Positions 1-64,000 of a DNA stretch of 64,000 nucleotides are shown in pieces (position 1 is the stretch's first letter; every line of letters begins with the position of its first letter). Both the position numbers and the translations under genes were made by a program. Where the stretch lies: the NCBI RefSeq assembly GCF_900103975.1, contig NZ_FNIR01000008.1:186001-250000 (forward strand), read 5' to 3'. Below the pieces are notes generated by a model that saw only the letters and a program-made list of their open reading frames with translations, ran no database searches and was not told the DNA's origin. Origin of the DNA: Klenkia soli. GTDB lineage: Bacteria > Actinomycetota > Actinomycetes > Mycobacteriales > Geodermatophilaceae.

Positions 1-526
1 CGACATCGCCGACTCCGACGACTACTTCCAGTACCACGGCGGCATGGTCGCCACGGTCCGCACGCTGACGGGTTCGTCGCCGAAGGCCTACATCGGCGAC
101 TCCACCCGGCCCGAGCACGTGCGCACCCGCTCGCTGGTCGAGGAGACCTCCCGGGTGTTCCGCGCCCGGGTGGTCAACCCGAAGTGGATCGCCGCGATGC
201 GCAGGCACGGCTACAAGGGCGCCTTCGAGATGGCCGCGACCGTCGACTACCTGTTCGGCTACGACGCCACCACCGGCGTGGTCGCCGACTGGATGTACGA
301 GAAGCTGACCCAGAGCTACGTGCTGGACCCCGAGAACCGCGCGTTCCTGGAGGAGTCCAACCCGTGGGCGCTGCACGGCATCGCCGAGCGGCTGCTCGAG
401 GCCGCCGACCGCAAGCTGTGGGCCGAGCCAGACCCCCAGCTGCTCGCCGAGCTGAAGCAGGCCTACCTGGAGACCGAGGGCGACCTCGAGGCCGGCCCCC
501 GCACCCCCGCCGAGAGGACCCCGTGA
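1..526 (+). CDS. cobN: Cobaltochelatase subunit CobN, C-terminal fragment
   Basis: This is the last part (about 175 residues) of a CobN-type large subunit of aerobic cobaltochelatase, which inserts cobalt into hydrogenobyrinate a,c-diamide during cobalamin synthesis in the cytoplasm. The reading frame is open from base 2, so the gene begins upstream of the window. Family-typical stretches are visible: YFQYHGGM and the following VRTLTG at the start, NPKWIAAMRRHGYKGAFEMA and FGYDATTGVV. The stop codon (524-526) overlaps the GTG start of the next gene in a GTGA. Identification rests on the C-terminal motifs only, but they are very characteristic. The cobU/cobS genes at 5.7-6.9 kb belong to the same pathway, on the other strand. 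Confidence 0.9.
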   Translation, partial: DIADSDDYFQYHGGMVATVRTLTGSSPKAYIGDSTRPEHVRTRSLVEETSRVFRARVVNPKWIAAMRRHGYKGAFEMAATVDYLFGYDATTGVVADWMYEKLTQSYVLDPENRAFLEESNPWALHGIAERLLEAADRKLWAEPDPQLLAELKQAYLETEGDLEAGPRTPAERTP

Positions 527-1050
527 TCCGCCGCTCCACCCTGCTCGTCCTGCCCGTCGCGCTGCTGCTGAGCGCCTGCGGTTCCGGTGAGGGCGGGGAC
601 GCCGCGGCGCAGCCGACCGCGACCTGCCAGAGCGCCGACCCCACCGCGCAGCCGCCGTCCTCGGTGTCCACCGACCTCGCCACCGAGCCCGAGGTGCCGG
701 CCACCGACGCGTTGCCGCCGTGCGGGCTGGTGGTGGCCGACGTGGTCGTCGGCGACGGCGCCGTCGCGGAGGCGGGCTCGGCGGTCGAGGTCAAGTACGT
801 GGGCGCGTTCTACGAGAGCGGCGAGGTGTTCGACGCGTCGTGGAACCGGGGCGCTGACGAGACCCTGCCTTTCACCGCCGGTGCCGGCCAGGTGATCGAG
901 GGCTTCGACCAGGGTGTGCAGGGGATGGCCGTCGGCGGACGCCGGTACATCACCATCCCCAGCGACCTCGGCTACGGCGCGAACGGCCAGGGCCCCATCC
1001 CGGGCGGCGCCACCCTGGTCTTCGTCGTGGACCTGGTCTCCGTCAGCTGA
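523..1050 (+). CDS. FKBP-type peptidyl-prolyl isomerase, lipoprotein
   Basis: A 175-residue exported cis-trans prolyl isomerase. It starts with a short lipoprotein signal peptide (basic VIRR, hydrophobic core, lipobox LLSAC with the lipidated Cys at about residue 19), then a low-complexity Ser/Thr/Pro linker, and a single FKBP domain from about residue 65 to the end. Typical FKBP signatures are VKYVGAFYESGEVFDAS, FTAGAGQVIEGFDQGVQGM and IPSDLGYG with the closing VFVVDLV strand. The GTG start overlaps the cobN stop by four bases, which fixes the start and indicates translational coupling. It likely folds proteins outside the membrane. I see no functional link to cobalamin beyond the overlap. 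Confidence 0.9.
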   Translation: MIRRSTLLVLPVALLLSACGSGEGGDAAAQPTATCQSADPTAQPPSSVSTDLATEPEVPATDALPPCGLVVADVVVGDGAVAEAGSAVEVKYVGAFYESGEVFDASWNRGADETLPFTAGAGQVIEGFDQGVQGMAVGGRRYITIPSDLGYGANGQGPIPGGATLVFVVDLVSVS

Positions 1051-1073
1051 GGCCGGCGGGGTGTCCGCGGATC

Positions 1074-1115
1074 CCTGCGGGTGTCCGGCCATCACGATGA
1101 CCGGACACCCGCAGG
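1074..1115. terminator. Bidirectional hairpin between convergent genes
   Basis: A perfect 15-bp inverted repeat (CCTGCGGGTGTCCGG at 1074-1088 and its complement at 1101-1115) with a 12-base loop. It sits between the plus-strand FKBP gene and the minus-strand frameshifted gene, so it can serve both as a terminator. There is no T-run, which is common for actinobacterial terminators. Weaker pairing (GGTGTC at 1060 with GACACC at 1124) extends the structure outward. Confidence 0.7.
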
Positions 1116-1137
1116 AATTCGCTGACACCCGGCTCGC

Positions 1138-2107
1138 TCAGGCCAGTTCGACCGCTACCCGGCCGTGTCCACGGCCCTCGCGTCGGTCGCGCCACCCCGC
1201 CAGGACCGCCTCGACGGCTTCGGCGTGCCCGGAGATGCCCAGCGTCCGGTCCCCGCCGTCAGAGCTGCCGAACGGGTGGTCGTGCGCACCTGGGCTCCCC
1301 GACGAGCACGCTGCGCACAGCATGCGCACGCTGGTGGTCCAGTTCTCGCCGGTCAGTCCGGCTCGGTCGAGATCCGACAGCAGCTCGTCCAGGTCGTCGT
1401 CGTGCGAGACGGTGAGGACCACGCTGCAGGTGGGCACCGAGGACCTCTCCCACAACTGGATCTCGTCGAAGACCGGCACATCGTGGCCGTCGAGCACCCG
1501 TGTGCCGTGGGGATCGCCGTCGTGGAGGACGACGTCGCCGAACCGGTGTCCGGATGTCGGCAGGGGGACGTTGCGGATCTGGATGCGCGCCGGATCGACC
1601 CGGATGCCCCAGACGACCTCCGTCCCACACCTGCCCGTCGAGGGTCAGCTCCGGCTCACCGATGAACCGTGGCTCCGGGTTGAGCCGCACCGGGCAGGGA
1701 CCGAGGTCGGCATCGACCGGGTCGTCGTCGGAGCCGTCGAGCTCGATGCCGAAGGCCCGCCAGGCCTTGCGGGCCGTCGGCCAGTCGCGCAACGCCGTCG
1801 CGGCGATGCCGAGGTTCCACGCCATCGGCTCGCCTTCGTGCTGGTCGGCGGGGATCCGCTCGAGACCGCGCACGCCGAGCTCGCGGGACGCCGTCCAGTC
1901 ACGGCGCCACTTCGCGTACATGGCCCGGTCGAACCAGAAGGCCGCGTCACCGGGCGTCCGGCGCAGCACCTCCACCGCCATCGCGTCCAGCCGGTCGGCG
2001 CGCCCGGGCGCGCTCTCGGGTCCGCGGTCGATCCGGCGGTAGGCGCGGACGAGATCGGCCATCGACATGTCGCCGAGGGGTTGTTCGGCTCGCCTCCTCC
2101 AGATCAT
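1138..2107 (-). pseudogene. TPR-type conserved hypothetical, broken by a frameshift
   Basis: Two minus-strand frames together make one protein of about 320 residues. The N-terminal part (from an ATG at 2107, or a GTG at 2140) reads through helical repeats such as FWFDRAMYAKWRRDW and AWNLGIAATALRDWPTARKAW, typical of a tetratricopeptide-like actinobacterial family. At about 1613-1644 the homologous sequence moves to another frame and continues as EVVWGIRVDPARIQIRNVPL, GHRFGDVVLHDGDP and LCAACSSGSPGAHDHPF down to the stop at 1138. The join needs one extra base (or two missing). The second frame is closed by a stop at 1645-1647, so the shift must lie just downstream of that. Function is unknown. 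It could be a true pseudogene or a sequencing error. Confidence 0.65.
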
Positions 2108-2163
2108 GGCGTCATCGTGCCGGTCGGGGTGGGCGGACACAGTTCACGCCCCGGCGGCTCCGG

Positions 2164-2757
2164 TCAATCGCCCGGCGTGACCGCGGCGGTGACGGTGCGG
2201 CGCAGCAGGTCCCGGCGCCGGTCGTGCACCGACTCGTCCTCGTCGGCGGTCGCGGCGTACACGTTGCTGACCGGTGACCAGGCCATCGACATCGCGATGA
2301 CCAGGGCCATGACGTCGTGCGGGTCGCCGGCGACCACCCGGCCGGCCGCCTGGGCCGCGGCCACGGCGTCGAGCTTGACGGGCTCGAGCTGCTCGGTGTG
2401 CTCGGTCAGGTGGCCGGCGGGGCGCCGTTCGAGCCGGTACCAGGTGGCCAGCCGGATGAGGTCGGGGCGGACCAGGTACTCGTCGTAGAGCCGCACGGCC
2501 CAGTCGGCCAGGTCGTCGCCGTCGATGGGGACGACGTCGGTGATCCGGTGCAGCGACGCGGCGAAGATGGCGTCGAAGAGCTGGTCCTTGCCGCCGAAGT
2601 AGCCGTAGAGCTGGGCCTTGTTGGTGCGGGCCTCGGCGACGATCCGCTCGACCCGGGCGCCGGCGATGCCGTGCGCGGCGAACTCGGCGGTCGCCGCGGC
2701 CACGATGCGCTGCCGGGTGGCCTCGCCGCGGGCGGTCAGCTCCAGGTCTCCGGTCAC
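2164..2757 (-). CDS. TetR/AcrR family transcriptional regulator
   Basis: A 197-residue DNA-binding repressor. The N-terminal helix-turn-helix domain (about residues 10-57) shows the TetR pattern: RQRIVAAATAEFAAHGIAGARVERI, then NKAQLYGYFGGKDQLFDAIF. The C-terminal ligand domain is not assigned to a substrate. It is divergent from the alcohol dehydrogenase at 2850, and two near-identical palindromes lie in the 92-bp gap, so it probably represses both itself and that gene. The GTG start at 2757 lies six bases from a TATCCT -10 element, which suggests a leaderless transcript. The inducer may be an alcohol or aldehyde, but that is only inferred from the neighbour. Confidence 0.9.
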   Translation of the reverse strand: MTGDLELTARGEATRQRIVAAATAEFAAHGIAGARVERIVAEARTNKAQLYGYFGGKDQLFDAIFAASLHRITDVVPIDGDDLADWAVRLYDEYLVRPDLIRLATWYRLERRPAGHLTEHTEQLEPVKLDAVAAAQAAGRVVAGDPHDVMALVIAMSMAWSPVSNVYAATADEDESVHDRRRDLLRRTVTAAVTPGD

Positions 2758-2763
2758 CGTCCC

Positions 2764-2769
2764 AGGATA
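2764..2769 (-). promoter_or_regulatory. -10 element of the tetR gene
   Basis: On the minus strand the hexamer TATCCT is followed by six bases and then the GTG start at 2757. Transcription would begin at the start codon. The first TetR operator begins two bases upstream, so repressor binding would block this promoter directly. Confidence 0.6.
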
Positions 2770-2770
2770 G

Positions 2771-2788
2771 ACAGACCGGTTGGTCTGT
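2771..2788. promoter_or_regulatory. TetR operator 1
   Basis: ACAGACC-GGTT-GGTCTGT, a perfect 7-bp inverted repeat with a 4-base spacer. It abuts the -10 element of the tetR gene. A second copy of the same half-sites lies 41 bp away, about four helical turns, so both would face the same side of the DNA. Confidence 0.75.
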
Positions 2789-2811
2789 TCTCGTGTACGG
2801 TCGGATCCGGG

Positions 2812-2829
2812 GCAGACCGAACGGTCTGT
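2812..2829. promoter_or_regulatory. TetR operator 2
   Basis: GCAGACC-GAAC-GGTCTGT, with 6-bp perfect arms and the same 4-base spacer and length as operator 1. It ends 20 bases before the alcohol dehydrogenase start and would block that gene's transcription. Confidence 0.75.
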
Positions 2830-2849
2830 CTGTCGACGAGGAGGAACCG

Positions 2850-3890
2850 ATGCGCACCACCACCGCCCTCGCCCTGGACGGCGACGCCACCACCGTCGCG
2901 CCCCGGTCGATCACCCGCCGCGAGCTCCGCCCGGACGACGTCGCCGTGCGGGTCGACTGGTGCGGCGTCTGCCACACCGACCTGCACGCCCTCCGCGCCC
3001 GGCAGGTCGGTGACCCGCTGCTGGTGCCCGGGCACGAGGCCACCGGCACCGTCCTCGCGGTCGGCGCGGAGGTCGCGGAGTTCGCCGTCGGGGACGTCGT
3101 CGCCGTGGGCAACATCGTGGACTCGTGCGGTGAGTGCGCGATGTGCCGGGCCGGGCAGCAGAACTGGTGTGCGCAGTTCCCGACGCTCACCTACGGCGGC
3201 ACCGACCGGGTGGACGGCACCCCGACGCTGGGGATGTGGGCCGGCGAGGTCGTCGTCCGCGCGTCGTTCGTGCACCCGCTGCCGGCCGGGCTGGACCCGG
3301 CGGCGGCCGCACCGCTGCTGTGCGCCGGTGCCACGGTGTGGGAGCCGCTGCGTGCGGCCGGGGTGGGTCCGGGCAGCCGTGTCGCGGTCGTCGGGCTGGG
3401 CGGGCTCGGGCACCTGGCGGTCAAGCTCGCGGTCGCCCTGGGTGCCGAGGTCACGGTGCTCAGCCGGACGGCGGGCAAGGCCGACGACGCCCGCGCGCTG
3501 GGGGCGACCGCGCTGGTGACGAGCACCGACGAGCGGGCGATGGCCGCGGTGGCCGACACCTTCGACCTGGTCGTGGACACCGTCGCGGTCCCGCACGACC
3601 TGGGCCCGCTGCTGCGCACGGTGGCCGTCGACGGGGCGCTGTGCTCGCTGGGCGACCTGGGTCCGGTGACCGTGCAGATCATGGACCTGCTGGTCGGGCG
3701 CAAGAAGCTGACCTCCTCGGGCAGCGCCGGGCTGCCGGCCACCCGGGAGATGCTGCAGTTCTGCGCGGACCACGGCGTGGTCGCCGACGTGGAGGTCCTG
3801 CCCGCCGCCCGCGTGCAGCAGGCCCTGGACCGGCTGGCCGACGGCGACGTCCGCTACCGCTTCGTGCTCGACACCTCCGCGCTGGCCTGA
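2850..3890 (+). CDS. Zinc-dependent alcohol dehydrogenase (MDR/CAD-like)
   Basis: A 346-residue cytoplasmic oxidoreductase of the medium-chain dehydrogenase family, interconverting alcohols and aldehydes with NAD(P). The catalytic zinc site is visible as GVCHTDLH (Cys41) and PGHE (His62-Glu63). The structural zinc lobe has four Cys at about 93, 96, 99 and 107. The nucleotide fold has GLGGLGH near residue 190. The TYGGTDRVDG insert and overall pattern resemble the YahK/cinnamyl-alcohol branch, often NADP-dependent. The ATG is chosen because a GAGGAGGA ribosome site lies just upstream and a longer reading would run through the operators. Probably controlled by the divergent TetR regulator. Confidence 0.9.
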   Translation: MRTTTALALDGDATTVAPRSITRRELRPDDVAVRVDWCGVCHTDLHALRARQVGDPLLVPGHEATGTVLAVGAEVAEFAVGDVVAVGNIVDSCGECAMCRAGQQNWCAQFPTLTYGGTDRVDGTPTLGMWAGEVVVRASFVHPLPAGLDPAAAAPLLCAGATVWEPLRAAGVGPGSRVAVVGLGGLGHLAVKLAVALGAEVTVLSRTAGKADDARALGATALVTSTDERAMAAVADTFDLVVDTVAVPHDLGPLLRTVAVDGALCSLGDLGPVTVQIMDLLVGRKKLTSSGSAGLPATREMLQFCADHGVVADVEVLPAARVQQALDRLADGDVRYRFVLDTSALA

Positions 3891-3941
3891 CCCGTCCGCG
3901 GGTGGGCGACGTCCTGCGCAGCAGCCGTGCGTCCCATCGGC

Positions 3942-5675
3942 TCAGCCGGACCCCGACGGTGCGAGCAGGACGGCGGGGCGGTGGCCGCGCAGGGAGCTGG
4001 CCACCGCCAGCTCCTGCGCGGCGTGCAGGTCGGCCACGGTCAGCACCCGCTCCTGCAGCGCCCCCTCGGCGAGCAGCCGCGCGCGGGCGGTGCCCGGTAG
4101 GCAGCCCGAGGTCGTCGGCGGGGTCCACCACCGGCCCCCGAGCTGTACGCAGAGGGTGGCGATCGTGGTCTCGGTGACCTCGCCGCGCTCGTTCACCAGC
4201 ACCACGTCGTCGGCCCCGGGGTGCCGGGCCGCGGCTGCGGTGTAGACGTCGCGGCGGGTGGTCTTGTGCTGCAGCCACGGGTCGGCCGAGTCCACCGGCA
4301 CGGTGTCCACCGCCAACCGCACCGGGCCGGTGGGGGCCGGCGGGTCGGTCACCACCACCTGCACGCGGCCCGCGCGGTCGAGGGTCACCCGCACCCGGCT
4401 CGCCGTCCGGCCGGCGACGGCCTCCTCCAGCGCGACGACCACCTCGACGTGGTCGCAGGCGAAGCCGCAGTACGCCGCCGAGTCGGTCAGCCGGGCGAGG
4501 TGCTCGGGCAGGTGGGTGAAACCGCCGGCGGCGGTGTGCCCCAGGGTCTCCAGCAGCTCGAACTCCGCGGTCGGGGCGGTGAGCACCGCCGCCTTGGCGC
4601 GCAGCTCGCGGCGCTCGGCGGCGGCGTCCGAGCTCCAGGTGATGCCCCCGCCGGCGCCGTAGACGGCCTCGCCGTGCGCGACGACCGCCGTCCGGATGGC
4701 GACGGAGAACCGGCCCTCGACCGGCGCACCGGGTGGGGCCAACCAGCCCACGGCCCCGCAGTAGACCCCGCGCGGCGACTCCTCGAGTGCGGCGATCGCC
4801 TGCATGGCCGCGGCCTTGGGGGCGCCGGTCACCGACCCGCAGGGGAAGGTGGCCGCCAGCAGCTCGACCAGCCCGACGTCGGGGCGCAGCGTGGCCCGCA
4901 CCTCGCTGACCAGCTGCCACACGGTCGGGTACCGCTCGAGGGCGAACAGCTCGGCCACCTCGACGCTGCCGGTCTCCGCCACCCGGCCCAGGTCGTTGCG
5001 CAGCAGGTCCACGATCATCACGTTCTCGGCCCGCTCCTTCGGGCTGGCCAGCAGGGCCGCGGTGGCGGCGCGGTCCTCGGCCGTCGTCCGGCCGCGGGGC
5101 GCCGTGCCCTTCATCGGCCGCGTGCGCACCCGGCGGCCGGCCCACTCGAGGAACAGCTCCGGGCTGGCCGAGGCGATCGTGTGCGTGCCGGTGTCCAGCA
5201 GGGCGCCGTACGCGCACCGCTGGGCGCGCACGAGGGCGGCGTGCAGCGCGGCCGGGTCGGGGCAGGGCGCGCGCAGCCGGTCGGTCAGGTTCACCTGGTA
5301 GGTCTCCCCGGCGGCGACCAGCTCGCGCACCTGCTCGACCGCACGGGCGTGCTCGTCGTCGGTGCGGTCCAGCCGCCAGGCCAACGGGGAACCGCCGGGC
5401 GCGAGGGCGGGCGTCGGCGTCGGCGCGGTGGTGAGCCCGAACCAGACCAGCGGCGGGTCGTCGCGCCCGGGCGGCCGGACGGCGAGCGAGGGGTCCAGCC
5501 CGGGCGCCGCCTCGTAGGAGAGGAACCCGTACGCCCACGCCCCCGCGGCGACCGCCTGCTGGACCTCGCGCAGCACCGGGACGATGTCGGCCACCGCCGT
5601 GGCGACGACGGTGCGGGTGGGGGCGCCGAACGCCAGCGCGGTGCCGGCCACCAGGTCGTCGAAGCGGGCGGTCAC
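3942..5675 (-). CDS. pabBC: Aminodeoxychorismate synthase component I / aminodeoxychorismate lyase fusion
   Basis: A 577-residue two-domain enzyme for p-aminobenzoate, a folate precursor. The N-terminal chorismate-binding domain (to about residue 350) carries GETYQVNLTDR, the active-site Lys motif PMKGTAPRG and ENVMIVDLLRNDLGRV. The C-terminal PLP class IV domain carries HKTTRRDVY, with the likely PLP Lys, then LVNERGEVTETTIATL and GCLPGTARARLL, as in PabC lyases. Glutamine amidotransferase PabA is not in the window. The GTG start overlaps the cobS stop by four bases, so it is the last gene of the phosphatase-cobU-cobS operon. It is convergent with the alcohol dehydrogenase. The product should feed the folP reaction at 42.6 kb. 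Confidence 0.93.
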   Translation of the reverse strand: MTARFDDLVAGTALAFGAPTRTVVATAVADIVPVLREVQQAVAAGAWAYGFLSYEAAPGLDPSLAVRPPGRDDPPLVWFGLTTAPTPTPALAPGGSPLAWRLDRTDDEHARAVEQVRELVAAGETYQVNLTDRLRAPCPDPAALHAALVRAQRCAYGALLDTGTHTIASASPELFLEWAGRRVRTRPMKGTAPRGRTTAEDRAATAALLASPKERAENVMIVDLLRNDLGRVAETGSVEVAELFALERYPTVWQLVSEVRATLRPDVGLVELLAATFPCGSVTGAPKAAAMQAIAALEESPRGVYCGAVGWLAPPGAPVEGRFSVAIRTAVVAHGEAVYGAGGGITWSSDAAAERRELRAKAAVLTAPTAEFELLETLGHTAAGGFTHLPEHLARLTDSAAYCGFACDHVEVVVALEEAVAGRTASRVRVTLDRAGRVQVVVTDPPAPTGPVRLAVDTVPVDSADPWLQHKTTRRDVYTAAAARHPGADDVVLVNERGEVTETTIATLCVQLGGRWWTPPTTSGCLPGTARARLLAEGALQERVLTVADLHAAQELAVASSLRGHRPAVLLAPSGSG

Positions 5676-6418
5676 CGGGTCAGGAGCACCGCAGCGGCCA
5701 GCAGGGTGGCGGTGGTGGTGACCTCGCCGGCGGCGCCCATCACGTCGCCGTTCACCCCGCCCAGCCGGGCACGCGCCCGGCGGTGCAGCAGCTCGCCGGC
5801 GGCCAGGCCGAGGACGGCGGCCCCCACCAGCCGCAGCCCGGCAGCGGCGTCGCCCAGCCACACCGCGGTCCCCAGCACGCACAGGACGGCGACCGCCGCG
5901 CACCCGGCCAGCCACACCCGCGAGACCGTGCCGGCCACCGCGGCGCCCAGGGACGAACCGGCGGCCACCGGCACCCCGGGCAGGCCGCAGCGCGACATCG
6001 CGAGCCGGGCGGCCACGACCGCCGTCCACAGCGCGAGCCAGCCGCCGTCCAGGGTGAGCAGCTGGGCCAGGCAGGCCACCTGCAGCAGCAGCGTCAGCAC
6101 CAACGTGGCGACGCCGAAGGGCCCGACGTCCCCGGCCCGCATGACCTCCAGCGCCCGCTCCCGGCCACGCAGCGGACCCAGGCCGTCGGCGGTGTCGGCC
6201 AGGCCGTCCAGGTGCAGACCCCGGGTCGACCAGGCCAGCAGCGCCACGGCCAGCACGGCCCCGACCAGCGGCGAGGCGTACCGGGCGCCCAGCCAGCCGG
6301 TCAGCGACGCCAGGTCGCCCAGCACCAGGCCGACCAGCGGCGCCCACGGCAGCACGCCCCGCGGCGACGGGTTGCCCGGCACCCGCGCGACGGTCAACCA
6401 GGCGAAGGCGGCCCTCAC
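5672..6418 (-). CDS. cobS: Adenosylcobinamide-GDP ribazoletransferase
   Basis: A 248-residue integral membrane enzyme that joins adenosylcobinamide-GDP to alpha-ribazole in the last steps of cobalamin assembly. Family signatures are LPWAPLVGLVLG, the acidic motif RGLHLDGLADTADGLG, and VMRAGDVGPFGVATL. Several hydrophobic segments follow, and the C-terminal GGVNGDVMGAAGE motif is intact. The GTG start overlaps the cobU stop in a GTGA and its own stop overlaps pabBC in the same way, so the operon is translationally coupled. Length is normal for the family. Confidence 0.95.
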   Translation of the reverse strand: MRAAFAWLTVARVPGNPSPRGVLPWAPLVGLVLGDLASLTGWLGARYASPLVGAVLAVALLAWSTRGLHLDGLADTADGLGPLRGRERALEVMRAGDVGPFGVATLVLTLLLQVACLAQLLTLDGGWLALWTAVVAARLAMSRCGLPGVPVAAGSSLGAAVAGTVSRVWLAGCAAVAVLCVLGTAVWLGDAAAGLRLVGAAVLGLAAGELLHRRARARLGGVNGDVMGAAGEVTTTATLLAAAVLLTR

Positions 6419-6936
6419 CGCAGGCGCTGGGGCAGCCCGGCGACGACGAACCACACCTCGTCGGCGGTGGCGGCCAACCGCTGGTTCACCGACCCCAGGG
6501 TGTCCCGGAACAACCGGCCCGACGCCGTCTCCGGCACGACGCCCAGGCCCACCTCGTCGCTGACCGCCACCACGTGCGCCGGGGTCATCACCCACGCCTC
6601 GAGCAGCTCGTCGACCCGCCGCGAGAGCCGGTCGGCGGCCCGCTGCCCGCCGTCCCAGACCCCGCTGGCGTCCATCATCGCGGTCACCCAGGTGGTCACC
6701 GAGTCGACCAGGTAGGTGCCGGGCAGCACGAGCTCGCCGGGGTTGGTGGTCTCCTTCGTCGTCCAGCTCGCCGGCCGGCGGGCGCGGTGCGCGGTGATCC
6801 GCTCCTGCCACTCGGCGTCGTCCGGGCGCGGGTCGGACGTGGCCAGGTAGGTGACGTCGTCCCGGCCCTCGAGCAGGGACTCGGCGTGCGCGGACTTGCC
6901 CGACCGCGAGCCGCCGAGCACCAGGGTGCGGCTCAC
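6415..6936 (-). CDS. cobU: Adenosylcobinamide kinase / guanylyltransferase
   Basis: A 173-residue bifunctional enzyme that phosphorylates adenosylcobinamide and transfers GMP to it, upstream of CobS. The P-loop GGSRSGKS is at residues 8-15. The EWQERITAHRARRP segment carries the guanylylated His of the family. VDSVTTWVTAMM and VSDEVGLGVVPETASGRLFRDTLGS are also diagnostic. The GTG start at 6936 is fixed by the four-base overlap with the upstream phosphatase stop. It is the second gene of the operon ending in pabBC. Confidence 0.95.
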   Translation of the reverse strand: MSRTLVLGGSRSGKSAHAESLLEGRDDVTYLATSDPRPDDAEWQERITAHRARRPASWTTKETTNPGELVLPGTYLVDSVTTWVTAMMDASGVWDGGQRAADRLSRRVDELLEAWVMTPAHVVAVSDEVGLGVVPETASGRLFRDTLGSVNQRLAATADEVWFVVAGLPQRLR

Positions 6937-7469
6937 AGCTCGAGCCGGGTGATCGAGCCGTTGTGCGGGGTCACGTGCGGCATGGCCTCGGGGCCGTCGC
7001 CGGCCACCACCGCCTGGGCGGCCCGGATGGTGTCGCCGTGGGTGACGAGGGCGACGACGTCGGCGGGCGGCCGCGCCTGCAGGTCTGCGAGGTAGTCGGC
7101 GACCCGGGCGTGCAGCTGGGCCAGCGACTCGCCGCCGTCGGCCGACCAGTGCACGTCGGTCCAGTCGACGAGGTCCCACAGCTCGCGGGAGGGCCGGCCC
7201 TCCAGCACGCCGTAGCCCTGCTCGCGCAGCGCGGGTGTGGTGGTGAACCGGCGGCCGGTGGCCGCCATGCAGTGCTCGGCGGTCTGGACGGCGCGGTGCA
7301 GATCGCTGGCCACCATGGCGCCGGGCCCGGCGGCCTTCAGCTGGGCGGCCGCCCCGCGGGCCTGCTCGTGGCCCAGCTCGGTCAACGGCACGTGCGCCGT
7401 CTGCCCCTGCATGAGGCCGGCGGCGTTCCAGGTGCTCTGTCCGTGCCGGACGAGCAGGAGCGTGGTCAT
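6933..7469 (-). CDS. Histidine phosphatase family protein, candidate alpha-ribazole phosphatase
   Basis: A 178-residue phosphoglycerate-mutase-like phosphatase. The catalytic RHGQS sits at residues 8-12 (His9), with SDLHRAVQTAEH, LREQGYGVLEG (acidic residue) and VTHGDTIRA (second His) following in the family order. As first gene of a cobU-cobS operon it could be the alpha-ribazole-5-phosphate phosphatase CobC, but the same fold serves many substrates, so the role is inferred from position. A TAGGCT -10 element lies eight bases before the ATG. Confidence 0.85.
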   Translation of the reverse strand: MTTLLLVRHGQSTWNAAGLMQGQTAHVPLTELGHEQARGAAAQLKAAGPGAMVASDLHRAVQTAEHCMAATGRRFTTTPALREQGYGVLEGRPSRELWDLVDWTDVHWSADGGESLAQLHARVADYLADLQARPPADVVALVTHGDTIRAAQAVVAGDGPEAMPHVTPHNGSITRLEL

Positions 7470-7477
7470 CGAGGGGG

Positions 7478-7499
7478 AGCCTAGGGGCGCCGCTACCGT
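7478..7499. promoter_or_regulatory. Divergent leaderless promoters
   Basis: Two -10 elements lie back to back. TAGGCT on the minus strand (7483-7478) is eight bases before the phosphatase ATG at 7469. TACCGT on the plus strand (7494-7499) is six bases before the GTG at 7506. Both genes would be transcribed without a 5' leader from a gap of only 36 bp, so their -35 regions overlap. Confidence 0.55.
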
Positions 7500-7505
7500 C
7501 GCAGC

Positions 7506-8333
7506 GTGACGATCCCCATGCGGCCCCCCACGGACGGCCCCGGTGCCGCGGGCCTCGGCACCCGTCGGGCGGCCCCGCGTCCCACCCGGCCGACCGGACC
7601 GGACCCGCTGGCGCCGCTGCTGGACCTCCCGGGCGTGCGCGACGCCGCCGACGCCGCCCGCACCGCCGTCGACCGGTTGCTCGGGCACAAGGTGCTGCGC
7701 CGGGAGTCCGCGGGCGTCAGCTCCGAGTCGGCGCTGCGCGGGGCCCGCGCCTCGGCGTCGCTCGAGGGCGTCGACGTCCCGCTGGCGCAGGTGCGCACCG
7801 GCGACGTCAGCGAGCCGACCCTGCAGGGCGCGCTCCGGGTGTCGGTCGCGCTGGGTTCGATGGTCGACACCTGGGACCGCGCGCCGGGCCAGGTGCTGGC
7901 CCGCATGCACGTGCTGGCCGCCGCCGACCTGGTGCCCACCGCCGACCTGGGCCGGCCGTCGGTGCAGGCCAGCGGCCGCCTGGGCGGGGTGTTCGGCCTG
8001 ATCACCGGCGCGACGACGGCGCCCGCGGTGCTGATCGCCGCGGTGGTGCACGGCGAGCTGGCCGCGGTCGAGCCCTTCGCCGTCGGCAGCGGTGTGGTGG
8101 CCCGGGCCGCCGGCCGGCTGACCGGCATCGCCCGCGGCCTGGACCCGAAGGCCGTGTCGGTCCCGGAGGTGGGCTTCGCCGAGCTGGGCGCCCCCGCGTA
8201 CGCCGAGGCGCTGGCCGGTTACCGCAGCGGCACGGCCGACGGCGTCGCCGGCTGGCTGGCCCACTGCTGCCGCGCCACCGAGCTCGGCGCCGTCGAGGGC
8301 CTGGCCATCTGCGAGTCCCTCCTCCGCGGGTAG
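7506..8333 (+). CDS. Fic-like protein with degenerate active-site motif
   Basis: A 275-residue protein of an actinobacterial family whose members I recall being annotated as oxidoreductase or Fic-like. After a Pro-rich N-terminus it contains SSESALRGARASASLEGVDV (like the Fic substrate/inhibitor region), VLARMHVLAAADLVP, then HGELAAVEPFAVGSGVVARA. The last stretch aligns with the Fic motif HPFxxGNGRxxR but has Glu-Pro-Phe instead of His-Pro-Phe, and Ser, Gly and Val where Asn, Gly and Arg are expected. AMP-transfer activity is therefore unlikely. Helical throughout, no membrane segment. The GTG start directly follows a TACCGT -10 element. It is divergent from the cob operon. A homologue lies near the Flp genes in mycobacteria (from memory). 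Confidence 0.7.
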   Translation: MTIPMRPPTDGPGAAGLGTRRAAPRPTRPTGPDPLAPLLDLPGVRDAADAARTAVDRLLGHKVLRRESAGVSSESALRGARASASLEGVDVPLAQVRTGDVSEPTLQGALRVSVALGSMVDTWDRAPGQVLARMHVLAAADLVPTADLGRPSVQASGRLGGVFGLITGATTAPAVLIAAVVHGELAAVEPFAVGSGVVARAAGRLTGIARGLDPKAVSVPEVGFAELGAPAYAEALAGYRSGTADGVAGWLAHCCRATELGAVEGLAICESLLRG

Positions 8334-8350
8334 TCCCCCTCCGGAACGGG

Positions 8351-8356
8351 CAGGGT
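8351..8356 (+). promoter_or_regulatory. Possible -10 of the aldo/keto reductase gene
   Basis: CAGGGT six bases before the ATG at 8363 fits the NANNNT leaderless pattern seen elsewhere in the window. The following G-run could alternatively act as a weak ribosome site, so this call is tentative. Confidence 0.35.
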
Positions 8357-8362
8357 GGGGGC

Positions 8363-9385
8363 ATGCGTTCACTCACCGTCGACGGACTCGGCCCTGTCTC
8401 CCGGATCGGGTTGGGCACCTGGCAGTTCGGGTCCCGGGAGTGGGGCTACGGCGACGACTACGCCGACGCCGGGGCCACCGCGATCGTCCGGCGGGCCCTG
8501 GAGCTGGGCATCACCCTGTTCGACACCGCCGAGGTGCACGGGCCGGGCAAGAGCGAGCGGATCCTGGGCGCGGCGCTGGGGGAGCAGCGCGACGACGTCG
8601 TCCTGGCCTCGAAGGTGCTGCCGATCGCCCCGTTCCCCAAGCTGGTGCGCAAGGCGTGGCAGGGCAGCGCGCAGCGGCTCGGGGTGCGCCGCATCCCGCT
8701 GTACCAGGTGCACCAGCCCAACCCCGTCGTCCCGGACACCGTGACGATGAAGGGCATGGGCGCGTTGCTCGACGAGGGCCGCATCGGCGCCGTCGGCGTC
8801 TCGAACTACACCCTCGACCGGTGGCGGCTGGCCGACGAGGCCCTGGGCCGGCCGGTCATCAGCAACCAGGTCGAGTTCTCCCTCGCCGCCGCCGGTCCGC
8901 TCGACGACCTGGTGCCCTTCGCGGAGGCCGAGGACCGCCTGGTCATCGCCTACAGCCCGCTCGCCCAGGGGCTGCTCGGCGGGAAGTACGGCGTGGACAA
9001 CCGCCCCGGCGGCGTGCGGGCGATGAACAAGCTGTTCGGCACCGAGAACCTGCGCCGGGTCGAGCCGCTGCTGGCTGTGCTGCGCGAGGTCGCCGACGCG
9101 CACCACGTGGCCCCGGCGCAGGCGGCGCTGGCCTGGCTCCTGGCCCAGCCCCGCACCGTGGCCATCCCCGGGGCCTCGAGCGTGGAGCAGCTGGAGTTCA
9201 ACGCCGCTGCCGCCGACCTCGACCTCGCCGCCGACGAGGTGGCGGCGCTGACCGCCGCGGCCCGCGCCTTCGACCCGCAGTCGACCGTCAGCACCCTGGC
9301 CGAGCGGGCCAAGGAGGAGGCCGGGCCGCTGCTGGAGCGGGCGACCCCCGTGCTCGACCGGGTCAGGCAGGCCCTGAAGCGCTGA
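8363..9385 (+). CDS. Aldo/keto reductase with altered catalytic Tyr position
   Basis: A 340-residue TIM-barrel oxidoreductase, normally NADPH-dependent. Signatures are IGLGTWQFG, FDTAEVHGPGKSE, VLASKVLP (catalytic Lys), LYQVHQPNP (catalytic His), IGAVGVSN, YSPLAQGLLGGKY and VAIPGASSVEQLEFN (cofactor site). The Tyr of the usual FDTAEVYG motif is His here (FDTAEVHG, codon CAC), while Asp, Lys and His of the tetrad remain. That may alter or abolish carbonyl reduction. The C-terminus adds about 30 charged helical residues. The last 23 bases overlap the convergent YkvA gene. Confidence 0.88.
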   Translation: MRSLTVDGLGPVSRIGLGTWQFGSREWGYGDDYADAGATAIVRRALELGITLFDTAEVHGPGKSERILGAALGEQRDDVVLASKVLPIAPFPKLVRKAWQGSAQRLGVRRIPLYQVHQPNPVVPDTVTMKGMGALLDEGRIGAVGVSNYTLDRWRLADEALGRPVISNQVEFSLAAAGPLDDLVPFAEAEDRLVIAYSPLAQGLLGGKYGVDNRPGGVRAMNKLFGTENLRRVEPLLAVLREVADAHHVAPAQAALAWLLAQPRTVAIPGASSVEQLEFNAAAADLDLAADEVAALTAAARAFDPQSTVSTLAERAKEEAGPLLERATPVLDRVRQALKR

Positions 9386-9787
9386 TCCCGGCCAGCCGGC
9401 GCACCAGCTGCAGGCCGGTCGTGCTGCCCGGCCAGTGCCGGTCCAGCGCCTCCGGGCCGGCGGCGCGCACGACCGAGCGCAGCACGAGCGCGACCACCAC
9501 GGCGTCGTCGGCGTACCCGATCACCGGGACCACGTCGGGCACCAGGTCCACCGGCGAGGCCAGGTAGACCAGCAGCAGCCCCAGCCGCACGCGGACGCCG
9601 CGGGGCAGCGACCCGTCGCCGGCCAACCGCTTGATGAACCGGACGACGTCGGGCAGCAGCCGCAGCGCCTCGCGGGCGGAGACGGTGTCGGGGTGCAGCC
9701 GGGCGTACCCCCACAGCAGCGCGAGCAGGACGACGTAGAGCAGCACCGACCCGGCCAGCACGCCGAGCAGCAGCTGCCACCACGCCA

Positions 9788-9788
<1 letters not shown>
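9363..9788 (-). CDS. YkvA family (DUF1232) membrane protein
   Basis: A 141-residue protein with one N-terminal membrane segment (LLLGVLAGSVLLYVVLLALLWG) and the short DUF1232 core LLVYLASPVDLVPDVVPVIGYADDAVVVALVLRSV, whose SPxDLxPDxxPxxGxxDD pattern is diagnostic. The molecular function of this family is unknown. The GTG start shares one base with the argG stop, so it is likely cotranscribed with argG. Its 3' end overlaps the convergent aldo/keto reductase gene by 23 bp. Confidence 0.88.
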
Positions 9789-11214
<1,426 letters not shown>

Positions 11215-11229
11215 CACCCTGCCGCATGG

Positions 11230-11877
11230 TCATGCAGTGTCGGGGTCGGCCAGCCCGTGCTCGATGGCGTAGCGGGTCAGCTCGACCCGGTTGTGCAGCT
11301 GCAGCTTGCGCAGGGTGTTCTGCACGTGGTTCTCGACCGTGCGGTGGCTCAGCACCAGCCGCTCGGCGATGGCCTTGGCCGACAGCCCGCGGCTGACCAG
11401 CTTGAGCACCTCGGTCTCGCGGTCGGTCAGCCGGGGGGCGCCGTCGTCCGGGCCGGCCTGCAGCCGCCGGTACTCACCCAGCAGCAGCCCGGCCAGGCCG
11501 GCGGAGAAGACCGCGTCGCCGGCCGCCGTGCGGGTCACCGCGTCGGCCAGCTCGTCGGCGGACGAGGACTTCACGAGGTAGCCCGACGCCCCGGCCTTGA
11601 CCGCCTCCAGGACGTCGACCTGCTCGGCGCTGGCCGAGAGCACGAGCACCCGGGTGGTCGGCAGGGCGGCCACGACGTCGCGCGTGGCGTCGACACCCGA
11701 CCCGGTGCCCAGCTGCAGGTCCATGACCACGACGTCGGGGCGCACGGCCAGCGCCCGGCGCACCGCGGCGCCGGCGTCGCCGGCCGTGGCCACCACCTCG
11801 AACCCGCGGGCGACCAGGTCGCGCTCGACGGCCTCGCGCCACATCGGGTGGTCGTCGACCACCATCACCGTCGTCAT
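11230..11877 (-). CDS. NarL/FixJ-type response regulator
   Basis: A 215-residue two-component regulator. The receiver domain (residues 1-120) has the acidic pair Asp8-Asp9, the phosphoacceptor Asp53 in VVMDLQLG, Ser in VLVLSAS and Lys in GYLVKSS. The LuxR-type helix-turn-helix (about 148-205) reads LTDRETEVLKLVSRGLSAKA and LVLSHRTVENHVQNTLRKL. The ATG overlaps the kinase stop by four bases (ATGA), so the kinase at 11874-12986 is its partner. The target genes are unknown. Confidence 0.94.
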   Translation of the reverse strand: MTTVMVVDDHPMWREAVERDLVARGFEVVATAGDAGAAVRRALAVRPDVVVMDLQLGTGSGVDATRDVVAALPTTRVLVLSASAEQVDVLEAVKAGASGYLVKSSSADELADAVTRTAAGDAVFSAGLAGLLLGEYRRLQAGPDDGAPRLTDRETEVLKLVSRGLSAKAIAERLVLSHRTVENHVQNTLRKLQLHNRVELTRYAIEHGLADPDTA

Positions 11878-12986
11878 CGGTCGGTCCCCCTCGGGATCGT
11901 GAGCTCCCATTCGGTGCCCTGGCCCGGGCCGGTGTGCAGGACGGCGGACCCGCCCAGGTCGGCCAGCCTGCCGCAGATCGACGAGCGCACGCCGTGGTGG
12001 CCCTCGCGCTCGGCGACCGGCAGCCGGCCCTCGGCGATGCCGGGGCCGTCGTCGCGGACCACCACGACCACCTCGTCGTCGGCCGGCTCCAGCGACACCC
12101 AGGCGTGCGCCCCGGGGGCGTGCTCGACGGTGTTGGCCAGCGCCTCGCGGACCGCGGCGGTGACCTCGGCCGTGGTGTGCGCGGCCAGCTCGACCGGTTC
12201 GGCCGGGCCGGCCACCTCGACGTCGGGGGTCGCCAGCAGGCGCAGCGCCGTGCCCAGGTCGGCCGTGCCCACGGCCACCTCGGGGCCGGTGGTGAGCAGG
12301 CCGCGGAGGGCGACCTCCTGCACGGCGGCCAGCCGGGTCAGCTCGGGGTCGCCCCCGCGGCGCCGCACGGCGGCCAGCACCTGCAGCACGCCGTCGTGCA
12401 CCGCCCGACCCAGCCGCTCGCGCTCCGCCGCCGCCGCCTGGGCGGCCGCCGCCTCGCGCAGGGCCAGCTCGGCCCGCCGGGTGATGGTGGCGGCGTACCC
12501 CAGCAGGACGGCGGTGAGGACCAGCAGCGTCAGGTTGAACACCTCGCGGTCGCCGACGTAGCCGCGCAGCGCGGTCACCGCCGCCCAGACCACCAGCGCA
12601 CCGACCAGGCCGCCGTCCCGACCGCGGACCAGGCCCATGGCCAGGGCCGGGCCGGCCACCCAGATCGAGGTGACGATCGGGGCGCCCTCGCCGAACGCGC
12701 CGGCCGGCTGGGTGGCCAGCGTGGCGGCCAGCAGCAGCACGGTCACCCCGAGGTCGAGCAGGGTCATCCGGGTGCGACGACCCGCGGCGCGGCTGTAGGC
12801 GGCGGTGACCACCACCGTCCAGACCGCCATCGCGGCCAGCACCGCCAGCGGCGCGACCATCCCCGGGTAGTCCGTCCGCTCCCGGAACCACCCCAGGACG
12901 GCGAGCACCCAGGCCACCAGCCGGAAGGCCACCACCACGCGCCACAGCGGCGCGAGCAGGTCGCGGTGCCGGAGCTCGGCGACCAT
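11874..12986 (-). CDS. MacS/DesK-like membrane sensor histidine kinase
   Basis: A 370-residue kinase. The first 165 residues hold about five hydrophobic segments and no large extracytoplasmic domain, which suggests a signal sensed in or near the membrane. A helical linker rich in Ala and Glu (about 168-195) leads to the dimerisation box RAVHDGVLQVLAAV with phosphoacceptor His197. The ATPase domain shows REALANTVEHA (N box), RDDGPGI (G1), a GHHGVRSSI segment and GGSAVLHTGPGQGTEWELTIP. It partners with the overlapping response regulator. Its ATG shares one base with the HAD gene stop (TGATG). Confidence 0.9.
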   Translation of the reverse strand: MVAELRHRDLLAPLWRVVVAFRLVAWVLAVLGWFRERTDYPGMVAPLAVLAAMAVWTVVVTAAYSRAAGRRTRMTLLDLGVTVLLLAATLATQPAGAFGEGAPIVTSIWVAGPALAMGLVRGRDGGLVGALVVWAAVTALRGYVGDREVFNLTLLVLTAVLLGYAATITRRAELALREAAAAQAAAAERERLGRAVHDGVLQVLAAVRRRGGDPELTRLAAVQEVALRGLLTTGPEVAVGTADLGTALRLLATPDVEVAGPAEPVELAAHTTAEVTAAVREALANTVEHAPGAHAWVSLEPADDEVVVVVRDDGPGIAEGRLPVAEREGHHGVRSSICGRLADLGGSAVLHTGPGQGTEWELTIPRGTDR

Positions 12987-13783
12987 CAGGCGCGCAGGGC
13001 CCGCCGGCGCACGAACCAGGCCAGCCCGACGACGGCGGCGCCCACGCCGACCGCCGCACCGGTGACCACCTGGGTGCGCTGGGTCGTGCGGGAGCTCAAC
13101 GCCACCGGTCGGCGGAACTCCAGCACCGGCCACCCCCGCTCGGCCGCGGCCCGGCGCAGGCCCCGGTCGGGGTTCACCGCCGTGGGGTGGCCGACCGCCT
13201 CGAGCATGGGCAGGTCGGTGATCGAGTCGGAGTAGGCGTGGCAGTCGGCCAGGTCGTACCCGCGCTCGGCGGCCACCTCGCGCATGGCCTGCGCCTTGCC
13301 CTCGCCGTAGGCGTAGAACTCGATCTCGCCGGTGTAGCGCCCGTCGACCACCACCATGCGGGTGGCCACCACCCGGTCCACCCCGAGCATCTCGCCGATC
13401 GGCTCGACCATCTCGGCGCCGCTGCTGGAGACGATCACCACCTCGCGACCGGCCGCCCGGTGCGCCTCGACGAGGTCGACGGCCTCGGCGTAGACCAGCG
13501 GGTCGACGATCGAGTGCAGGGTCTCCCGGACGATGTCGTGCACCACGTCCACCTGCCACCCGGTGCACATCGCGGTGATCTGCGCCCGCATGCGCTCCAT
13601 CTGCACCGCGTCCGCCCCGGCCAGGGAGAACACGAACTGCGCGTAGGCGCCCTTGAGCACCGCGCGCCGGTTGATCAGCCCGCCCTGGAAGAACGGCCGG
13701 CCGAAGGCCAGCGTGCTGGACTTGGCGATCACGGTCTTGTCCAGGTCGAAGAACACCGCGCTGCGGGGTCCGTCGGGTCTCAT
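12986..13783 (-). CDS. HAD-IB family phosphatase (SerB-like), membrane-anchored
   Basis: A 265-residue haloacid-dehalogenase-type phosphatase. Motif I is FFDLDKTVI (Asp13, Asp15), motif II VIVSSSG, motif III the Lys of GEGKAQAM and motif IV YSDSITDLPMLEAVG. A hydrophobic segment near the C-terminus (VVTGAAVGVGAAVVGLAWFV) followed by Arg residues suggests a membrane anchor. It is the first gene of an operon with the sensor kinase and regulator, and faces the Flp/Tad operon; a homologue (Rv3661 type) sits beside the Flp genes in mycobacteria. The substrate is unknown. TAGCCT eight bases before the ATG may be its -10 element. Confidence 0.9.
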   Translation of the reverse strand: MRPDGPRSAVFFDLDKTVIAKSSTLAFGRPFFQGGLINRRAVLKGAYAQFVFSLAGADAVQMERMRAQITAMCTGWQVDVVHDIVRETLHSIVDPLVYAEAVDLVEAHRAAGREVVIVSSSGAEMVEPIGEMLGVDRVVATRMVVVDGRYTGEIEFYAYGEGKAQAMREVAAERGYDLADCHAYSDSITDLPMLEAVGHPTAVNPDRGLRRAAAERGWPVLEFRRPVALSSRTTQRTQVVTGAAVGVGAAVVGLAWFVRRRALRA

Positions 13784-13791
13784 GGGGCACG

Positions 13792-13797
13792 AGGCTA
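13792..13797 (-). promoter_or_regulatory. -10 element of the HAD-kinase-regulator operon
   Basis: TAGCCT on the minus strand, eight bases before the ATG at 13783, matching the leaderless layout of other genes here. Confidence 0.45.
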
Positions 13798-13830
13798 GGG
13801 CTAGCAGACCCCGCCGACCTCCGGCACGCC

Positions 13831-13862
13831 GTCGTCCACACCCGGAGGGGTTGTCCACAGAT
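13831..13862 (+). promoter_or_regulatory. Two-box GTCCACA motif, copy 1 (upstream of the tad operon)
   Basis: GTC-GTCCACA, nine bases, then TT-GTCCACA-GAT: two GTCCACA boxes at 13834-13840 and 13853-13859, starts 19 bp apart. It lies 30-50 bp upstream of the tadZ-like gene and points towards it. The same 32-bp arrangement occurs at 17595 and, inverted, at 21302. It looks like a binding site for one shared regulator. The second box also resembles a DnaA box, but the fixed pairing argues against that role. Confidence 0.75.
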
Positions 13863-13891
13863 CCTCGCCGGACCCGCCACGGACCACCGCG

Positions 13892-14980
13892 GTGGCGCTC
13901 ACTGCCCGGGTGGACGAACGCACCGGACCCCATCCCCTCGTCATCAGCTCCGACGACGGCCTGGTCGACGAGCTGCTGCACCTGCTCGCGGCGGCCGGCA
14001 CCATCCCGGAGCTGACCCACGGCGGCGCCGCGCTGCGCCGGGCCCACCGGGCGGCGCCGCTGGTGGTGCTCGGCGCCGATGCGCTGGGCGCGGCCGCCGT
14101 CCGGGCCCTGCCGCGGCGGCCCGGCGTCGTGGTGGCCAGCCGGGCGGAGCTCGACGGCGAGGGCTTCGAGGCGGCGCTGGCGGTCGGCGCCGAGCGGGTC
14201 GTGGTGCTGCCCCGCGACGAGGGCTGGTTGGTCGAGCGGGCGGCCCGGGCGGTCCGCGACCCGGTCGAGCCGGGGGCCCTGCTGGTCGTCTCCGGGGCGT
14301 GCGGCGGTGCGGGGGCCAGCACGTTGGCGACAGCGCTCGCGCTGTCCGTGCCGGGGGAACGGGGTGCCGTCCTGGTCGACACCGACCCGGGCGGCGGCGG
14401 GCTGGACCTGCTGCTGGGGGCCGAGTGGGCCGACGGTCTGCGCTGGCCCGACCTCGCCGGGCTCCGCGGTCGGGTCGACGGCGCCGCGGTCGTCGCCTCC
14501 CTGCCGCACGCCCACGGGGTGCACGTCCTGGCACCGTCGCGGGAGGTGCCGTCCGCGGTGCCGCCCGGTGCGCTCGCCGCGGTGGTCGCGGCGGCGCGGG
14601 CCGACGGGCACCCGGTGGTCGTCGACCTCCCGCACCGGGCCGACCCCGGGGTCGCCGAGCAGGTGCTCGCCGACGCCGACCTCGCCGTGCTCGTGGTGCC
14701 CGGCCGGGTGCGGGCGCTGGCCGCCGCCGGGGCGCTGCTGGCCGACCCCGCCTGGGGGCGGGCCGCGCTGGTCGCCCGCACCTCGCCCGGTGGGCTGGGT
14801 CCGGCCGAGATCACGACCGCCCTGGGGCGCCAGGTGGTCGCCGAGCTGGTGCACGACCGCTCCGCACCGGCCCGCGGTGAGCGGGGCGAGCCACCCCAGG
14901 TGGGGGCGCGCACCCCGCTGGGCCAGGTGGTCCGCCGGCTGCTCACGGCCGGTGCCGCCGGTGCGGTGGTCCGTGCCTGA
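13892..14980 (+). CDS. CpaE/TadZ-like septum-site-determining protein (Ssd type)
   Basis: A 362-residue MinD/ParA-related protein at the head of a Flp pilus operon, presumably placing the secretion machinery at its cell site. It begins with a receiver-like region (residues 14-115), followed by a degenerate nucleotide-binding loop GACGGAGAST (135-144) and VLVDTDPGGGGLDLLLG. Both Lys of the normal KGGxGKT loop are missing, so ATP hydrolysis is doubtful; I recall this as typical of the actinobacterial family (TIGR03815, Rv3660c type). The start may be the GTG at 13892 or the one at 13910, which is 51 bases from the upstream two-box motif, the spacing seen at the other copies. It overlaps the next gene by eight bases. 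Confidence 0.88.
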   Translation: MALTARVDERTGPHPLVISSDDGLVDELLHLLAAAGTIPELTHGGAALRRAHRAAPLVVLGADALGAAAVRALPRRPGVVVASRAELDGEGFEAALAVGAERVVVLPRDEGWLVERAARAVRDPVEPGALLVVSGACGGAGASTLATALALSVPGERGAVLVDTDPGGGGLDLLLGAEWADGLRWPDLAGLRGRVDGAAVVASLPHAHGVHVLAPSREVPSAVPPGALAAVVAAARADGHPVVVDLPHRADPGVAEQVLADADLAVLVVPGRVRALAAAGALLADPAWGRAALVARTSPGGLGPAEITTALGRQVVAELVHDRSAPARGERGEPPQVGARTPLGQVVRRLLTAGAAGAVVRA

Positions 14981-16106
14981 GCCGCTGGTCGACCGGGTGC
15001 GGGCCCGGTTGGCCACCGGCGCCACCCGGCCCGACCAGGCCACGGTCGCCGCGCTGGTCCGGCAGGAGAGCGCCGGGCTGCTCGGGGACGGCGACGTGCT
15101 CACCGCCGTCCGCGCCGCGGTCGACGAGTTCGCCGGTGCCGGGGTCCTCGAACCGCTGCTGCGCACCCCGGGCACCACCGACGTGCTCGTGGTCGGGCCC
15201 GACCACGTCTGGGTCGACCGCGGGGCCGGTCTCGAGCGCGCGGCGGTCCGGTTCGTCGACGACGACGCGGTCCGTCGGCTCGCGGTGCGGTTGGCCGGGT
15301 CCGCCGGACGCCGGCTCGACGACGCCGCGCCGTGGGTCGACGTCGGCCTGCCCGACGGCACCCGGCTGCACGCGGTGCTGCCCCCGGTCTCCGGCAGCGG
15401 CACCTGCCTGTCCCTCCGGGTGCTGCGGCGGGCCCGGCTGGCGCTCCCGGACCTCGTCGCCGCGGGCTCGCTGCCCGGCCGGTCGGCGGAGCTGCTCACC
15501 GCCGTGGTGCGGCAGCGGGTCGCGTTCCTGGTCACCGGTGGCACCGGCACGGGCAAGACGACGCTGCTCTCGGCGCTGCTGGGGCTGGCCGACCCGACCG
15601 AGCGGCTGCTGCTCTGCGAGGACGCCGCCGAGCTCGACCCGGCCCACCCGCACGTCGTCCGGCTGCTGACCCGCCCGGCCAACGTGGAGGGCGTGGGGGC
15701 GGTCGGCCTGCGCGACCTGGTGCGGCAGGCCCTGCGGATGCGTCCCGACCGGCTGGTCGTGGGGGAGGTCAGGGGAGGCGAGGTCGTCGACCTGCTGGCC
15801 GCGCTCAACACCGGGCACGACGGCGGGTGCGGCACCCTGCACGTCAACCGGGCCGGCGACGTCCCCGCCCGGCTCGAGGCCCTGGGCACCGCCGCCGGGC
15901 TGGACCGGGCCGCGGTGCACAGCCAGGCCGCCGCCGCGCTGTCGGTCGTGGTCCACCTGCGCCGCGCACCGACGGGGCGTCGGGTCGACGAGATCGGCCT
16001 GGTCCACCGGGACGGCGAGCTCGTGCGGGTGGTCCCGGGGTGGCGGGCCGACGGCGGCAGCGCGCCGGCCGCCGGCGGGCTGGCCGACCTGCTCGGGCTG
16101 CCGTGA
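14973..16106 (+). CDS. tadA: TadA/CpaF-type secretion ATPase
   Basis: A 377-residue hexameric ATPase that powers Flp/Tad pilus assembly (TIGR03819-like in actinobacteria). Walker A is GGTGTGKTT (about 189-197), an Asp box LLLCEDAAELDP follows, Walker B is LVVGEVRGGE (261-270) and the His box is TGHDGGCGTLH (280-290). The C-terminal part ends in LADLLGLP. It starts with a GTG eight bases inside the tadZ-like gene and its stop overlaps the next start by four bases. It acts at the inner face of the membrane with the TadB/TadC proteins encoded next. Confidence 0.95.
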   Translation: MPEPLVDRVRARLATGATRPDQATVAALVRQESAGLLGDGDVLTAVRAAVDEFAGAGVLEPLLRTPGTTDVLVVGPDHVWVDRGAGLERAAVRFVDDDAVRRLAVRLAGSAGRRLDDAAPWVDVGLPDGTRLHAVLPPVSGSGTCLSLRVLRRARLALPDLVAAGSLPGRSAELLTAVVRQRVAFLVTGGTGTGKTTLLSALLGLADPTERLLLCEDAAELDPAHPHVVRLLTRPANVEGVGAVGLRDLVRQALRMRPDRLVVGEVRGGEVVDLLAALNTGHDGGCGTLHVNRAGDVPARLEALGTAAGLDRAAVHSQAAAALSVVVHLRRAPTGRRVDEIGLVHRDGELVRVVPGWRADGGSAPAAGGLADLLGLP

Positions 16107-16867
16107 CCGGCGCCCTGCTGTGCCTGGCGGCGGCCGCGCTCTGCTGGCCCCGGGTGGTGGTCCTCGCCCGGCTGCGGCCCGGACGACGGCCGGCCCGGCC
16201 GGAGGTGCCGCTGACCTGGGCGGCCGTCGCCGGCGCGGGGGCGCTCGGTGCGGTGCTGAGCACGCCGGTGGTGGCCGGGGTGGCCGCCGCCGGGGCGTGG
16301 GGAGCCGCCCGGGCGTGGCGGTCGGGGGCGCGGTCCCGGGACGCGCTGGACCAGGTGCGGGCGCTGGCCGAGGCACTGGGTGTGCTGGCCGCCGAGCTCC
16401 GGGCCGGCCGCTCGCTGGCCGACGCCACGGGTACGGCGGTGGGGAGCTGCCCGCACCCGGTGGCCGCGGCGGCGCTGGCCCCCGCCCTGGGCGCGGCGAC
16501 GGTGGTCGCCGACCTGCCGGACGAGGCCCGGGCAGCGCTGGCCCGGGTGGTCACCGCAGCCCGGGTCAGCGCCCGCACCGGGTGCTCGTTGGCCGCCGTG
16601 GTCACCGCTGCCGAGGACGACCTGCGCGCCGGGTTGCGCACCCGGGCCGAGCTGGGCGCCGCCCTGTCCGGTCCGCGCGCCTCCGCCGTCGTGCTGGCCG
16701 GCCTGCCCGTGCTCGGGCTGCTCATGGGCGCCGGCATCGGCGCCGACCCGTGGCGGGTGCTGACCACGACCCCGGTCGGCACCGTCCTGCTCCTGGTCGG
16801 GGTGGGGCTGGAGGCGGCCGGCATCACCTGGTCGGGCCGGTTGGCCGACCGGGCGGCGCGGGCATGA
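16103..16867 (+). CDS. tadB: TadB-like type II secretion F-domain protein
   Basis: A 254-residue membrane platform protein of the Flp/Tad system. It has hydrophobic segments near the N-terminus (LLCLAAAALCWP, TWAAVAGAGALGAVLSTPVVAG) and C-terminus (VVLAGLPVLGLLMGAGIG, TVLLLVGVGLEAAGI). Between them lies a cytoplasmic helical F domain with AEALGVLAAELRAGRSLADAT and AARVSARTGCSLAAVVTAAEDDLRAG. The GTG start overlaps the ATPase stop by four bases and the stop overlaps the tadC-like ATG in the same way. Confidence 0.88.
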   Translation: MTGALLCLAAAALCWPRVVVLARLRPGRRPARPEVPLTWAAVAGAGALGAVLSTPVVAGVAAAGAWGAARAWRSGARSRDALDQVRALAEALGVLAAELRAGRSLADATGTAVGSCPHPVAAAALAPALGAATVVADLPDEARAALARVVTAARVSARTGCSLAAVVTAAEDDLRAGLRTRAELGAALSGPRASAVVLAGLPVLGLLMGAGIGADPWRVLTTTPVGTVLLLVGVGLEAAGITWSGRLADRAARA

Positions 16868-17568
16868 CCGTCCTCCTCCTGCTCGCGTCGGCGCTCGTGG
16901 TGTGGCCACGGGCACCGGGGCCGGCAGCGCGGCTGACCCGGCCCGGGCCCGTCGTGGCGGTCGTCGGCGAGCCGGCCGGCCCCCTCCGGCGCTGGGGTCT
17001 CGGTGCCCTGGCCGGGGGCGTCGTCCTGGTCGTGGGCGGTGTCGGGCCGGGGTCGGTGCTGCTGGCCGCGGGGGTGGCCGTCGGTGTCGAGCGGTGGGCC
17101 CGTCGGGACGCGGCCGCCGGGCCGGACGACGGCGTCCGGGTCCGCGACGACCTGCCGCTGGTGTGCGACCTGCTGGCGGTGTGCCTGGCCGCCGGCACCC
17201 CGGTGCCGGGTGCCGTCGGCGCGGTGGCGACGGCGACCGGGGGACCGCTGGGCCGGGCCCTGGACGTCGTGGCCGGGCGGTTGCAGCTGGGCGCACCGGC
17301 CCGCACCGCCTGGCACGACGTGCCCGCCGACGCCGCGGCGCTGGCCCGGGTGGTCGTGCGGGCGGGGGAGTCCGGGTCCTCGGTGGTCCCGGCGCTGCAG
17401 GCGCTGGCCGCCGACCTGCGGGTGGCCCGGCGGTCGGCCACGGCCGCCGCGGTGCAGCAGGCCGGGGTGTGGGTGCTGGCGCCGCTGGGGCTGTGCTTCC
17501 TGCCGGCCTTCCTGTGCCTGGGCGTCGTCCCGCTGGTGCTGGGCATCGCCGAGGACGTCCTGGGATGA
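16864..17568 (+). CDS. tadC: TadC-like type II secretion F-domain protein
   Basis: A 234-residue second platform protein. It has an N-terminal membrane segment, another pair (LGALAGGVVLVVGGVGPGSVLLAAGVAVGV), an F domain with LPLVCDLLAVCLAAGTPVPGAV and VVRAGESGSSVVPALQALA, and a C-terminal hydrophobic hairpin (GVWVLAPLGLCFLPAFLCLGVVPLVL). The pair TadB/TadC is expected to form a heteromeric base below the pilus. The gap to the pilin-like gene holds copy 2 of the two-box motif, so the following genes probably form a separate transcript. Confidence 0.88.
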   Translation: MTVLLLLASALVVWPRAPGPAARLTRPGPVVAVVGEPAGPLRRWGLGALAGGVVLVVGGVGPGSVLLAAGVAVGVERWARRDAAAGPDDGVRVRDDLPLVCDLLAVCLAAGTPVPGAVGAVATATGGPLGRALDVVAGRLQLGAPARTAWHDVPADAAALARVVVRAGESGSSVVPALQALAADLRVARRSATAAAVQQAGVWVLAPLGLCFLPAFLCLGVVPLVLGIAEDVLG

Positions 17569-17594
17569 GCACACCGACGCCGGTCGTGCTCGCC

Positions 17595-17626
17595 GTCGTC
17601 CACATCCGGGGGCGCCGTCCACAGAT
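17595..17626 (+). promoter_or_regulatory. Two-box GTCCACA motif, copy 2 (upstream of the pilin-like operon)
   Basis: GTC-GTCCACA and GTCCACA-GAT with box starts at 17598 and 17617, again 19 bp apart. 51 bases after the second box is the GTG at 17674, and GAGGGT (17662-17667) sits six bases before that GTG as a possible -10. It begins 27 bases after the tadC-like stop. Confidence 0.75.
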
Positions 17627-17709
17627 GTGCGCGACCCGGCCCGGGGACCCCTGGCGGGCCCGAGGGTCGGGGAGTGGCCCGACGAGCGGGCCGGTCGAGG
17701 AGGCAGGAC

Positions 17710-17892
17710 ATGGCGCGGTGGTGGCGGCGACTGGTCGCGGACCCGGAGGACGGGATGAGCACGGCGGAGTACGCCGTCGGGACGGTGGCGGCGTGCGCGT
17801 TCGCCGCGGTGCTCTACCAGGTGGTCACCGGCGACTCGGTGGTCGCCGGGCTGGGCGCTCTGGTGTCCCGGGCGCTCGCGACGCTGGCCTGA
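17710..17892 (+). CDS. DUF4244 pilin-like (Flp) small protein
   Basis: A 60-residue class III prepilin-like protein. A short charged leader (MARWWRRLVADPEDG) ends in Gly15 and is followed by MSTAEYAVGTVAACAFAAVLYQVV. The Glu is at position +5 after the predicted cleavage, as in Flp pilins, and one hydrophobic helix follows. It is presumably the structural subunit exported by the tad genes just upstream. The ATG has a GAGGAGGC ribosome site nine bases away. An in-frame GTG at 17674, lying at a predicted transcription start, would add twelve residues. No prepilin peptidase gene is seen in the window. Confidence 0.85.
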   Translation: MARWWRRLVADPEDGMSTAEYAVGTVAACAFAAVLYQVVTGDSVVAGLGALVSRALATLA

Positions 17893-17894
17893 GC

Positions 17895-18254
17895 GTGGCC
17901 GCCGCCCGGTCCCGCGAGCAGGGGATGGTCACCGCGGAGACGGCGGTGGTGCTGCCGGTCCTGCTGCTCGTGCTGGCCGCGGCCGTCGCCGCGGTCGTGC
18001 TGGTGGGCGCCCAGCTGCGGTGCGTCGACGCGGCACGGGAGGGGGCCCGGGCGGCGGCCCGCGGGGAGAGCGCGACGACGGTCGTGGAGCTGGTCGACCG
18101 GGCCGGGCCGCACGGCGCCACCGTGCGCACCGGCACGGCCGGGGACCGGGTCACGGTGACCGTCTCGGCCCGGGTCCGCCCCCTGGGCCCGGTGCCGCTG
18201 GCCCTCACGGTGTCCGCGGCTGCGACGGCGCTCGTGGAACCGGGTGCCGGGTGA
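17895..18254 (+). CDS. TadE-like pseudopilin
   Basis: A 119-residue protein with a TadE-type N-terminus: REQGMVTAETAVVLPVLLLVLAAAVAAVVLVGAQLR, where Gly-Met with Glu five residues on marks a prepilin-like processing site and one membrane helix follows. The rest is a small extracytoplasmic domain containing CVDAAREGARAAARG, a pattern common in this family. It starts with a GTG two bases after the pilin-like stop, and its stop overlaps the next GTG. Likely a minor pilin of the Flp machine. Confidence 0.88.
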   Translation: MAAARSREQGMVTAETAVVLPVLLLVLAAAVAAVVLVGAQLRCVDAAREGARAAARGESATTVVELVDRAGPHGATVRTGTAGDRVTVTVSARVRPLGPVPLALTVSAAATALVEPGAG

Positions 18255-18640
18255 GCGGCGACCGGGTGCGGGGGGCGGACCGGGGGGAGCGGGGGTCGGC
18301 GACGGTGTGGACCGTGGCCCTGGCCGCGGTGCTCGCGCTGGTCGGTGCCGCGACGGTGCTGGTCGGTGCCGCCGTGGTGGCCCGGCACCGGGCCGGGGCG
18401 GCGGCCGACCTCGCCGCCCTCGCGGTCGCCGGGCGGGCCGTGCTGGGCGACCCGGCCGCGTGCGACACCGGTCGCGCCGTCGCGCAGGCCAACGGCGCCG
18501 ACCTGACCAGCTGCACGGTCGGGCCCGACGCCGTGGTCGCGGTCGAGGTGGCCGTCCCGGTCCAGCTGGGCCCGGTCGGGGTCACCCAGGCCGCGGGTCG
18601 CGCCCGGGCCGGGCCGGTGCCGCGGGGCGCCGACCCCTGA
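18251..18640 (+). CDS. Helicase/secretion-neighbourhood TadE-like protein
   Basis: A 129-residue protein with the pattern RGSATVWTVALAAVLALVGAATVLVGAAVVARHRAGAAADLAALA, a single membrane helix followed by a HRAGAAADLAALA segment that is diagnostic for the Rv3654c-like family (TIGR03816, named for its place between Flp genes and a helicase). Two Cys further on (about 74 and 88) may form a disulfide outside the membrane. It is the last gene of the pilus cluster and ends 12 bases before the convergent helicase stop. Confidence 0.88.
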   Translation: MSGDRVRGADRGERGSATVWTVALAAVLALVGAATVLVGAAVVARHRAGAAADLAALAVAGRAVLGDPAACDTGRAVAQANGADLTSCTVGPDAVVAVEVAVPVQLGPVGVTQAAGRARAGPVPRGADP

Positions 18641-18651
18641 GGTGGCACGGC

Positions 18652-21225
18652 TCAGAAGACCAGGTCGTCCTCGGGCGGCTCGGCGAACGGGTCGTCCTCG
18701 GCCGCCGGCGGGTCGGCGGCGTCGGGCTGCGGGCGGCGGCGCACCGCCCGGACCGCGGGGGCGGCCCCCAGCTGGGCGCGGCGGCGCAGAGCCCGCGAGT
18801 GCGCCGCCGACGTCCCGGCGCGTGCCTGCGCGAACGCGCCGCCGAGCCCCCGGGGGTCGTCGTCCTCGGGGGTGTCCGCCGGCCCGTCGACGTCCCCGGC
18901 CGCGGCCAGCTCGTCGAGGACGACGTCGAGCACCCGCACTGCGCCGGCCTTGTCCAGCGGGTCGTTGCCGTTGCCGCACTTGGGCGACTGCACGCACGAG
19001 GGGCAGCCGGACTCGCACTCGCAGGTGGCCACCGTCGCCCGGGTGGCCGTCAGCCACCGGCGAAGCACCGCGTGCCCGCGCTCGGCGAACCCCGCGCCGC
19101 CGGGGTGGCCGTCGTAGACCACGATCGTCGCCGCGCCGGTGTCCGGGTGCAGCGCGGTCGACACCCCACCGAGGTCCCAGCGGTCGCAGGTGGCCAGCAG
19201 CGGCAGGATGCCGATCGCGGCGTGCTCGGCGGCGTGCAGGGCGCCGGGCAGCTCGCGGTCGTCCACCTCGGCGCGCTGGATCGCGCGCTCGTCCAGCGTC
19301 AGCCACACCGCGCGGGTGCGCAGCTGACGGGCCGGCAGGTCCAGCGGGAACTCCGCGAGCACCTCGCCGGTGCCCAGCCGGCGGCGCTGGTAGGCCACCA
19401 CCTGGTTGGTCACGTCGACGGTGCCGGTGTGCGCGGTGACCGTGCCCAGCCGCCGGGTGGTGGCGACGTCCACGATCGACAGGTCGGTGACGTCGCGGGC
19501 GACCGTCGTCCACTCGGGGCTCTCGGGGTGCACGGCGGCGCAGGCGTCCTCGACGTCGAGCTCGTCGACCACGTAGGTCTCGCCGCGGTGCACGTAGAGC
19601 GCGCCGGTGTGCACCGCCGAGTGGGCCGCGTCGCCGTCCACGGTGCCCAGCAGCCGGCCGGTCGAGCCCTCGACGATCGACACCGGCTCGGCACCGGAGC
19701 CGCGGATGTCGACGTCGGGCCGGCCGCGACCGGCCCAGTACCACCCGGTCGGGCGCCGGCGCAGCTGACCGGCCGCCACCAGCTCGTCCAGCGCGGCCCG
19801 GGCGACCGGGCCGCCGAACAGCTCCAGCTCGTCGTCGGTGAGCGGCAGCTCGGCCGCCGCGCAGCACAGCTGCGGCCCGAGCACGTAGGGGTTGCCGGGG
19901 TCGGTGACGGTCGCCTCGACCGCCCGGCCGAAGACCGCCTGGGGGTGGTGGGCCAGGTAGTGGTCCAGCGGGTCGTCGCGGGCGACGAAGACCACCAGCG
20001 ACTCCCGCTGCGCGCGCCCGGCCCGGCCGGCCTGCTGCCACAGCGAGGCCAGGGTGCCCGGGTAGCCGGCGAGCAGCACGGCGTCGAGCCCGGCGATGTC
20101 GATGCCCAGCTCGAGGGCGTTGGTCGTCGCCACCCCCAGCAGCTCCCCGGCCGACAGCGACCGCTCGAGCTCGCGGCGCTCCTCGGGCAGGTAGCCGCCC
20201 CGGTAGGAGTCGACCCGGCGGGCCAGGTCGCCGCGGCCGCGGTCGACGAGGATCCGCCGCGCCTGGTCGGCGACGGACTCCGCCGACCGGCGGGACCGGA
20301 CGAAGGCCAGCGTGCGGGCGCCCTGCTGCACCAGGTCGGCGAGCAGCCCGGCCGCGTCGGCGGCGGCCGACCGGCGGAGGGGGGCGCCGTGCTCACCGGT
20401 GCGCTCGGTCAGCGGCGGCTCCCACAGCGCGAAGGTGGCACCGGGCCGCGGCGAGCCGTCCTCGGTCACGGCCGTGACGGGTGCCCCGACCAGCCGGGAG
20501 GCGGCCAGCGCCGGGTCGGCCACGGTGGCCGAGGCCAGCACGAACACCGGGTCGGCGCCGTAGCGCCGGCAGATCCGCTGCAGCCGGCGCAGCACGTGGC
20601 CCACGTGCGAGCCGAACACCCCGCGGTAGGCGTGGCACTCGTCGACCACCACGTAGGCCACCCGGCGCAGGGTCGAGGACCAGCGCTGGTGGGCCGGCAG
20701 GATGCCGCGGTGCACCATGTCCGGGTTGGTCACGATCCACCGCGCGTGCCGGCGCACCCAGTCGCGCTCCTCCTGCGGGGTGTCGCCGTCGTAGGCCGCG
20801 GGCCGGACGCCGGGGGGCGCCAACCCGGCCACCGCGGCGAGCTGGTCGCGGGCCAGCGCCTTCGTGGGGGCCAGGTAGAGCACGCAGGCCCGCGGGTCGG
20901 CGGCGAGCGCGGCGAGGGCGGGCAGCTGGTAGGCCAGCGACTTGCCCGACGCCGTCCCCGTGGCGACCACGACGTGCTGCCCGGCGTGCGCGAGCTCGGC
21001 GGCCGCGACCTGGTGCGCCCAGGGTTCCCGGACCCCGCGGGCGGTCAGCCGGGCGCGGAGGTCCGGCGGGGTCCAGGTCGGCCAGCCGTCGTGGGCGGCG
21101 GCGCGCACCGGCAGCCGGTGGACGTGGGTGACCGGTGAGTCGTCGTCGGTGGTGCCGGCCAGCAGCGCGGCGAGCAGCTCGTCGCCCGGGAGGTCCCGGG
21201 GGAGCGGCGCGGCGGCGGACGTCAC
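18652..21225 (-). CDS. DECH-box superfamily 2 helicase with DUF1998-like zinc module
   Basis: An 857-residue helicase of the TIGR03817 type (Rv3649-like, distantly MrfA-like). Walker A is ATGTASGKS (88-96), motif Ia APTKALARDQ, motif II VVDECHAY (about 194-200, DECH), motif III LASATVADP, motif V TTNALELGIDIAGLD and motif VI QQAGRAGRAQ. The C-terminal third carries CECESGCPSCVQSPKCG, a four-Cys zinc site typical of DUF1998 helicases, and an acidic tail. It probably processes DNA, by recombination, repair or handling of imported DNA. The GTG at 21225 follows a GACAGT -10 by six bases and copy 3 of the two-box motif lies 46 bases upstream. Confidence 0.92.
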   Translation of the reverse strand: MTSAAAPLPRDLPGDELLAALLAGTTDDDSPVTHVHRLPVRAAAHDGWPTWTPPDLRARLTARGVREPWAHQVAAAELAHAGQHVVVATGTASGKSLAYQLPALAALAADPRACVLYLAPTKALARDQLAAVAGLAPPGVRPAAYDGDTPQEERDWVRRHARWIVTNPDMVHRGILPAHQRWSSTLRRVAYVVVDECHAYRGVFGSHVGHVLRRLQRICRRYGADPVFVLASATVADPALAASRLVGAPVTAVTEDGSPRPGATFALWEPPLTERTGEHGAPLRRSAAADAAGLLADLVQQGARTLAFVRSRRSAESVADQARRILVDRGRGDLARRVDSYRGGYLPEERRELERSLSAGELLGVATTNALELGIDIAGLDAVLLAGYPGTLASLWQQAGRAGRAQRESLVVFVARDDPLDHYLAHHPQAVFGRAVEATVTDPGNPYVLGPQLCCAAAELPLTDDELELFGGPVARAALDELVAAGQLRRRPTGWYWAGRGRPDVDIRGSGAEPVSIVEGSTGRLLGTVDGDAAHSAVHTGALYVHRGETYVVDELDVEDACAAVHPESPEWTTVARDVTDLSIVDVATTRRLGTVTAHTGTVDVTNQVVAYQRRRLGTGEVLAEFPLDLPARQLRTRAVWLTLDERAIQRAEVDDRELPGALHAAEHAAIGILPLLATCDRWDLGGVSTALHPDTGAATIVVYDGHPGGAGFAERGHAVLRRWLTATRATVATCECESGCPSCVQSPKCGNGNDPLDKAGAVRVLDVVLDELAAAGDVDGPADTPEDDDPRGLGGAFAQARAGTSAAHSRALRRRAQLGAAPAVRAVRRRPQPDAADPPAAEDDPFAEPPEDDLVF

Positions 21226-21231
21226 CCCTCC

Positions 21232-21237
21232 ACTGTC
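21232..21237 (-). promoter_or_regulatory. -10 element of the helicase gene
   Basis: GACAGT on the minus strand followed by GGAGGG and the GTG start. It fits the leaderless layout; the GGAGGG is too close to the start to act as a normal ribosome site. Confidence 0.45.
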
Positions 21238-21270
21238 ACACCCGGTGGCAACCCACCAGGCCGGGGCGGC

Positions 21271-21302
21271 ATCTGTGGACGGCGGCCCGCGGTGTGGACG
21301 AC
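21271..21302 (-). promoter_or_regulatory. Two-box GTCCACA motif, copy 3 (upstream of the helicase)
   Basis: On the minus strand GTC-GTCCACA and GTCCACA-GAT, with boxes at 21299-21293 and 21280-21274, starts 19 bp apart. The orientation faces the helicase gene, whose GTG is 49 bases from the second box. It does not point at the WXG100-like gene on the other side, which starts at 21382. Confidence 0.75.
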
Positions 21303-21381
21303 GGCCCCCTCGTGGTCGTCCCGTCCGGCGACCCTGCCGGCACCGGGCCCACCACGGGCCCACGGAGGCAGGAGGGGCACC

Positions 21382-21699
21382 GTGCCCGACACCGTGACCA
21401 TGCAGCTGGACGCCGTCGAGGCCCTGGCGGCCCGGCTCACCGACCTCGGCGCCCAGCTGGCCGCCGACGGCGGGAGCACCCGGGCCGAGGGCGCGCGCCT
21501 GGGCCAGGCCCTGACGGGTCCGGCCGCCGAGGAGCTGACGACGACCGGCCTGGGGTGGGCCGACCTGGTCGAGGCGCTCGCCACCCGCGCGCAGTCCGTG
21601 GCCACGACGCTGACCGGGGCGGTGGCGTCCTACCGCTCCCTGGACGGGCTGCTCACCGAGCGGATGGGTGCCGGACCGCACGCCGCGGTCGCCCGATGA
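21382..21699 (+). CDS. WXG100/EspC-like small helical protein
   Basis: A 105-residue, all-helical protein with the size and layout of ESX-type secreted partners: LDAVEALAARLTDLGAQLAADG, a central LGWADLVEAL segment, then a second helix and ASYRSLDGLL. A clear WxG turn is not present. It overlaps the next gene by four bases, and that gene encodes a WXG-headed hydrolase, so this protein probably acts as its partner or chaperone. The GTG start is supported by a GGCAGGAGG ribosome site 7-10 bases upstream. Export by a type VII system is inferred; no such system is in the window. Confidence 0.65.
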   Translation: MPDTVTMQLDAVEALAARLTDLGAQLAADGGSTRAEGARLGQALTGPAAEELTTTGLGWADLVEALATRAQSVATTLTGAVASYRSLDGLLTERMGAGPHAAVAR

Positions 21700-23216
21700 G
21701 CACCGGGTTGTCCGCCGTCGAGTCCTGGGACCTGGCGGCGCTGCGGGGGGCGGTCGGGTCGTTGACCGACGTGCCGGATCGGCTGACCGGGTGGCGGGAC
21801 CAGGTGGACGGGCTGCGCGACCAGCTGCGGCACGCCGACCTGTGGTCCGGGCCGGCCGCCGACGTGGCCGCCACGGCCCTGGTCGAGCTCTCGTCGGTGG
21901 CCGCGGAGGTGCGGGCGGCCCTGGCCGTCAGCGCCGAGGCCCTGGGGTCGGTGGTCGGGCAGGCCGGGACGGCGCAGGAGGAGGCCGCCGCGGCGCGGTC
22001 CAGCGCGGCCAGCGGCCCGGTCGAGCTCTCCGACGCCGGGGTCGTGGCGCCGGTCTCGTCGCCGGTGATGGCCGAGGAGCAGCTGCTGGCCGTGGCCGAC
22101 CGCGAGCGGGCGGCCGCGTGGGCCGAGTCGCACGCCCGCCAGGCGCTGGCCGCGGCCGACGGGGTCCTGGCGGCCGCCCGGGCGTCGGGTGACCCGCTGG
22201 CGCCGCTGACCGCCGACGTCGTCGTCCCCGGGTTCGACGGCGTCGCGCTGGCCGCCGCGGTGGTCGGCCCGCCGCTGCCGGTGCCCGCCGTCGACCCGGT
22301 CGCCGCGGCGGCCTGGTGGGACGGGCTGACCCCGCTGGAGCGGCGGGCGGTGATCCAGGCCGACCCGGCCGCCGTCGGTGCGCTGGACGGGCTGCCCGCC
22401 GCCGCCCGGGACCAGGCCAACCGGCTGCTGCTGGCCGGCGCCCTGGCCGACGTCTCCGCACCGGGCCACGCCGTGGCGGTCACCACCGCCGACGCCCTGG
22501 CCGGGTTGGCCGCGGACGGGCGGTCGGCGCAGCTGGTGACGTTCGACGCCGGGGCGGGGCTGGTCGCGCTGTCCACCGGCGACCTGGACACGGCCGAGTC
22601 CGTGGCGGTGCTCGTGCCGGGCATCAACACCACGGTCACCGACGACCTGCCCGACGTGGTCGCCGACGCCTCCCGGGTCACCGCCCTGGCCGAGGCGGCT
22701 GCACCCGGGCTGGCCGCGGCCGCCGTCGTGTGGCTGGGGTACCGGACACCGACCACCTGGACGGCGCTGTCCGACGGTGCCGCCCGTACCGGAGGGCCGC
22801 AGCTGGACCGGACCCTCGACGGCCTGGCCGCGGCCCGCGCCCAGGCGGTCGAGCTGGGTGGTCCCCGGCCACCGCGCACCACGGTCGTCGCCCACAGCTA
22901 CGGGACGGTGGTCACCGCCCACGCGGCGGACGCCGCGGGTGACCTGGCGGCCGACGCGGTGGTGCTGATGGGCAGCCCCGGGGTGCCGGTGTGGTCGGCC
23001 GACGGGTTGGAGGCGCCCGAGGTCTACGGTGCCACGGCCCGGGACGACCTCGTCCCCGAGACGCACGTCTACGGTCGGGTCCCGGGTGACCTGGGGTTCG
23101 GCGACACCCAGCTGCCCACCGTCGCCGGGCAGGGGCACAGCGACTACTACGACCCGGCCTACCCGACGCTGCAGGCCGTCGCCGAGGTCGTCGCCGGTAC
23201 CCGGGAGCACGGCTGA
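21696..23216 (+). CDS. Alpha/beta hydrolase DUF1023 with N-terminal WXG-like domain
   Basis: A 506-residue protein. The first 100 residues are helical with a W-S-G turn (ADLWSGPAADVAA, Trp50-Gly52), like ESX effector heads. A helical middle region follows, then the DUF1023 domain: WWDGLTPLERRAVIQADPAA (about 207-226), VLVPGINTT, WLGYRTP, the nucleophile motif VVAHSYGT (Ser401) and a late GQGHSDYYD that can supply the catalytic His. Such hydrolases are often predicted to be exported. The pair with the WXG100-like gene suggests a secreted enzyme or toxin; no immunity gene follows, since topA is next. The ATG overlaps the previous stop. Confidence 0.8.
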   Translation: MSTGLSAVESWDLAALRGAVGSLTDVPDRLTGWRDQVDGLRDQLRHADLWSGPAADVAATALVELSSVAAEVRAALAVSAEALGSVVGQAGTAQEEAAAARSSAASGPVELSDAGVVAPVSSPVMAEEQLLAVADRERAAAWAESHARQALAAADGVLAAARASGDPLAPLTADVVVPGFDGVALAAAVVGPPLPVPAVDPVAAAAWWDGLTPLERRAVIQADPAAVGALDGLPAAARDQANRLLLAGALADVSAPGHAVAVTTADALAGLAADGRSAQLVTFDAGAGLVALSTGDLDTAESVAVLVPGINTTVTDDLPDVVADASRVTALAEAAAPGLAAAAVVWLGYRTPTTWTALSDGAARTGGPQLDRTLDGLAAARAQAVELGGPRPPRTTVVAHSYGTVVTAHAADAAGDLAADAVVLMGSPGVPVWSADGLEAPEVYGATARDDLVPETHVYGRVPGDLGFGDTQLPTVAGQGHSDYYDPAYPTLQAVAEVVAGTREHG

Positions 23217-23349
23217 GGGGCCGTCCCGCCGCGCCCGCACGGCCTGCTCGGCGCGGTGGGTCACCCGGCGGTGGCCTACCGTGGCGTCCGCCGAGGGGCG
23301 CGCGTCGTCGTCCCGGCACGTGCAGTCAGCACCACCGACAGGAGTCCCC

Positions 23350-26265
<2,916 letters not shown>

Positions 26266-26281
26266 CCACGGGGGAGATGTC

Positions 26282-27043
26282 GTGACCGGGAACCTGGAGC
26301 CGGTGGCGTGGGACGCCCGGCGGACCTCCTTCGGGTCCGTCGCGGCGGAGTACGCCGCACTGCGCCCGGGCTACCCGGCCGACGCGGTGGCCTTCCTGCT
26401 CGGGGCGGCGCCGCGGCGGGTGCTCGACCTGGGCGCGGGCACCGGCCTGCTCACCGACCAGCTGCTGGCCGCCGGGCACGAGGTGGTCGCGGTCGACCCG
26501 TCGGCGGACATGCTGGCCCAGCTCTCGGCCCGGCTGCCGCAGGTGCCCACGGCCGTGGGCGGCGCCGAGCAGGTCCCCCTGCCGGACGCGAGCGTGGACG
26601 CCGTCGTGGCCGGCCAGGCCGCGCACTGGTTCGACCCGCCGCGGGCCGCACCGGAGCTGCGCCGCGTGCTGCGCCGGGGCGGGGTCGTGGGGTTCGTCTG
26701 GAACGTGCGCGACGAGTCGGTGCCGTGGGTGGGGGCGCTCGGTGCCGCGCTGACGGCGGAGACCCGCGACCACGCCGCGGACGAGGGCGTGGTGGCCCGG
26801 TTCGCCGCCGAGCTGCCGGCCGACGTGGCCGAGCACGAGTCCCGGGTCGTCCAGCGGTTGACGCCCGAGCAGGTGGTCGCCGGGGTGGCCACCCGCAGCT
26901 ACGTGGCGGTGATGGCACCGGGGGAGCGCACGGCGTTCCTCGACGGCCTGCGCGACCTGCTGGCCCGCCACCCCGACACCGCCGGCGAGGCGGAGCTCGA
27001 GCTGCCCTACGCCACCCACTCCGTCCGGTTGACCCCGCGCTGA
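26282..27043 (+). CDS. Class I SAM-dependent methyltransferase
   Basis: A 253-residue methyltransferase. The SAM-binding motif VLDLGAGTGLLTDQLLAAGHEVVAVDPS is intact, followed by VGGAEQVPLPDASVDAVVAGQAAHWFD and LRRVLRRGGVVGFVWN, the usual type-11-like layout. The substrate cannot be told from sequence. It begins with a GTG, eight bases after a GGGGGAG site, and 16 bases after topA. No link to topoisomerase function is evident. Confidence 0.88.
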   Translation: MTGNLEPVAWDARRTSFGSVAAEYAALRPGYPADAVAFLLGAAPRRVLDLGAGTGLLTDQLLAAGHEVVAVDPSADMLAQLSARLPQVPTAVGGAEQVPLPDASVDAVVAGQAAHWFDPPRAAPELRRVLRRGGVVGFVWNVRDESVPWVGALGAALTAETRDHAADEGVVARFAAELPADVAEHESRVVQRLTPEQVVAGVATRSYVAVMAPGERTAFLDGLRDLLARHPDTAGEAELELPYATHSVRLTPR

Positions 27044-27068
27044 GCCAGGTCGTGTCGGACCCCGCCGG

Positions 27069-27074
27069 TACCGT
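27069..27074 (+). promoter_or_regulatory. -10 element of tmk
   Basis: TACCGT, six bases before the GTG at 27081. A clear leaderless promoter that separates tmk-holB from the upstream methyltransferase. Confidence 0.6.
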
Positions 27075-27080
27075 GGCCGC

Positions 27081-27716
27081 GTGGCCGGCCCGGGGGTGTT
27101 CATCGCGTTCGAGGGCGGCGAGGGCGCGGGCAAGTCCACCCAGGTGGGCCGGCTGGAGGCCTGGCTGACCGGCCGCGGCGTGCCGGTGCGCACCACCCGC
27201 GAACCCGGCGCCACCGACCTCGGCGGCACGGTGCGCTCGATCGTGCTCGACCCGGCGAACACGGGGCTCTCGGCCCGGGCCGAGGCGCTGCTCTACGCCG
27301 CCGACCGCGCCCAGCACGTCCACGAGGTCGTCGCCCCCGCGCTGGCCGCGGGCCAGGTGGTGGTCACCGACCGGTACGTCGACAGCTCGCTGGCCTACCA
27401 GGGCGCCGGCCGCTCGTTCGACCTGGCCGAGATCGCGTCGATCTCCCGCTGGGCCACCGAGGGGCTGGTGCCCGACCTCACCGTCCTGCTCGACCTGCCG
27501 CCCGAGACCGGGTTGGCCCGCGCCCGAGGCCGAGCCGCGGCCGACCGGCTCGAGGGCGAGTCCGTGCAGTTCCACCAGCGGGTCCGCGACACCTTCCGCG
27601 CCCTCGCCGCGGCCGAGCCCGACCGCTACCTGGTCCTCGACGCGACCGCCGACCCCGACGCCCTGGCCGGTGCCGTCGCGGCCGGGGTGGGCGCGCTGCT
27701 GGGGGAGCGGCGGTGA
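27081..27716 (+). CDS. tmk: Thymidylate kinase
   Basis: A 211-residue dTMP kinase making dTDP for DNA synthesis. The P-loop FEGGEGAGKST lies at residues 10-20. The DR(Y/H) motif is present as TDRYVDSSLAYQG, and TREPGATDLG supplies the substrate Arg. RAAADRLEGES is the lid-like region. The family match is strong and the length is normal. It overlaps holB by four bases, a coupling often seen between these two replication genes. Confidence 0.95.
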   Translation: MAGPGVFIAFEGGEGAGKSTQVGRLEAWLTGRGVPVRTTREPGATDLGGTVRSIVLDPANTGLSARAEALLYAADRAQHVHEVVAPALAAGQVVVTDRYVDSSLAYQGAGRSFDLAEIASISRWATEGLVPDLTVLLDLPPETGLARARGRAAADRLEGESVQFHQRVRDTFRALAAAEPDRYLVLDATADPDALAGAVAAGVGALLGERR

Positions 27717-28894
27717 GCGCGCTGCCCGAGGGCGTGTGGCGCGACGTCGTCGGCCAGCCCGCCGCGGTGGCCGAGCTGCAGCAGGCGGTCGCGCACCCGG
27801 CGTCCATGACCCACGCCTGGCTGTTCACCGGCCCGCCCGGCTCGGGCCGGTCGGTGGCCGCCCGCGCGTTCGCGGCCGCCCTGCAGTGCCCCGACGGCGG
27901 CGACGGCACCTGCCACGCCTGCACGACCGCGCTGCGCGGTACGCACGCCGACGTCCGGGTGGTCGCCCCCGAGGGGTTGTCGATCGGGGTCGCCGAGGTG
28001 CGCGAGATCGTCCGGATGGCCGGCCGGGCACCGTCCCAGGGCCGGTTCCAGGTGGTCATCGTCGAGGACGCCGACCGCATGACCGAGCCGGCCGCCAACA
28101 CCGTCCTGAAGATGCTCGAGGAACCCCCGCCGCGCACGGTCTTCCTGCTCTGCGCCCCCTCCCTGCACCCCGACGACGTCCCGGTCACCATCCGCTCGCG
28201 CTGCCGGGTGGTGTCGCTGCGCACCCCGCCGGCCGAGGCCGTCGCCGAGGTGCTCACCCGGCGCGACGGCGTCGAGCCGAGCCTGGCCGCGTGGTCGGCC
28301 GCGGCAGCGGGTGGGCACGTCGGCCGCGCCCGGCGGTTGGCCCGCGACGAGGACGCCCGGGCGGCCCGCGCAGCTGTGCTCGACGTCCCCCGGTCGCTGA
28401 CCAGCCTGGCCGCGTGCCTGCAGGCCGCCGACGGTCTGGTCGCCACCGCGGCGGCCGAGTCCCTGGCGGCGTCGACGGCCATCGACGGCGCTGAGACCGA
28501 GGCCGTCAAGGCCTCCCTCGGCGTGGGCGCGCGCGGCCCGGGGGTGGCTGCGGCCTCCCGCGGCGCGGGCCAGCTCAAGGAGCTGGAGAAGAAGCAGAAG
28601 TCGCGGGCCACCCGCATCGGCCGCGACTCCCTGGACCGCGCGCTCGTCGACCTCGCCGCGTTCTACCGGGACGCGCTGCTGATCGCCACGGTGCGCGGCG
28701 CCGTGGACCGCGTGCCGCACCTCAACCACCCCGACCGCGCGGCCGATGCCCTCGAGCTGGCCCGGGCGATCGGCGCCGAGGGGGCGCTGCGCCGCATCGA
28801 CGTCGTGCTCGCCGCCCGCACGGCGCTCGAGCAGGCGGTGAAGCCGCAGATCGCCATCGAGGCGATGTGCGTGGCCCTCCGGCTGCCGGCGTGA
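27713..28894 (+). CDS. holB: DNA polymerase III subunit delta'
   Basis: A 393-residue clamp-loader subunit. The AAA+ core shows VVGQPAAVAELQQAV, WLFTGPPGSGRSVAARAFA (P-loop with Arg in place of Lys at residue 46, compatible with a non-hydrolysing delta' subunit), EGLSIGVAEVREIVRMAGRAP, VVIVEDADRMTEPAANTVLKMLEEPP and the sensor region TIRSRCRVV. The zinc module has three visible Cys (CPDGGDGTCHAC); the usual fourth is an Ala. The middle helical region contains a Lys-rich stretch, LKELEKKQKSRATR. Cotranscribed with tmk. Confidence 0.93.
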   Translation: MSALPEGVWRDVVGQPAAVAELQQAVAHPASMTHAWLFTGPPGSGRSVAARAFAAALQCPDGGDGTCHACTTALRGTHADVRVVAPEGLSIGVAEVREIVRMAGRAPSQGRFQVVIVEDADRMTEPAANTVLKMLEEPPPRTVFLLCAPSLHPDDVPVTIRSRCRVVSLRTPPAEAVAEVLTRRDGVEPSLAAWSAAAAGGHVGRARRLARDEDARAARAAVLDVPRSLTSLAACLQAADGLVATAAAESLAASTAIDGAETEAVKASLGVGARGPGVAAASRGAGQLKELEKKQKSRATRIGRDSLDRALVDLAAFYRDALLIATVRGAVDRVPHLNHPDRAADALELARAIGAEGALRRIDVVLAARTALEQAVKPQIAIEAMCVALRLPA

Positions 28895-28934
28895 CACCCC
28901 GACACCGGTGCACCGGCGGCGACCGGGGCTCCCG

Positions 28935-28940
28935 TAAGCT
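28935..28940 (+). promoter_or_regulatory. -10 element of tRNA-Thr
   Basis: TAAGCT, 14 bases before the first tRNA base, so transcription would start about 8 bases upstream of the mature end. No convincing -35 element is visible. Confidence 0.5.
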
Positions 28941-28954
28941 CCCCGGAGCACCAC

Positions 28955-29027
28955 GCCGCCTTAGCTCAGTCGGTAGAGCATCTCACTCGTAATGAGAAGG
29001 TCGTCGGTTCGATTCCGACAGGCGGCT
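28955..29027 (+). tRNA. tRNA-Thr(CGT)
   Basis: A 73-base cloverleaf without encoded CCA. The acceptor arms GCCGCCT (28955-28961) and AGGCGGC (29020-29026) pair fully, with discriminator base T. The D arm is GCTC/GAGC, the anticodon stem TCTCA/TGAGA encloses CTCGTAA with anticodon CGT at 28988-28990, and the T arm is GTCGG-TTCGATT-CCGAC. It reads ACG threonine codons, frequent in this GC-rich genome. The ars genes follow downstream. Confidence 0.95.
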
Positions 29028-29068
29028 CGCATCTGGCCAGCGTGTTCGGTCAGCACCCCAGCCCGGCG

Positions 29069-29425
29069 TCAGCTCCGGAGCTGGGTGCCCAGCGCCGCCG
29101 CGACGGAGTCCAGGGTGTCGGGGACGAGGGCGTAGTAGGCCCACACGCCGCGCTTGTCGCGGGTGAGCAGGCCGGCGTCGACGAGCACCTTGAGGTGGTG
29201 GGACACCGTCGGCTGGGAGAGCCCGACGGGGTCGGTGAGGTCGCAGACGCACGCCTCCCCGCCGTCGTGGGCGGCGACGAGGGACAGCAGCCGCAGCCGG
29301 GCGGGATCGGCGAGGGCCTTGAGGGTGCGGGCCAGGGCGTCGGCGTCCGCGGGGCTGATGGGCGCGGCGACCAGCGGAGCGCAGCAGGCCTGCGCCTCGG
29401 CCGTCTCGTGCAGTGCCGTCGTCAT
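29069..29425 (-). CDS. arsR: ArsR/SmtB family metalloregulator
   Basis: A 118-residue winged-helix repressor. The core reads ARTLKALADPARLRLLSLVA, then ACVCDLTDPVGLSQPTVSHHLKVL, where CVCDL is the arsenite-binding Cys pair of ArsR, and GLLTRDKRGVWAYYAL for the wing. An extra Cys-Cys pair near the N-terminus (QACCAP) could add a third thiol ligand. It is divergent from the arsenite pump, with a palindrome between them. CACACT six bases before the ATG suggests a leaderless autoregulated promoter. Loss of DNA binding on As(III) is expected. Confidence 0.92.
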   Translation of the reverse strand: MTTALHETAEAQACCAPLVAAPISPADADALARTLKALADPARLRLLSLVAAHDGGEACVCDLTDPVGLSQPTVSHHLKVLVDAGLLTRDKRGVWAYYALVPDTLDSVAAALGTQLRS

Positions 29426-29431
29426 GGACCG

Positions 29432-29461
29432 AGTGTGCCGTGGACATCGACACCTGTCGAT
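29432..29461. promoter_or_regulatory. arsR promoter and ArsR operator
   Basis: CACACT on the minus strand (29437-29432) is six bases before the arsR ATG. Next to it is a perfect 7-bp inverted repeat, ATCGACA-CC-TGTCGAT (29446-29461). A further GTCGATGTC at 29472-29480 complements GACATCGAC at 29443-29451 and may form a second site. Confidence 0.65.
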
Positions 29462-29499
29462 ATTGACGCTCGTCGATGTCTGGGGCAGGCTGCGTCGAC

Positions 29500-29574
29500 A
29501 TGCAGCGATGGACGGGAGCGACCATGACCGGCGCGGTCGGCGCTGCCCCGAGGCCCGTGGGAACCACGTCGTGA
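29500..29574 (+). CDS. Possible 24-codon leader ORF before the arsenite pump
   Basis: A short frame starting at ATG 29500 (or the in-frame ATG at 29524) encodes about 24 residues rich in Thr, Gly and Ala and stops at 29572-29574. Its stop overlaps the GTG chosen for the arsenite pump in a GTGA, the same coupling used by real operon genes here. It could couple translation of the pump. It may also be chance, as no family match is possible at this size. Confidence 0.25.
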   Translation: MQRWTGATMTGAVGAAPRPVGTTS

Positions 29575-30692
29575 GCGACCCGGTCCGCGAGGCCCGCCGT
29601 CAGGGCGCCGGTACCCCGGTGATGGCGCAGCTGTCCACCCTCGACCGGTTCCTGACGGTCTGGATCGTCGCGGCCATGGCGCTCGGGCTGGCGCTGGGCC
29701 GCCTGGTCCCGGGCCTGGACACCGCGCTGCAGGCGGTCGAGGTCGGCGGCGTCAGCCTGCCGATCGCGGTCGGGTTGCTGCTGATGATGTACCCGGTGCT
29801 GGCGAAGGTCCGCTACTCCGAGCTGGACCGGGTCACCGGCGACCGCACGCTCCTGCTGGCCTCCCTGGGCCTGAACTGGGTGGTCGGCCCGGCGGTCATG
29901 TTCGCCCTGGCCTGGCTGCTGCTGCCCGACCTGCCCGAGTACCGCACCGGGCTGGTCGTCGTGGGTCTGGCCCGCTGCATCGCGATGGTGCTGATCTGGA
30001 ACGACCTGTCCTGCGGCGACCGCGAGGCCGCCGCCGTCCTGGTCGCGATCAACTCGGTCTTCCAGATCCTGGCCTTCGCCGCGCTGGGCTGGTTCTACCT
30101 GCAGGTCCTGCCCGGCTGGCTGGGTCTCCCGACCACGTCGGCGGAGTTCAGCGTCTGGGCCGTCGTGGTCTCGGTCCTGGTGTTCCTCGGCATCCCGCTG
30201 CTCGCCGGGTTCCTGACCCGCACGGTGGGCGAGAGCCGGAAGGGCCGCGACTGGTACGAGTCCCGCTTCCTGCCCCGGATCGGTCCGGTCGCCCTCCACG
30301 GCCTGCTGTTCACGATCGTGGTGCTGTTCGCGCTGCAGGGTGACGCGATCACCTCGAAGCCCTGGGACGTCGCCCGGATCGCGCTGCCGCTGCTGGCCTA
30401 CTTCGGGTTGATGTTCGGCGGGTCGTTCCTGCTCGGCATGCGGCTGCGGCTGGGATACGCGAAGACCGCGACGCTGGCCTTCACCGCCGCCGGCAACAAC
30501 TTCGAGCTCGCCATCGCCGTGGCCATCGGCACCTTCGGCGTCACCTCCGGACAGGCGCTGGCCGGGGTCGTCGGCCCGCTCGTCGAGGTCCCGGTCCTCG
30601 TCGCGCTGGTCCACGTCTGCCTGTGGGCCGGCCGGCGCTGGTTCCCCGGCGACCCCACCGTCCCGACCAGCCCGAGGAGCGCGATCCGATGA
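29571..30692 (+). CDS. acr3: ACR3 family arsenite efflux permease
   Basis: A 373-residue inner-membrane antiporter that expels As(III). About ten hydrophobic segments are visible. Diagnostic stretches are VGLLLMMYPVLAKVRY, VGLARCIAMVLIWNDLSCGD (with the essential Cys), FTAAGNNFELAIAVAIGTFG and GPLVEVPVLVALVHVCLW. The start is uncertain: GTG 29571 is chosen, but an in-frame ATG at 29508 or the ATG at 29623 are possible; no strong ribosome site is seen. It is divergent from arsR and overlaps arsC by four bases, forming a compact arsenic resistance operon. Confidence 0.92.
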   Translation: MSDPVREARRQGAGTPVMAQLSTLDRFLTVWIVAAMALGLALGRLVPGLDTALQAVEVGGVSLPIAVGLLLMMYPVLAKVRYSELDRVTGDRTLLLASLGLNWVVGPAVMFALAWLLLPDLPEYRTGLVVVGLARCIAMVLIWNDLSCGDREAAAVLVAINSVFQILAFAALGWFYLQVLPGWLGLPTTSAEFSVWAVVVSVLVFLGIPLLAGFLTRTVGESRKGRDWYESRFLPRIGPVALHGLLFTIVVLFALQGDAITSKPWDVARIALPLLAYFGLMFGGSFLLGMRLRLGYAKTATLAFTAAGNNFELAIAVAIGTFGVTSGQALAGVVGPLVEVPVLVALVHVCLWAGRRWFPGDPTVPTSPRSAIR

Positions 30693-31114
30693 GCACCCCC
30701 AGCGTCCTGTTCGTGTGCGTGCACAACGCCGGTCGTTCCCAGATGGCCGCCGGCTGGCTCACCCACCTGGCGGGGGACGCCGTCGAGGTCCGGTCGGCCG
30801 GTTCCCTGCCCGCCGACCAGGTCAACCCCGCCGCCGTCGCCGCCATGGCCGAGGTCGGCATCGACATCTCCGCCGCCGCTCCGCGCGTGCTCACCGCGGA
30901 GGCCGTGCAGGCCTCCGACGTCGTGATCACGATGGGCTGCGGTGACGCCTGCCCGGTCTTCCCCGGCAAGCGCTACCTCGACTGGGACCTCGCCGACCCC
31001 GCCGGGAAGGGGGTGGCGGCCATCCGCCCGATCCGCGACGAGATCGAGAGCCGCATCCGAGGCCTGCTCGCCGAGCTGCGCGGCCCCCGGGGACCGGTCG
31101 TGACCGCCGGTTAG
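30689..31114 (+). CDS. arsC: Arsenate reductase, low-molecular-weight phosphatase type
   Basis: A 141-residue enzyme that reduces As(V) to As(III) for export by Acr3. The catalytic loop is CVHNAGRS (Cys10, Arg16) and a second Cys region is ITMGCGDACPVFPGKRYLDW. The sequence resembles the arsenate-mycothiol transferases of Corynebacterium, which use mycothiol, the actinobacterial thiol, rather than thioredoxin alone; this link is from family knowledge. The GAGGAGCG site and the ATGA overlap with acr3 fix the start. Confidence 0.92.
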   Translation: MSTPSVLFVCVHNAGRSQMAAGWLTHLAGDAVEVRSAGSLPADQVNPAAVAAMAEVGIDISAAAPRVLTAEAVQASDVVITMGCGDACPVFPGKRYLDWDLADPAGKGVAAIRPIRDEIESRIRGLLAELRGPRGPVVTAG

Positions 31115-31117
31115 GTT
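31112..31117 (+). promoter_or_regulatory. -10 element of the RibD-like gene, inside a hairpin
   Basis: TAGGTT, seven bases before the GTG at 31125, and its first three bases are the arsC stop codon. The hexamer forms most of the loop of a perfect 7-bp hairpin (CGCCGGT 31105-31111 with ACCGGCG 31119-31125), which may end the ars transcript. Confidence 0.5.
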
Positions 31118-31124
31118 CACCGGC

Positions 31125-31859
31125 GTGGACATGGTCTTCCCCGCCCCTGCCCGGTCCGTCGCCGGCGACGACCTGCTCGACGCCTACCCGTGGCCGGAGG
31201 AGGCGCGCTGGGTGCGGGCGATGATGGTGACCACCCTCGACGGCGCCGCCGCCGGGCGCGACGGGCTCAGCGGCTCGATCTCCTCGGCCGTCGACGGCGA
31301 GGTGTTCGACGCCGTCCGCCGGCTGGCCGACGCCGTGCTGGTCGGGGCCGGCACGCTGCGGGCCGAGGAGTACGGCCCGATGCGGGCCAGCGCTGCCGAC
31401 GCCGAGCGCCGGGCCGCCGCCGGGCAGGCGCCCGCTCCCCGCCTGGCCGTCGTCTCGGGCTCGCTGGACCTGCCGTGGGCGCTGCCCGTGTGGGCCGACT
31501 CGACCCTGACCCCGCTGGTGCTCACCGGGCCGTCGCCGGACCCGGCCGCGCTGACCACCGCCCGGGAGCACGCCGAGGTCGTCTTCCTCGCCGACCTCGA
31601 GCCCGCGTCGTTGCTGGCCGCGCTCACCGACCGGGGTCTGCGCCGCGTCGTCTGCGAGGGCGGGCCGAGCCTGCTCGAGGCCGTGGTGGCCGCCGACCTG
31701 CTCGACGAGGCCGACATCACGCTCTCGCCGGTGTTCGCCGGCACGTCGACCACCCCCCGCACCGGGGGGCCCGACGAGGTCGCCCGGCTGGACCTGGTGC
31801 ACCTGATCACCGCCGAGGGGTACGTCATGGCCCGCTACGTCCGGCCCGGCCACCGGTGA
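31125..31859 (+). CDS. Pyrimidine reductase family protein (RibD C-terminal domain)
   Basis: A 244-residue protein of the DHFR-like fold found at the C-terminus of RibD. Typical are RAMMVTTLDGAAAGRDGLSGSIS, ADAVLVGAGTLRAEEYGP, VVCEGGPSLLEAVVAADLLDEADITLSPVFAG and the closing GYVMARY. It has no deaminase domain, so it could act in riboflavin synthesis with a separate deaminase, or as another NADPH reductase. Its stop overlaps the DHPS-like gene by three bases, which suggests a shared, pterin- or flavin-related role that I cannot define. Confidence 0.85.
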   Translation: MDMVFPAPARSVAGDDLLDAYPWPEEARWVRAMMVTTLDGAAAGRDGLSGSISSAVDGEVFDAVRRLADAVLVGAGTLRAEEYGPMRASAADAERRAAAGQAPAPRLAVVSGSLDLPWALPVWADSTLTPLVLTGPSPDPAALTTAREHAEVVFLADLEPASLLAALTDRGLRRVVCEGGPSLLEAVVAADLLDEADITLSPVFAGTSTTPRTGGPDEVARLDLVHLITAEGYVMARYVRPGHR

Positions 31860-32755
31860 TCGGCCTGCGCGAGCTGGTCCGGCTGGCCGCCGAGCACCCC
31901 GAGGACCTCGACCACCCGGTCGCCCCCTTCCGCGTCGGCGACCGGGTGCTCGACACCGACGCCCGCCCCGCGATCATGGGCGTGGTCAACCTGTCCCAGG
32001 ACTCCTGGTACCGCGAGAGCATCGCGCCCTCGGCGGAGGCGGCCGTCCGGCGCGGGATCGTGCTGGCCGCCCAGGGTGCCGACGTCGTGGACGTCGGGGC
32101 CGAGTCGGTCGTCGCCGGCAGCGCCCGGGTGGGCCCGCAGGACCAGATCCGGGCCCTGGTGCCCGTGGTCGAGGAGCTGGCCGCGGCGGGCGTGGCCGTG
32201 TCGGTCGAGAGCTACCACCCCGACGTCGTCCGGGCGACGCTGGCCGCCGGGGCGAAGGTCCTCAACCTGACCGGCTCGGCCGACGACGACGCGATGTTCG
32301 AGCTCGCGGCGGAGTTCGACGCCGCCCTGGTGATCTGCCACGTGCTCGGCACCAACCCCCGGGAGCTCGCCGACACCGAGGTCGAGCGCGACCCCTACCC
32401 CGCGATGGTCGAGGCGCTCGGCGCCCGGGCCGAGGCCGCCCGCGCGCACGGCGTCCGCGCCGGCATCTGCGTCGACCCGGGCGCCGGTTTCGGCATGGCC
32501 CGGCTCACCGATCCGCTCGACCGCGTGCGGCACCAGTCGGTGCTGCTGCTCCACAGCTTCCGGCTGCGCAGCCTGGGCCTGCCGGTCTGCCACGCGCTGC
32601 CCAGCGGGTTCACCTACTTCGAGGACGAGGTGCGCACCGCCGAGGGCTTCTTCGCCGTGCTCGCCGGCCTCGGCGGGACCGGGGTGCACCGCACCCACGA
32701 GGTGCCCCGGGTCCGCGCGGTGCTGCGCGCCATGGCCGACCTGCCGGTGGGGTAG
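31856..32755 (+). CDS. Dihydropteroate synthase-like protein, atypical
   Basis: A 299-residue TIM-barrel pterin-binding protein. The N-terminal pterin motif is present in altered form (IMGVVNLSQDSWY instead of [13 protein letters not shown]), with ADVVDVGAESV and VSVESYHPDVV. DPGAGFG is kept, but the following Lys is lost, the SRKSFLG loop is replaced by HALPSGFTYFEDE, and the end reads RTHEVPRV. The residues that bind p-aminobenzoate are therefore missing, and a normal folP exists at 42561. It is likely not a folate enzyme but a relative acting on another pterin or methyl carrier. The GTG overlaps the RibD-like stop. Confidence 0.75.
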   Translation: MIGLRELVRLAAEHPEDLDHPVAPFRVGDRVLDTDARPAIMGVVNLSQDSWYRESIAPSAEAAVRRGIVLAAQGADVVDVGAESVVAGSARVGPQDQIRALVPVVEELAAAGVAVSVESYHPDVVRATLAAGAKVLNLTGSADDDAMFELAAEFDAALVICHVLGTNPRELADTEVERDPYPAMVEALGARAEAARAHGVRAGICVDPGAGFGMARLTDPLDRVRHQSVLLLHSFRLRSLGLPVCHALPSGFTYFEDEVRTAEGFFAVLAGLGGTGVHRTHEVPRVRAVLRAMADLPVG

Positions 32756-32762
32756 CGCGCCG

Positions 32763-33401
32763 TCAGCCGCGGTCCAGCAGCGCGGCCCGCAGGGTGCCGA
32801 GCACGAACTCGCCGTAGGCCGCCGGTGTCCAGCCGCGGCGGGTGACGAGCAGGTCGTGCAGCTCGGCCGAGGTGCAGGTCCACAGCACGTCGCGCACCCG
32901 GTCGAGCTCGCCGGGCACCCCCAGGGACAGCAGGTGCCGGGCCAGCCCGGTCATCCCGGCCAGCCGCTCCCGGTCGGCCTTGGCCAGCACCTCGGCCGCC
33001 CCGACGTCGGCGGCCGCCGCGGCCCGGGCCGCGACCAGCAGGGGAGCGACCCGCTGCTGCACCTCCACGGCCACGGCCACGTACCCGCTCAGCAGCACCC
33101 GCGGATCGGTCTCGGCGCGCAGGGCCACCATCCGCTCCCGGTCGGCCACGGCGACCGGTGCGTCGTCCCCGGCCAGCGCCACGTCCAGGACGGCGGCCAG
33201 CAGTGCGGCCCGGCCGCCCACGTTCTTGTAGACGAACTCGGCCGACACCCCGGCCGCGGCGGCGACCGCCGGCACCGAGGTGGCCGGGTAGCCCTCCGAC
33301 AGCAGCAGCTCCCGCGCGGCGGCGAGCACCTCGCGCCGGGTCCGGGCCGCACGCTCGCGCCGCGCCGTCGCGTCGTACCGCCGCTTGACCGGGTCGGGCA
33401 T
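32763..33401 (-). CDS. TetR family transcriptional regulator
   Basis: A 212-residue regulator. The HTH region reads TRREVLAAARELLLSEGYPATSVPAVAAAAGVSAEFVYKNVGGRAAL (about residues 22-64), typical TetR. The C-terminal domain has no clear ligand. It is divergent from the DUF1772 membrane protein, and a palindrome lies between them, so local repression is likely. The ATG is used because upstream in-frame codons run into the promoter. TATAGG at 33419-33414 on the minus strand may be the -10, giving a leader of a few bases. Confidence 0.9.
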   Translation of the reverse strand: MPDPVKRRYDATARRERAARTRREVLAAARELLLSEGYPATSVPAVAAAAGVSAEFVYKNVGGRAALLAAVLDVALAGDDAPVAVADRERMVALRAETDPRVLLSGYVAVAVEVQQRVAPLLVAARAAAAADVGAAEVLAKADRERLAGMTGLARHLLSLGVPGELDRVRDVLWTCTSAELHDLLVTRRGWTPAAYGEFVLGTLRAALLDRG

Positions 33402-33413
33402 CGGGGACAGACT

Positions 33414-33438
33414 CCTATATCGGATACGGGATTCCGTA
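33414..33438. promoter_or_regulatory. tetR -10 and TetR operator
   Basis: TATAGG on the minus strand (33419-33414) is followed on the upstream side by TACGG-GATT-CCGTA (33425-33438), a 5-bp inverted repeat with a 4-base spacer. The patch is clearly AT-richer than its surroundings and probably controls both divergent genes. Confidence 0.55.
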
Positions 33439-33453
33439 CACAACCTACCGGGA

Positions 33454-33933
33454 GTGCTCGTGCTGGTCGTCCTGGCCGTCGTCGCGGCTGCGTTGCAGAC
33501 CATGTCCGCCGGCATCCACGTCCTCGGGGTGGCGGCGCTGAACCCCGCCTGGCGCGAGCTGGACGGACCCACCTACCTGGCGGTCAAGCAGGCCGCCGAC
33601 CGCCGGTTCCCGGCCCTGATGCGGCCGTTCACCCTGCTGGGGCTGGCCGCGGTCGTCGCGCTGACCGTCGCCTGCGCGGTCACGGGGAGCCAGCCGTCCG
33701 GAGCCCTGGCGGCGGCCGGCGCGGTGGCTGCCGTGGTGGGTCTGCTCGCCGTCGTCCGGGGCGATCTGCCGATCAACCAGCGCATGGCGAACTGGTCGGC
33801 CGACGCCCTGCCCGTCGACTGGCAGGAGGAGCGGCGCCGGTGGGAGCGGTGGTTCGCCCTGCGCACGGGGGCGGCGCTGGTGGCCGCGGGCGCCTGCCTG
33901 GCCGCCCTGGTCGCCGTCGGCGGTCAGGGCTGA
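33454..33933 (+). CDS. DUF1772 (anthrone oxygenase-like) membrane protein
   Basis: A protein of about 159 residues with four hydrophobic segments: VLVLVVLAVVAAALQTMSAGIHV, TLLGLAAVVALTVACAV, AAAGAVAAVVGLLAVV and a C-terminal one. The polar loop LPINQRMANWSADALPVDWQEERRRWERW, with NxRxxxW and a late RWxxW pattern, is characteristic of DUF1772. The biochemical role of bacterial members is unknown. Start is uncertain among clustered GTG codons. It is divergent from a TetR gene that probably controls it. Confidence 0.75.
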   Translation: MLVLVVLAVVAAALQTMSAGIHVLGVAALNPAWRELDGPTYLAVKQAADRRFPALMRPFTLLGLAAVVALTVACAVTGSQPSGALAAAGAVAAVVGLLAVVRGDLPINQRMANWSADALPVDWQEERRRWERWFALRTGAALVAAGACLAALVAVGGQG

Positions 33934-33939
33934 CTGTTG

Positions 33940-33945
33940 TAACGT
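33940..33945 (+). promoter_or_regulatory. -10 element of the nitronate monooxygenase gene
   Basis: TAACGT followed by seven bases and the ATG at 33953. A strong match to the leaderless layout. Confidence 0.6.
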
Positions 33946-33952
33946 CCGGCGC

Positions 33953-34927
33953 ATGACGCTCCCCGACGTGCTGCGCGGCCGGCTGACGCTGCCGGCCATC
34001 GCCTCGCCGATGTTCATCGTGTCCGGCCCCGACCTCGTCGTCGCCCAGTGCGCCGCCGGCGTCGTCGGCTCGTTCCCCGCGCTCAACGCCCGCCCGGCCG
34101 CCCAGCTGGGCGACTGGCTGACCGAGATCGACGAGCGGCTGGCCGCGGCCGCCGCCACGGGGGCCACCGTCGCCCCGTACGCGGTGAACCAGATCGTGCA
34201 CCGCTCCAACGACCGGCTCGAGGCCGACGTCGCGATGTGCGTCGAGCACGAGGTGCCGATCGTGATCACCTCGCTGGGGGCCCGCGCCGACGTCTACGAC
34301 GCGGTGCACTCCTACGGCGGCATCGTGCTGCACGACGTCATCGACGACCGGTTCGCCCGCAAGGCGATCGAGAAGGGCGCCGACGGGCTCATCGCCGTGG
34401 CCGCCGGGGCCGGCGGGCACGCCGGGACGACGTCGCCGTTCGCGCTGGTGCGGGAGATCCGCCGCTGGTTCGACGGGCCGCTCGCGCTGTCCGGGGCGAT
34501 CGCGCACGGCAGCTCGGTGCTGGCCGCGCAGGCCGCCGGCGCGGACCTGGCCTACATCGGCTCCGCGTTCCTGGCGACCACCGAGGCCCGGGCCGCCGAG
34601 GGCTACAAGCAGATGGTGGTCGACAGCTCGGCCTCCGACATCGTCTACAGCAACCTGTTCACCGGGGTGCACGGCAACTACCTGTCCGGCTCGATCGTGG
34701 CCGCCGGCCTGGACCCGGCGGACCTGCCGACGTCGGACCCCTCGGCGATGAGCTTCGGCTCCGACGGCGGGGCGAAGGCATGGCGCGACGTGTGGGGCTC
34801 CGGTCAGGGCATCGGCGTGGTCGACGCCGTCGTCCCCGCCGCCGAGCTGGTCGCCCGGCTCTCCCGCGAGTACGCCGAGGCCAAGGCGGCCCTGGACGCC
34901 GCGGTCATCACCCCCGCGACGGTCTGA
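33953..34927 (+). CDS. Nitronate monooxygenase family flavoenzyme
   Basis: A 324-residue FMN-dependent TIM-barrel enzyme of the 2-nitropropane dioxygenase family. Visible are LPAIASPMFIVSGPDLVVAQCAAGVVGSFPALNAR (shown in part; phosphate and flavin contacts), HDVIDDRFARKAIEKGADGLIAVAAGAGGHAG and LSGAIAHGSSVLAAQAAGADLAYIGSAF. GAGGHAG carries the conserved His region. It should oxidise nitronates or related propionate-3-nitronate. A leaderless TAACGT promoter drives it, and a 16-bp-stem terminator follows the stop. Confidence 0.9.
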   Translation: MTLPDVLRGRLTLPAIASPMFIVSGPDLVVAQCAAGVVGSFPALNARPAAQLGDWLTEIDERLAAAAATGATVAPYAVNQIVHRSNDRLEADVAMCVEHEVPIVITSLGARADVYDAVHSYGGIVLHDVIDDRFARKAIEKGADGLIAVAAGAGGHAGTTSPFALVREIRRWFDGPLALSGAIAHGSSVLAAQAAGADLAYIGSAFLATTEARAAEGYKQMVVDSSASDIVYSNLFTGVHGNYLSGSIVAAGLDPADLPTSDPSAMSFGSDGGAKAWRDVWGSGQGIGVVDAVVPAAELVARLSREYAEAKAALDAAVITPATV

Positions 34928-34943
34928 ACGACCCCACCCACGA

Positions 34944-34980
34944 CGAGGGGCGCCGCACCTGATCGGTGCGGCGCCCCTCG
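34944..34980. terminator. Bidirectional terminator hairpin
   Basis: A perfect 16-bp stem (left arm 34944-34959, right arm 34965-34980) around the loop TGATC, between the convergent nitronate monooxygenase and ppa genes. There is no T-run. Confidence 0.85.
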
Positions 34981-35004
34981 GTCGTCCGGGTGCGGTAGGT
35001 GCGG

Positions 35005-35499
35005 TCAGTGGTGGTTCGAGGCCTGCCGAGCGCGCTCGAAGGAGGCGTTGATCTCCGCCTCGGCCTCGGCGAGACCCACCCAGTTGGCGCCCTCGACGCT
35101 CTTGCCGGGCTCGAGGTCCTTGTAGGTCTCGAAGAAGTGCTGGATCTCCAGGCGGTCGAACTCCGACACGTCCGTGATGTCCTTGAGGTGGGCCATCCGC
35201 GGGTCGGTGGCCGGCACGGTGAGGACCTTGTCGTCACCACCGGCCTCGTCGGTCATCCGGAACATGCCGATCGCCCGGCAGGTGATGAGGCACCCGGGGA
35301 AGGTCGGCTCCTCCAGGAGCACCAGGGCGTCGAGGGGGTCACCGTCCTGACCCAGGGTCTCCTCGATGTACCCGTAGTCCGCCGGGTACCGCGTCGAGGT
35401 GAACAACATCCGGTCCAGCCGGATGCGTCCAGTGGCGTGGTCCAGCTCGTACTTGTTCCGCTGGCCCTTGGGGATCTCTACCGTCACGTCGAACTGCAC
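35005..35499 (-). CDS. ppa: Inorganic pyrophosphatase, family I
   Basis: A 164-residue soluble enzyme that hydrolyses pyrophosphate and drives biosynthesis. Signatures are [35 protein letters not shown] (metal-binding Asp cluster), [17 protein letters not shown] and [13 protein letters not shown]. The GTG at 35499 is chosen because the sequence homologous to other family members begins there, and CACACT lies six bases upstream as a -10. It is divergent from the carboxypeptidase gene. Confidence 0.96.
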
Positions 35500-35505
35500 C
35501 GCCGT

Positions 35506-35511
35506 AGTGTG
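35506..35511 (-). promoter_or_regulatory. -10 element of ppa
   Basis: CACACT on the minus strand, six bases before the GTG at 35499, consistent with a leaderless mRNA. It overlaps the proposed start of the divergent carboxypeptidase gene. Confidence 0.45.
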
Positions 35512-37006
35512 GCCCACGCCCGGCGGTCGTGGGACGTCGAGGGTCCGCAACTACGGGGGAGGGGCCATCGCGAGCGCCCCGGGCAGCACCGTCACCGTCA
35601 CCGCGCGGCCCCGCCCGCGGTGGCGCAAGCGGCTCTGGCAGGTGCTCGTCGCGCTCTGCGTCGTGGCCGCGCTGGGGGCCGGTGCGTTCCTGCTCGCCAC
35701 CCACGAGGACGCCGACCCCGACTCGGTGGCCGCCGTCCCGTCCGACGCCGTCGCGGTCCCGGACGCCGTCCTGCCCGAGCTGTCCGACCCCGCCCCGGTG
35801 CTCGCCGCGCTGTCCACCGACGCCCCGGCACCGACCGCCGCCGGCCTGCAGGCGGTGCTGGCCCCGCTCCTGGCCGCCCCGGCGCTGGGCAGCGGTGCGT
35901 CCGCCGAGGTGGTCGACGTCGCGACCGGCGCCACCCTGCTGGACACCGACGCCGACGACCCGGGCACCCCGGCCTCGACCGCGAAGCTGCTCACCGGGCT
36001 GGCCGCGCTCACCACGCTCGGCCCCGGCGCCACCATCCCCACCAGCGTGGTGGCCGGTGCCGTCCCCGGCGAGGTGGTGCTGGTCGGCGGCGGCGACCCC
36101 ACGCTGTCCACGACCTCGCCCTCGTCGAGCTACCCGGGGGCGGCCACGGTCGCCGACCTCGCCGCCCAGGTCCAGGCCGCGCTGGGCGGCACCGCCGTGA
36201 CCTCCGTCGTGGTCGACAACTCGTTGTTCACCGGTCCGCTCACCGCCCCCGGCTGGGGCTCCGAGGACGCCCCCTCCACCTACGCCGCCCCGGTGACCGC
36301 CACCGCCGTCGACGGCGCCCGGGTGGACCCGGGGCAGAGCCAGCGCAGCGGGCAGCCCGGCACCGACGCCGGCACCGCCCTCGCCGCGGCCCTCGGTGCG
36401 CCCGGCGCGGCGGTCACGCTGGGCACGGCGCCGGCCGGCGCCGCCGTGCTGGGCACCGTCCGGTCCGCCCCGGTCGAGCGCCTGGTCGAGCAGGCCCTCA
36501 CCGCCTCGGACAACCTGCTCGCCGAGACCCTCGCCCGGCAGGTCGCCCTCGCCACCGGCGGCGAGGCCAGCTTCACCGGTGCGGCGGCCGCGGTCACCGC
36601 CGCGGTGGGCGCGGCCGGGTTCGACACCTCCGGCCTGACGCTGACCGACGGCAGCGGGCTGTCGGGCACCGACCGGGTGCCCGCGCGGCTGCTGGTCGAC
36701 GTCCTCGAGGCGGCGGCCGACGGCACGCTGCCGGTGGCCGGCGCCCTGCTCTCGGGGCTGCCGATCGCCGGGTACACCGGCACCCTGGCCGACCGCGGCG
36801 ACGCCGACCCCGCCACCGCGCCGGGCACAGTGCGGGCCAAGACCGGCACCCTGGCGACCACGAGCGCGCTGGCCGGCCTGGTGGTCACCGAGGACGGCCG
36901 GCTGCTGGCCTTCGCCCTCCTCGCCGACGGCACCCCGGGCAACGTGGTCGCCGCCGAGGCAGCACTCGACGCGGTCGCCGCCGCGATGGCCAGCTGCGGC
37001 TGCTGA
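35507..37006 (+). CDS. dacB: D-alanyl-D-alanine carboxypeptidase, PBP4 type
   Basis: An enzyme of about 499 residues of peptidase family S13 that trims or cuts cell-wall peptides outside the membrane. A single N-terminal membrane anchor ([21 protein letters not shown]) follows a basic segment. The catalytic motifs are STAKL (Ser157, Lys160), SDN (334-336) and KTG (445-447), with the large S13 insert between the first two. The start is unsure: GTG 35507 is the only normal start downstream of the ppa promoter; a GGGGGAGGGG site before an ATC codon at 35564 hints at a rarer start that would still include the anchor. Confidence 0.88.
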
Positions 37007-37013
37007 GCACATC

Positions 37014-37030
37014 GCGATCCTCCGGATCGC
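37014..37030 (+). terminator. Short hairpin after the carboxypeptidase gene
   Basis: GCGATCC-TCC-GGATCGC, a perfect 7-bp stem seven bases after the stop codon. It is short for a strong terminator. Confidence 0.5.
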
Positions 37031-37134
37031 ACCGCGGCCACGAGCCGTCCCCGGTGTGCGGCGAGCGCGTCCGTCGATCGGTCGCGGGACCCTCCGGGCC
37101 CCACTCCTCACGACCCTGCACCGCCGGGCGCGTC

Positions 37135-37140
37135 TACCGT
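37135..37140 (+). promoter_or_regulatory. -10 element of the DUF2342-tilS-hpt operon
   Basis: TACCGT, seven bases before the ATG at 37148, at the end of a 141-base gap that otherwise holds only the short hairpin. Confidence 0.6.
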
Positions 37141-37147
37141 CATCCGC

Positions 37148-38221
37148 ATGGCTAGCTCGCTGGTGGACTGGGACCTCGCCGGACGCACGGCCCGCCGGCT
37201 GAGCGGCTCCGGTCCCGAGACCACGCGCGAGGAGGCCGCCGCCGTGGTCCGCGAGCTGCAGGAGTGCGCGGCCACCGCCGTCGCGCACGTCGAGCAGCTC
37301 ACCGGTCTCACCCCGGCCGCGGGGGCGCCCTCGCCGGTCACCGCCGTCGTCGACCGGCCCGGCTGGGTCGACGCCAACGCCGCAGGCATGGCCGCACTGC
37401 TCGACCCGCTCACCGACGCCCTCGAGGAGCGGACCGGCAAGTCCCCCGGCGCCCTGGCCCGCGCGATCGGCGGTAGGGCCACCGGCATCCAGGCCGGGGC
37501 CGTGCTCTCGTTCGTCTCCTCGAAGGTGCTCGGCCAGTACGAGGTGTTCGGCACCGGCGGCCGGCTGCTGCTGGTCGCCCCGAACATCGTCGACGCCGAG
37601 CGCCGGCTGGGCGTCGACCCGCACGACTTCCGGCTGTGGGTGTGCCTGCACGAGGTCACCCACCAGCTGCAGTTCACCGCCTTCCCCTGGCTGCGCACCT
37701 ACCTCGAGGCGCAGGTCCAGGAGTTCGTGCAGGCCAGCGACCTGGACCCCGCCGTGCTGCGCGAGCGGCTGCGGGAGGTCGTGGCAAGCCTGTCCGACGC
37801 GGTGCGGGGGAAGCCGGTGGACGGCGACGCCCCCGGCGGGCTGATGGCGCTGGTCGCCGACCCCGCCCAGCAGGCCGTGCTGGACCGCGTGACGGCGGTG
37901 ATGAGCCTGGTCGAGGGGCACGCCGAGTTCGTCATGGACGGCGTCGGCCCCGACGTGGTGCCCAGCGTCCGCATCCTGCGCAAGCGGTTCGGCCAGCGGC
38001 GCAAGGGCGTCGGCCCGCTCGACCGCGTGCTGCGCCGGCTGCTGGGCCTGGAGCAGAAGATGCAGCAGTACGCCGACGGCCGGCACTTCGTGGCCGGCGT
38101 CGTCGGGCTGGTCGGCATGGAGGCGTTCAACACCGTGTGGACGTCGCCGGGCACCCTGCCGCGCAAGGAGGAGCTCACCGACCCGCAGCGCTGGGTCGAC
38201 CGCGTCCTCACCCCCTACTGA
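37148..38221 (+). CDS. Zinc-dependent metalloprotease family protein (DUF2342)
   Basis: A 357-residue protein of the actinobacterial DUF2342 family, which has been described as a putative hydrolase, in some members linked to coenzyme F420 genes. The zinc motif HEVTH is at residues 168-172 in [19 protein letters not shown], with a downstream acidic [15 protein letters not shown] that can supply the third ligand. [13 protein letters not shown] and the end [22 protein letters not shown] are also typical. The substrate is unknown. It precedes tilS by three bases, the order seen in mycobacteria (Rv3626c-tilS-hpt). Confidence 0.9.
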
Positions 38222-38224
38222 GCC

Positions 38225-39190
38225 GTGGGCCCGCACCCCGCGGTCGCCGCGGTGCGCGCCGCCGTCCGCCCGGGGCTCACCGGGCCGGTGCTGGTGGCCT
38301 GCAGCGGGGGAGCCGACTCCCTCGCGCTGGCCGCCGCGATCGCCTTCGAGGCGCCCCGGGCCGGGGTGCCCGCGGGCGCGGTCACGGTGGACCACGGCCT
38401 GCAGGCCGGCTCGGCCGACCGGGCCGCCGCGACGGCGGACCTGCTGCGCGGCCTCGGGCTCGCCCCGGTCGTGGTCGCGACGGTCCGGGTGGGGACGGCG
38501 GGCGGACCGGAGGCGGCTGCCCGGGACGCCCGGTACGCCGCGCTGACCGCCGCCGCGCAGGAGCACGGGGCCCGGGTCGCGCTGGGCCACACCCGCGACG
38601 ACCAGGCCGAGACCGTGCTGCTGGGCCTGGGCCGGGGGAGCGGCCCCCGGTCGCTGGCCGGCATGCCCGCCCGGCGCGGGCCGCTGTGGCGCCCGCTGCT
38701 GGGTCTCGACCGGGCCACCACCCGCGCGGCCTGCACCGCGCAGGGGCTGCCGGTCTGGGACGACCCGCACAACACCGACCCGGCCTTCACCCGGGTCCGG
38801 CTGCGCACCGAGGTGCTCCCGCTGCTCGAGGAGGTGCTCGGCGGAGGGGTGGCGGCAGCCCTGGCCCGCACAGCCGCCATGGCCCGCGAGGACGCCGACG
38901 CCCTCGACGCCCTGGCCCGGGTGCCGGACCCGACCGACTGCTCGGCGCTGGCCGCGCTGCCTGCGGCGATCCGGCGCCGGGCGGTCCGGAACTGGCTGCT
39001 CGGGAGCGGGGTGCGCGATCTGGCGGCCGTCCACCTGCAGGCCGTCGACGCGCTGGTGGTCGCCTGGCGCGGGCAGGGTCGGGTCGACCTCCCCGGCGGT
39101 GCGGGCGTCGTCCGGGCGTCTGGCAGGCTTGCGCTGCAAGGCCCCCCTCCACCCCTCAGCACTCCCCGCAGCGAGGAGCCCCACCCGTGA
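38225..39190 (+). CDS. tilS: tRNA(Ile)-lysidine synthetase
   Basis: A 321-residue ATP-dependent enzyme that modifies the CAT anticodon of tRNA-Ile2 to read ATA. The PP-loop SGGADS is at residues 27-32, followed by [35 protein letters not shown] and [22 protein letters not shown], all diagnostic. The length fits the short actinobacterial form. The GTG start lies three bases after the metalloprotease stop and the stop overlaps hpt by four bases. Confidence 0.95.
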
Positions 39191-39768
39191 GCGACACACC
39201 CAGCGGCCCCCTGGGTCCCGACCACGGCTACGGCCCGGACATCGACCACGTGCTGCTGTCCGAGGCCCAGATCGCCGAGAAGATCCGCGAGCTGGCCGAC
39301 CGCATCGCCGTCGACTACGCCGGCCGCGAGGTGCTGCTGGTCGGCGTCCTCAAGGGCGCCGTGCTGTTCATGAGCGACTTCGCCCGGGCGCTGCAGCTGC
39401 CCACCCAGATGGAGTTCATGGCCGTCTCCTCCTACGGGTCGGCCACCAGCTCCTCGGGCATCGTCCGCATCCTCAAGGACCTCGACCGCGACATCACCGA
39501 CAAGCACGTGCTGGTGCTCGAGGACATCATCGACTCCGGGCTGACGCTGTCCTGGCTGCTGAAGAACCTGGGCTCGCGCGGCCCGGCCTCCCTCGAGGTG
39601 TGCGCGCTGCTGCGCAAGCCCGACGCGGTGAAGGTCGACGTCCCGGTGCAGTACGTCGGTTTCGAGATCCCCAACGAGTTCGTCGTCGGCTACGGCCTGG
39701 ACTACGCCGAGCGCTACCGCGACCTGCCCTACATCGCCACGCTCAAGCCCGAGGTGTACTCCTCCTGA
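39187..39768 (+). CDS. hpt: Hypoxanthine phosphoribosyltransferase
   Basis: A 193-residue purine salvage enzyme converting hypoxanthine or guanine and PRPP to IMP or GMP. The PRPP motif is [13 protein letters not shown] (about 108-120). [37 protein letters not shown] (flexible loop) and [20 protein letters not shown] match the family. It follows tilS with a four-base overlap and precedes ftsH, the common tilS-hpt-ftsH order. Confidence 0.96.
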
Positions 39769-39778
39769 GGAGTTGATC

Positions 39779-39822
39779 CACAGCGTCTGAGCAGCCGGCG
39801 CACAGCGTCTCCGGTGTACCGT
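39779..39822 (+). promoter_or_regulatory. Probable ftsH promoter region with direct repeat
   Basis: CACAGCGTCT occurs twice, at 39779-39788 and 39801-39810, 22 bp apart (two helical turns). TGTACCGT with -10 TACCGT at 39817-39822 follows. The leader to the ftsH ATG would be about 110 bases and shows no ribosome site near the start. The repeat may bind an activator. Confidence 0.45.
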
Positions 39823-39940
39823 CGGCCGGACGACGTCGCCCCTCGCGACGCAGGAGACCTCGGGTCGCGCGGCGTCCCCCGGACGAGCAGGAGGGTCGAC
39901 GGGCATCCCGGGGTTCCCCCCGGCCGCCCGGCATCGGTGT

Positions 39941-41949
<2,009 letters not shown>

Positions 41950-41953
<4 letters not shown>

Positions 41954-42564
41954 TCGACCACTCCGTCGACCCGCGGCCGGTGCCGCACGCCGAGGACGGC
42001 GTCGACCACGCCCGGGCCGAGGCAGCGGTGCGCGAACTGCTCATCGCGGTGGGAGAGGACCCCGACCGACCCGGGCTGCGGGAGACCCCGGCCCGGGTCG
42101 CCCGGGCCTACGCCGAGACCTTCGCCGGGCTCCGCCAGGACCCGGTGCAGGTCCTGTCCACGGTGTTCGACGAGGACCACGACGAGCTGGTGCTGGTCCG
42201 CGACATCGCGCTGTACTCGACCTGCGAGCACCACCTGGTGCCCTTCCACGGGGTCGCGCACATCGGCTACATCCCCGGCGCCGACGGCCGGGTGACCGGG
42301 CTGTCGAAGCTGGCCCGGCTGGTCGAGGTCTTCGCCCGCCGCCCGCAGGTGCAGGAGCGCATGACCAAGCAGATCGCCGACGCGATGATGACCGGCCTGC
42401 AGCCGCGCGGGGTGATCGTCGTGGTCGAGGCCGAGCACCTGTGCATGGCCATGCGGGGGGTGCGCAAGCCCGGCACCCGCACGCTCACCTCGGCGGTGCG
42501 CGGCATCTTCAAGGAGAGCCAGGCCACCCGCAGCGAGGCGATGAGCCTGGTCCTGGGCAGATGA
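41950..42564 (+). CDS. folE: GTP cyclohydrolase I
   Basis: A 204-residue enzyme making dihydroneopterin triphosphate from GTP, the first step of folate synthesis. [25 protein letters not shown], the zinc motif [34 protein letters not shown] and [26 protein letters not shown] (shown in part) are diagnostic. The GTG start is fixed by the overlap with ftsH. It heads the folE-folP-folB-folK-DUF3180 operon, each gene overlapping the next. Confidence 0.96.
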
Positions 42565-43400
42565 CCGAGGGGCGCTGCCGGGTCATGGGCGTCCTGAACG
42601 TCACCCCCGACTCGTTCTCCGACGGCGGGACCTTCGCCCAGGCCGGCCCGGCGATCGAGCACGGGCTGGCGATGCACGCCGCGGGCGTCGACTGGGTCGA
42701 CGTCGGCGGGGAGTCCACCCGCCCCGGCGCCCACCGCGTCGACGCCGCCGAGGAGTGCGCCCGGGTGCTGCCGGTCGTCGCGGAGCTGGCCGCCGCCGGG
42801 GTCGCGGTGTCCATCGACACCACCCGGGCCGACGTCGCGGCCGCCGCGCTGGACGCCGGTGCGCGGCTGGTCAACGACATCAGCGGGGGGCTGGCCGACG
42901 CCGGCATGGCCCCGCTGGTCGCCGAGCGCGGCGTCCCGTGGGTGCTCATGCACTGGCGCGGGCACAGCCGCGAGATGTACGCCGCCGCCCGCTACGGCGA
43001 CGTCGTCACCGAGGTCTGCGCCGAGCTCACCGCCCGGGTCGAGGACGTCGTGGCCGCCGGGGTCGACCCCGCCCAGCTGGTCCTGGACCCCGGCCTGGGG
43101 TTCGCCAAGAACGCCGAGCACAACTGGGCGCTGCTGGCGGGGCTGGACCGCCTGGTCGGGATCGGGCTGCCGCTGCTGGTCGGCGCCTCGCGCAAGAGCT
43201 TCCTGGGTCGGCTGCTGGCCGACCCCGACGGCACGCCGCGACCGGCCGAGCAGCGGGACGCCGCCACCCTGGCCACCACCGTGCTGGCCGCCGAGGCCGG
43301 TGCCTGGGGGGTGCGGGTGCACGACGCGGGACCCTCGGTCGACGCCGTCCGTACCGTGGCCGCCGTCCGCGATGCCCGAGCCAGGAGGAACCGTGCCTGA
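42561..43400 (+). CDS. folP: Dihydropteroate synthase
   Basis: A 279-residue enzyme that joins p-aminobenzoate to the pterin, the sulfonamide target. Both family signatures are intact: [15 protein letters not shown] with [13 protein letters not shown], and [14 protein letters not shown] with [12 protein letters not shown], ending in VRVHDAG. This contrasts with the altered homologue at 31856. The ATG overlaps the folE stop by four bases. The p-aminobenzoate substrate is supplied by pabBC at 3.9-5.7 kb. Confidence 0.96.
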
Positions 43401-43752
43401 CCAGATCGCCGTCCGCGGCCTGACCGCCCACGCCCACCACGGCGTGTACGCCGTCGAGCGGGAGCAGGGCCAGACCTTCTCCGTCGACGCCGTCCTGGAC
43501 GTCGACACCGCACCCGCCGCCGCCGGCGACGACCTGGCGCTGACGGTGAACTACGCCGAGCTGGCCCAGCAGCTGCACGCGGTGCTCACGGGCGAGCCGG
43601 TCGACCTGATCGAGACCCTCGCCCAGCGGCTGGCCGACGTGTGCCTGGCGAACCCGCTGGTCGACGCCGTGCAGATCACCGTGCACAAGCCCGAGGCCGA
43701 CCTCGGCGTGCCCGCGGACGACGTCACCGTCACGATCAGCCGCCGCCGATGA
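43393..43752 (+). CDS. folB: Dihydroneopterin aldolase
   Basis: A 119-residue enzyme that cleaves dihydroneopterin to 6-hydroxymethyl-dihydropterin. Typical are VRGLTAHAHHGVYAVEREQGQTFSVDAVL, LALTVNYAELAQQL, LIETLAQRLADVCL and VTVHKPEADLGVPADDVTVTI (shown in part). The GTG start has a GGAGGA site five bases upstream and lies eight bases inside folP. The stop overlaps folK by four bases. Confidence 0.95.
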   Translation: MPDQIAVRGLTAHAHHGVYAVEREQGQTFSVDAVLDVDTAPAAAGDDLALTVNYAELAQQLHAVLTGEPVDLIETLAQRLADVCLANPLVDAVQITVHKPEADLGVPADDVTVTISRRR

Positions 43753-44252
43753 CCCGCGCCGTCCTGTCCCTGGGGGCGAACCTGGGCGACCGGGCGGGCA
43801 CGCTGCGCACCGCCCTGCAGACCCTCGCCGGACAGGGCCTGGTGGCCCGGTCGGTGCTCTACGAGACCCCGCCGTGGGGTCCGGTCGAGCAGCCGCCCTT
43901 CCTCAACGCGGTCGCCGTCGTCCGGGGTGACCGGGACGCCGCCGGGTGGCTGGCCCTGGCGCACGAGCTGGAGCAGGTGGCCGGCCGCACCCGCGAGGTC
44001 CGGTGGGGTGCCCGCACCCTGGACGTCGACGTGGTCACCGTGACCGGCGACGACGGCGTCCCGGTGCTCTCCGACGACCCGGCGCTGACGCTCCCACACC
44101 CCCGGGCGCACGAGCGGGCCTTCGTCCTGGTGCCGTGGCTGGCGCTGGACCCGGCGGCCGAGCTGCCCGGCCACGGCCGCGCACGCGACCTCCTCGCCGA
44201 CCTGCCGGTCGAGGACGTCGAGGGCGTCGTGCGCTGGGAGCAGCTGGCATGA
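43749..44252 (+). CDS. folK: 2-amino-4-hydroxy-6-hydroxymethyldihydropteridine pyrophosphokinase
   Basis: A 167-residue enzyme that pyrophosphorylates hydroxymethyl-dihydropterin for FolP. Signatures are LSLGANLGDRAGTLR, YETPPWGPVEQPPFLNAV, and the catalytic stretch RWGARTLDVDVV with PHPRAHERAFVLVPW. Length is normal. It overlaps both neighbours by four bases, which supports tight co-translation of the folate pathway. Confidence 0.95.
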   Translation: MTRAVLSLGANLGDRAGTLRTALQTLAGQGLVARSVLYETPPWGPVEQPPFLNAVAVVRGDRDAAGWLALAHELEQVAGRTREVRWGARTLDVDVVTVTGDDGVPVLSDDPALTLPHPRAHERAFVLVPWLALDPAAELPGHGRARDLLADLPVEDVEGVVRWEQLA

Positions 44253-44746
44253 GGCCGGTCTCCCGCCGGGACCTCGCCGTGGTCGCCGTGGGTCTGGCCG
44301 TGCTCGGTTGGGTCGTCGTCCGCGCCCTGTACGGCGACCTGCCGTCCCTGCACTGGTGGCAGCCGGTGCCGCTGGCGCTGCTGGCCGTCGCCGAGGGCCT
44401 GGGCGCGCGCTCGCTGCTGGCCCGGCTCACCGACGACCGCGAGCGCCGCCGGGCCGCCCGCACGGGCGAGTCGGCCGCGCTGGTGCCCGGGCAGCGGTCG
44501 CTCGACCCGGTGGAGCCCATGCTGGTCGCCCGGTTGGCCGTGCTCGCCCAGGCCAGCGCCTGGGCAGGGGCCGGGTTCGCCGGGCTGTGGGCGGGCGCCC
44601 TGGTCTTCACCCTCACCCAGGTCGGCCGGCTGTCCGCGGCGTCCGGGGACGCCGTCGCCGCCGGGATCGGGGTGGTCTGCTCATCGGCCCTGGTGGCCGG
44701 CGCGCTGCTGCTCGAGCGCGCCTGCCGGGTGCCCCCCGAGGACTGA
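44249..44746 (+). CDS. DUF3180 membrane protein
   Basis: A 165-residue protein with four hydrophobic segments (LAVVAVGLAVLGWVVV, VPLALLAVAEGLGA, ASAWAGAGFAGLWAGALVF, AAGIGVVCSSALVAGALLL) and the motif DPVEPMLVARLAVLAQASAW between the second and third. It is the regular follower of folK in actinobacteria (Rv3605c type). Its function is unknown; its constant place after folK hints at a link to folate synthesis or transport, but nothing in the sequence proves this. Convergent with the ABC ATPase gene. Confidence 0.88.
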   Translation: MRPVSRRDLAVVAVGLAVLGWVVVRALYGDLPSLHWWQPVPLALLAVAEGLGARSLLARLTDDRERRRAARTGESAALVPGQRSLDPVEPMLVARLAVLAQASAWAGAGFAGLWAGALVFTLTQVGRLSAASGDAVAAGIGVVCSSALVAGALLLERACRVPPED

Positions 44747-44752
44747 GCCGGG

Positions 44753-45952
44753 TCAGCCCAGGGCCGAGCCGGCGGTCTCGGGGACCGCGCCGTCGACCGA
44801 GCGGCGCAGCGCGGCGTGCAGGGACTCCGGGGTGAGGACGCCGAGGAACCGGTCGCCGTCGAGCACCGCCACCCAGCCGGCCTCCATGCGCAACATGATC
44901 GCGAAGGCGTTCTTCAGCGTGGAGTCCACCGGCACCCAGGCGTCCATGCGCCGGCTGACCTCGCGCACCGTGCCCGACCCCTGCGCCCGGTCCAGCGACA
45001 GCCAGCCGTGCAGGGACTCCTGGTCGTCCAGGACCACCGCCCACCGCGCGCCGGTGCGGTCCAGGACCGCCCGGGCGTCGGCCAGCCCGTCGGCGACGTG
45101 GACGACCGGCGGCCGCTCGAGGTCCTCGACCTCGATGCCGGTGACGGCCAGCCGCTTGAGCGCCCGGTCGGACCCGACGAAGTCGGCCACGAAGGGGCTG
45201 GCCGGGCGGCCGAGCAGCTCGGCGGGGGTGGCGTACTGCTCGACCTTGCCGCCCTCGCTCATCACCGCGATCCGGTCGCCGAGGCGCACGGCCTCCTCGA
45301 TGTCGTGGGTGACGAACACGATGGTCTTGCGCACGGTCTCCTGCAGGCGCAGGAACTCCGACTGCAGCCGCTCGCGCACGACCGGGTCGACGGCGGAGAA
45401 CGGCTCGTCCATGAGCAGCACCGAGGGGTCGGCGGCCAGGGCCCGGGCCACGCCGGCGCGCTGGCGCTGGCCGCCGGAGAGCTGGTGCGGGTAGCGGTCG
45501 CCGAAGGTGGCGGGGTCCAGGCCGACCGTGCTGAGCAGCTCCTCGACCCGGTCCCGCGTGCGCTTCTTGTCCCAGCCCAGCAGCTTCGGGACGGTCGCGA
45601 CGTTGGTGCGGATGGACTGGTGCGGGAAGAGCCCGACGTTCTGGATGACGTAGCCGATCCGCCGCCGCAGCTGCGTCGGGTCGACCTCGGTGACGTCCTC
45701 GCCGCCGACCAGGATGCGCCCGGTGCTCGGCTCGATGATCCGGTTGATCATCTTCATCGTGGTCGTCTTGCCGCAGCCCGACGGGCCGACCAGCACGGTC
45801 AGCTCGCCCGGGGCGAAGGTGAGGTCGAGGGCCTGCACGCCGACCGAGCCGTCGGGGTAGACCTTGCTGACCCCCTCCAGCCGGATCTCCTCGGCACCCC
45901 CCTGACCGGCGTCAGCGGTGGTGGTCCCGGCAGAGGTGGCAGTAGCGTCCAC
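44753..45952 (-). CDS. Osmoprotectant (glycine betaine/choline-type) ABC transporter ATPase with CBS domains
   Basis: A 399-residue ATPase of the ProV/OpuCA class. Walker A is GPSGCGKTTT (about 56-65), the Q loop VIQNVGLFPHQSIRTNV, the signature QLSGGQRQRAGVARAL, Walker B VLLMDEPFSAVDP and the H loop FVTHDIEEA. Two CBS units follow (about 270-390), the part that senses ionic strength or nucleotides in OpuA/OpuC systems. It is divergent from the permease genes with a 26-base gap. The GTG start has an AGGAAGG site nine bases upstream. The DPTQLRRRIGYV segment is typical of the QAT family. Confidence 0.92.
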   Translation of the reverse strand: MDATATSAGTTTADAGQGGAEEIRLEGVSKVYPDGSVGVQALDLTFAPGELTVLVGPSGCGKTTTMKMINRIIEPSTGRILVGGEDVTEVDPTQLRRRIGYVIQNVGLFPHQSIRTNVATVPKLLGWDKKRTRDRVEELLSTVGLDPATFGDRYPHQLSGGQRQRAGVARALAADPSVLLMDEPFSAVDPVVRERLQSEFLRLQETVRKTIVFVTHDIEEAVRLGDRIAVMSEGGKVEQYATPAELLGRPASPFVADFVGSDRALKRLAVTGIEVEDLERPPVVHVADGLADARAVLDRTGARWAVVLDDQESLHGWLSLDRAQGSGTVREVSRRMDAWVPVDSTLKNAFAIMLRMEAGWVAVLDGDRFLGVLTPESLHAALRRSVDGAVPETAGSALG

Positions 45953-45978
45953 GCGGTGGCCTTCCTGGTGAGCGCTCG

Positions 45979-46731
45979 ATGAGCGCGGCGAGCGGTACGG
46001 CGGTGCTCGCGGTGGACGCGGCGCCGAACCCCTGGTTCAGCACCTCGTGGGTGGTCGACAACTGGGGCACCATCATGCCGTTGTTGGTCCAGCACGTCAG
46101 GTTGACCGTCGTCTCGGTGCTCATCGGGGCGGTCATCGCGTTTCCGCTGGCCCTCCTCGCGCGGCGCAGCAGGTTCCTCACCGGGCCGGTGCTGGGGCTC
46201 TCGACGCTGGTCTACACGATCCCGTCGCTGGCCATGTTCGCCTTCCTCGCCCCGTTCACCGGGCTGTCCGAGACCACCGTGGCCGTGGGCCTGGTGCTGT
46301 ACTCGCTGGTGATCCTGGTGCGCAACTTCCTGGCCGGGCTGCAGGCCGTGCCCGCCGACGCCGTCGAGGCCGCGCGGGGCATGGGCTACGGCCCCGGGCG
46401 GCTGCTGGCGAAGGTCGAGATCCCGCTGGCGCTGCCCTCGATCATGGCCGGGTTGCGCATCGCCACCGTCTCCACCGTGGCGCTGGTGACCGTCGGCGTC
46501 GTGGTCGGCCAGGGCGGGCTGGGCCAGATCATCATCGTCAACGGGTTCAGCGCGAACTACTACCGGCCACCGATCGTCTTCGGCACCCTGGCCTGCGTGG
46601 TGCTGGCCCTGGTCGCCGACCAGCTGCTGGCCCTGCTGGAACGGGTGCTCACCCCCTGGACCCGGACGCCCACCTCGCCCGCCCGCACGAGCGGCCTGCG
46701 CTCCGCCGAGCCCGTGGAGGTGGCGGCATGA
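45979..46731 (+). CDS. Osmoprotectant ABC transporter permease 1
   Basis: A 250-residue inner-membrane permease of the ProW/OpuCB type, with about six membrane helices. The ATPase-contact loop is LQAVPADAVEAARGMGYGPGRLLAKVEIPLALP, containing the EAA-like motif EAARGMG. STLVYTIPSLAMFAFLAPFTG and VGQGGLGQIIIVNG are also typical. It overlaps the second permease by four bases. Together with the divergent ATPase and the downstream binding proteins it makes one uptake system. Confidence 0.92.
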   Translation: MSAASGTAVLAVDAAPNPWFSTSWVVDNWGTIMPLLVQHVRLTVVSVLIGAVIAFPLALLARRSRFLTGPVLGLSTLVYTIPSLAMFAFLAPFTGLSETTVAVGLVLYSLVILVRNFLAGLQAVPADAVEAARGMGYGPGRLLAKVEIPLALPSIMAGLRIATVSTVALVTVGVVVGQGGLGQIIIVNGFSANYYRPPIVFGTLACVVLALVADQLLALLERVLTPWTRTPTSPARTSGLRSAEPVEVAA

Positions 46732-47492
46732 GCGTCGTCGGGGACGCCGTCCTCTACCTCAACGACCCGCTGAACTGGACCCGCCCGCGCGGGATCCTGG
46801 ACCTCGCCGGGCAGCACCTGCAGATCGCCGGGCTCTCGCTGGGCATCGCGCTGGTGATCGCCGTCCCGGTCGCCGTGGTGCTCGGGCACACCGGCCGCGG
46901 CGGGGCGATCACCGTCGGCCTGGCCAACGTCTCGCGCGCCGTCCCCACGCTGGCGATCCTGACGATCTTCGCGGTGACCCCGATCGGGTTCACCATCTGG
47001 GCGCCGGTCATCGCGCTCACCGTGTTCGCGATCCCGCCGGTCCTGGCCAACACCTACGTCGGTTTCCGCGAGGTCGACCGGGACGTCGTGGAGTCCGCGC
47101 GGGCGATGGGCATGAGCGAGCGCCAGGTCGTCCTCCGGGCCGAGCTCCCGCTCGCCGTCCCGCTGATGATGACCGGCATCCGCACGGCGGCCGTCCAGGT
47201 CGTGGCCACCGCGACGCTGGCCGCGCTGCTGGGCGGCGGCACGCTGGGCTCGGTGATCCGCACCGGCTTCGCCCGCCAGGACAACGGCGTGGTCATGGCC
47301 GGTGCCCTGCTGGTCGCCCTGCTGGCACTGCTCACCGAGGTGCTGCTGGCCGTCGTCAGCTGGGCGGTGACCCCCGGGCAGAAGCAGGTGCCGTTCACCC
47401 GTGGCCGCAGCCGCCGGCCGGTCGACGAGCCGGTCGACCTGCCCGCGGCCGACGGCCGGGAGGACCTGGTCGGGGCCGGCGCCCGCACCTAG
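46728..47492 (+). CDS. Osmoprotectant ABC transporter permease 2
   Basis: A 254-residue second permease with six hydrophobic segments. The coupling loop is VGFREVDRDVVESARAMGMSERQVVLRAELPLAVP. NVSRAVPTLAILTIFAVTP and LLGGGTLGSVIRTGFARQDNGVV match OpuCD-type subunits. The C-terminal 35 residues are charged and cytoplasmic. Its ATG overlaps the first permease stop; 124 bases then separate it from the first binding-protein gene. Confidence 0.92.
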   Translation: MSVVGDAVLYLNDPLNWTRPRGILDLAGQHLQIAGLSLGIALVIAVPVAVVLGHTGRGGAITVGLANVSRAVPTLAILTIFAVTPIGFTIWAPVIALTVFAIPPVLANTYVGFREVDRDVVESARAMGMSERQVVLRAELPLAVPLMMTGIRTAAVQVVATATLAALLGGGTLGSVIRTGFARQDNGVVMAGALLVALLALLTEVLLAVVSWAVTPGQKQVPFTRGRSRRPVDEPVDLPAADGREDLVGAGART

Positions 47493-47551
47493 GTCACAGG
47501 ACGGCAACGGTCGTTTGCGCAGGCCCGGCGTGCCGGGTTGAGTTGTGCACC

Positions 47552-47616
47552 GCGGGAGTCCTCCCGCCAGACACGCGTCGCCCCCCAGCGGGGCGCGGGA
47601 CACAGAAGGCGGACAC
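47552..47616 (+). promoter_or_regulatory. Structured leader, copy 1 (binding protein 1)
   Basis: Two adjacent hairpins before the ribosome site: GCGGGA-GTCC-TCCCGC (47552-47567) and CGCCCC-CCAGC-GGGGCG (47579-47595), joined by AGACACGCGT and followed by CGGGACACAGAAGGCGGA. The same layout recurs upstream of the second binding protein, where the second stem has changed in a paired way, which suggests the RNA structure matters. Confidence 0.55.
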
Positions 47617-48609
47617 ATGCGCACGAGCGCCCGCATCCTCACCACCACGTTCGCCGTCGCCACGGTGCTGGCCACCGCCGCCTGCGGCGAGTCCGGATCC
47701 TCGGGCACCAGCAGCGGCGGGGGCGGCGAGGCCTCCGGCGAGGCCTGCGCGCCGGTCGCCGGCGACCAGCTCGTCGTCCTCGAGGACGACAAGGGCCTGC
47801 AGGCCGTGGACAACATCATCCCGGCCATCAACACCGCGTACTCCGAGGCCAACCCGGGTGTGCTCGACGTCCTGAGCTCGATCTCCACGGTGCTCACCAC
47901 CGAGGACCTCGTCGCCATGAACTCCGGCGTCGACATCGAGCGCAAGTCCGCCGAGGACGTCGCCGCCGCCTACGTCAGCGACAACGACCTCGGCGCCGAC
48001 GCCACCGCCGGTTCCGGCCAGGTGGTCGTCGGCGCGGCCAGCTTCACCGAGAGCCAGATCCTGGCCAACGTCTACGCCGACACCCTGACCGCCGCCGGCT
48101 ACACGGCCACGGTGCAGACCGTCGGCCAGCGCGAGACCTACCTGCCGGCCCTCGAGCGCGGTGAGTTCGACGTCTTCCCCGAGTACGTCGGCACGCTGAC
48201 CGAGTACCTCGACGGCGACCCCGACAAGGCGGTGGCCAGCTCCGACCTGGACGCCACCGTCGAGGCCCTGCGGCCGCTGGGCTCGGCCGTGGGCCTGACC
48301 TTCGGCGAGCCGGCCGAGGCGGCCGACGAGAACGCCTTCGCGATCACCACGACGCTGCAGGACCAGCTCGGCGGCATCACCACCCTGTCCGAGCTGGCCG
48401 AGGCCTGCTCCGACGGCTCGCTGGTGCTGGGCGGCACCCCGGAGTGCCCGACGCGGCCCTTCTGCCAGCCCGGTCTCGAGGAGGTCTACGGCCTGAAGTT
48501 CGCCCAGGTCAACGACTACGACCTCGGCGCGCCGACGAACAACGCCCTCAAGCAGGGTGAGATCTCGCTGGCCCTGGCCCTCTCGACGGACCCGGTCTTC
48601 GCCCAATAG
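47617..48609 (+). CDS. Osmoprotectant-binding lipoprotein 1, apparently circularly permuted
   Basis: A 330-residue lipoprotein (lipidated Cys23 in LATAAC) that should deliver glycine betaine, choline or a similar compound to the permeases just upstream. In normal OpuCC/ProX proteins the order is VVVGSxxFxESxILAxxY at the start and LVVLEDD...NxIP...L...LTTxxLxxLN...VA at the end. Here the LVVLEDDKGLQAVDNIIPAI and LTTEDLVAMNSGVD block comes first (residues 51-126), then a short linker, then QVVVGAASFTESQILANVYA (from about 135), FDVFPEYVGTLTEYL, and the protein ends at ALSTDPVFAQ, exactly where the normal block would begin. TPECPTRPFC may form a disulfide. AGAAGGCGG is the ribosome site. Confidence 0.9.
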   Translation: MRTSARILTTTFAVATVLATAACGESGSSGTSSGGGGEASGEACAPVAGDQLVVLEDDKGLQAVDNIIPAINTAYSEANPGVLDVLSSISTVLTTEDLVAMNSGVDIERKSAEDVAAAYVSDNDLGADATAGSGQVVVGAASFTESQILANVYADTLTAAGYTATVQTVGQRETYLPALERGEFDVFPEYVGTLTEYLDGDPDKAVASSDLDATVEALRPLGSAVGLTFGEPAEAADENAFAITTTLQDQLGGITTLSELAEACSDGSLVLGGTPECPTRPFCQPGLEEVYGLKFAQVNDYDLGAPTNNALKQGEISLALALSTDPVFAQ

Positions 48610-48675
48610 AGGACCTCGTCGCCCCCCACAGCACGCTTCGCGCGCTGCGGGCCCCTGCGACGAGGCCGTTCCATC
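48610..48675 (+). terminator. Recurrent terminator-like repeat, copy A
   Basis: Directly after the stop of binding protein 1. Stem arms CCTCGTCGC (48614-48622) and GCGACGAGG (48657-48665) enclose a GC-rich loop with GCACGC and CGCGCTGCGG; the right flank is CCGTTCCATC. It belongs to the five-copy family described in the findings. Confidence 0.7.
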
Positions 48676-48798
48676 CTGTTGCGAGGCGGGCACCCCGGAC
48701 GGGGTGTCCGCCTCGTGGCGTTCCCGGAGGCAACGAAGTGGTCACGGTGTCCCGCGGGATTTGCGCTGGTCGTGGCCCACAGGGTTCCCTCAGGGGCC

Positions 48799-48864
48799 GC
48801 GGGACACCTCCCGCCGGACACGCGTCGTCCCTGCCCGGGACGCGGGACACAGAAGGCGGACCAC
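48799..48864 (+). promoter_or_regulatory. Structured leader, copy 2 (binding protein 2)
   Basis: GCGGGA-CACC-TCCCGC (48799-48814) and CGTCCC-TGCCC-GGGACG (48826-48842), followed by CGGGACACAGAAGGCGGA. Compared with copy 1 the third C-G pair of hairpin 2 is T-A, a compensatory change. Both loops are five bases long. Confidence 0.55.
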
Positions 48865-49854
48865 ATGCGCGCCCGCACCCTCACCACCACCTTCGCCCTG
48901 GCCGCCGTGCTGGCCACCGCCGCCTGCGGCGAGTCGGGCTCCTCCGGCAACGGGGGCGGCGGCTCCTCCGGCGGCCAGGCCTCCGGCGACGCCTGCGCGC
49001 CCATCGCCGACGACCAGCTCGTGGTGATGGAGGACGACAAGGAGCTCCAGGCCGTCGACAACATCATCCCGGCGCTGGAGACGGCCTACGCCGAGGCCAA
49101 CCCGACCGCGATGGACGCGCTGAACACCGTCTCCGCCGTCCTCACCACCGACGACCTGGTCGGCCTCAACGCCGCCGTGGACGTCGAGCGCAAGAGCGTC
49201 ACCGACGCGGCCGCCGCCTACGTCGATGACAACGACCTGGGCTCGGGCGTCACCGGCAGCGGCGCCGTCACCGTCGGGGCCGCGAGCTTCACCGAGAGCC
49301 AGATCCTGGCCAACGTCTACGCCGGGGCGCTGAACAACGCCGGGTTCACCGCCACGGTGCAGACCGTCGGCCAGCGCGAGGCCTACCTGCCGGCCCTGCA
49401 GGCCGGTCAGTTCCAGGTCTTCCCCGAGTACGTCGGCACGGTCGCCGAGTACCTCGACGGCAACCCCGACGAGGCCGTCGTCTCCGGCGACCTGGACGCC
49501 AGCGTCGAGACCCTGCGCGGCCTGGGCACCCCGGCCGGGCTGACCTTCGGCGAGCCGGCCGAGGCCGAGGACAGCAACGCCTTCGCCATCACCGTCGCCC
49601 TGCAGGAGCAGCTCGGCGGCATCACCACGATGTCCGAGCTGGCCGAGGCCTGCTCCGACGGCTCGCTGGTCCTGGGGGCCACCCCCGAGTGCCCGACCCG
49701 GCCGTTCTGCCAGATCGGTCTCGAGGACGTCTACGGCTTCCGGTTCGCCTCGCTGGGCGACTACGACCTGGGCGCCGCGACCAACCAGGCGCTCATCCAG
49801 GGCCAGATCTCGATGGCCCAGGTCCTCTCCACCGACCCGATCCTGGCCCAGTAG
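48865..49854 (+). CDS. Osmoprotectant-binding lipoprotein 2, apparently circularly permuted
   Basis: A 329-residue close paralogue of the preceding gene (lipidated Cys21), with the same permuted order: QLVVMEDDKELQAVDNIIPA and LTTDDLVGLNAAVDVERKS first, VTVGAASFTESQILANVYA next, VFPEYVGTVAEYLDGNPDEA and the Cys-containing TPECPTRPFCQIGLEDVYG later, and the end at VLSTDPILAQ. The duplication therefore happened after the permutation. Differences cluster in the linker and near PTAMDALNTVSAV. It may widen substrate range or increase binding protein dose. Its leader duplicates that of the first gene, so both are probably controlled alike. Confidence 0.9.
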   Translation: MRARTLTTTFALAAVLATAACGESGSSGNGGGGSSGGQASGDACAPIADDQLVVMEDDKELQAVDNIIPALETAYAEANPTAMDALNTVSAVLTTDDLVGLNAAVDVERKSVTDAAAAYVDDNDLGSGVTGSGAVTVGAASFTESQILANVYAGALNNAGFTATVQTVGQREAYLPALQAGQFQVFPEYVGTVAEYLDGNPDEAVVSGDLDASVETLRGLGTPAGLTFGEPAEAEDSNAFAITVALQEQLGGITTMSELAEACSDGSLVLGATPECPTRPFCQIGLEDVYGFRFASLGDYDLGAATNQALIQGQISMAQVLSTDPILAQ

Positions 49855-49857
49855 CTG

Positions 49858-49923
49858 CTGGAACGGCCCCCTCGCAGGGACCCGCGGCGTGCGGAGCGCG
49901 TCGCGGGGGGCGAGGGGGTCCTC
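49858..49923 (-). terminator. Recurrent terminator-like repeat, copy B
   Basis: On the minus strand it begins at the stop codon of the DUF1684 gene. Arms GGCCCCCTCGC (49865-49875) and GCGAGGGGGTC (49910-49920) pair with one wobble. It also separates the convergent binding protein 2 gene. Confidence 0.7.
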
Positions 49924-50532
49924 CTAGTACCAGGAGCCGCCGGCGGGGAGCTGCTCGCCGGCGGCGACCACCGCGTCCAGCCGGTTGCCGGCCTGGGGGA
50001 GCGGGCACGACCAGCGCGGGTCGTAGGTGCAGCTGGGGTGGTAGGCGAAGTTCAGGTCGACCACCAGGTGGCCGTCGTCCGAGCCGAGGTCGGCGCCCTT
50101 GATGGTGTCCAGCAGGTAGCGACCGCCGCCGTAGGTGGTCCGCCCGGCCGAGCCGTCGCGCAGCGGCAGGAACACCCCGCCGCCGTAGCCGCCCAGCCAC
50201 CAGACGTCCAGCCGGCCCAGGTCGCCCAGCGCCACGGTGCCGATGCGGTCCATCGGGACGACGCCGTCGTCGGCGGTCGGCAGCTCCAGGCGCTGGGGCT
50301 CGGCGTCCTCCACCCGGGTGCGGAACCGCAGGTCCGGGTCGTAGGGCGCGACCGGCAGGCCGGTGAACGAGGCCCGCCCCGCGGCCGAGAGGGGCGAGTC
50401 CGGGTGCCGGGCGAACAGCTCGTCGCGACCGGACCGCCAGCCGGCCCACCCGGCCTCGGGGTCGTCGGCGGCACGGGCGGTGGCGTAGAGGGTGTGCACC
50501 CGACGGCGCCAGTCCAGCAGGGAGAGGGTCAC
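49924..50532 (-). CDS. DUF1684 family protein
   Basis: A 202-residue soluble protein of unknown function. Family features are RDELFARHPDSPL, FTGLPVAPYDPDLRFR, LGDLGRLDVWWLGGYGGGVFLPLRDG, YGGGRYLLDTIKGADLG and the C-terminal FNFAYHPSCTYDPRWSCPLP-like block (here LNFAYHPSCTYDPRWSCPLP), rich in conserved Tyr, Pro and Cys. No signal peptide. The GTG at 50532 is used because the conserved region (SLLDWRRRVHTLYATAR) begins right after it. Divergent from the coiled-coil gene at 50618. Confidence 0.82.
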   Translation of the reverse strand: MTLSLLDWRRRVHTLYATARAADDPEAGWAGWRSGRDELFARHPDSPLSAAGRASFTGLPVAPYDPDLRFRTRVEDAEPQRLELPTADDGVVPMDRIGTVALGDLGRLDVWWLGGYGGGVFLPLRDGSAGRTTYGGGRYLLDTIKGADLGSDDGHLVVDLNFAYHPSCTYDPRWSCPLPQAGNRLDAVVAAGEQLPAGGSWY

Positions 50533-50604
50533 CGGCCCCAGCCTGCCAGCGGGCGGCCCGACCGGCGACGCGGCGACCGGGACCGGACCGTCACACGCGA
50601 CCCG

Positions 50605-50610
50605 TACCCT
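50605..50610 (+). promoter_or_regulatory. -10 element of the coiled-coil membrane protein gene
   Basis: TACCCT, seven bases before the GTG at 50618, fitting a leaderless mRNA. Confidence 0.55.
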
Positions 50611-50617
50611 CTTGCCC

Positions 50618-51829
50618 GTGACTGGCGGGGCGGCTGACCTGGGTGCGGGCGTGCCGCGACCCCGTCCGGCGACGTCGCGGATGTCCCCGGTCGTGCGCAT
50701 CACCGGCCTGGTGCTGGGGTTCGCGCTGGCCATCGCGGCCACCCTCGCGGTCTTCCTCACCGACAACGCGCTCTACCTGCGGCTGGCCGTCATCGCCGTC
50801 GCCTGGGCCTTCGTGATCGCCGCGTTCTCCGCCGGGCGGCGCAAGACCGACCAGGCCGTGGCCGAGGGGCGCGAGAACGAGCTGCGCCAGGCCTACGCGC
50901 TCGAGCTCGAGCGCGAGGTCGCCGCCCGGCGGGAGTACGAGCTGAAGCTGGAGAACCAGCTCCGCCGCGAGACCCAGGAGGCCATGCGGGCCGAGATGGA
51001 CAAGCTGCGGGCCGACCTGGCGTCGCTGGCCGGCCTGCGCGACCAGCTGGCCGGCCTGGGCGAGCTGCGCGCCGACATGGGTCGGCTGCGCCACGAGCTC
51101 ACCGAGCAGCTGTCCGGCGAGATGCTGGTCGAGCGGATCGTCATGCGCACCCAGTCGATCCGCATGCCGGCCGAGCGGCCCGAGCTGGGCGGTGCGGGCA
51201 CCGGGTTCATCGACGGCGACGCGGTGACCGACTGGTCCCCGGCCCCGGCCGGCACGGACGACGACCTCGTCTCCCGCGTCCAGCCGCCGCCGGTCCCGCA
51301 CCCGGCGCCCCGGCCGGCCGACGAGCTGCCCTCGCCCTTCGCGTGGCTGGCCCCCCGCGAGCCCGCGGTCGACCCGGTCGAGCGCCCGGTCGAGCTGCCG
51401 TCCCGGCACGCGAGCCCCACCCGTGACGACCGGGTCGCCCGGGCCGACAGCGCCGCCCGGCACGGCACCGCCGAGCAGCCGGTGGTGCCGCCCCCGACGC
51501 CGACCCCGACCCCGACCCCGACCCCGACCGTCGAGCCCGCACGCGCTGCCGAGCCCGCGCAGCCCGGTCCGACGGCGCCCGCGACCCAGCTGTGGGGTGC
51601 GCCCGGCCCCGCGGCCACCCCGCACAGCCGGCGGGCCCCCGAGGAGCCACCGCCGGCGCCGGCCGAGCCCGAGCACGAGCCCGACGTGTACGAGACCGCC
51701 GGCCACCAGCGGCTGACCGAGATCCTCGCGGAGTCCGGGTCCACGCTCGGCGGCCGGCGGCGGCGCCGCTACCGCGAGGACGACGACGCGGGCGACGACG
51801 ACGTCCTCGCCCGCGTGCTCGGCACCTGA
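50618..51829 (+). CDS. Membrane-anchored coiled-coil protein with Pro-Thr repeat (DUF6779-like)
   Basis: A 403-residue protein with two membrane helices near the N-terminus (VRITGLVLGFALAIAATLAVF and LYLRLAVIAVAWAFVIAAF), then a charged helical stretch (NELRQAYALELEREVAARREYE, KLENQLRRETQEAMRAEMDK) likely to be a coiled coil to about residue 170. A long Pro/Ala-rich cytoplasmic tail follows with a run of five Pro-Thr pairs, encoded by a CCGACC-type repeat at about 51493-51529. The acidic/basic end reads GGRRRRRYREDDD. The layout suggests a scaffold or cell-division-type protein, but no function can be assigned. Confidence 0.75.
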   Translation: MTGGAADLGAGVPRPRPATSRMSPVVRITGLVLGFALAIAATLAVFLTDNALYLRLAVIAVAWAFVIAAFSAGRRKTDQAVAEGRENELRQAYALELEREVAARREYELKLENQLRRETQEAMRAEMDKLRADLASLAGLRDQLAGLGELRADMGRLRHELTEQLSGEMLVERIVMRTQSIRMPAERPELGGAGTGFIDGDAVTDWSPAPAGTDDDLVSRVQPPPVPHPAPRPADELPSPFAWLAPREPAVDPVERPVELPSRHASPTRDDRVARADSAARHGTAEQPVVPPPTPTPTPTPTPTVEPARAAEPAQPGPTAPATQLWGAPGPAATPHSRRAPEEPPPAPAEPEHEPDVYETAGHQRLTEILAESGSTLGGRRRRRYREDDDAGDDDVLARVLGT

Positions 51830-51830
51830 T

Positions 51831-51897
51831 GGAACGGCCCCCTCGCAGGGCCCCGCGGCGTGCGTAGCGCGTCGTGGGGGGGCGAGGGGGTCTTCAC
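51831..51897 (-). terminator. Recurrent terminator-like repeat, copy C
   Basis: Minus-strand copy placed right after the SDR stop codon and just before the convergent coiled-coil gene stop. Arms GGCCCCCTCGC (51836-51846) and GCGAGGGGGTC (51882-51892). Confidence 0.7.
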
Positions 51898-52698
51898 CTA
51901 GATCGGGCCCTGGGAGAGCGCGCCGCCGTCGAGCACCAGGGTCTGGCCGGTGACCCAGGCCGCGGCGTCGGAGAGCAGGTAGGCCCCGGCCTCGCCGATG
52001 TCCTCGGGGACGCCGAGGCGGCCGATCGGGTACTGCCGGGAGACCTCGTCCTCGCGGCCGGTGAACAGCGCCTCGGCGAAGCGGGTCTTCACCACGGCCG
52101 GGGCGACGGCGTTGACCCGGATGCGCTGCGGGCCGAGCTCGACGGCCAGCTGGGTGGTCAGGTTCACCAGCGCCGCCTTGCTGACGCCGTAGGCGGCGAT
52201 GCCCTGGCTGGACTTCAGCCCGGCGACCGAGGCCACGATCAGCACCGAGCCGCCGTGCTCGCCCAGCCAGGCCCGGTGGGCCTCCTGCACGAGGCCGAGG
52301 GTGCCCACGACGTTGGTGTCCAGGATCTTGCGGAAGGCGTCGAGCGGGGTGTCCAGCAGCGGGCCGTACACCGGGTTGATGCCGACGTTGCCGACCAGGT
52401 GGTCCAGGCTGCCGAAGGTGTCGACGGCGGTGCGCACGGCCTCGGCGCGGTGCTCGGGGTCCGCCGCGTTGCCGGGGACCGCGACGGCCACCTCGGGGCC
52501 GCCGAGGGACTCCACCGCCTCGGCCAGCACGTCGGGCTTGCGGGCGGTGAGCACCACCCGGGCGCCGCGGTCGACCAACGACCGGGCTATGGCCAGGCCG
52601 ATGCCCCGGCTGGCGCCGGTCACCAGGGCGGTCCGGCCGGCGAAGGACGTCGGGTCGGTTCGGGCGGGCGGCGTCGATGCCGCGGCTGCGTCGGTCAC
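51898..52698 (-). CDS. Short-chain dehydrogenase/reductase
   Basis: A 266-residue NAD(P)-dependent oxidoreductase of the classical SDR class. The cofactor motif TGASRGIG, GNVGIN (in place of NNAG), the catalytic Ser in VLIVASVAG and YGVSK are in order, with VNAVAPAVVKTRFAEALF and the closing VTGQTLVLDGG. The set resembles FabG-like reductases. The GTG at 52698 lies six bases from a TACGGT -10. No neighbour reveals the substrate. Confidence 0.9.
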   Translation of the reverse strand: MTDAAAASTPPARTDPTSFAGRTALVTGASRGIGLAIARSLVDRGARVVLTARKPDVLAEAVESLGGPEVAVAVPGNAADPEHRAEAVRTAVDTFGSLDHLVGNVGINPVYGPLLDTPLDAFRKILDTNVVGTLGLVQEAHRAWLGEHGGSVLIVASVAGLKSSQGIAAYGVSKAALVNLTTQLAVELGPQRIRVNAVAPAVVKTRFAEALFTGREDEVSRQYPIGRLGVPEDIGEAGAYLLSDAAAWVTGQTLVLDGGALSQGPI

Positions 52699-52704
52699 GT
52701 CCGC

Positions 52705-52710
52705 ACCGTA
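52705..52710 (-). promoter_or_regulatory. -10 element of the SDR gene
   Basis: TACGGT on the minus strand, six bases upstream of the GTG at 52698. The 233-base gap to the next gene on the other strand holds no other feature I can support. Confidence 0.55.
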
Positions 52711-52931
52711 GCCACCGCCGTCCCGGCGCGCGGTGGTGAGTCAACGCACACCGGGCAGGCGTTGCCGGGCGTGCACCCGGGTAACACACTCGCCATCGGC
52801 ACGACATCCGCGTGGCAGCACGCCGCAGCGGGGTCGTCGGGCCACCAGCACCACCCGGGCCCTCGACGAGGAGGCCCCGGCATCGCCGAGTAGTCCGGTA
52901 CCCGTCAGGGACTGGAACGAGAGGTGCACCG

Positions 52932-53848
52932 ATGAAGCAGTTCCGCCGTACCGCGTCCCCGGGCCCCGATGCCCCCGCCCGCCTCCGCGTCGGCGTGGTC
53001 GGCGCCGGCCGGGTCGGTGCCGTGCTGGGGGCCGCGCTCGCCGCCGCCGGGCACCAGGTGGTCGCCGCCGCCGGCCTGTCCGCCGCCTCGCAGGACCGCG
53101 CGCAGCGCCTGCTGCCCGGGGTGCCGCTGCTGCCCACCGACGAGGTCGTCGCCGCGTCGGACCTCGTCGTCCTCGCCGTCCCGGACGACGCCCTCCCGGG
53201 GCTGGTCGCCGGGCTGGCCGAGACGGGCGTCTGGCGCCGCGGTCAGCTGGCCTTCCACACCTCGGGTGCCCACGGGCTCGCCGTCCTCGCCCCGGCGCAG
53301 GCCGCGGGCGTGCTGGGCCTGGCCCTGCACCCCGCGATGACCTTCTCCGGCGGGCCCGAGGACCTCGACCGGCTGGCCGGCACGCCGTTCGGGGTCACCA
53401 GCCTCCCCGAGCACCGGCCCGTGGCCGAGACCGTGGTGCTCGAGATGGGCGGCGAGCCGTTCTGGGTCGCCGAGACCGACCGGGTGCTCTACCACGCAGC
53501 GCTGGTCACCGGCGCCAACCACCTGGTCACCCTGGTCGCCGAGGCCGCGGACCTGCTGCGCACCGCCGGCGTCGACCAGCCGGCCCGGGTGCTGGGCCCG
53601 CTGCTGGGCGCGGCCCTGCACAACGGGTTGCGCCGGGGCGACGCCGGGCTCACCGGTCCGGTCAGCCGCGGCGACGTCGGCACGGTGGCCGGCCACGTGG
53701 CGGCGCTGACGCAGCGGGCGCCCGCCGCCGTCGCCGGGTACGTCGCCATGGCCCGCCGCACCACCGAGCGGGCGCAGGCCGCCGGCCGGCTCAAGCCGCA
53801 CGAGGCGCAGCCGCTCACCGACCTGCTCGACGGTGTGGAGGTGCCCTC

Positions 53849-53852
<4 letters not shown>
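52932..53852 (+). CDS. Rossmann-like/DUF2520 protein, possible ketopantoate reductase relative
   Basis: A 306-residue protein with an N-terminal nucleotide-binding fold ([23 protein letters not shown], about 18-40; [11 protein letters not shown]) and the C-terminal DUF2520 domain ([61 protein letters not shown]). This family always seems to sit before panC in actinobacteria (Rv3603c type), so a role in pantothenate synthesis, for example reduction of ketopantoate, is plausible but unproven. It overlaps panC by four bases. Confidence 0.88.
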
Positions 53853-54687
<835 letters not shown>

Positions 54688-54691
<4 letters not shown>

Positions 54692-55113
54692 TGCGCACGA
54701 TGCTCCGGTCGAAGATCCACCGGGCCACGGTCACCCAGGCCGACCTGCACTACGTGGGTTCGGTGACCGTCGACGAGGACCTGATGGACGCCGCCGACCT
54801 GCTGCCCGGCGAGCAGGTCGCGATCGTCGACGTCACCAACGGCGCCCGGCTCGAGACCTACGTGATCCCGGGCCGGCGGGGGAGCGGCGTGCTCGGCATC
54901 AACGGGGCCGCCGCGCACCTGGTGCACCCGGGCGACCTGGTCATCCTGATCAGCTACGGCCTGATGGACGACGCCGAGGCGAAGGGCCACCTGCCGCGGG
55001 TCGTGCACGTCGACGCCGCCAACCGCGTGGTGGAGCTGGGCGCGGACCCCGCGGCCCCGCCGCCCGGTGTGGCCGGCAACGAGCTGGTGCGGGGGGATAC
55101 GGTCCGGCGGTGA
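54688..55113 (+). CDS. panD: Aspartate 1-decarboxylase
   Basis: A 141-residue pyruvoyl enzyme making beta-alanine for PanC. The self-cleavage site HYVGSVT has Gly24-Ser25 at the usual position. [39 protein letters not shown] and [16 protein letters not shown] are also typical. The proenzyme must be processed to form the pyruvoyl group. Its stop overlaps nadB by four bases. Confidence 0.97.
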
Positions 55114-56795
55114 CGCTGGCCGGCCCGGTCCTGGGCCCTCCCCTCCTGACCAGCCTGCCCGTACGGCTGGCCGCGCCGGCCCCGGGCTGGGAGCTCACCG
55201 CCGACGTCTGCGTGGTGGGCTCCGGCGTCGCCGGGCTGTGCGTGGCCCTGCACGCCCGGGCCGCGGGGCTCTCGGTCGCCGTGGTCACCAAGGTCGAGGT
55301 GGACGACGGCTCCACCCGCTGGGCGCAGGGCGGCATCGCGGCGGTGCTCGCCGAGACCGACAGCCCGGCCGCGCACGCCGCGGACACCGAGACCGCCGGG
55401 GTCGGGCTGTGCGAGCCCGACGCGGTGCACGCGCTGGTCACCGAGGGGCCCGACCGGCTGCGCGAGCTGATCAGCTGGGGCGCGGCCTTCGACCGCGGGG
55501 CCGACGGCCGGTTGCTGCTCACCCGCGAGGGAGGCCACCACGCCGACCGCATCGTGCACGCCGGCGGCGACGCCACCGGGGCCGAGGTGCAGCGCGCCCT
55601 GCACACCGCCGTCACCGCCGACCCGGGGATCACCCTCGTCGAGCACGCGATGGTGCTGGACCTGGTGACCGACGGCGCCGGCCGCGCGGCCGGGGTCACC
55701 CTGCACGTCCTGGGCGAGGGCACCGCCGACGGCGTGGGCGCGGTGCGCTCGCGGGCTGTGGTGCTGGCCACCGGCGGCATGGGGCAGGTCTACGCCGCGA
55801 CCACCAACCCGTCGGTCTCCACGGGCGACGGCGTCGCGCTGGGCCTGCGGGCCGGGGCGACCGCGACGGACCTCGAGTTCGTCCAGTTCCACCCCACCGC
55901 GCTCTACCTGGGTCCCGATGCCCGCGGTCAGCAGCCCCTGGTGTCCGAGGCGCTGCGCGGCGAGGGTGCCCTGCTGCGCGACGCCGCCGGCGAGCGGTTC
56001 ATGGTCGGGGTGCACCCGCTGGCCGAGCTGGCCCCCCGCGACGTCGTCGCCAAGGCCATCACCCGCGTGCAGCTGCGCGACGGCACCGACCACGTGTTCC
56101 TCGACGCCCGGCACGTCGAGGGCCTGGCCGACCGGTTCCCCACGATCGTGGCCCGCTGCCGGGAGGCCGGCGTCGACCCGGTCACCGAGCTGGTCCCGGT
56201 CACGCCGGCGGCGCACTACGCCTCCGGGGGGCTGGTCACCGACCTCGCCGGCCGCACGACGGTCCCCGGGCTGTACGCCTGCGGCGAGGTCGCCTGCACC
56301 GGGGTGCACGGGGCCAACCGGCTGGCCTCGAACTCGCTGCTCGAGGGGCTGGTGTTCGCCGGCCGGATCGGCGCCGCGCTGGCCGCCGAGCTGCCGGTGC
56401 CCGAGCCCGTGCCGCCGCAGGTGGCCCACCTCGACGGCCTGCTCGACCCCGCCGCGCGCGGCCGGCTCACCGCCACGATGTCGGCCCGCGTGGGAGCCCT
56501 GCGCAGCGGGGCCGGCCTGGTGCAGGCCGCGGGCGAGCTCGCCGCGGTCGCCGGCCTGCTGGGCGAGGCCGAGCCCGGCGTCCCCGCCTGGGAGGCCACC
56601 GACCTGCTCACGGTCGCGACCGCGCTGACCGCCGCGGCCGGCGCCCGCGAGGAGACCCGCGGCTGCCATTGGCGCGAGGACCACCCCGACGCCGACGACG
56701 CCTGGCGGGTGCACCTGGACGTCCGGCTGCACGGCGACGGCTCGCTGCAGCTCACCCCCCGCCCCGTCGGCACGCCCCCGGAGGTGCACTGGTGA
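55110..56795 (+). CDS. nadB: L-aspartate oxidase
   Basis: A 561-residue FAD enzyme oxidising aspartate to iminoaspartate for NAD synthesis. The FAD fold begins [22 protein letters not shown], followed by [58 protein letters not shown] and [19 protein letters not shown], all diagnostic. NadA, its usual partner, is not in the window. The gene lies inside the pantothenate operon and overlaps both neighbours by four bases. Confidence 0.95.
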
Positions 56796-57724
56796 GCGCC
56801 GTCCCCGCCCCCGCGACCCGCCCGGACCCCCGCGACCTCACCGGCACGGGCCTGGACGAGGCCTGGGTGACCGACCTGGTCGAGCGCACCCTGGCCGAGG
56901 ACCTCACCGGCGGCTCCCCGCTGCCGCACGCCCCCGACCAAGCCGTCGCCCACGACGTCACCAGCGCGGCCACGGTGCCGGCCACCCAGCGCGGCACCGC
57001 CGACCTGGTCGCCCGGGCCGACGGCGTGGTGGCCGGTCTGCCGGTCGCGGCCCGGGTGTTCGCCCGGCTCTCGCCCTCGGCCACGATCGTGGCCGGCGCG
57101 GCGGACGGGGACGTCGTCCGCCGCGGTGACGTGCTGCTCACGATCTCCGGCCACGTGCGCGCGCTGCTGGCCGCCGAGCGCTCGGCGCTGAACATCGCCA
57201 GCCGGGCCTCGGGCATCGCCACCGCCACCCGGGCCTGGGTCGACGCCGTGGCGGGCACCGGCGCCGTCGTGCTGGACACCCGCAAGACCACCCCGCTGCT
57301 GCGGCCGCTGGAGAAGTACGCGGTGCGCTGCGGCGGCGGCTCGAACAAGCGCATGGGCCTCTACGACGTCGCGATGATCAAGGACAACCACGTCGCCGCC
57401 GCCGGGTCGGTGGCCGCCGCCGTGGCCGCCGTCCGCGAGCGGGCGCCCCGGGTGACCGTGCAGGTCGAGGCGGACACCGTGGCCCAGGCGGTCGAGGCGG
57501 TCGAGGCCGGGGCGGACTTCCTGCTGCTGGACAACATGCCCCCCGACGTCCTGCGCGCGGCCGTGGCGGCCGTCGCCGGCCGGGCCGAGACCGAGGCCAC
57601 CGGCGGGCTCACCCTGGCCGTGGCCCGCGAGGTGGCCGCGACGGGGGTCGACTACCTGTCGGTCGGCGCGCTCACCCACAGCTCGCCCATCCTGGACCTC
57701 GCGCTGGACCTGCGGCCGGCATGA
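56792..57724 (+). CDS. nadC: Nicotinate-nucleotide diphosphorylase (quinolinate phosphoribosyltransferase)
   Basis: A 310-residue enzyme converting quinolinate and PRPP to nicotinate mononucleotide. Signatures are AERSALNIASRASGIATATR, VLDTRKTTPLLRPLEKYAVRCGG, RMGLYDVAMIKDNHV and VQVEADTVAQAVEAVEAGAD with LLDNMPPD. The N-terminal 25 residues are Pro-rich and probably flexible. It shares four bases with nadB and with coaX. The PRPP-dependent step follows NadA/NadB. Confidence 0.96.
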   Translation: MSAVPAPATRPDPRDLTGTGLDEAWVTDLVERTLAEDLTGGSPLPHAPDQAVAHDVTSAATVPATQRGTADLVARADGVVAGLPVAARVFARLSPSATIVAGAADGDVVRRGDVLLTISGHVRALLAAERSALNIASRASGIATATRAWVDAVAGTGAVVLDTRKTTPLLRPLEKYAVRCGGGSNKRMGLYDVAMIKDNHVAAAGSVAAAVAAVRERAPRVTVQVEADTVAQAVEAVEAGADFLLLDNMPPDVLRAAVAAVAGRAETEATGGLTLAVAREVAATGVDYLSVGALTHSSPILDLALDLRPA

Positions 57725-58512
57725 CGCTGCTGTGCGTGGACGTCGGCAACAGCCACACCGTGCTGGCCACCTTCGACGGCGACCGCGTGTCCGGCTGCTG
57801 GCGCGTGCGCACCCAGCCGCGGGCCACCGTCGACGAGATCCAGCTGCTGTGGCGCGGCCTGCTCCGCGACGCCGAGGTCACCGGGGTCGCCGCCTGCTCC
57901 ACCGTGCCCCAGCTGCTGCCGGTGCTGCGCCAGCTGCTGGACCGCCTCGACGTCCCGGTCACCCTCATCGGCCCCGGCGTGCGCACCGGGGTGCCGCTGC
58001 ACGTGGACAACCCGCGCGAGGTCGGCGCCGACCGGGTGGTCACCGCACTGGCCGCCCACGAGCTGTACGGCCGGCGACCCGACGGCACGGGCCGACCGGT
58101 CGTCGTCGTCGACTTCGGCACCTCGACCACCGTGGACGCCGTGGGTCCGGCCGGCCAGTTCCTCGGCGGGGCCCTGGCCCCGGGCGTGGAGGTGTCGCTG
58201 GACGCCCTCGCCGCCCGGGCCGCCCAGCTGCGCTCGGTGGAGCTGACCGTGCCGGCCAAGGCCATCGGCAAGAACACCGTGGCCGCGCTGCAGTCCGGCG
58301 TCGTGCTCGGGTTCGCCGGGTTGGTCGACGGCCTGGTCGACCGGGTCGCCGCCGAGCTGATGGCCACCTTCGGGGTCGGCCCGGTCGTGGTGGCCACCGG
58401 CGGCCTGCACCCCCTGGTCGTGGACAGCTGCCGCTCGGTGGGCGAGCGTGACCCCGACCTCACCGTCCAGGGCCTGCGGCTCGCGCACGAGAAGCACCAG
58501 TCGGCCCGCTGA
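57721..58512 (+). CDS. coaX: Type III pantothenate kinase
   Basis: A 263-residue kinase that starts coenzyme A synthesis from the pantothenate made by the upstream genes. The phosphate motif LCVDVGNSHTVLATF, the pantothenate motif NPREVGADRVVTALAAHELYG, VVVVDFGTSTTVDAVG and GGALAPGVEVSLDALAARAAQL define the type III (CoaX) class, which uses monovalent cations and resists CoA feedback. It is the last gene of the operon and 22 bases precede lysS. Confidence 0.96.
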   Translation: MTLLCVDVGNSHTVLATFDGDRVSGCWRVRTQPRATVDEIQLLWRGLLRDAEVTGVAACSTVPQLLPVLRQLLDRLDVPVTLIGPGVRTGVPLHVDNPREVGADRVVTALAAHELYGRRPDGTGRPVVVVDFGTSTTVDAVGPAGQFLGGALAPGVEVSLDALAARAAQLRSVELTVPAKAIGKNTVAALQSGVVLGFAGLVDGLVDRVAAELMATFGVGPVVVATGGLHPLVVDSCRSVGERDPDLTVQGLRLAHEKHQSAR

Positions 58513-58522
58513 GGGGCCTCCG

Positions 58523-58528
58523 TAGGCT
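58523..58528 (+). promoter_or_regulatory. -10 element of lysS
   Basis: TAGGCT, six bases before the GTG at 58535. It gives lysS its own leaderless promoter independent of the CoA/NAD operon. Confidence 0.6.
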
Positions 58529-58534
58529 TGCCCG

Positions 58535-60040
58535 GTGACCGACGGCCCCACCGACCCCCCGGACGACGAGCTCCCCGAGCAGCTGCGGGTCCGCCGCGGC
58601 AAGCTCGACCGGCTGCGCGAGGCCGGTGTCGACCCCTACCCGGTGTCGGTGCCGCGCACGACGTCGCTGGCCGCGGTGCGCGAGGCCCACCCCGACCTGG
58701 ACGACGACACGCTCACCGGGCAGACCGTGGGCGTGACCGGCCGGGTCATCTTCAGCCGCAACACCGGCAAGCTCTGCTTCGCCACCCTCCGCGAGGGCGG
58801 CACCGAGCTGCAGGTGATGCTCTCCCGCGACCGCGTCGGCGAGGAGGCCCTGGCGGCCTGGAAGTCCGACGTCGACCTCGGCGACCACGTGCTGGTCACC
58901 GGCGAGGTCGGCACCTCCCGGCGGGGCGAGCTGTCGGTGTTCGCCGACTCCTGGCAGCTGGCCGCCAAGGCGCTGCGCCCGCTCCCGGTGGCGCACAAGC
59001 CGATGAGCGAGGAGCTGCGGGTCCGCCGCCGCTACGTCGACCTGATCGTGCGCGACGAGGCGCGGCGCACCGTGCACCAGCGGGCCGCGGTCAACGCCGC
59101 CGTCCGGGCCGGCCTCACCACCCGCGGCTACCTCGAGGTCGAGACGCCGATGCTCCAGGTGGTGCACGGCGGGGCCACCGCGCGTCCTTTCCGCACGCAC
59201 ATGAATGCATTCGACCTCGACCTCTACCTGCGCATCGCGCCGGAACTGTTCCTCAAGCGCTGCATCGTCGGCGGGTTGGACCGCGTCTTCGAGATCAACC
59301 GGAACTTCCGCAACGAGGGCGCGGACTCCTCGCACTCGCCCGAGTTCGCCATGCTCGAGTTCTACGAGGCGCACGCGGACTACCAGGACATGGCGACCAC
59401 CACGCGCGAACTCGTGCAGGAATCGTGCGCGGCATTGTTCGGCGACCACGTCGCCCGCCACCACGACGGCACCGAGGTGGACCTCTCGGGGGAGTGGCCG
59501 CAGGTCTCCCTGTACGGGGTCACCTCGGAGGCGCTGGGCGAGGAGATCACCCCGGCGACCACCGTCGAGGAGCTGCGCGCCCACGCCGCCCGGGTGGACG
59601 TCGGGGTCGACCCCGCCTGGGGGCACGGCAAGCTGGTCGAGGAGCTGTTCGAGGCGCTGGTCCAGCACTCGCTGCAGGACCCGACCTTCGTGCTCGACTA
59701 CCCGACCGACACCTCTCCGCTGACCCGTGCGCACCGCTCCGTCGAGGGCGTGGCCGAGAAGTGGGACCTCTACATCGGCGGCATCGAGCGGGGCACCGGC
59801 TACTCCGAGCTGGTCGACCCCACCGTGCAACGCGAGCGGTTCACCCAGCAGGCGCTGCTGGCGGCCGCCGGCGACCCCGAGGCCATGGTGCTCGACGAGG
59901 ACTTCCTCGAGGCGCTCGAGTACGGCATGCCGCCGACCGGTGGTGTGGGCATGGGCATGGACCGGCTGATGATGACGCTGACCGGTCTCGGTATTCGCGA
60001 GACCATACTGTTCCCATTGGTCCGCCCGATCACGTCCTGA
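58535..60040 (+). CDS. lysS: Lysyl-tRNA synthetase, class II
   Basis: A 501-residue synthetase. The N-terminal anticodon-binding OB fold (about 60-160) is followed by the class II core: motif 1 near [22 protein letters not shown], motif 2 [20 protein letters not shown] and motif 3 [11 protein letters not shown]. The stretch 59188-59450 and the last 60 bases use more AT-rich codons (GAA, AAT, ATT, ATA, TTG) than the rest of the gene, which may mark gene conversion. It precedes lsr2 and clpC in the conserved actinobacterial order. Confidence 0.95.
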
Positions 60041-60109
60041 GAATTGGCACTCACCCCTGAGAGCTGTTCGACCCGCGGATTGCGCATTTCCTGAGCGGAT
60101 GTGGTGGAA

Positions 60110-60142
60110 TGCATTCACCGCAGCATTTCTGCGGTGAATGCA
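60110..60142. promoter_or_regulatory. Inverted repeat upstream of lsr2
   Basis: A perfect 14-bp inverted repeat (TGCATTCACCGCAG at 60110-60123 and its complement at 60129-60142) around CATTT. It lies 38 bases before the lsr2 ATG in an AT-rich patch. A possible promoter (TTGCGC at 60080 and TGGAAT at 60105, spacing 19) would start transcription inside it, so it may be an operator, an RNA hairpin or both. Confidence 0.6.
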
Positions 60143-60180
60143 CCAGGCCGCCACGGGGGCCGACAGCTACAGGAGTGGAA

Positions 60181-60537
60181 ATGGCACGCAAGGTCCAGGT
60201 CATCCTCAGTGACGACTTCGACGACGACGTCCCCGCCGACGAGACGGTCACGTTCGCCCTCGACGGCACCACCTACGAGATCGACCTCTCGGACAAGAAC
60301 GCGAGCGAGATGCGCGAGGTGTTCGCCAGGTACGTCGGCGCCGCCCGCAAGGTCGCCGGTCGCGGGCGCGCCTCGGGTGCCGGTCGCAGCAAGGCCACCG
60401 GCGGCTCCGGTGCCGGTCGCATGGACCGCGAGCAGGCCGGGGCGATCCGCGACTGGGCCCGCAAGAACGGCCACGAGGTCAGCGACCGCGGCCGCATCCC
60501 GGCCACCGTCGTCGAGGCCTACGAAGCCGCGCACTGA
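60181..60537 (+). CDS. lsr2: Nucleoid-associated protein Lsr2
   Basis: A 118-residue H-NS-like protein that binds AT-rich DNA, silences foreign genes and bridges DNA. The N-terminal dimerisation domain reads [40 protein letters not shown] and LRD-like [16 protein letters not shown] Gly/Ser/Arg linker follows, and the DNA-binding domain ends with [26 protein letters not shown], where Arg-Gly-Arg inserts in the minor groove. The ATG has a CAGGAG site. An AT-rich patch and palindrome lie upstream, and two strong hairpins follow. Confidence 0.96.
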
Positions 60538-60606
60538 CAGAAGGACCCCCTCGCCCCCCGAACCACGCTCCGCGCGGCCCGGGACCCTGCGAGGGGGCCG
60601 TTCCAT
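60538..60606 (+). terminator. Recurrent terminator-like repeat, copy D
   Basis: Follows the lsr2 stop after CAGAA. Arms GGACCCCCTCGC (60543-60554) and GCGAGGGGGCC (60589-60599), right flank GTTCCATC. Confidence 0.75.
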
Positions 60607-60614
60607 CACGTCAC

Positions 60615-60644
60615 CGGCCCGGTCTCCTCGAGGAGACCGGGCCG
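60615..60644. terminator. Second hairpin after lsr2 (30-bp perfect palindrome)
   Basis: Two 15-base complementary arms meet without a loop at CTCGAG; as RNA it would form a stem of 13 pairs with a 4-base loop. It comes nine bases after copy D and gives lsr2 a double terminator. Confidence 0.75.
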
Positions 60645-60673
60645 TCGTCGTCCGCTGAGGGCGTAACGGGACC

Positions 60674-60699
60674 GGAACACCGTCCGCGCACCATCGGTT
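60674..60699 (+). promoter_or_regulatory. Possible SigH/SigR-type promoter of clpC
   Basis: GGAAC (60674-60678), an 18-base spacer and GTT (60697-60699) match the thiol-stress sigma consensus GGAAT-N18-GTT at all but one base. A separate TACAGT at 60764-60769 may be a housekeeping -10. ClpC genes are under SigH/SigR-type control in some actinobacteria, which makes this plausible. The 235-base gap holds nothing else I can support. Confidence 0.4.
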
Positions 60700-60879
60700 G
60701 AGCAGGGTGGACGACAGCACCCGCCCGGGTGTGGACGGCGCTCCGGCGCCCGTCGTCCGCGACTACAGTGGAACGACCGGTGCCCCGTTCATCGGAGAAC
60801 ACACCGACGACGTCGGTCAGCACGACCCCGCGAGGGGAGCAGCACCGCACGTCCGAGCCGGTCAGAGGGGAAGCAGCAG

Positions 60880-63429
<2,550 letters not shown>

Positions 63430-63497
63430 CAGAAGGACCCCGTCCCACCCCCGGACACGCTGCGCGCGCCCGGGGCCCCTGGGACGGGGCCTCTCCA
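63430..63497 (+). terminator. Recurrent terminator-like repeat, copy E
   Basis: Follows the clpC stop after CAGAA. Arms CCCCGTCCCA (63438-63447) and TGGGACGGGG (63480-63489) differ from copy D at several positions but still pair fully, so the structure is kept. Confidence 0.75.
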
Positions 63498-63557
63498 GCA
63501 CGTCACGTGAGGCCGTCACCCGCACCGCGGGTGGCGGCCTCCGCCGTGTGCGGTGGG

Positions 63558-64000
63558 TCAGGGCGCCGGTGCGAAGCGGGCGCCCACCTCGCTGATGCGT
63601 TCCGCCCGGTGCTCGGGGCGCAGGCGACCGGACCGCTCCAGCTCGCCCAGTCCGTGCAGGACGGACCAGAAGAGCTCCGTGGTCGTCCCGTCGCCGTGCA
63701 CGGCGACGGCGAGCGCGTCGAACCCGGCGCGGAGCTCCGCCTCGTTGCCCTCGACGGCGAAGTGCGCCTCGATCGGGAGCCGGAACATCGCTTCGTAGAG
63801 CGCCGGGTGGTGGGCGGCGAAGTCGAGGTAGGCACGGGCGACCGCCTCCACGGCGCCGCGCCCGCCGTGACCGTCGGTCGCGGCCCGGCACGACGACGCC
63901 AGCTCGGCGAAACCCTGGAGCGCGACCGCGCTCATGACCTCGGTCTTGCCTCCCGGGAAGTGCCCGTAGAGCACGGGCTGGGTGTAGCCGATGGCGTCGG
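63558..64000 (-). CDS. TetR family regulator, truncated at the window edge
   Basis: The C-terminal 147 residues of a TetR-type regulator; the gene starts beyond base 64000. The visible part begins inside the recognition helix (DAIGYTQPVLYGHFPGGKTEVMSAV), then a ligand domain with YLDFAAHHPALYEAMFRLPIEAHF, ELFWSVLHGLGELERSGRLRPEHRAER and a short tail. The AAHHPALYEAMF and LHGL pattern is of the WHG type C-terminal domain. It is convergent with clpC across terminator copy E. Target and ligand cannot be judged. Confidence 0.85.
   Translation of the reverse strand, partial: DAIGYTQPVLYGHFPGGKTEVMSAVALQGFAELASSCRAATDGHGGRGAVEAVARAYLDFAAHHPALYEAMFRLPIEAHFAVEGNEAELRAGFDALAVAVHGDGTTTELFWSVLHGLGELERSGRLRPEHRAERISEVGARFAPAP

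Follow-up and report, generated by a model that had tools for sequence, protein, structure and literature searches.

Circularly permuted OpuAC-family lipoproteins in Klenkia soli and repeated change of segment order among their relatives

Two tandem genes within a 64,000-nucleotide stretch of the Klenkia soli genome (hereafter the window) encode lipoproteins of the OpuAC family (PF04069), and both proteins were confirmed to be circularly permuted. Using four segment profiles, the usual order of the family was defined as S1-S2-S3-S4, while that of both window proteins was S4-S1-S2-S3 (order A). The remaining cyclic orders, S2-S3-S4-S1 (order B) and S3-S4-S1-S2 (order C), were also found, such that all four cyclic orders of the four segments occur among relatives. 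The family is a known one; within it the permutation is genuine and widespread, and no solved relative found has this cut. A preliminary description of the window had recognized the permuted order but missed the wide spread of order A, the B and C cuts, the precedent in print (PMC2395249) and two cysteines specific to order A.

Gene organization and segment order

The locus consists of a divergent ATPase gene with a CBS domain (44753..45952, minus strand; TIGR01186 326.4 bits, cut-off 326.6), two ABC permease genes (PF00528; 45979..46731 and 46728..47492, plus strand) and then both lipoprotein genes, also on the plus strand. The first possible starts of the divergent ATPase and permease 1 frames are separated by 26 bases (45952-45979). 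In four other loci (L146, L147, L150 and L151) the ATPase lies on the same strand, unlike the divergent ATPase of the window. Gene 1 (P0001; 47617..48609) runs from ATG to TAG and encodes 330 amino acids; gene 2 (P0002; 48865..49854), likewise ATG to TAG, encodes a type A protein of 329 amino acids which is 72% identical to protein 1. By inspection, residues 20-23 of protein 1 read TAAC and lead into a Ser/Gly-rich stretch, as in lipoproteins, and the lipobox pattern fitted 84 of 85 A frames.

OpuAC was the sole Pfam family matched by each protein, in two stretches, with scores of 137.9 bits (protein 1) and 118.2 bits (protein 2) against a gathering score of 21.2. The OsmF equivalog NF049931 gave 76.3 and 71.8 bits, under the NCBIfam cut-off of 400 bits. 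When the genome was scanned with PF04069, gene 1 was matched in two inverted pieces, profile positions 2-185 (6.9e-26) and 187-256 (1.6e-11), and gene 2 was also matched in two inverted pieces (1.5e-21 and 2.9e-10). A phmmer search of the PDB paired residues 132-325 of protein 1 with residues 4-193 of Archaeoglobus fulgidus ProX (1sw1), and residues 52-123 with ProX residues 201-271; this inverted pairing demonstrates the inverted order in protein 1. The whole-sequence E-value of this match was 1.1e-17, while the S4 block alone had an i-E of 0.037. Rotated protein 1 outscored the native order against all 59 usual-order relatives (BLAST, best single alignment each).

Within gene 1 the usually C-terminal S4 block lies at 47767..47994 (about residues 51-126), and the usual N-terminal part, S1-S2-S3, follows at 48010..48606 (residues 132-330), preceded by the linker between the old ends. 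Both proteins terminate at the Ser-Thr-Asp segment that normally precedes the S4 block. The positions and order given in the preliminary description thus hold, and its proposal of a clean circular permutation with a linker joining the old ends is supported by the agreement of phmmer, Pfam, rotated BLAST and the AlphaFold2 model presented below, in both tandem proteins. An assembly or gene-calling artefact was ruled out, the same layout being present in 75 of 76 related loci. It had been considered that the N-terminal block might be an extra domain in a protein which also contains a complete usual C-terminal block. This reading carries practically no weight, as all 117 distinct A chains stop 0-6 residues past the S3 profile match, two S4 matches occurred in no frame, and the segment-profile check found no segment present twice in any of 251 frames. 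The finding of canonical homologues with the same order, also named beforehand as counter-evidence, proved inapplicable: homologues with the same order exist, and so do close usual-order relatives.

Structural model and comparison with solved relatives

An AlphaFold2 model computed on 43 A sequences was of high confidence (pLDDT 92.4, pTM 0.88) and showed the type II clamshell fold, with Z of 15.0-16.7 to 1sw1 and 2b4l. With VIA-align, model residues 94-290 were superimposed on ProX 1sw1 6-198 (Z 15.0, rmsd 2.7, 190 aligned) and model residues 5-222 on Bacillus subtilis OpuAC 3chg 63-272 (Z 15.6, rmsd 3.4, 188 aligned); the top structural match was 2b4l, also B. subtilis OpuAC (Z 16.7, rmsd 3.2, 192 aligned). 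The fold search is sequential, and each solved relative therefore covers about 190 of 290 residues. Together the ProX and OpuAC alignments cover nearly the whole model, and they indicate a ProX-like arrangement of S1-S2-S3 and an OpuAC-like one of S4-S1. Forty rows of the PF04069 family were returned at Z 12.4 or more, the next row having Z 8.2.

ProX, OpuBC, OpuCC, OsmF and EgtU share family, fold and ABC setting with the window proteins, and their solved members in the fold search were 20-27% identical over S1-S2-S3. Unlike the window proteins, they have the order S1-S2-S3-S4 where tested and two covalent lobe crossings. In B. subtilis OpuAC (2b4l, 3chg) S4 leads straight into S1, as in the window proteins, but comparison with the model suggests that its chain opens inside lobe II and hence has order B, whereas the window proteins are cut between S3 and S4 and would open between the lobes. 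The sequence of B. subtilis OpuAC presumably fits order B as well. Opening inside lobe II was also the pattern of the order-B relatives. Profile A2 matched 27 clear solved relatives, 26 of them in two stretches and one in three (the sensor precursor 6uru), and none of these 27 (three weak rows apart) has order A.

Passages of PMC10087775 describe two elongated hinge strands in cluster F-I binding proteins. In orders B and C the new ends are predicted to fall inside lobe II, which would preserve both crossings; in order A they would fall between S3 and S4, where the chain returns to lobe I, leaving one covalent crossing. The preliminary description had placed the cut at this return from lobe II to lobe I, which is supported; alignment gives the position, and we infer the topology.

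Circular permutation within betaine-binding proteins (2B4L, 1R9L, 1SW1) has been in print since 2008 in the CPSARST section of PMC2395249, where the permutation family also takes in molybdate-binding proteins and CysB. The structures of that family are listed there at under 24% identity, whereas usual and permuted proteins here reach 61-66%. The same section mentions neither re-cutting within close relatives nor this cut nor the cysteines, and a literature search of open-licence PMC returned, among the matches listed, no permuted binding proteins of Actinomycetes beyond that paper.

Distribution of permuted proteins

Related loci numbered 76, of which 75 had order A and one, from Arthrobacter (L111), had the usual order. 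Order A was widespread in Geodermatophilaceae (Modestobacter, Klenkia, Blastococcus, Geodermatophilus) and Micromonosporaceae (Micromonospora, Catellatospora, Asanoa), and was also present in Cellulomonadaceae (Actinotalea, Cellulomonas). Among the loci then collected, the tandem A pair was confined to five genomes of the genus, that of the window included, other A loci being single-copy. In the tree the two window copies grouped with the single A gene of another genome (G016), which makes the duplication younger than the permutation, as had been proposed.

Profile libraries match such permuted genes in two broken stretches. To find permutants we used a junction profile spanning the join of the old C-terminal end and the old N-terminal start; the survey was confined to Actinomycetota genomes, and the following figures apply there. 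An even sample of the phylum contained 18 genomes out of 396 (window genome counted) with an unbroken junction match at E of at most 2.7e-51, the match of the next genome (5.6e-29) being broken. Unbroken matches at E 1e-30 or better were present in 21/394 genomes of the class sample, with two more partial. At the level of the order, 188 of 397 genomes matched at E 1e-25, broken matches included, and among the matches listed the junction matches were unbroken. A plasmid search with protein 1 matched 341 of 72,556 records, with no one-piece A order in the 40 listed; two plasmid loci which were examined had the usual order.

Removal of identical frames left 117 A, 37 usual, 28 B and 4 C proteins, counts which reflect how loci were collected and not natural frequencies. 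A distant OpuAC subfamily, termed C-prime, accounts for two of the four C proteins (L142 1113-2096, minus strand, and L143 1358-2380, plus strand) and has a permutation of its own at the S2|S3 joint.

Number of order changes

Circular permutation in nature is mostly known from single ancient events between distant homologues. Fukami-Kobayashi is said to have described in 1999 a domain dislocation in periplasmic binding proteins in which the core order changed between classes; that change is reportedly an old one separating classes of the superfamily. In the present family, usual-order and permuted proteins at 61-66% identity, with several cut points, occur in the same kind of operon.

Trees were built on sequences put into one common order. 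The number of order changes needed was at least 7 in a 60-row tree, at least 10 in a 72-row tree and at least 7 in a 70-row tree with outgroup. For the 72-row tree, 7 of the 251 frames, which had fewer than four segments, were dropped along with identical ones, and the 186 remaining were thinned by identity. Order A formed one clade at 91/83 in the 60-row tree and required two changes in the 72-row tree; in the 70-row tree the Cellulomonas protein L096 grouped among usual-order rows (99/96), and L167 took a basal position. Within the clade that unites A genes with leader-bearing genes of usual order, both orders were intermingled in this last tree, which allows for reversion to the usual order.

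AU tests, for which the groups were named after the trees had been seen, rejected one clade for all B proteins (p 4e-82) and one for C with C-prime (p 0.0015). One origin for the near-B proteins was marginal (p 0.030; p 0.034 with L120), while neither one origin for far-B (p 0.23 and 0.35 in two runs) nor one clade for A (p 0.43) was rejected. A conservative count is five changes: A, far-B, near-B, C and C-prime. Order C could instead have come from a B-like gene that was permuted already and then shifted its ends. As the root of the trees is uncertain, some of the changes counted may run back towards the usual order.

A single ancient permutation from an OpuAC-like ancestor, with usual-order relatives as a separate lineage, would agree with the apparent identity of order B with the order of B. 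subtilis OpuAC (suggested by the model and by its sequence) and with the unrejected A clade. We regard it as highly improbable, since a single origin of all permuted forms (A, B and C as one clade) was rejected at p 4e-50 in the same post hoc groups, as was the clade of all B, since usual-order and B proteins at 61-66% identity sit side by side in the tree, and since one leader RNA is common to usual-order and A genes (see below).

A cysteine pair specific to order A

Two cysteines, one in a CAP motif just before S4 and one in an EAC motif just before S2, were both present in 108 of the 117 A proteins. The remaining nine (group f10) had neither, and no A protein had only one. Both together were found in none of the 37 usual, 28 B or 4 C proteins; a single cysteine of the pair occurred in three usual proteins and one B protein. 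One truncated B-like protein (L121/L189) was left out of these counts. In gene 1 the pair is encoded at 47746..47748 (Cys44, in the new N-terminus) and 48406..48408 (Cys264, in lobe II). A different pair, C-x5-C in S2, was present in all 117 A proteins and also in 20/37 usual, 11/28 B and 2/4 C proteins; since this pair is shared with the other orders, each of the two A-specific cysteines most likely has the other as its partner.

Cys44-Cys264 is thus a probable disulfide staple from the new N-terminal segment to lobe II. The pair was perhaps gained or lost only once, in which case its perfect co-occurrence amounts to one or two events, and the nine A proteins which live without it count against the staple. 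Three usual-order binding proteins with leader RNA (L240, L245, L253) have an extra cysteine in the tether region (LCGG or YCGG) and one in S1, perhaps another disulfide solution.

A structured leader RNA

Directly before each lipoprotein gene lies a 54-nucleotide element (47561..47614 and 48808..48861, both plus strand), a structured leader RNA with the consensus CCCGCC-AGACACGCG-variable hairpin-CGGGACACAGAAGGCGG (model R1). A search of the window genome gave these two matches at E up to 1 and no third copy. Two helices were supported by 34 sequences, with a covariation score of 0.328 compared with 0.122 for shuffled and at most 0.104 for slid alignments, although the outer helix varied little among them. 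A further 23 loci from the model's genome search supported both helices (0.451 versus 0.188 shuffled; at most 0.119 when slid), and one pair of the outer helix showed ten changes from C-G to U-A; this alignment was fitted to the model, and one of its loci (L238) comes from a genome already used for training. The end of the Shine-Dalgarno stretch lies within the outer helix, and an upstream 5-nucleotide stretch could compete for it in 59 of 102 sequences, where 16 were expected from shuffles. The 54-nucleotide window leaders alone fold as the consensus, whereas the longer stretches 47545-47625 and 48790-48875 have another minimum-energy fold. The leader RNA may be a riboswitch. Rfam returned seven weak hits below the gathering score, none on the leader, and none for the gene 1 leader alone; a search of open-licence PMC gave, among the matches listed, no description of this RNA.

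The leader was found in 67 of 75 A loci, part of which are in the training set; the eight A loci lacking it were from Catellatospora, Cellulomonas and Actinotalea. None of the 32 B and C loci carried it. It was present in 57/246 genomes of the class and in 2/129 of the phylum sample, both in that class. Outside the window genome, the best 29 of 60 matches were read, and in all 28 with a readable gene the gene behind the leader encoded this binding protein, 22 in the usual order and 6 in order A. A leader common to both suggests orthology of the usual-order and A genes, with the change of order made in place. Since it is absent from the B and C loci and from eight A loci, it supports in-place change only in the A clade.

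Ligand pocket and importer context

The betaine cage of A. fulgidus ProX is given in part of PMC10087775 as Y63, Y111, Y190 and Y214. In the phmmer alignment Y63 is kept as Y190 of protein 1, whereas Y111, Y190 and Y214 are replaced by N239, L322 and V64; the counterparts of ProX D109 and R149, D237 and R280, are unchanged. Betaine binders of the ProX group have this aromatic cage, which is mostly lost in protein 1, and the earlier label of osmoprotectant-binding proteins is not borne out. Among 43 A proteins, 47 columns were invariant, including those of the pocket residues Y190, N239 and R280, and the D237 column was nearly so. The predicted pocket is under selection without being a betaine cage, and the bound solute is probably not ordinary glycine betaine.

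The loss of most of the cage might instead mark the pair as a relic, unable to bind or used for sensing, which has ceased to feed the importer. This is very unlikely, given the 47 invariant columns and the gene neighborhood: in each of the eight loci read over a wide span (2 of order A, 4 of B and 2 of C) the ATPase and both permeases adjoin the binding protein, which was the sole frame matched by the junction profile.

Origin of the permuted genes

We propose that both window proteins are membrane-tethered binding proteins serving an ABC importer (the CBS-domain ATPase and two permeases), retain the OpuAC/ProX clamshell, and would bind and hand over a small solute, probably other than ordinary glycine betaine. 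A short Gly/Ala/Ser-rich linker joins the old C-terminal S4 to the old N-terminal S1, the chain having presumably been opened at the usual return from lobe II to lobe I; of the two covalent crossings one would be left, and the Cys44-Cys264 disulfide may replace the other in most members. The permutation would have arisen in place: tandem copies would have fused and lost their outer parts, while the leader RNA, the signal peptide and the tether persisted, and the linker would be a putative remnant of the second copy's tether. The window pair is a later, separate duplication of the already permuted gene. As a whole, a permuted importer protein with a disulfide staple and an in-place origin is the best explanation and one we hold with good confidence; it builds on the observed order and spread, the quality of the model and the repeated change of order in relatives.

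In passages of PMC3320104, permutation by duplication is predicted to pass through fused intermediates, and no fused or half-trimmed intermediate was present among the 251 frames. This absence would suit fission and fusion, in which two half-genes are rejoined in the other order. The linkers of B and C proteins start where usual-order proteins end and are Gly/Ala/Ser-rich, like a lipoprotein tether. Such clean joins and tether-like linkers, the leader and signal peptide kept in place and the tandem gene copies of the present day fit duplication better, and fission and fusion is on balance an unlikely route.

For the family at large, we lean slightly towards a recurrent permutation hotspot, in which all four orders occur and order has changed at least five times, perhaps with reversions, in every form seen at one of the joints S1|S2, S2|S3 and S3|S4. 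Order A would then have exchanged a two-strand hinge for a single strand with a disulfide, and a leader RNA not previously described would rule expression in the A lineage and serve usual and permuted genes alike. The permuted proteins offer a natural test of how a clamshell survives rewiring. Questions that become testable are at which joints a two-lobed binding protein can accept new termini, whether two covalent crossings are required for the lobes to close, whether docking to the permease is altered when the lipid tether shifts from lobe I to the hinge or to lobe II, and by what route genes become permuted in place. Binding proteins whose ends have been displaced naturally are also of use as biosensor scaffolds.

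Elsewhere in the window genome, a usual-order OpuAC-family domain (L001; contig C19, 86396-87208) lies inside a 702-residue open frame, the fifth PF04069 match in the profile scan of that genome. We take this frame to be, perhaps, a permease fusion as in lactococcal OpuA.
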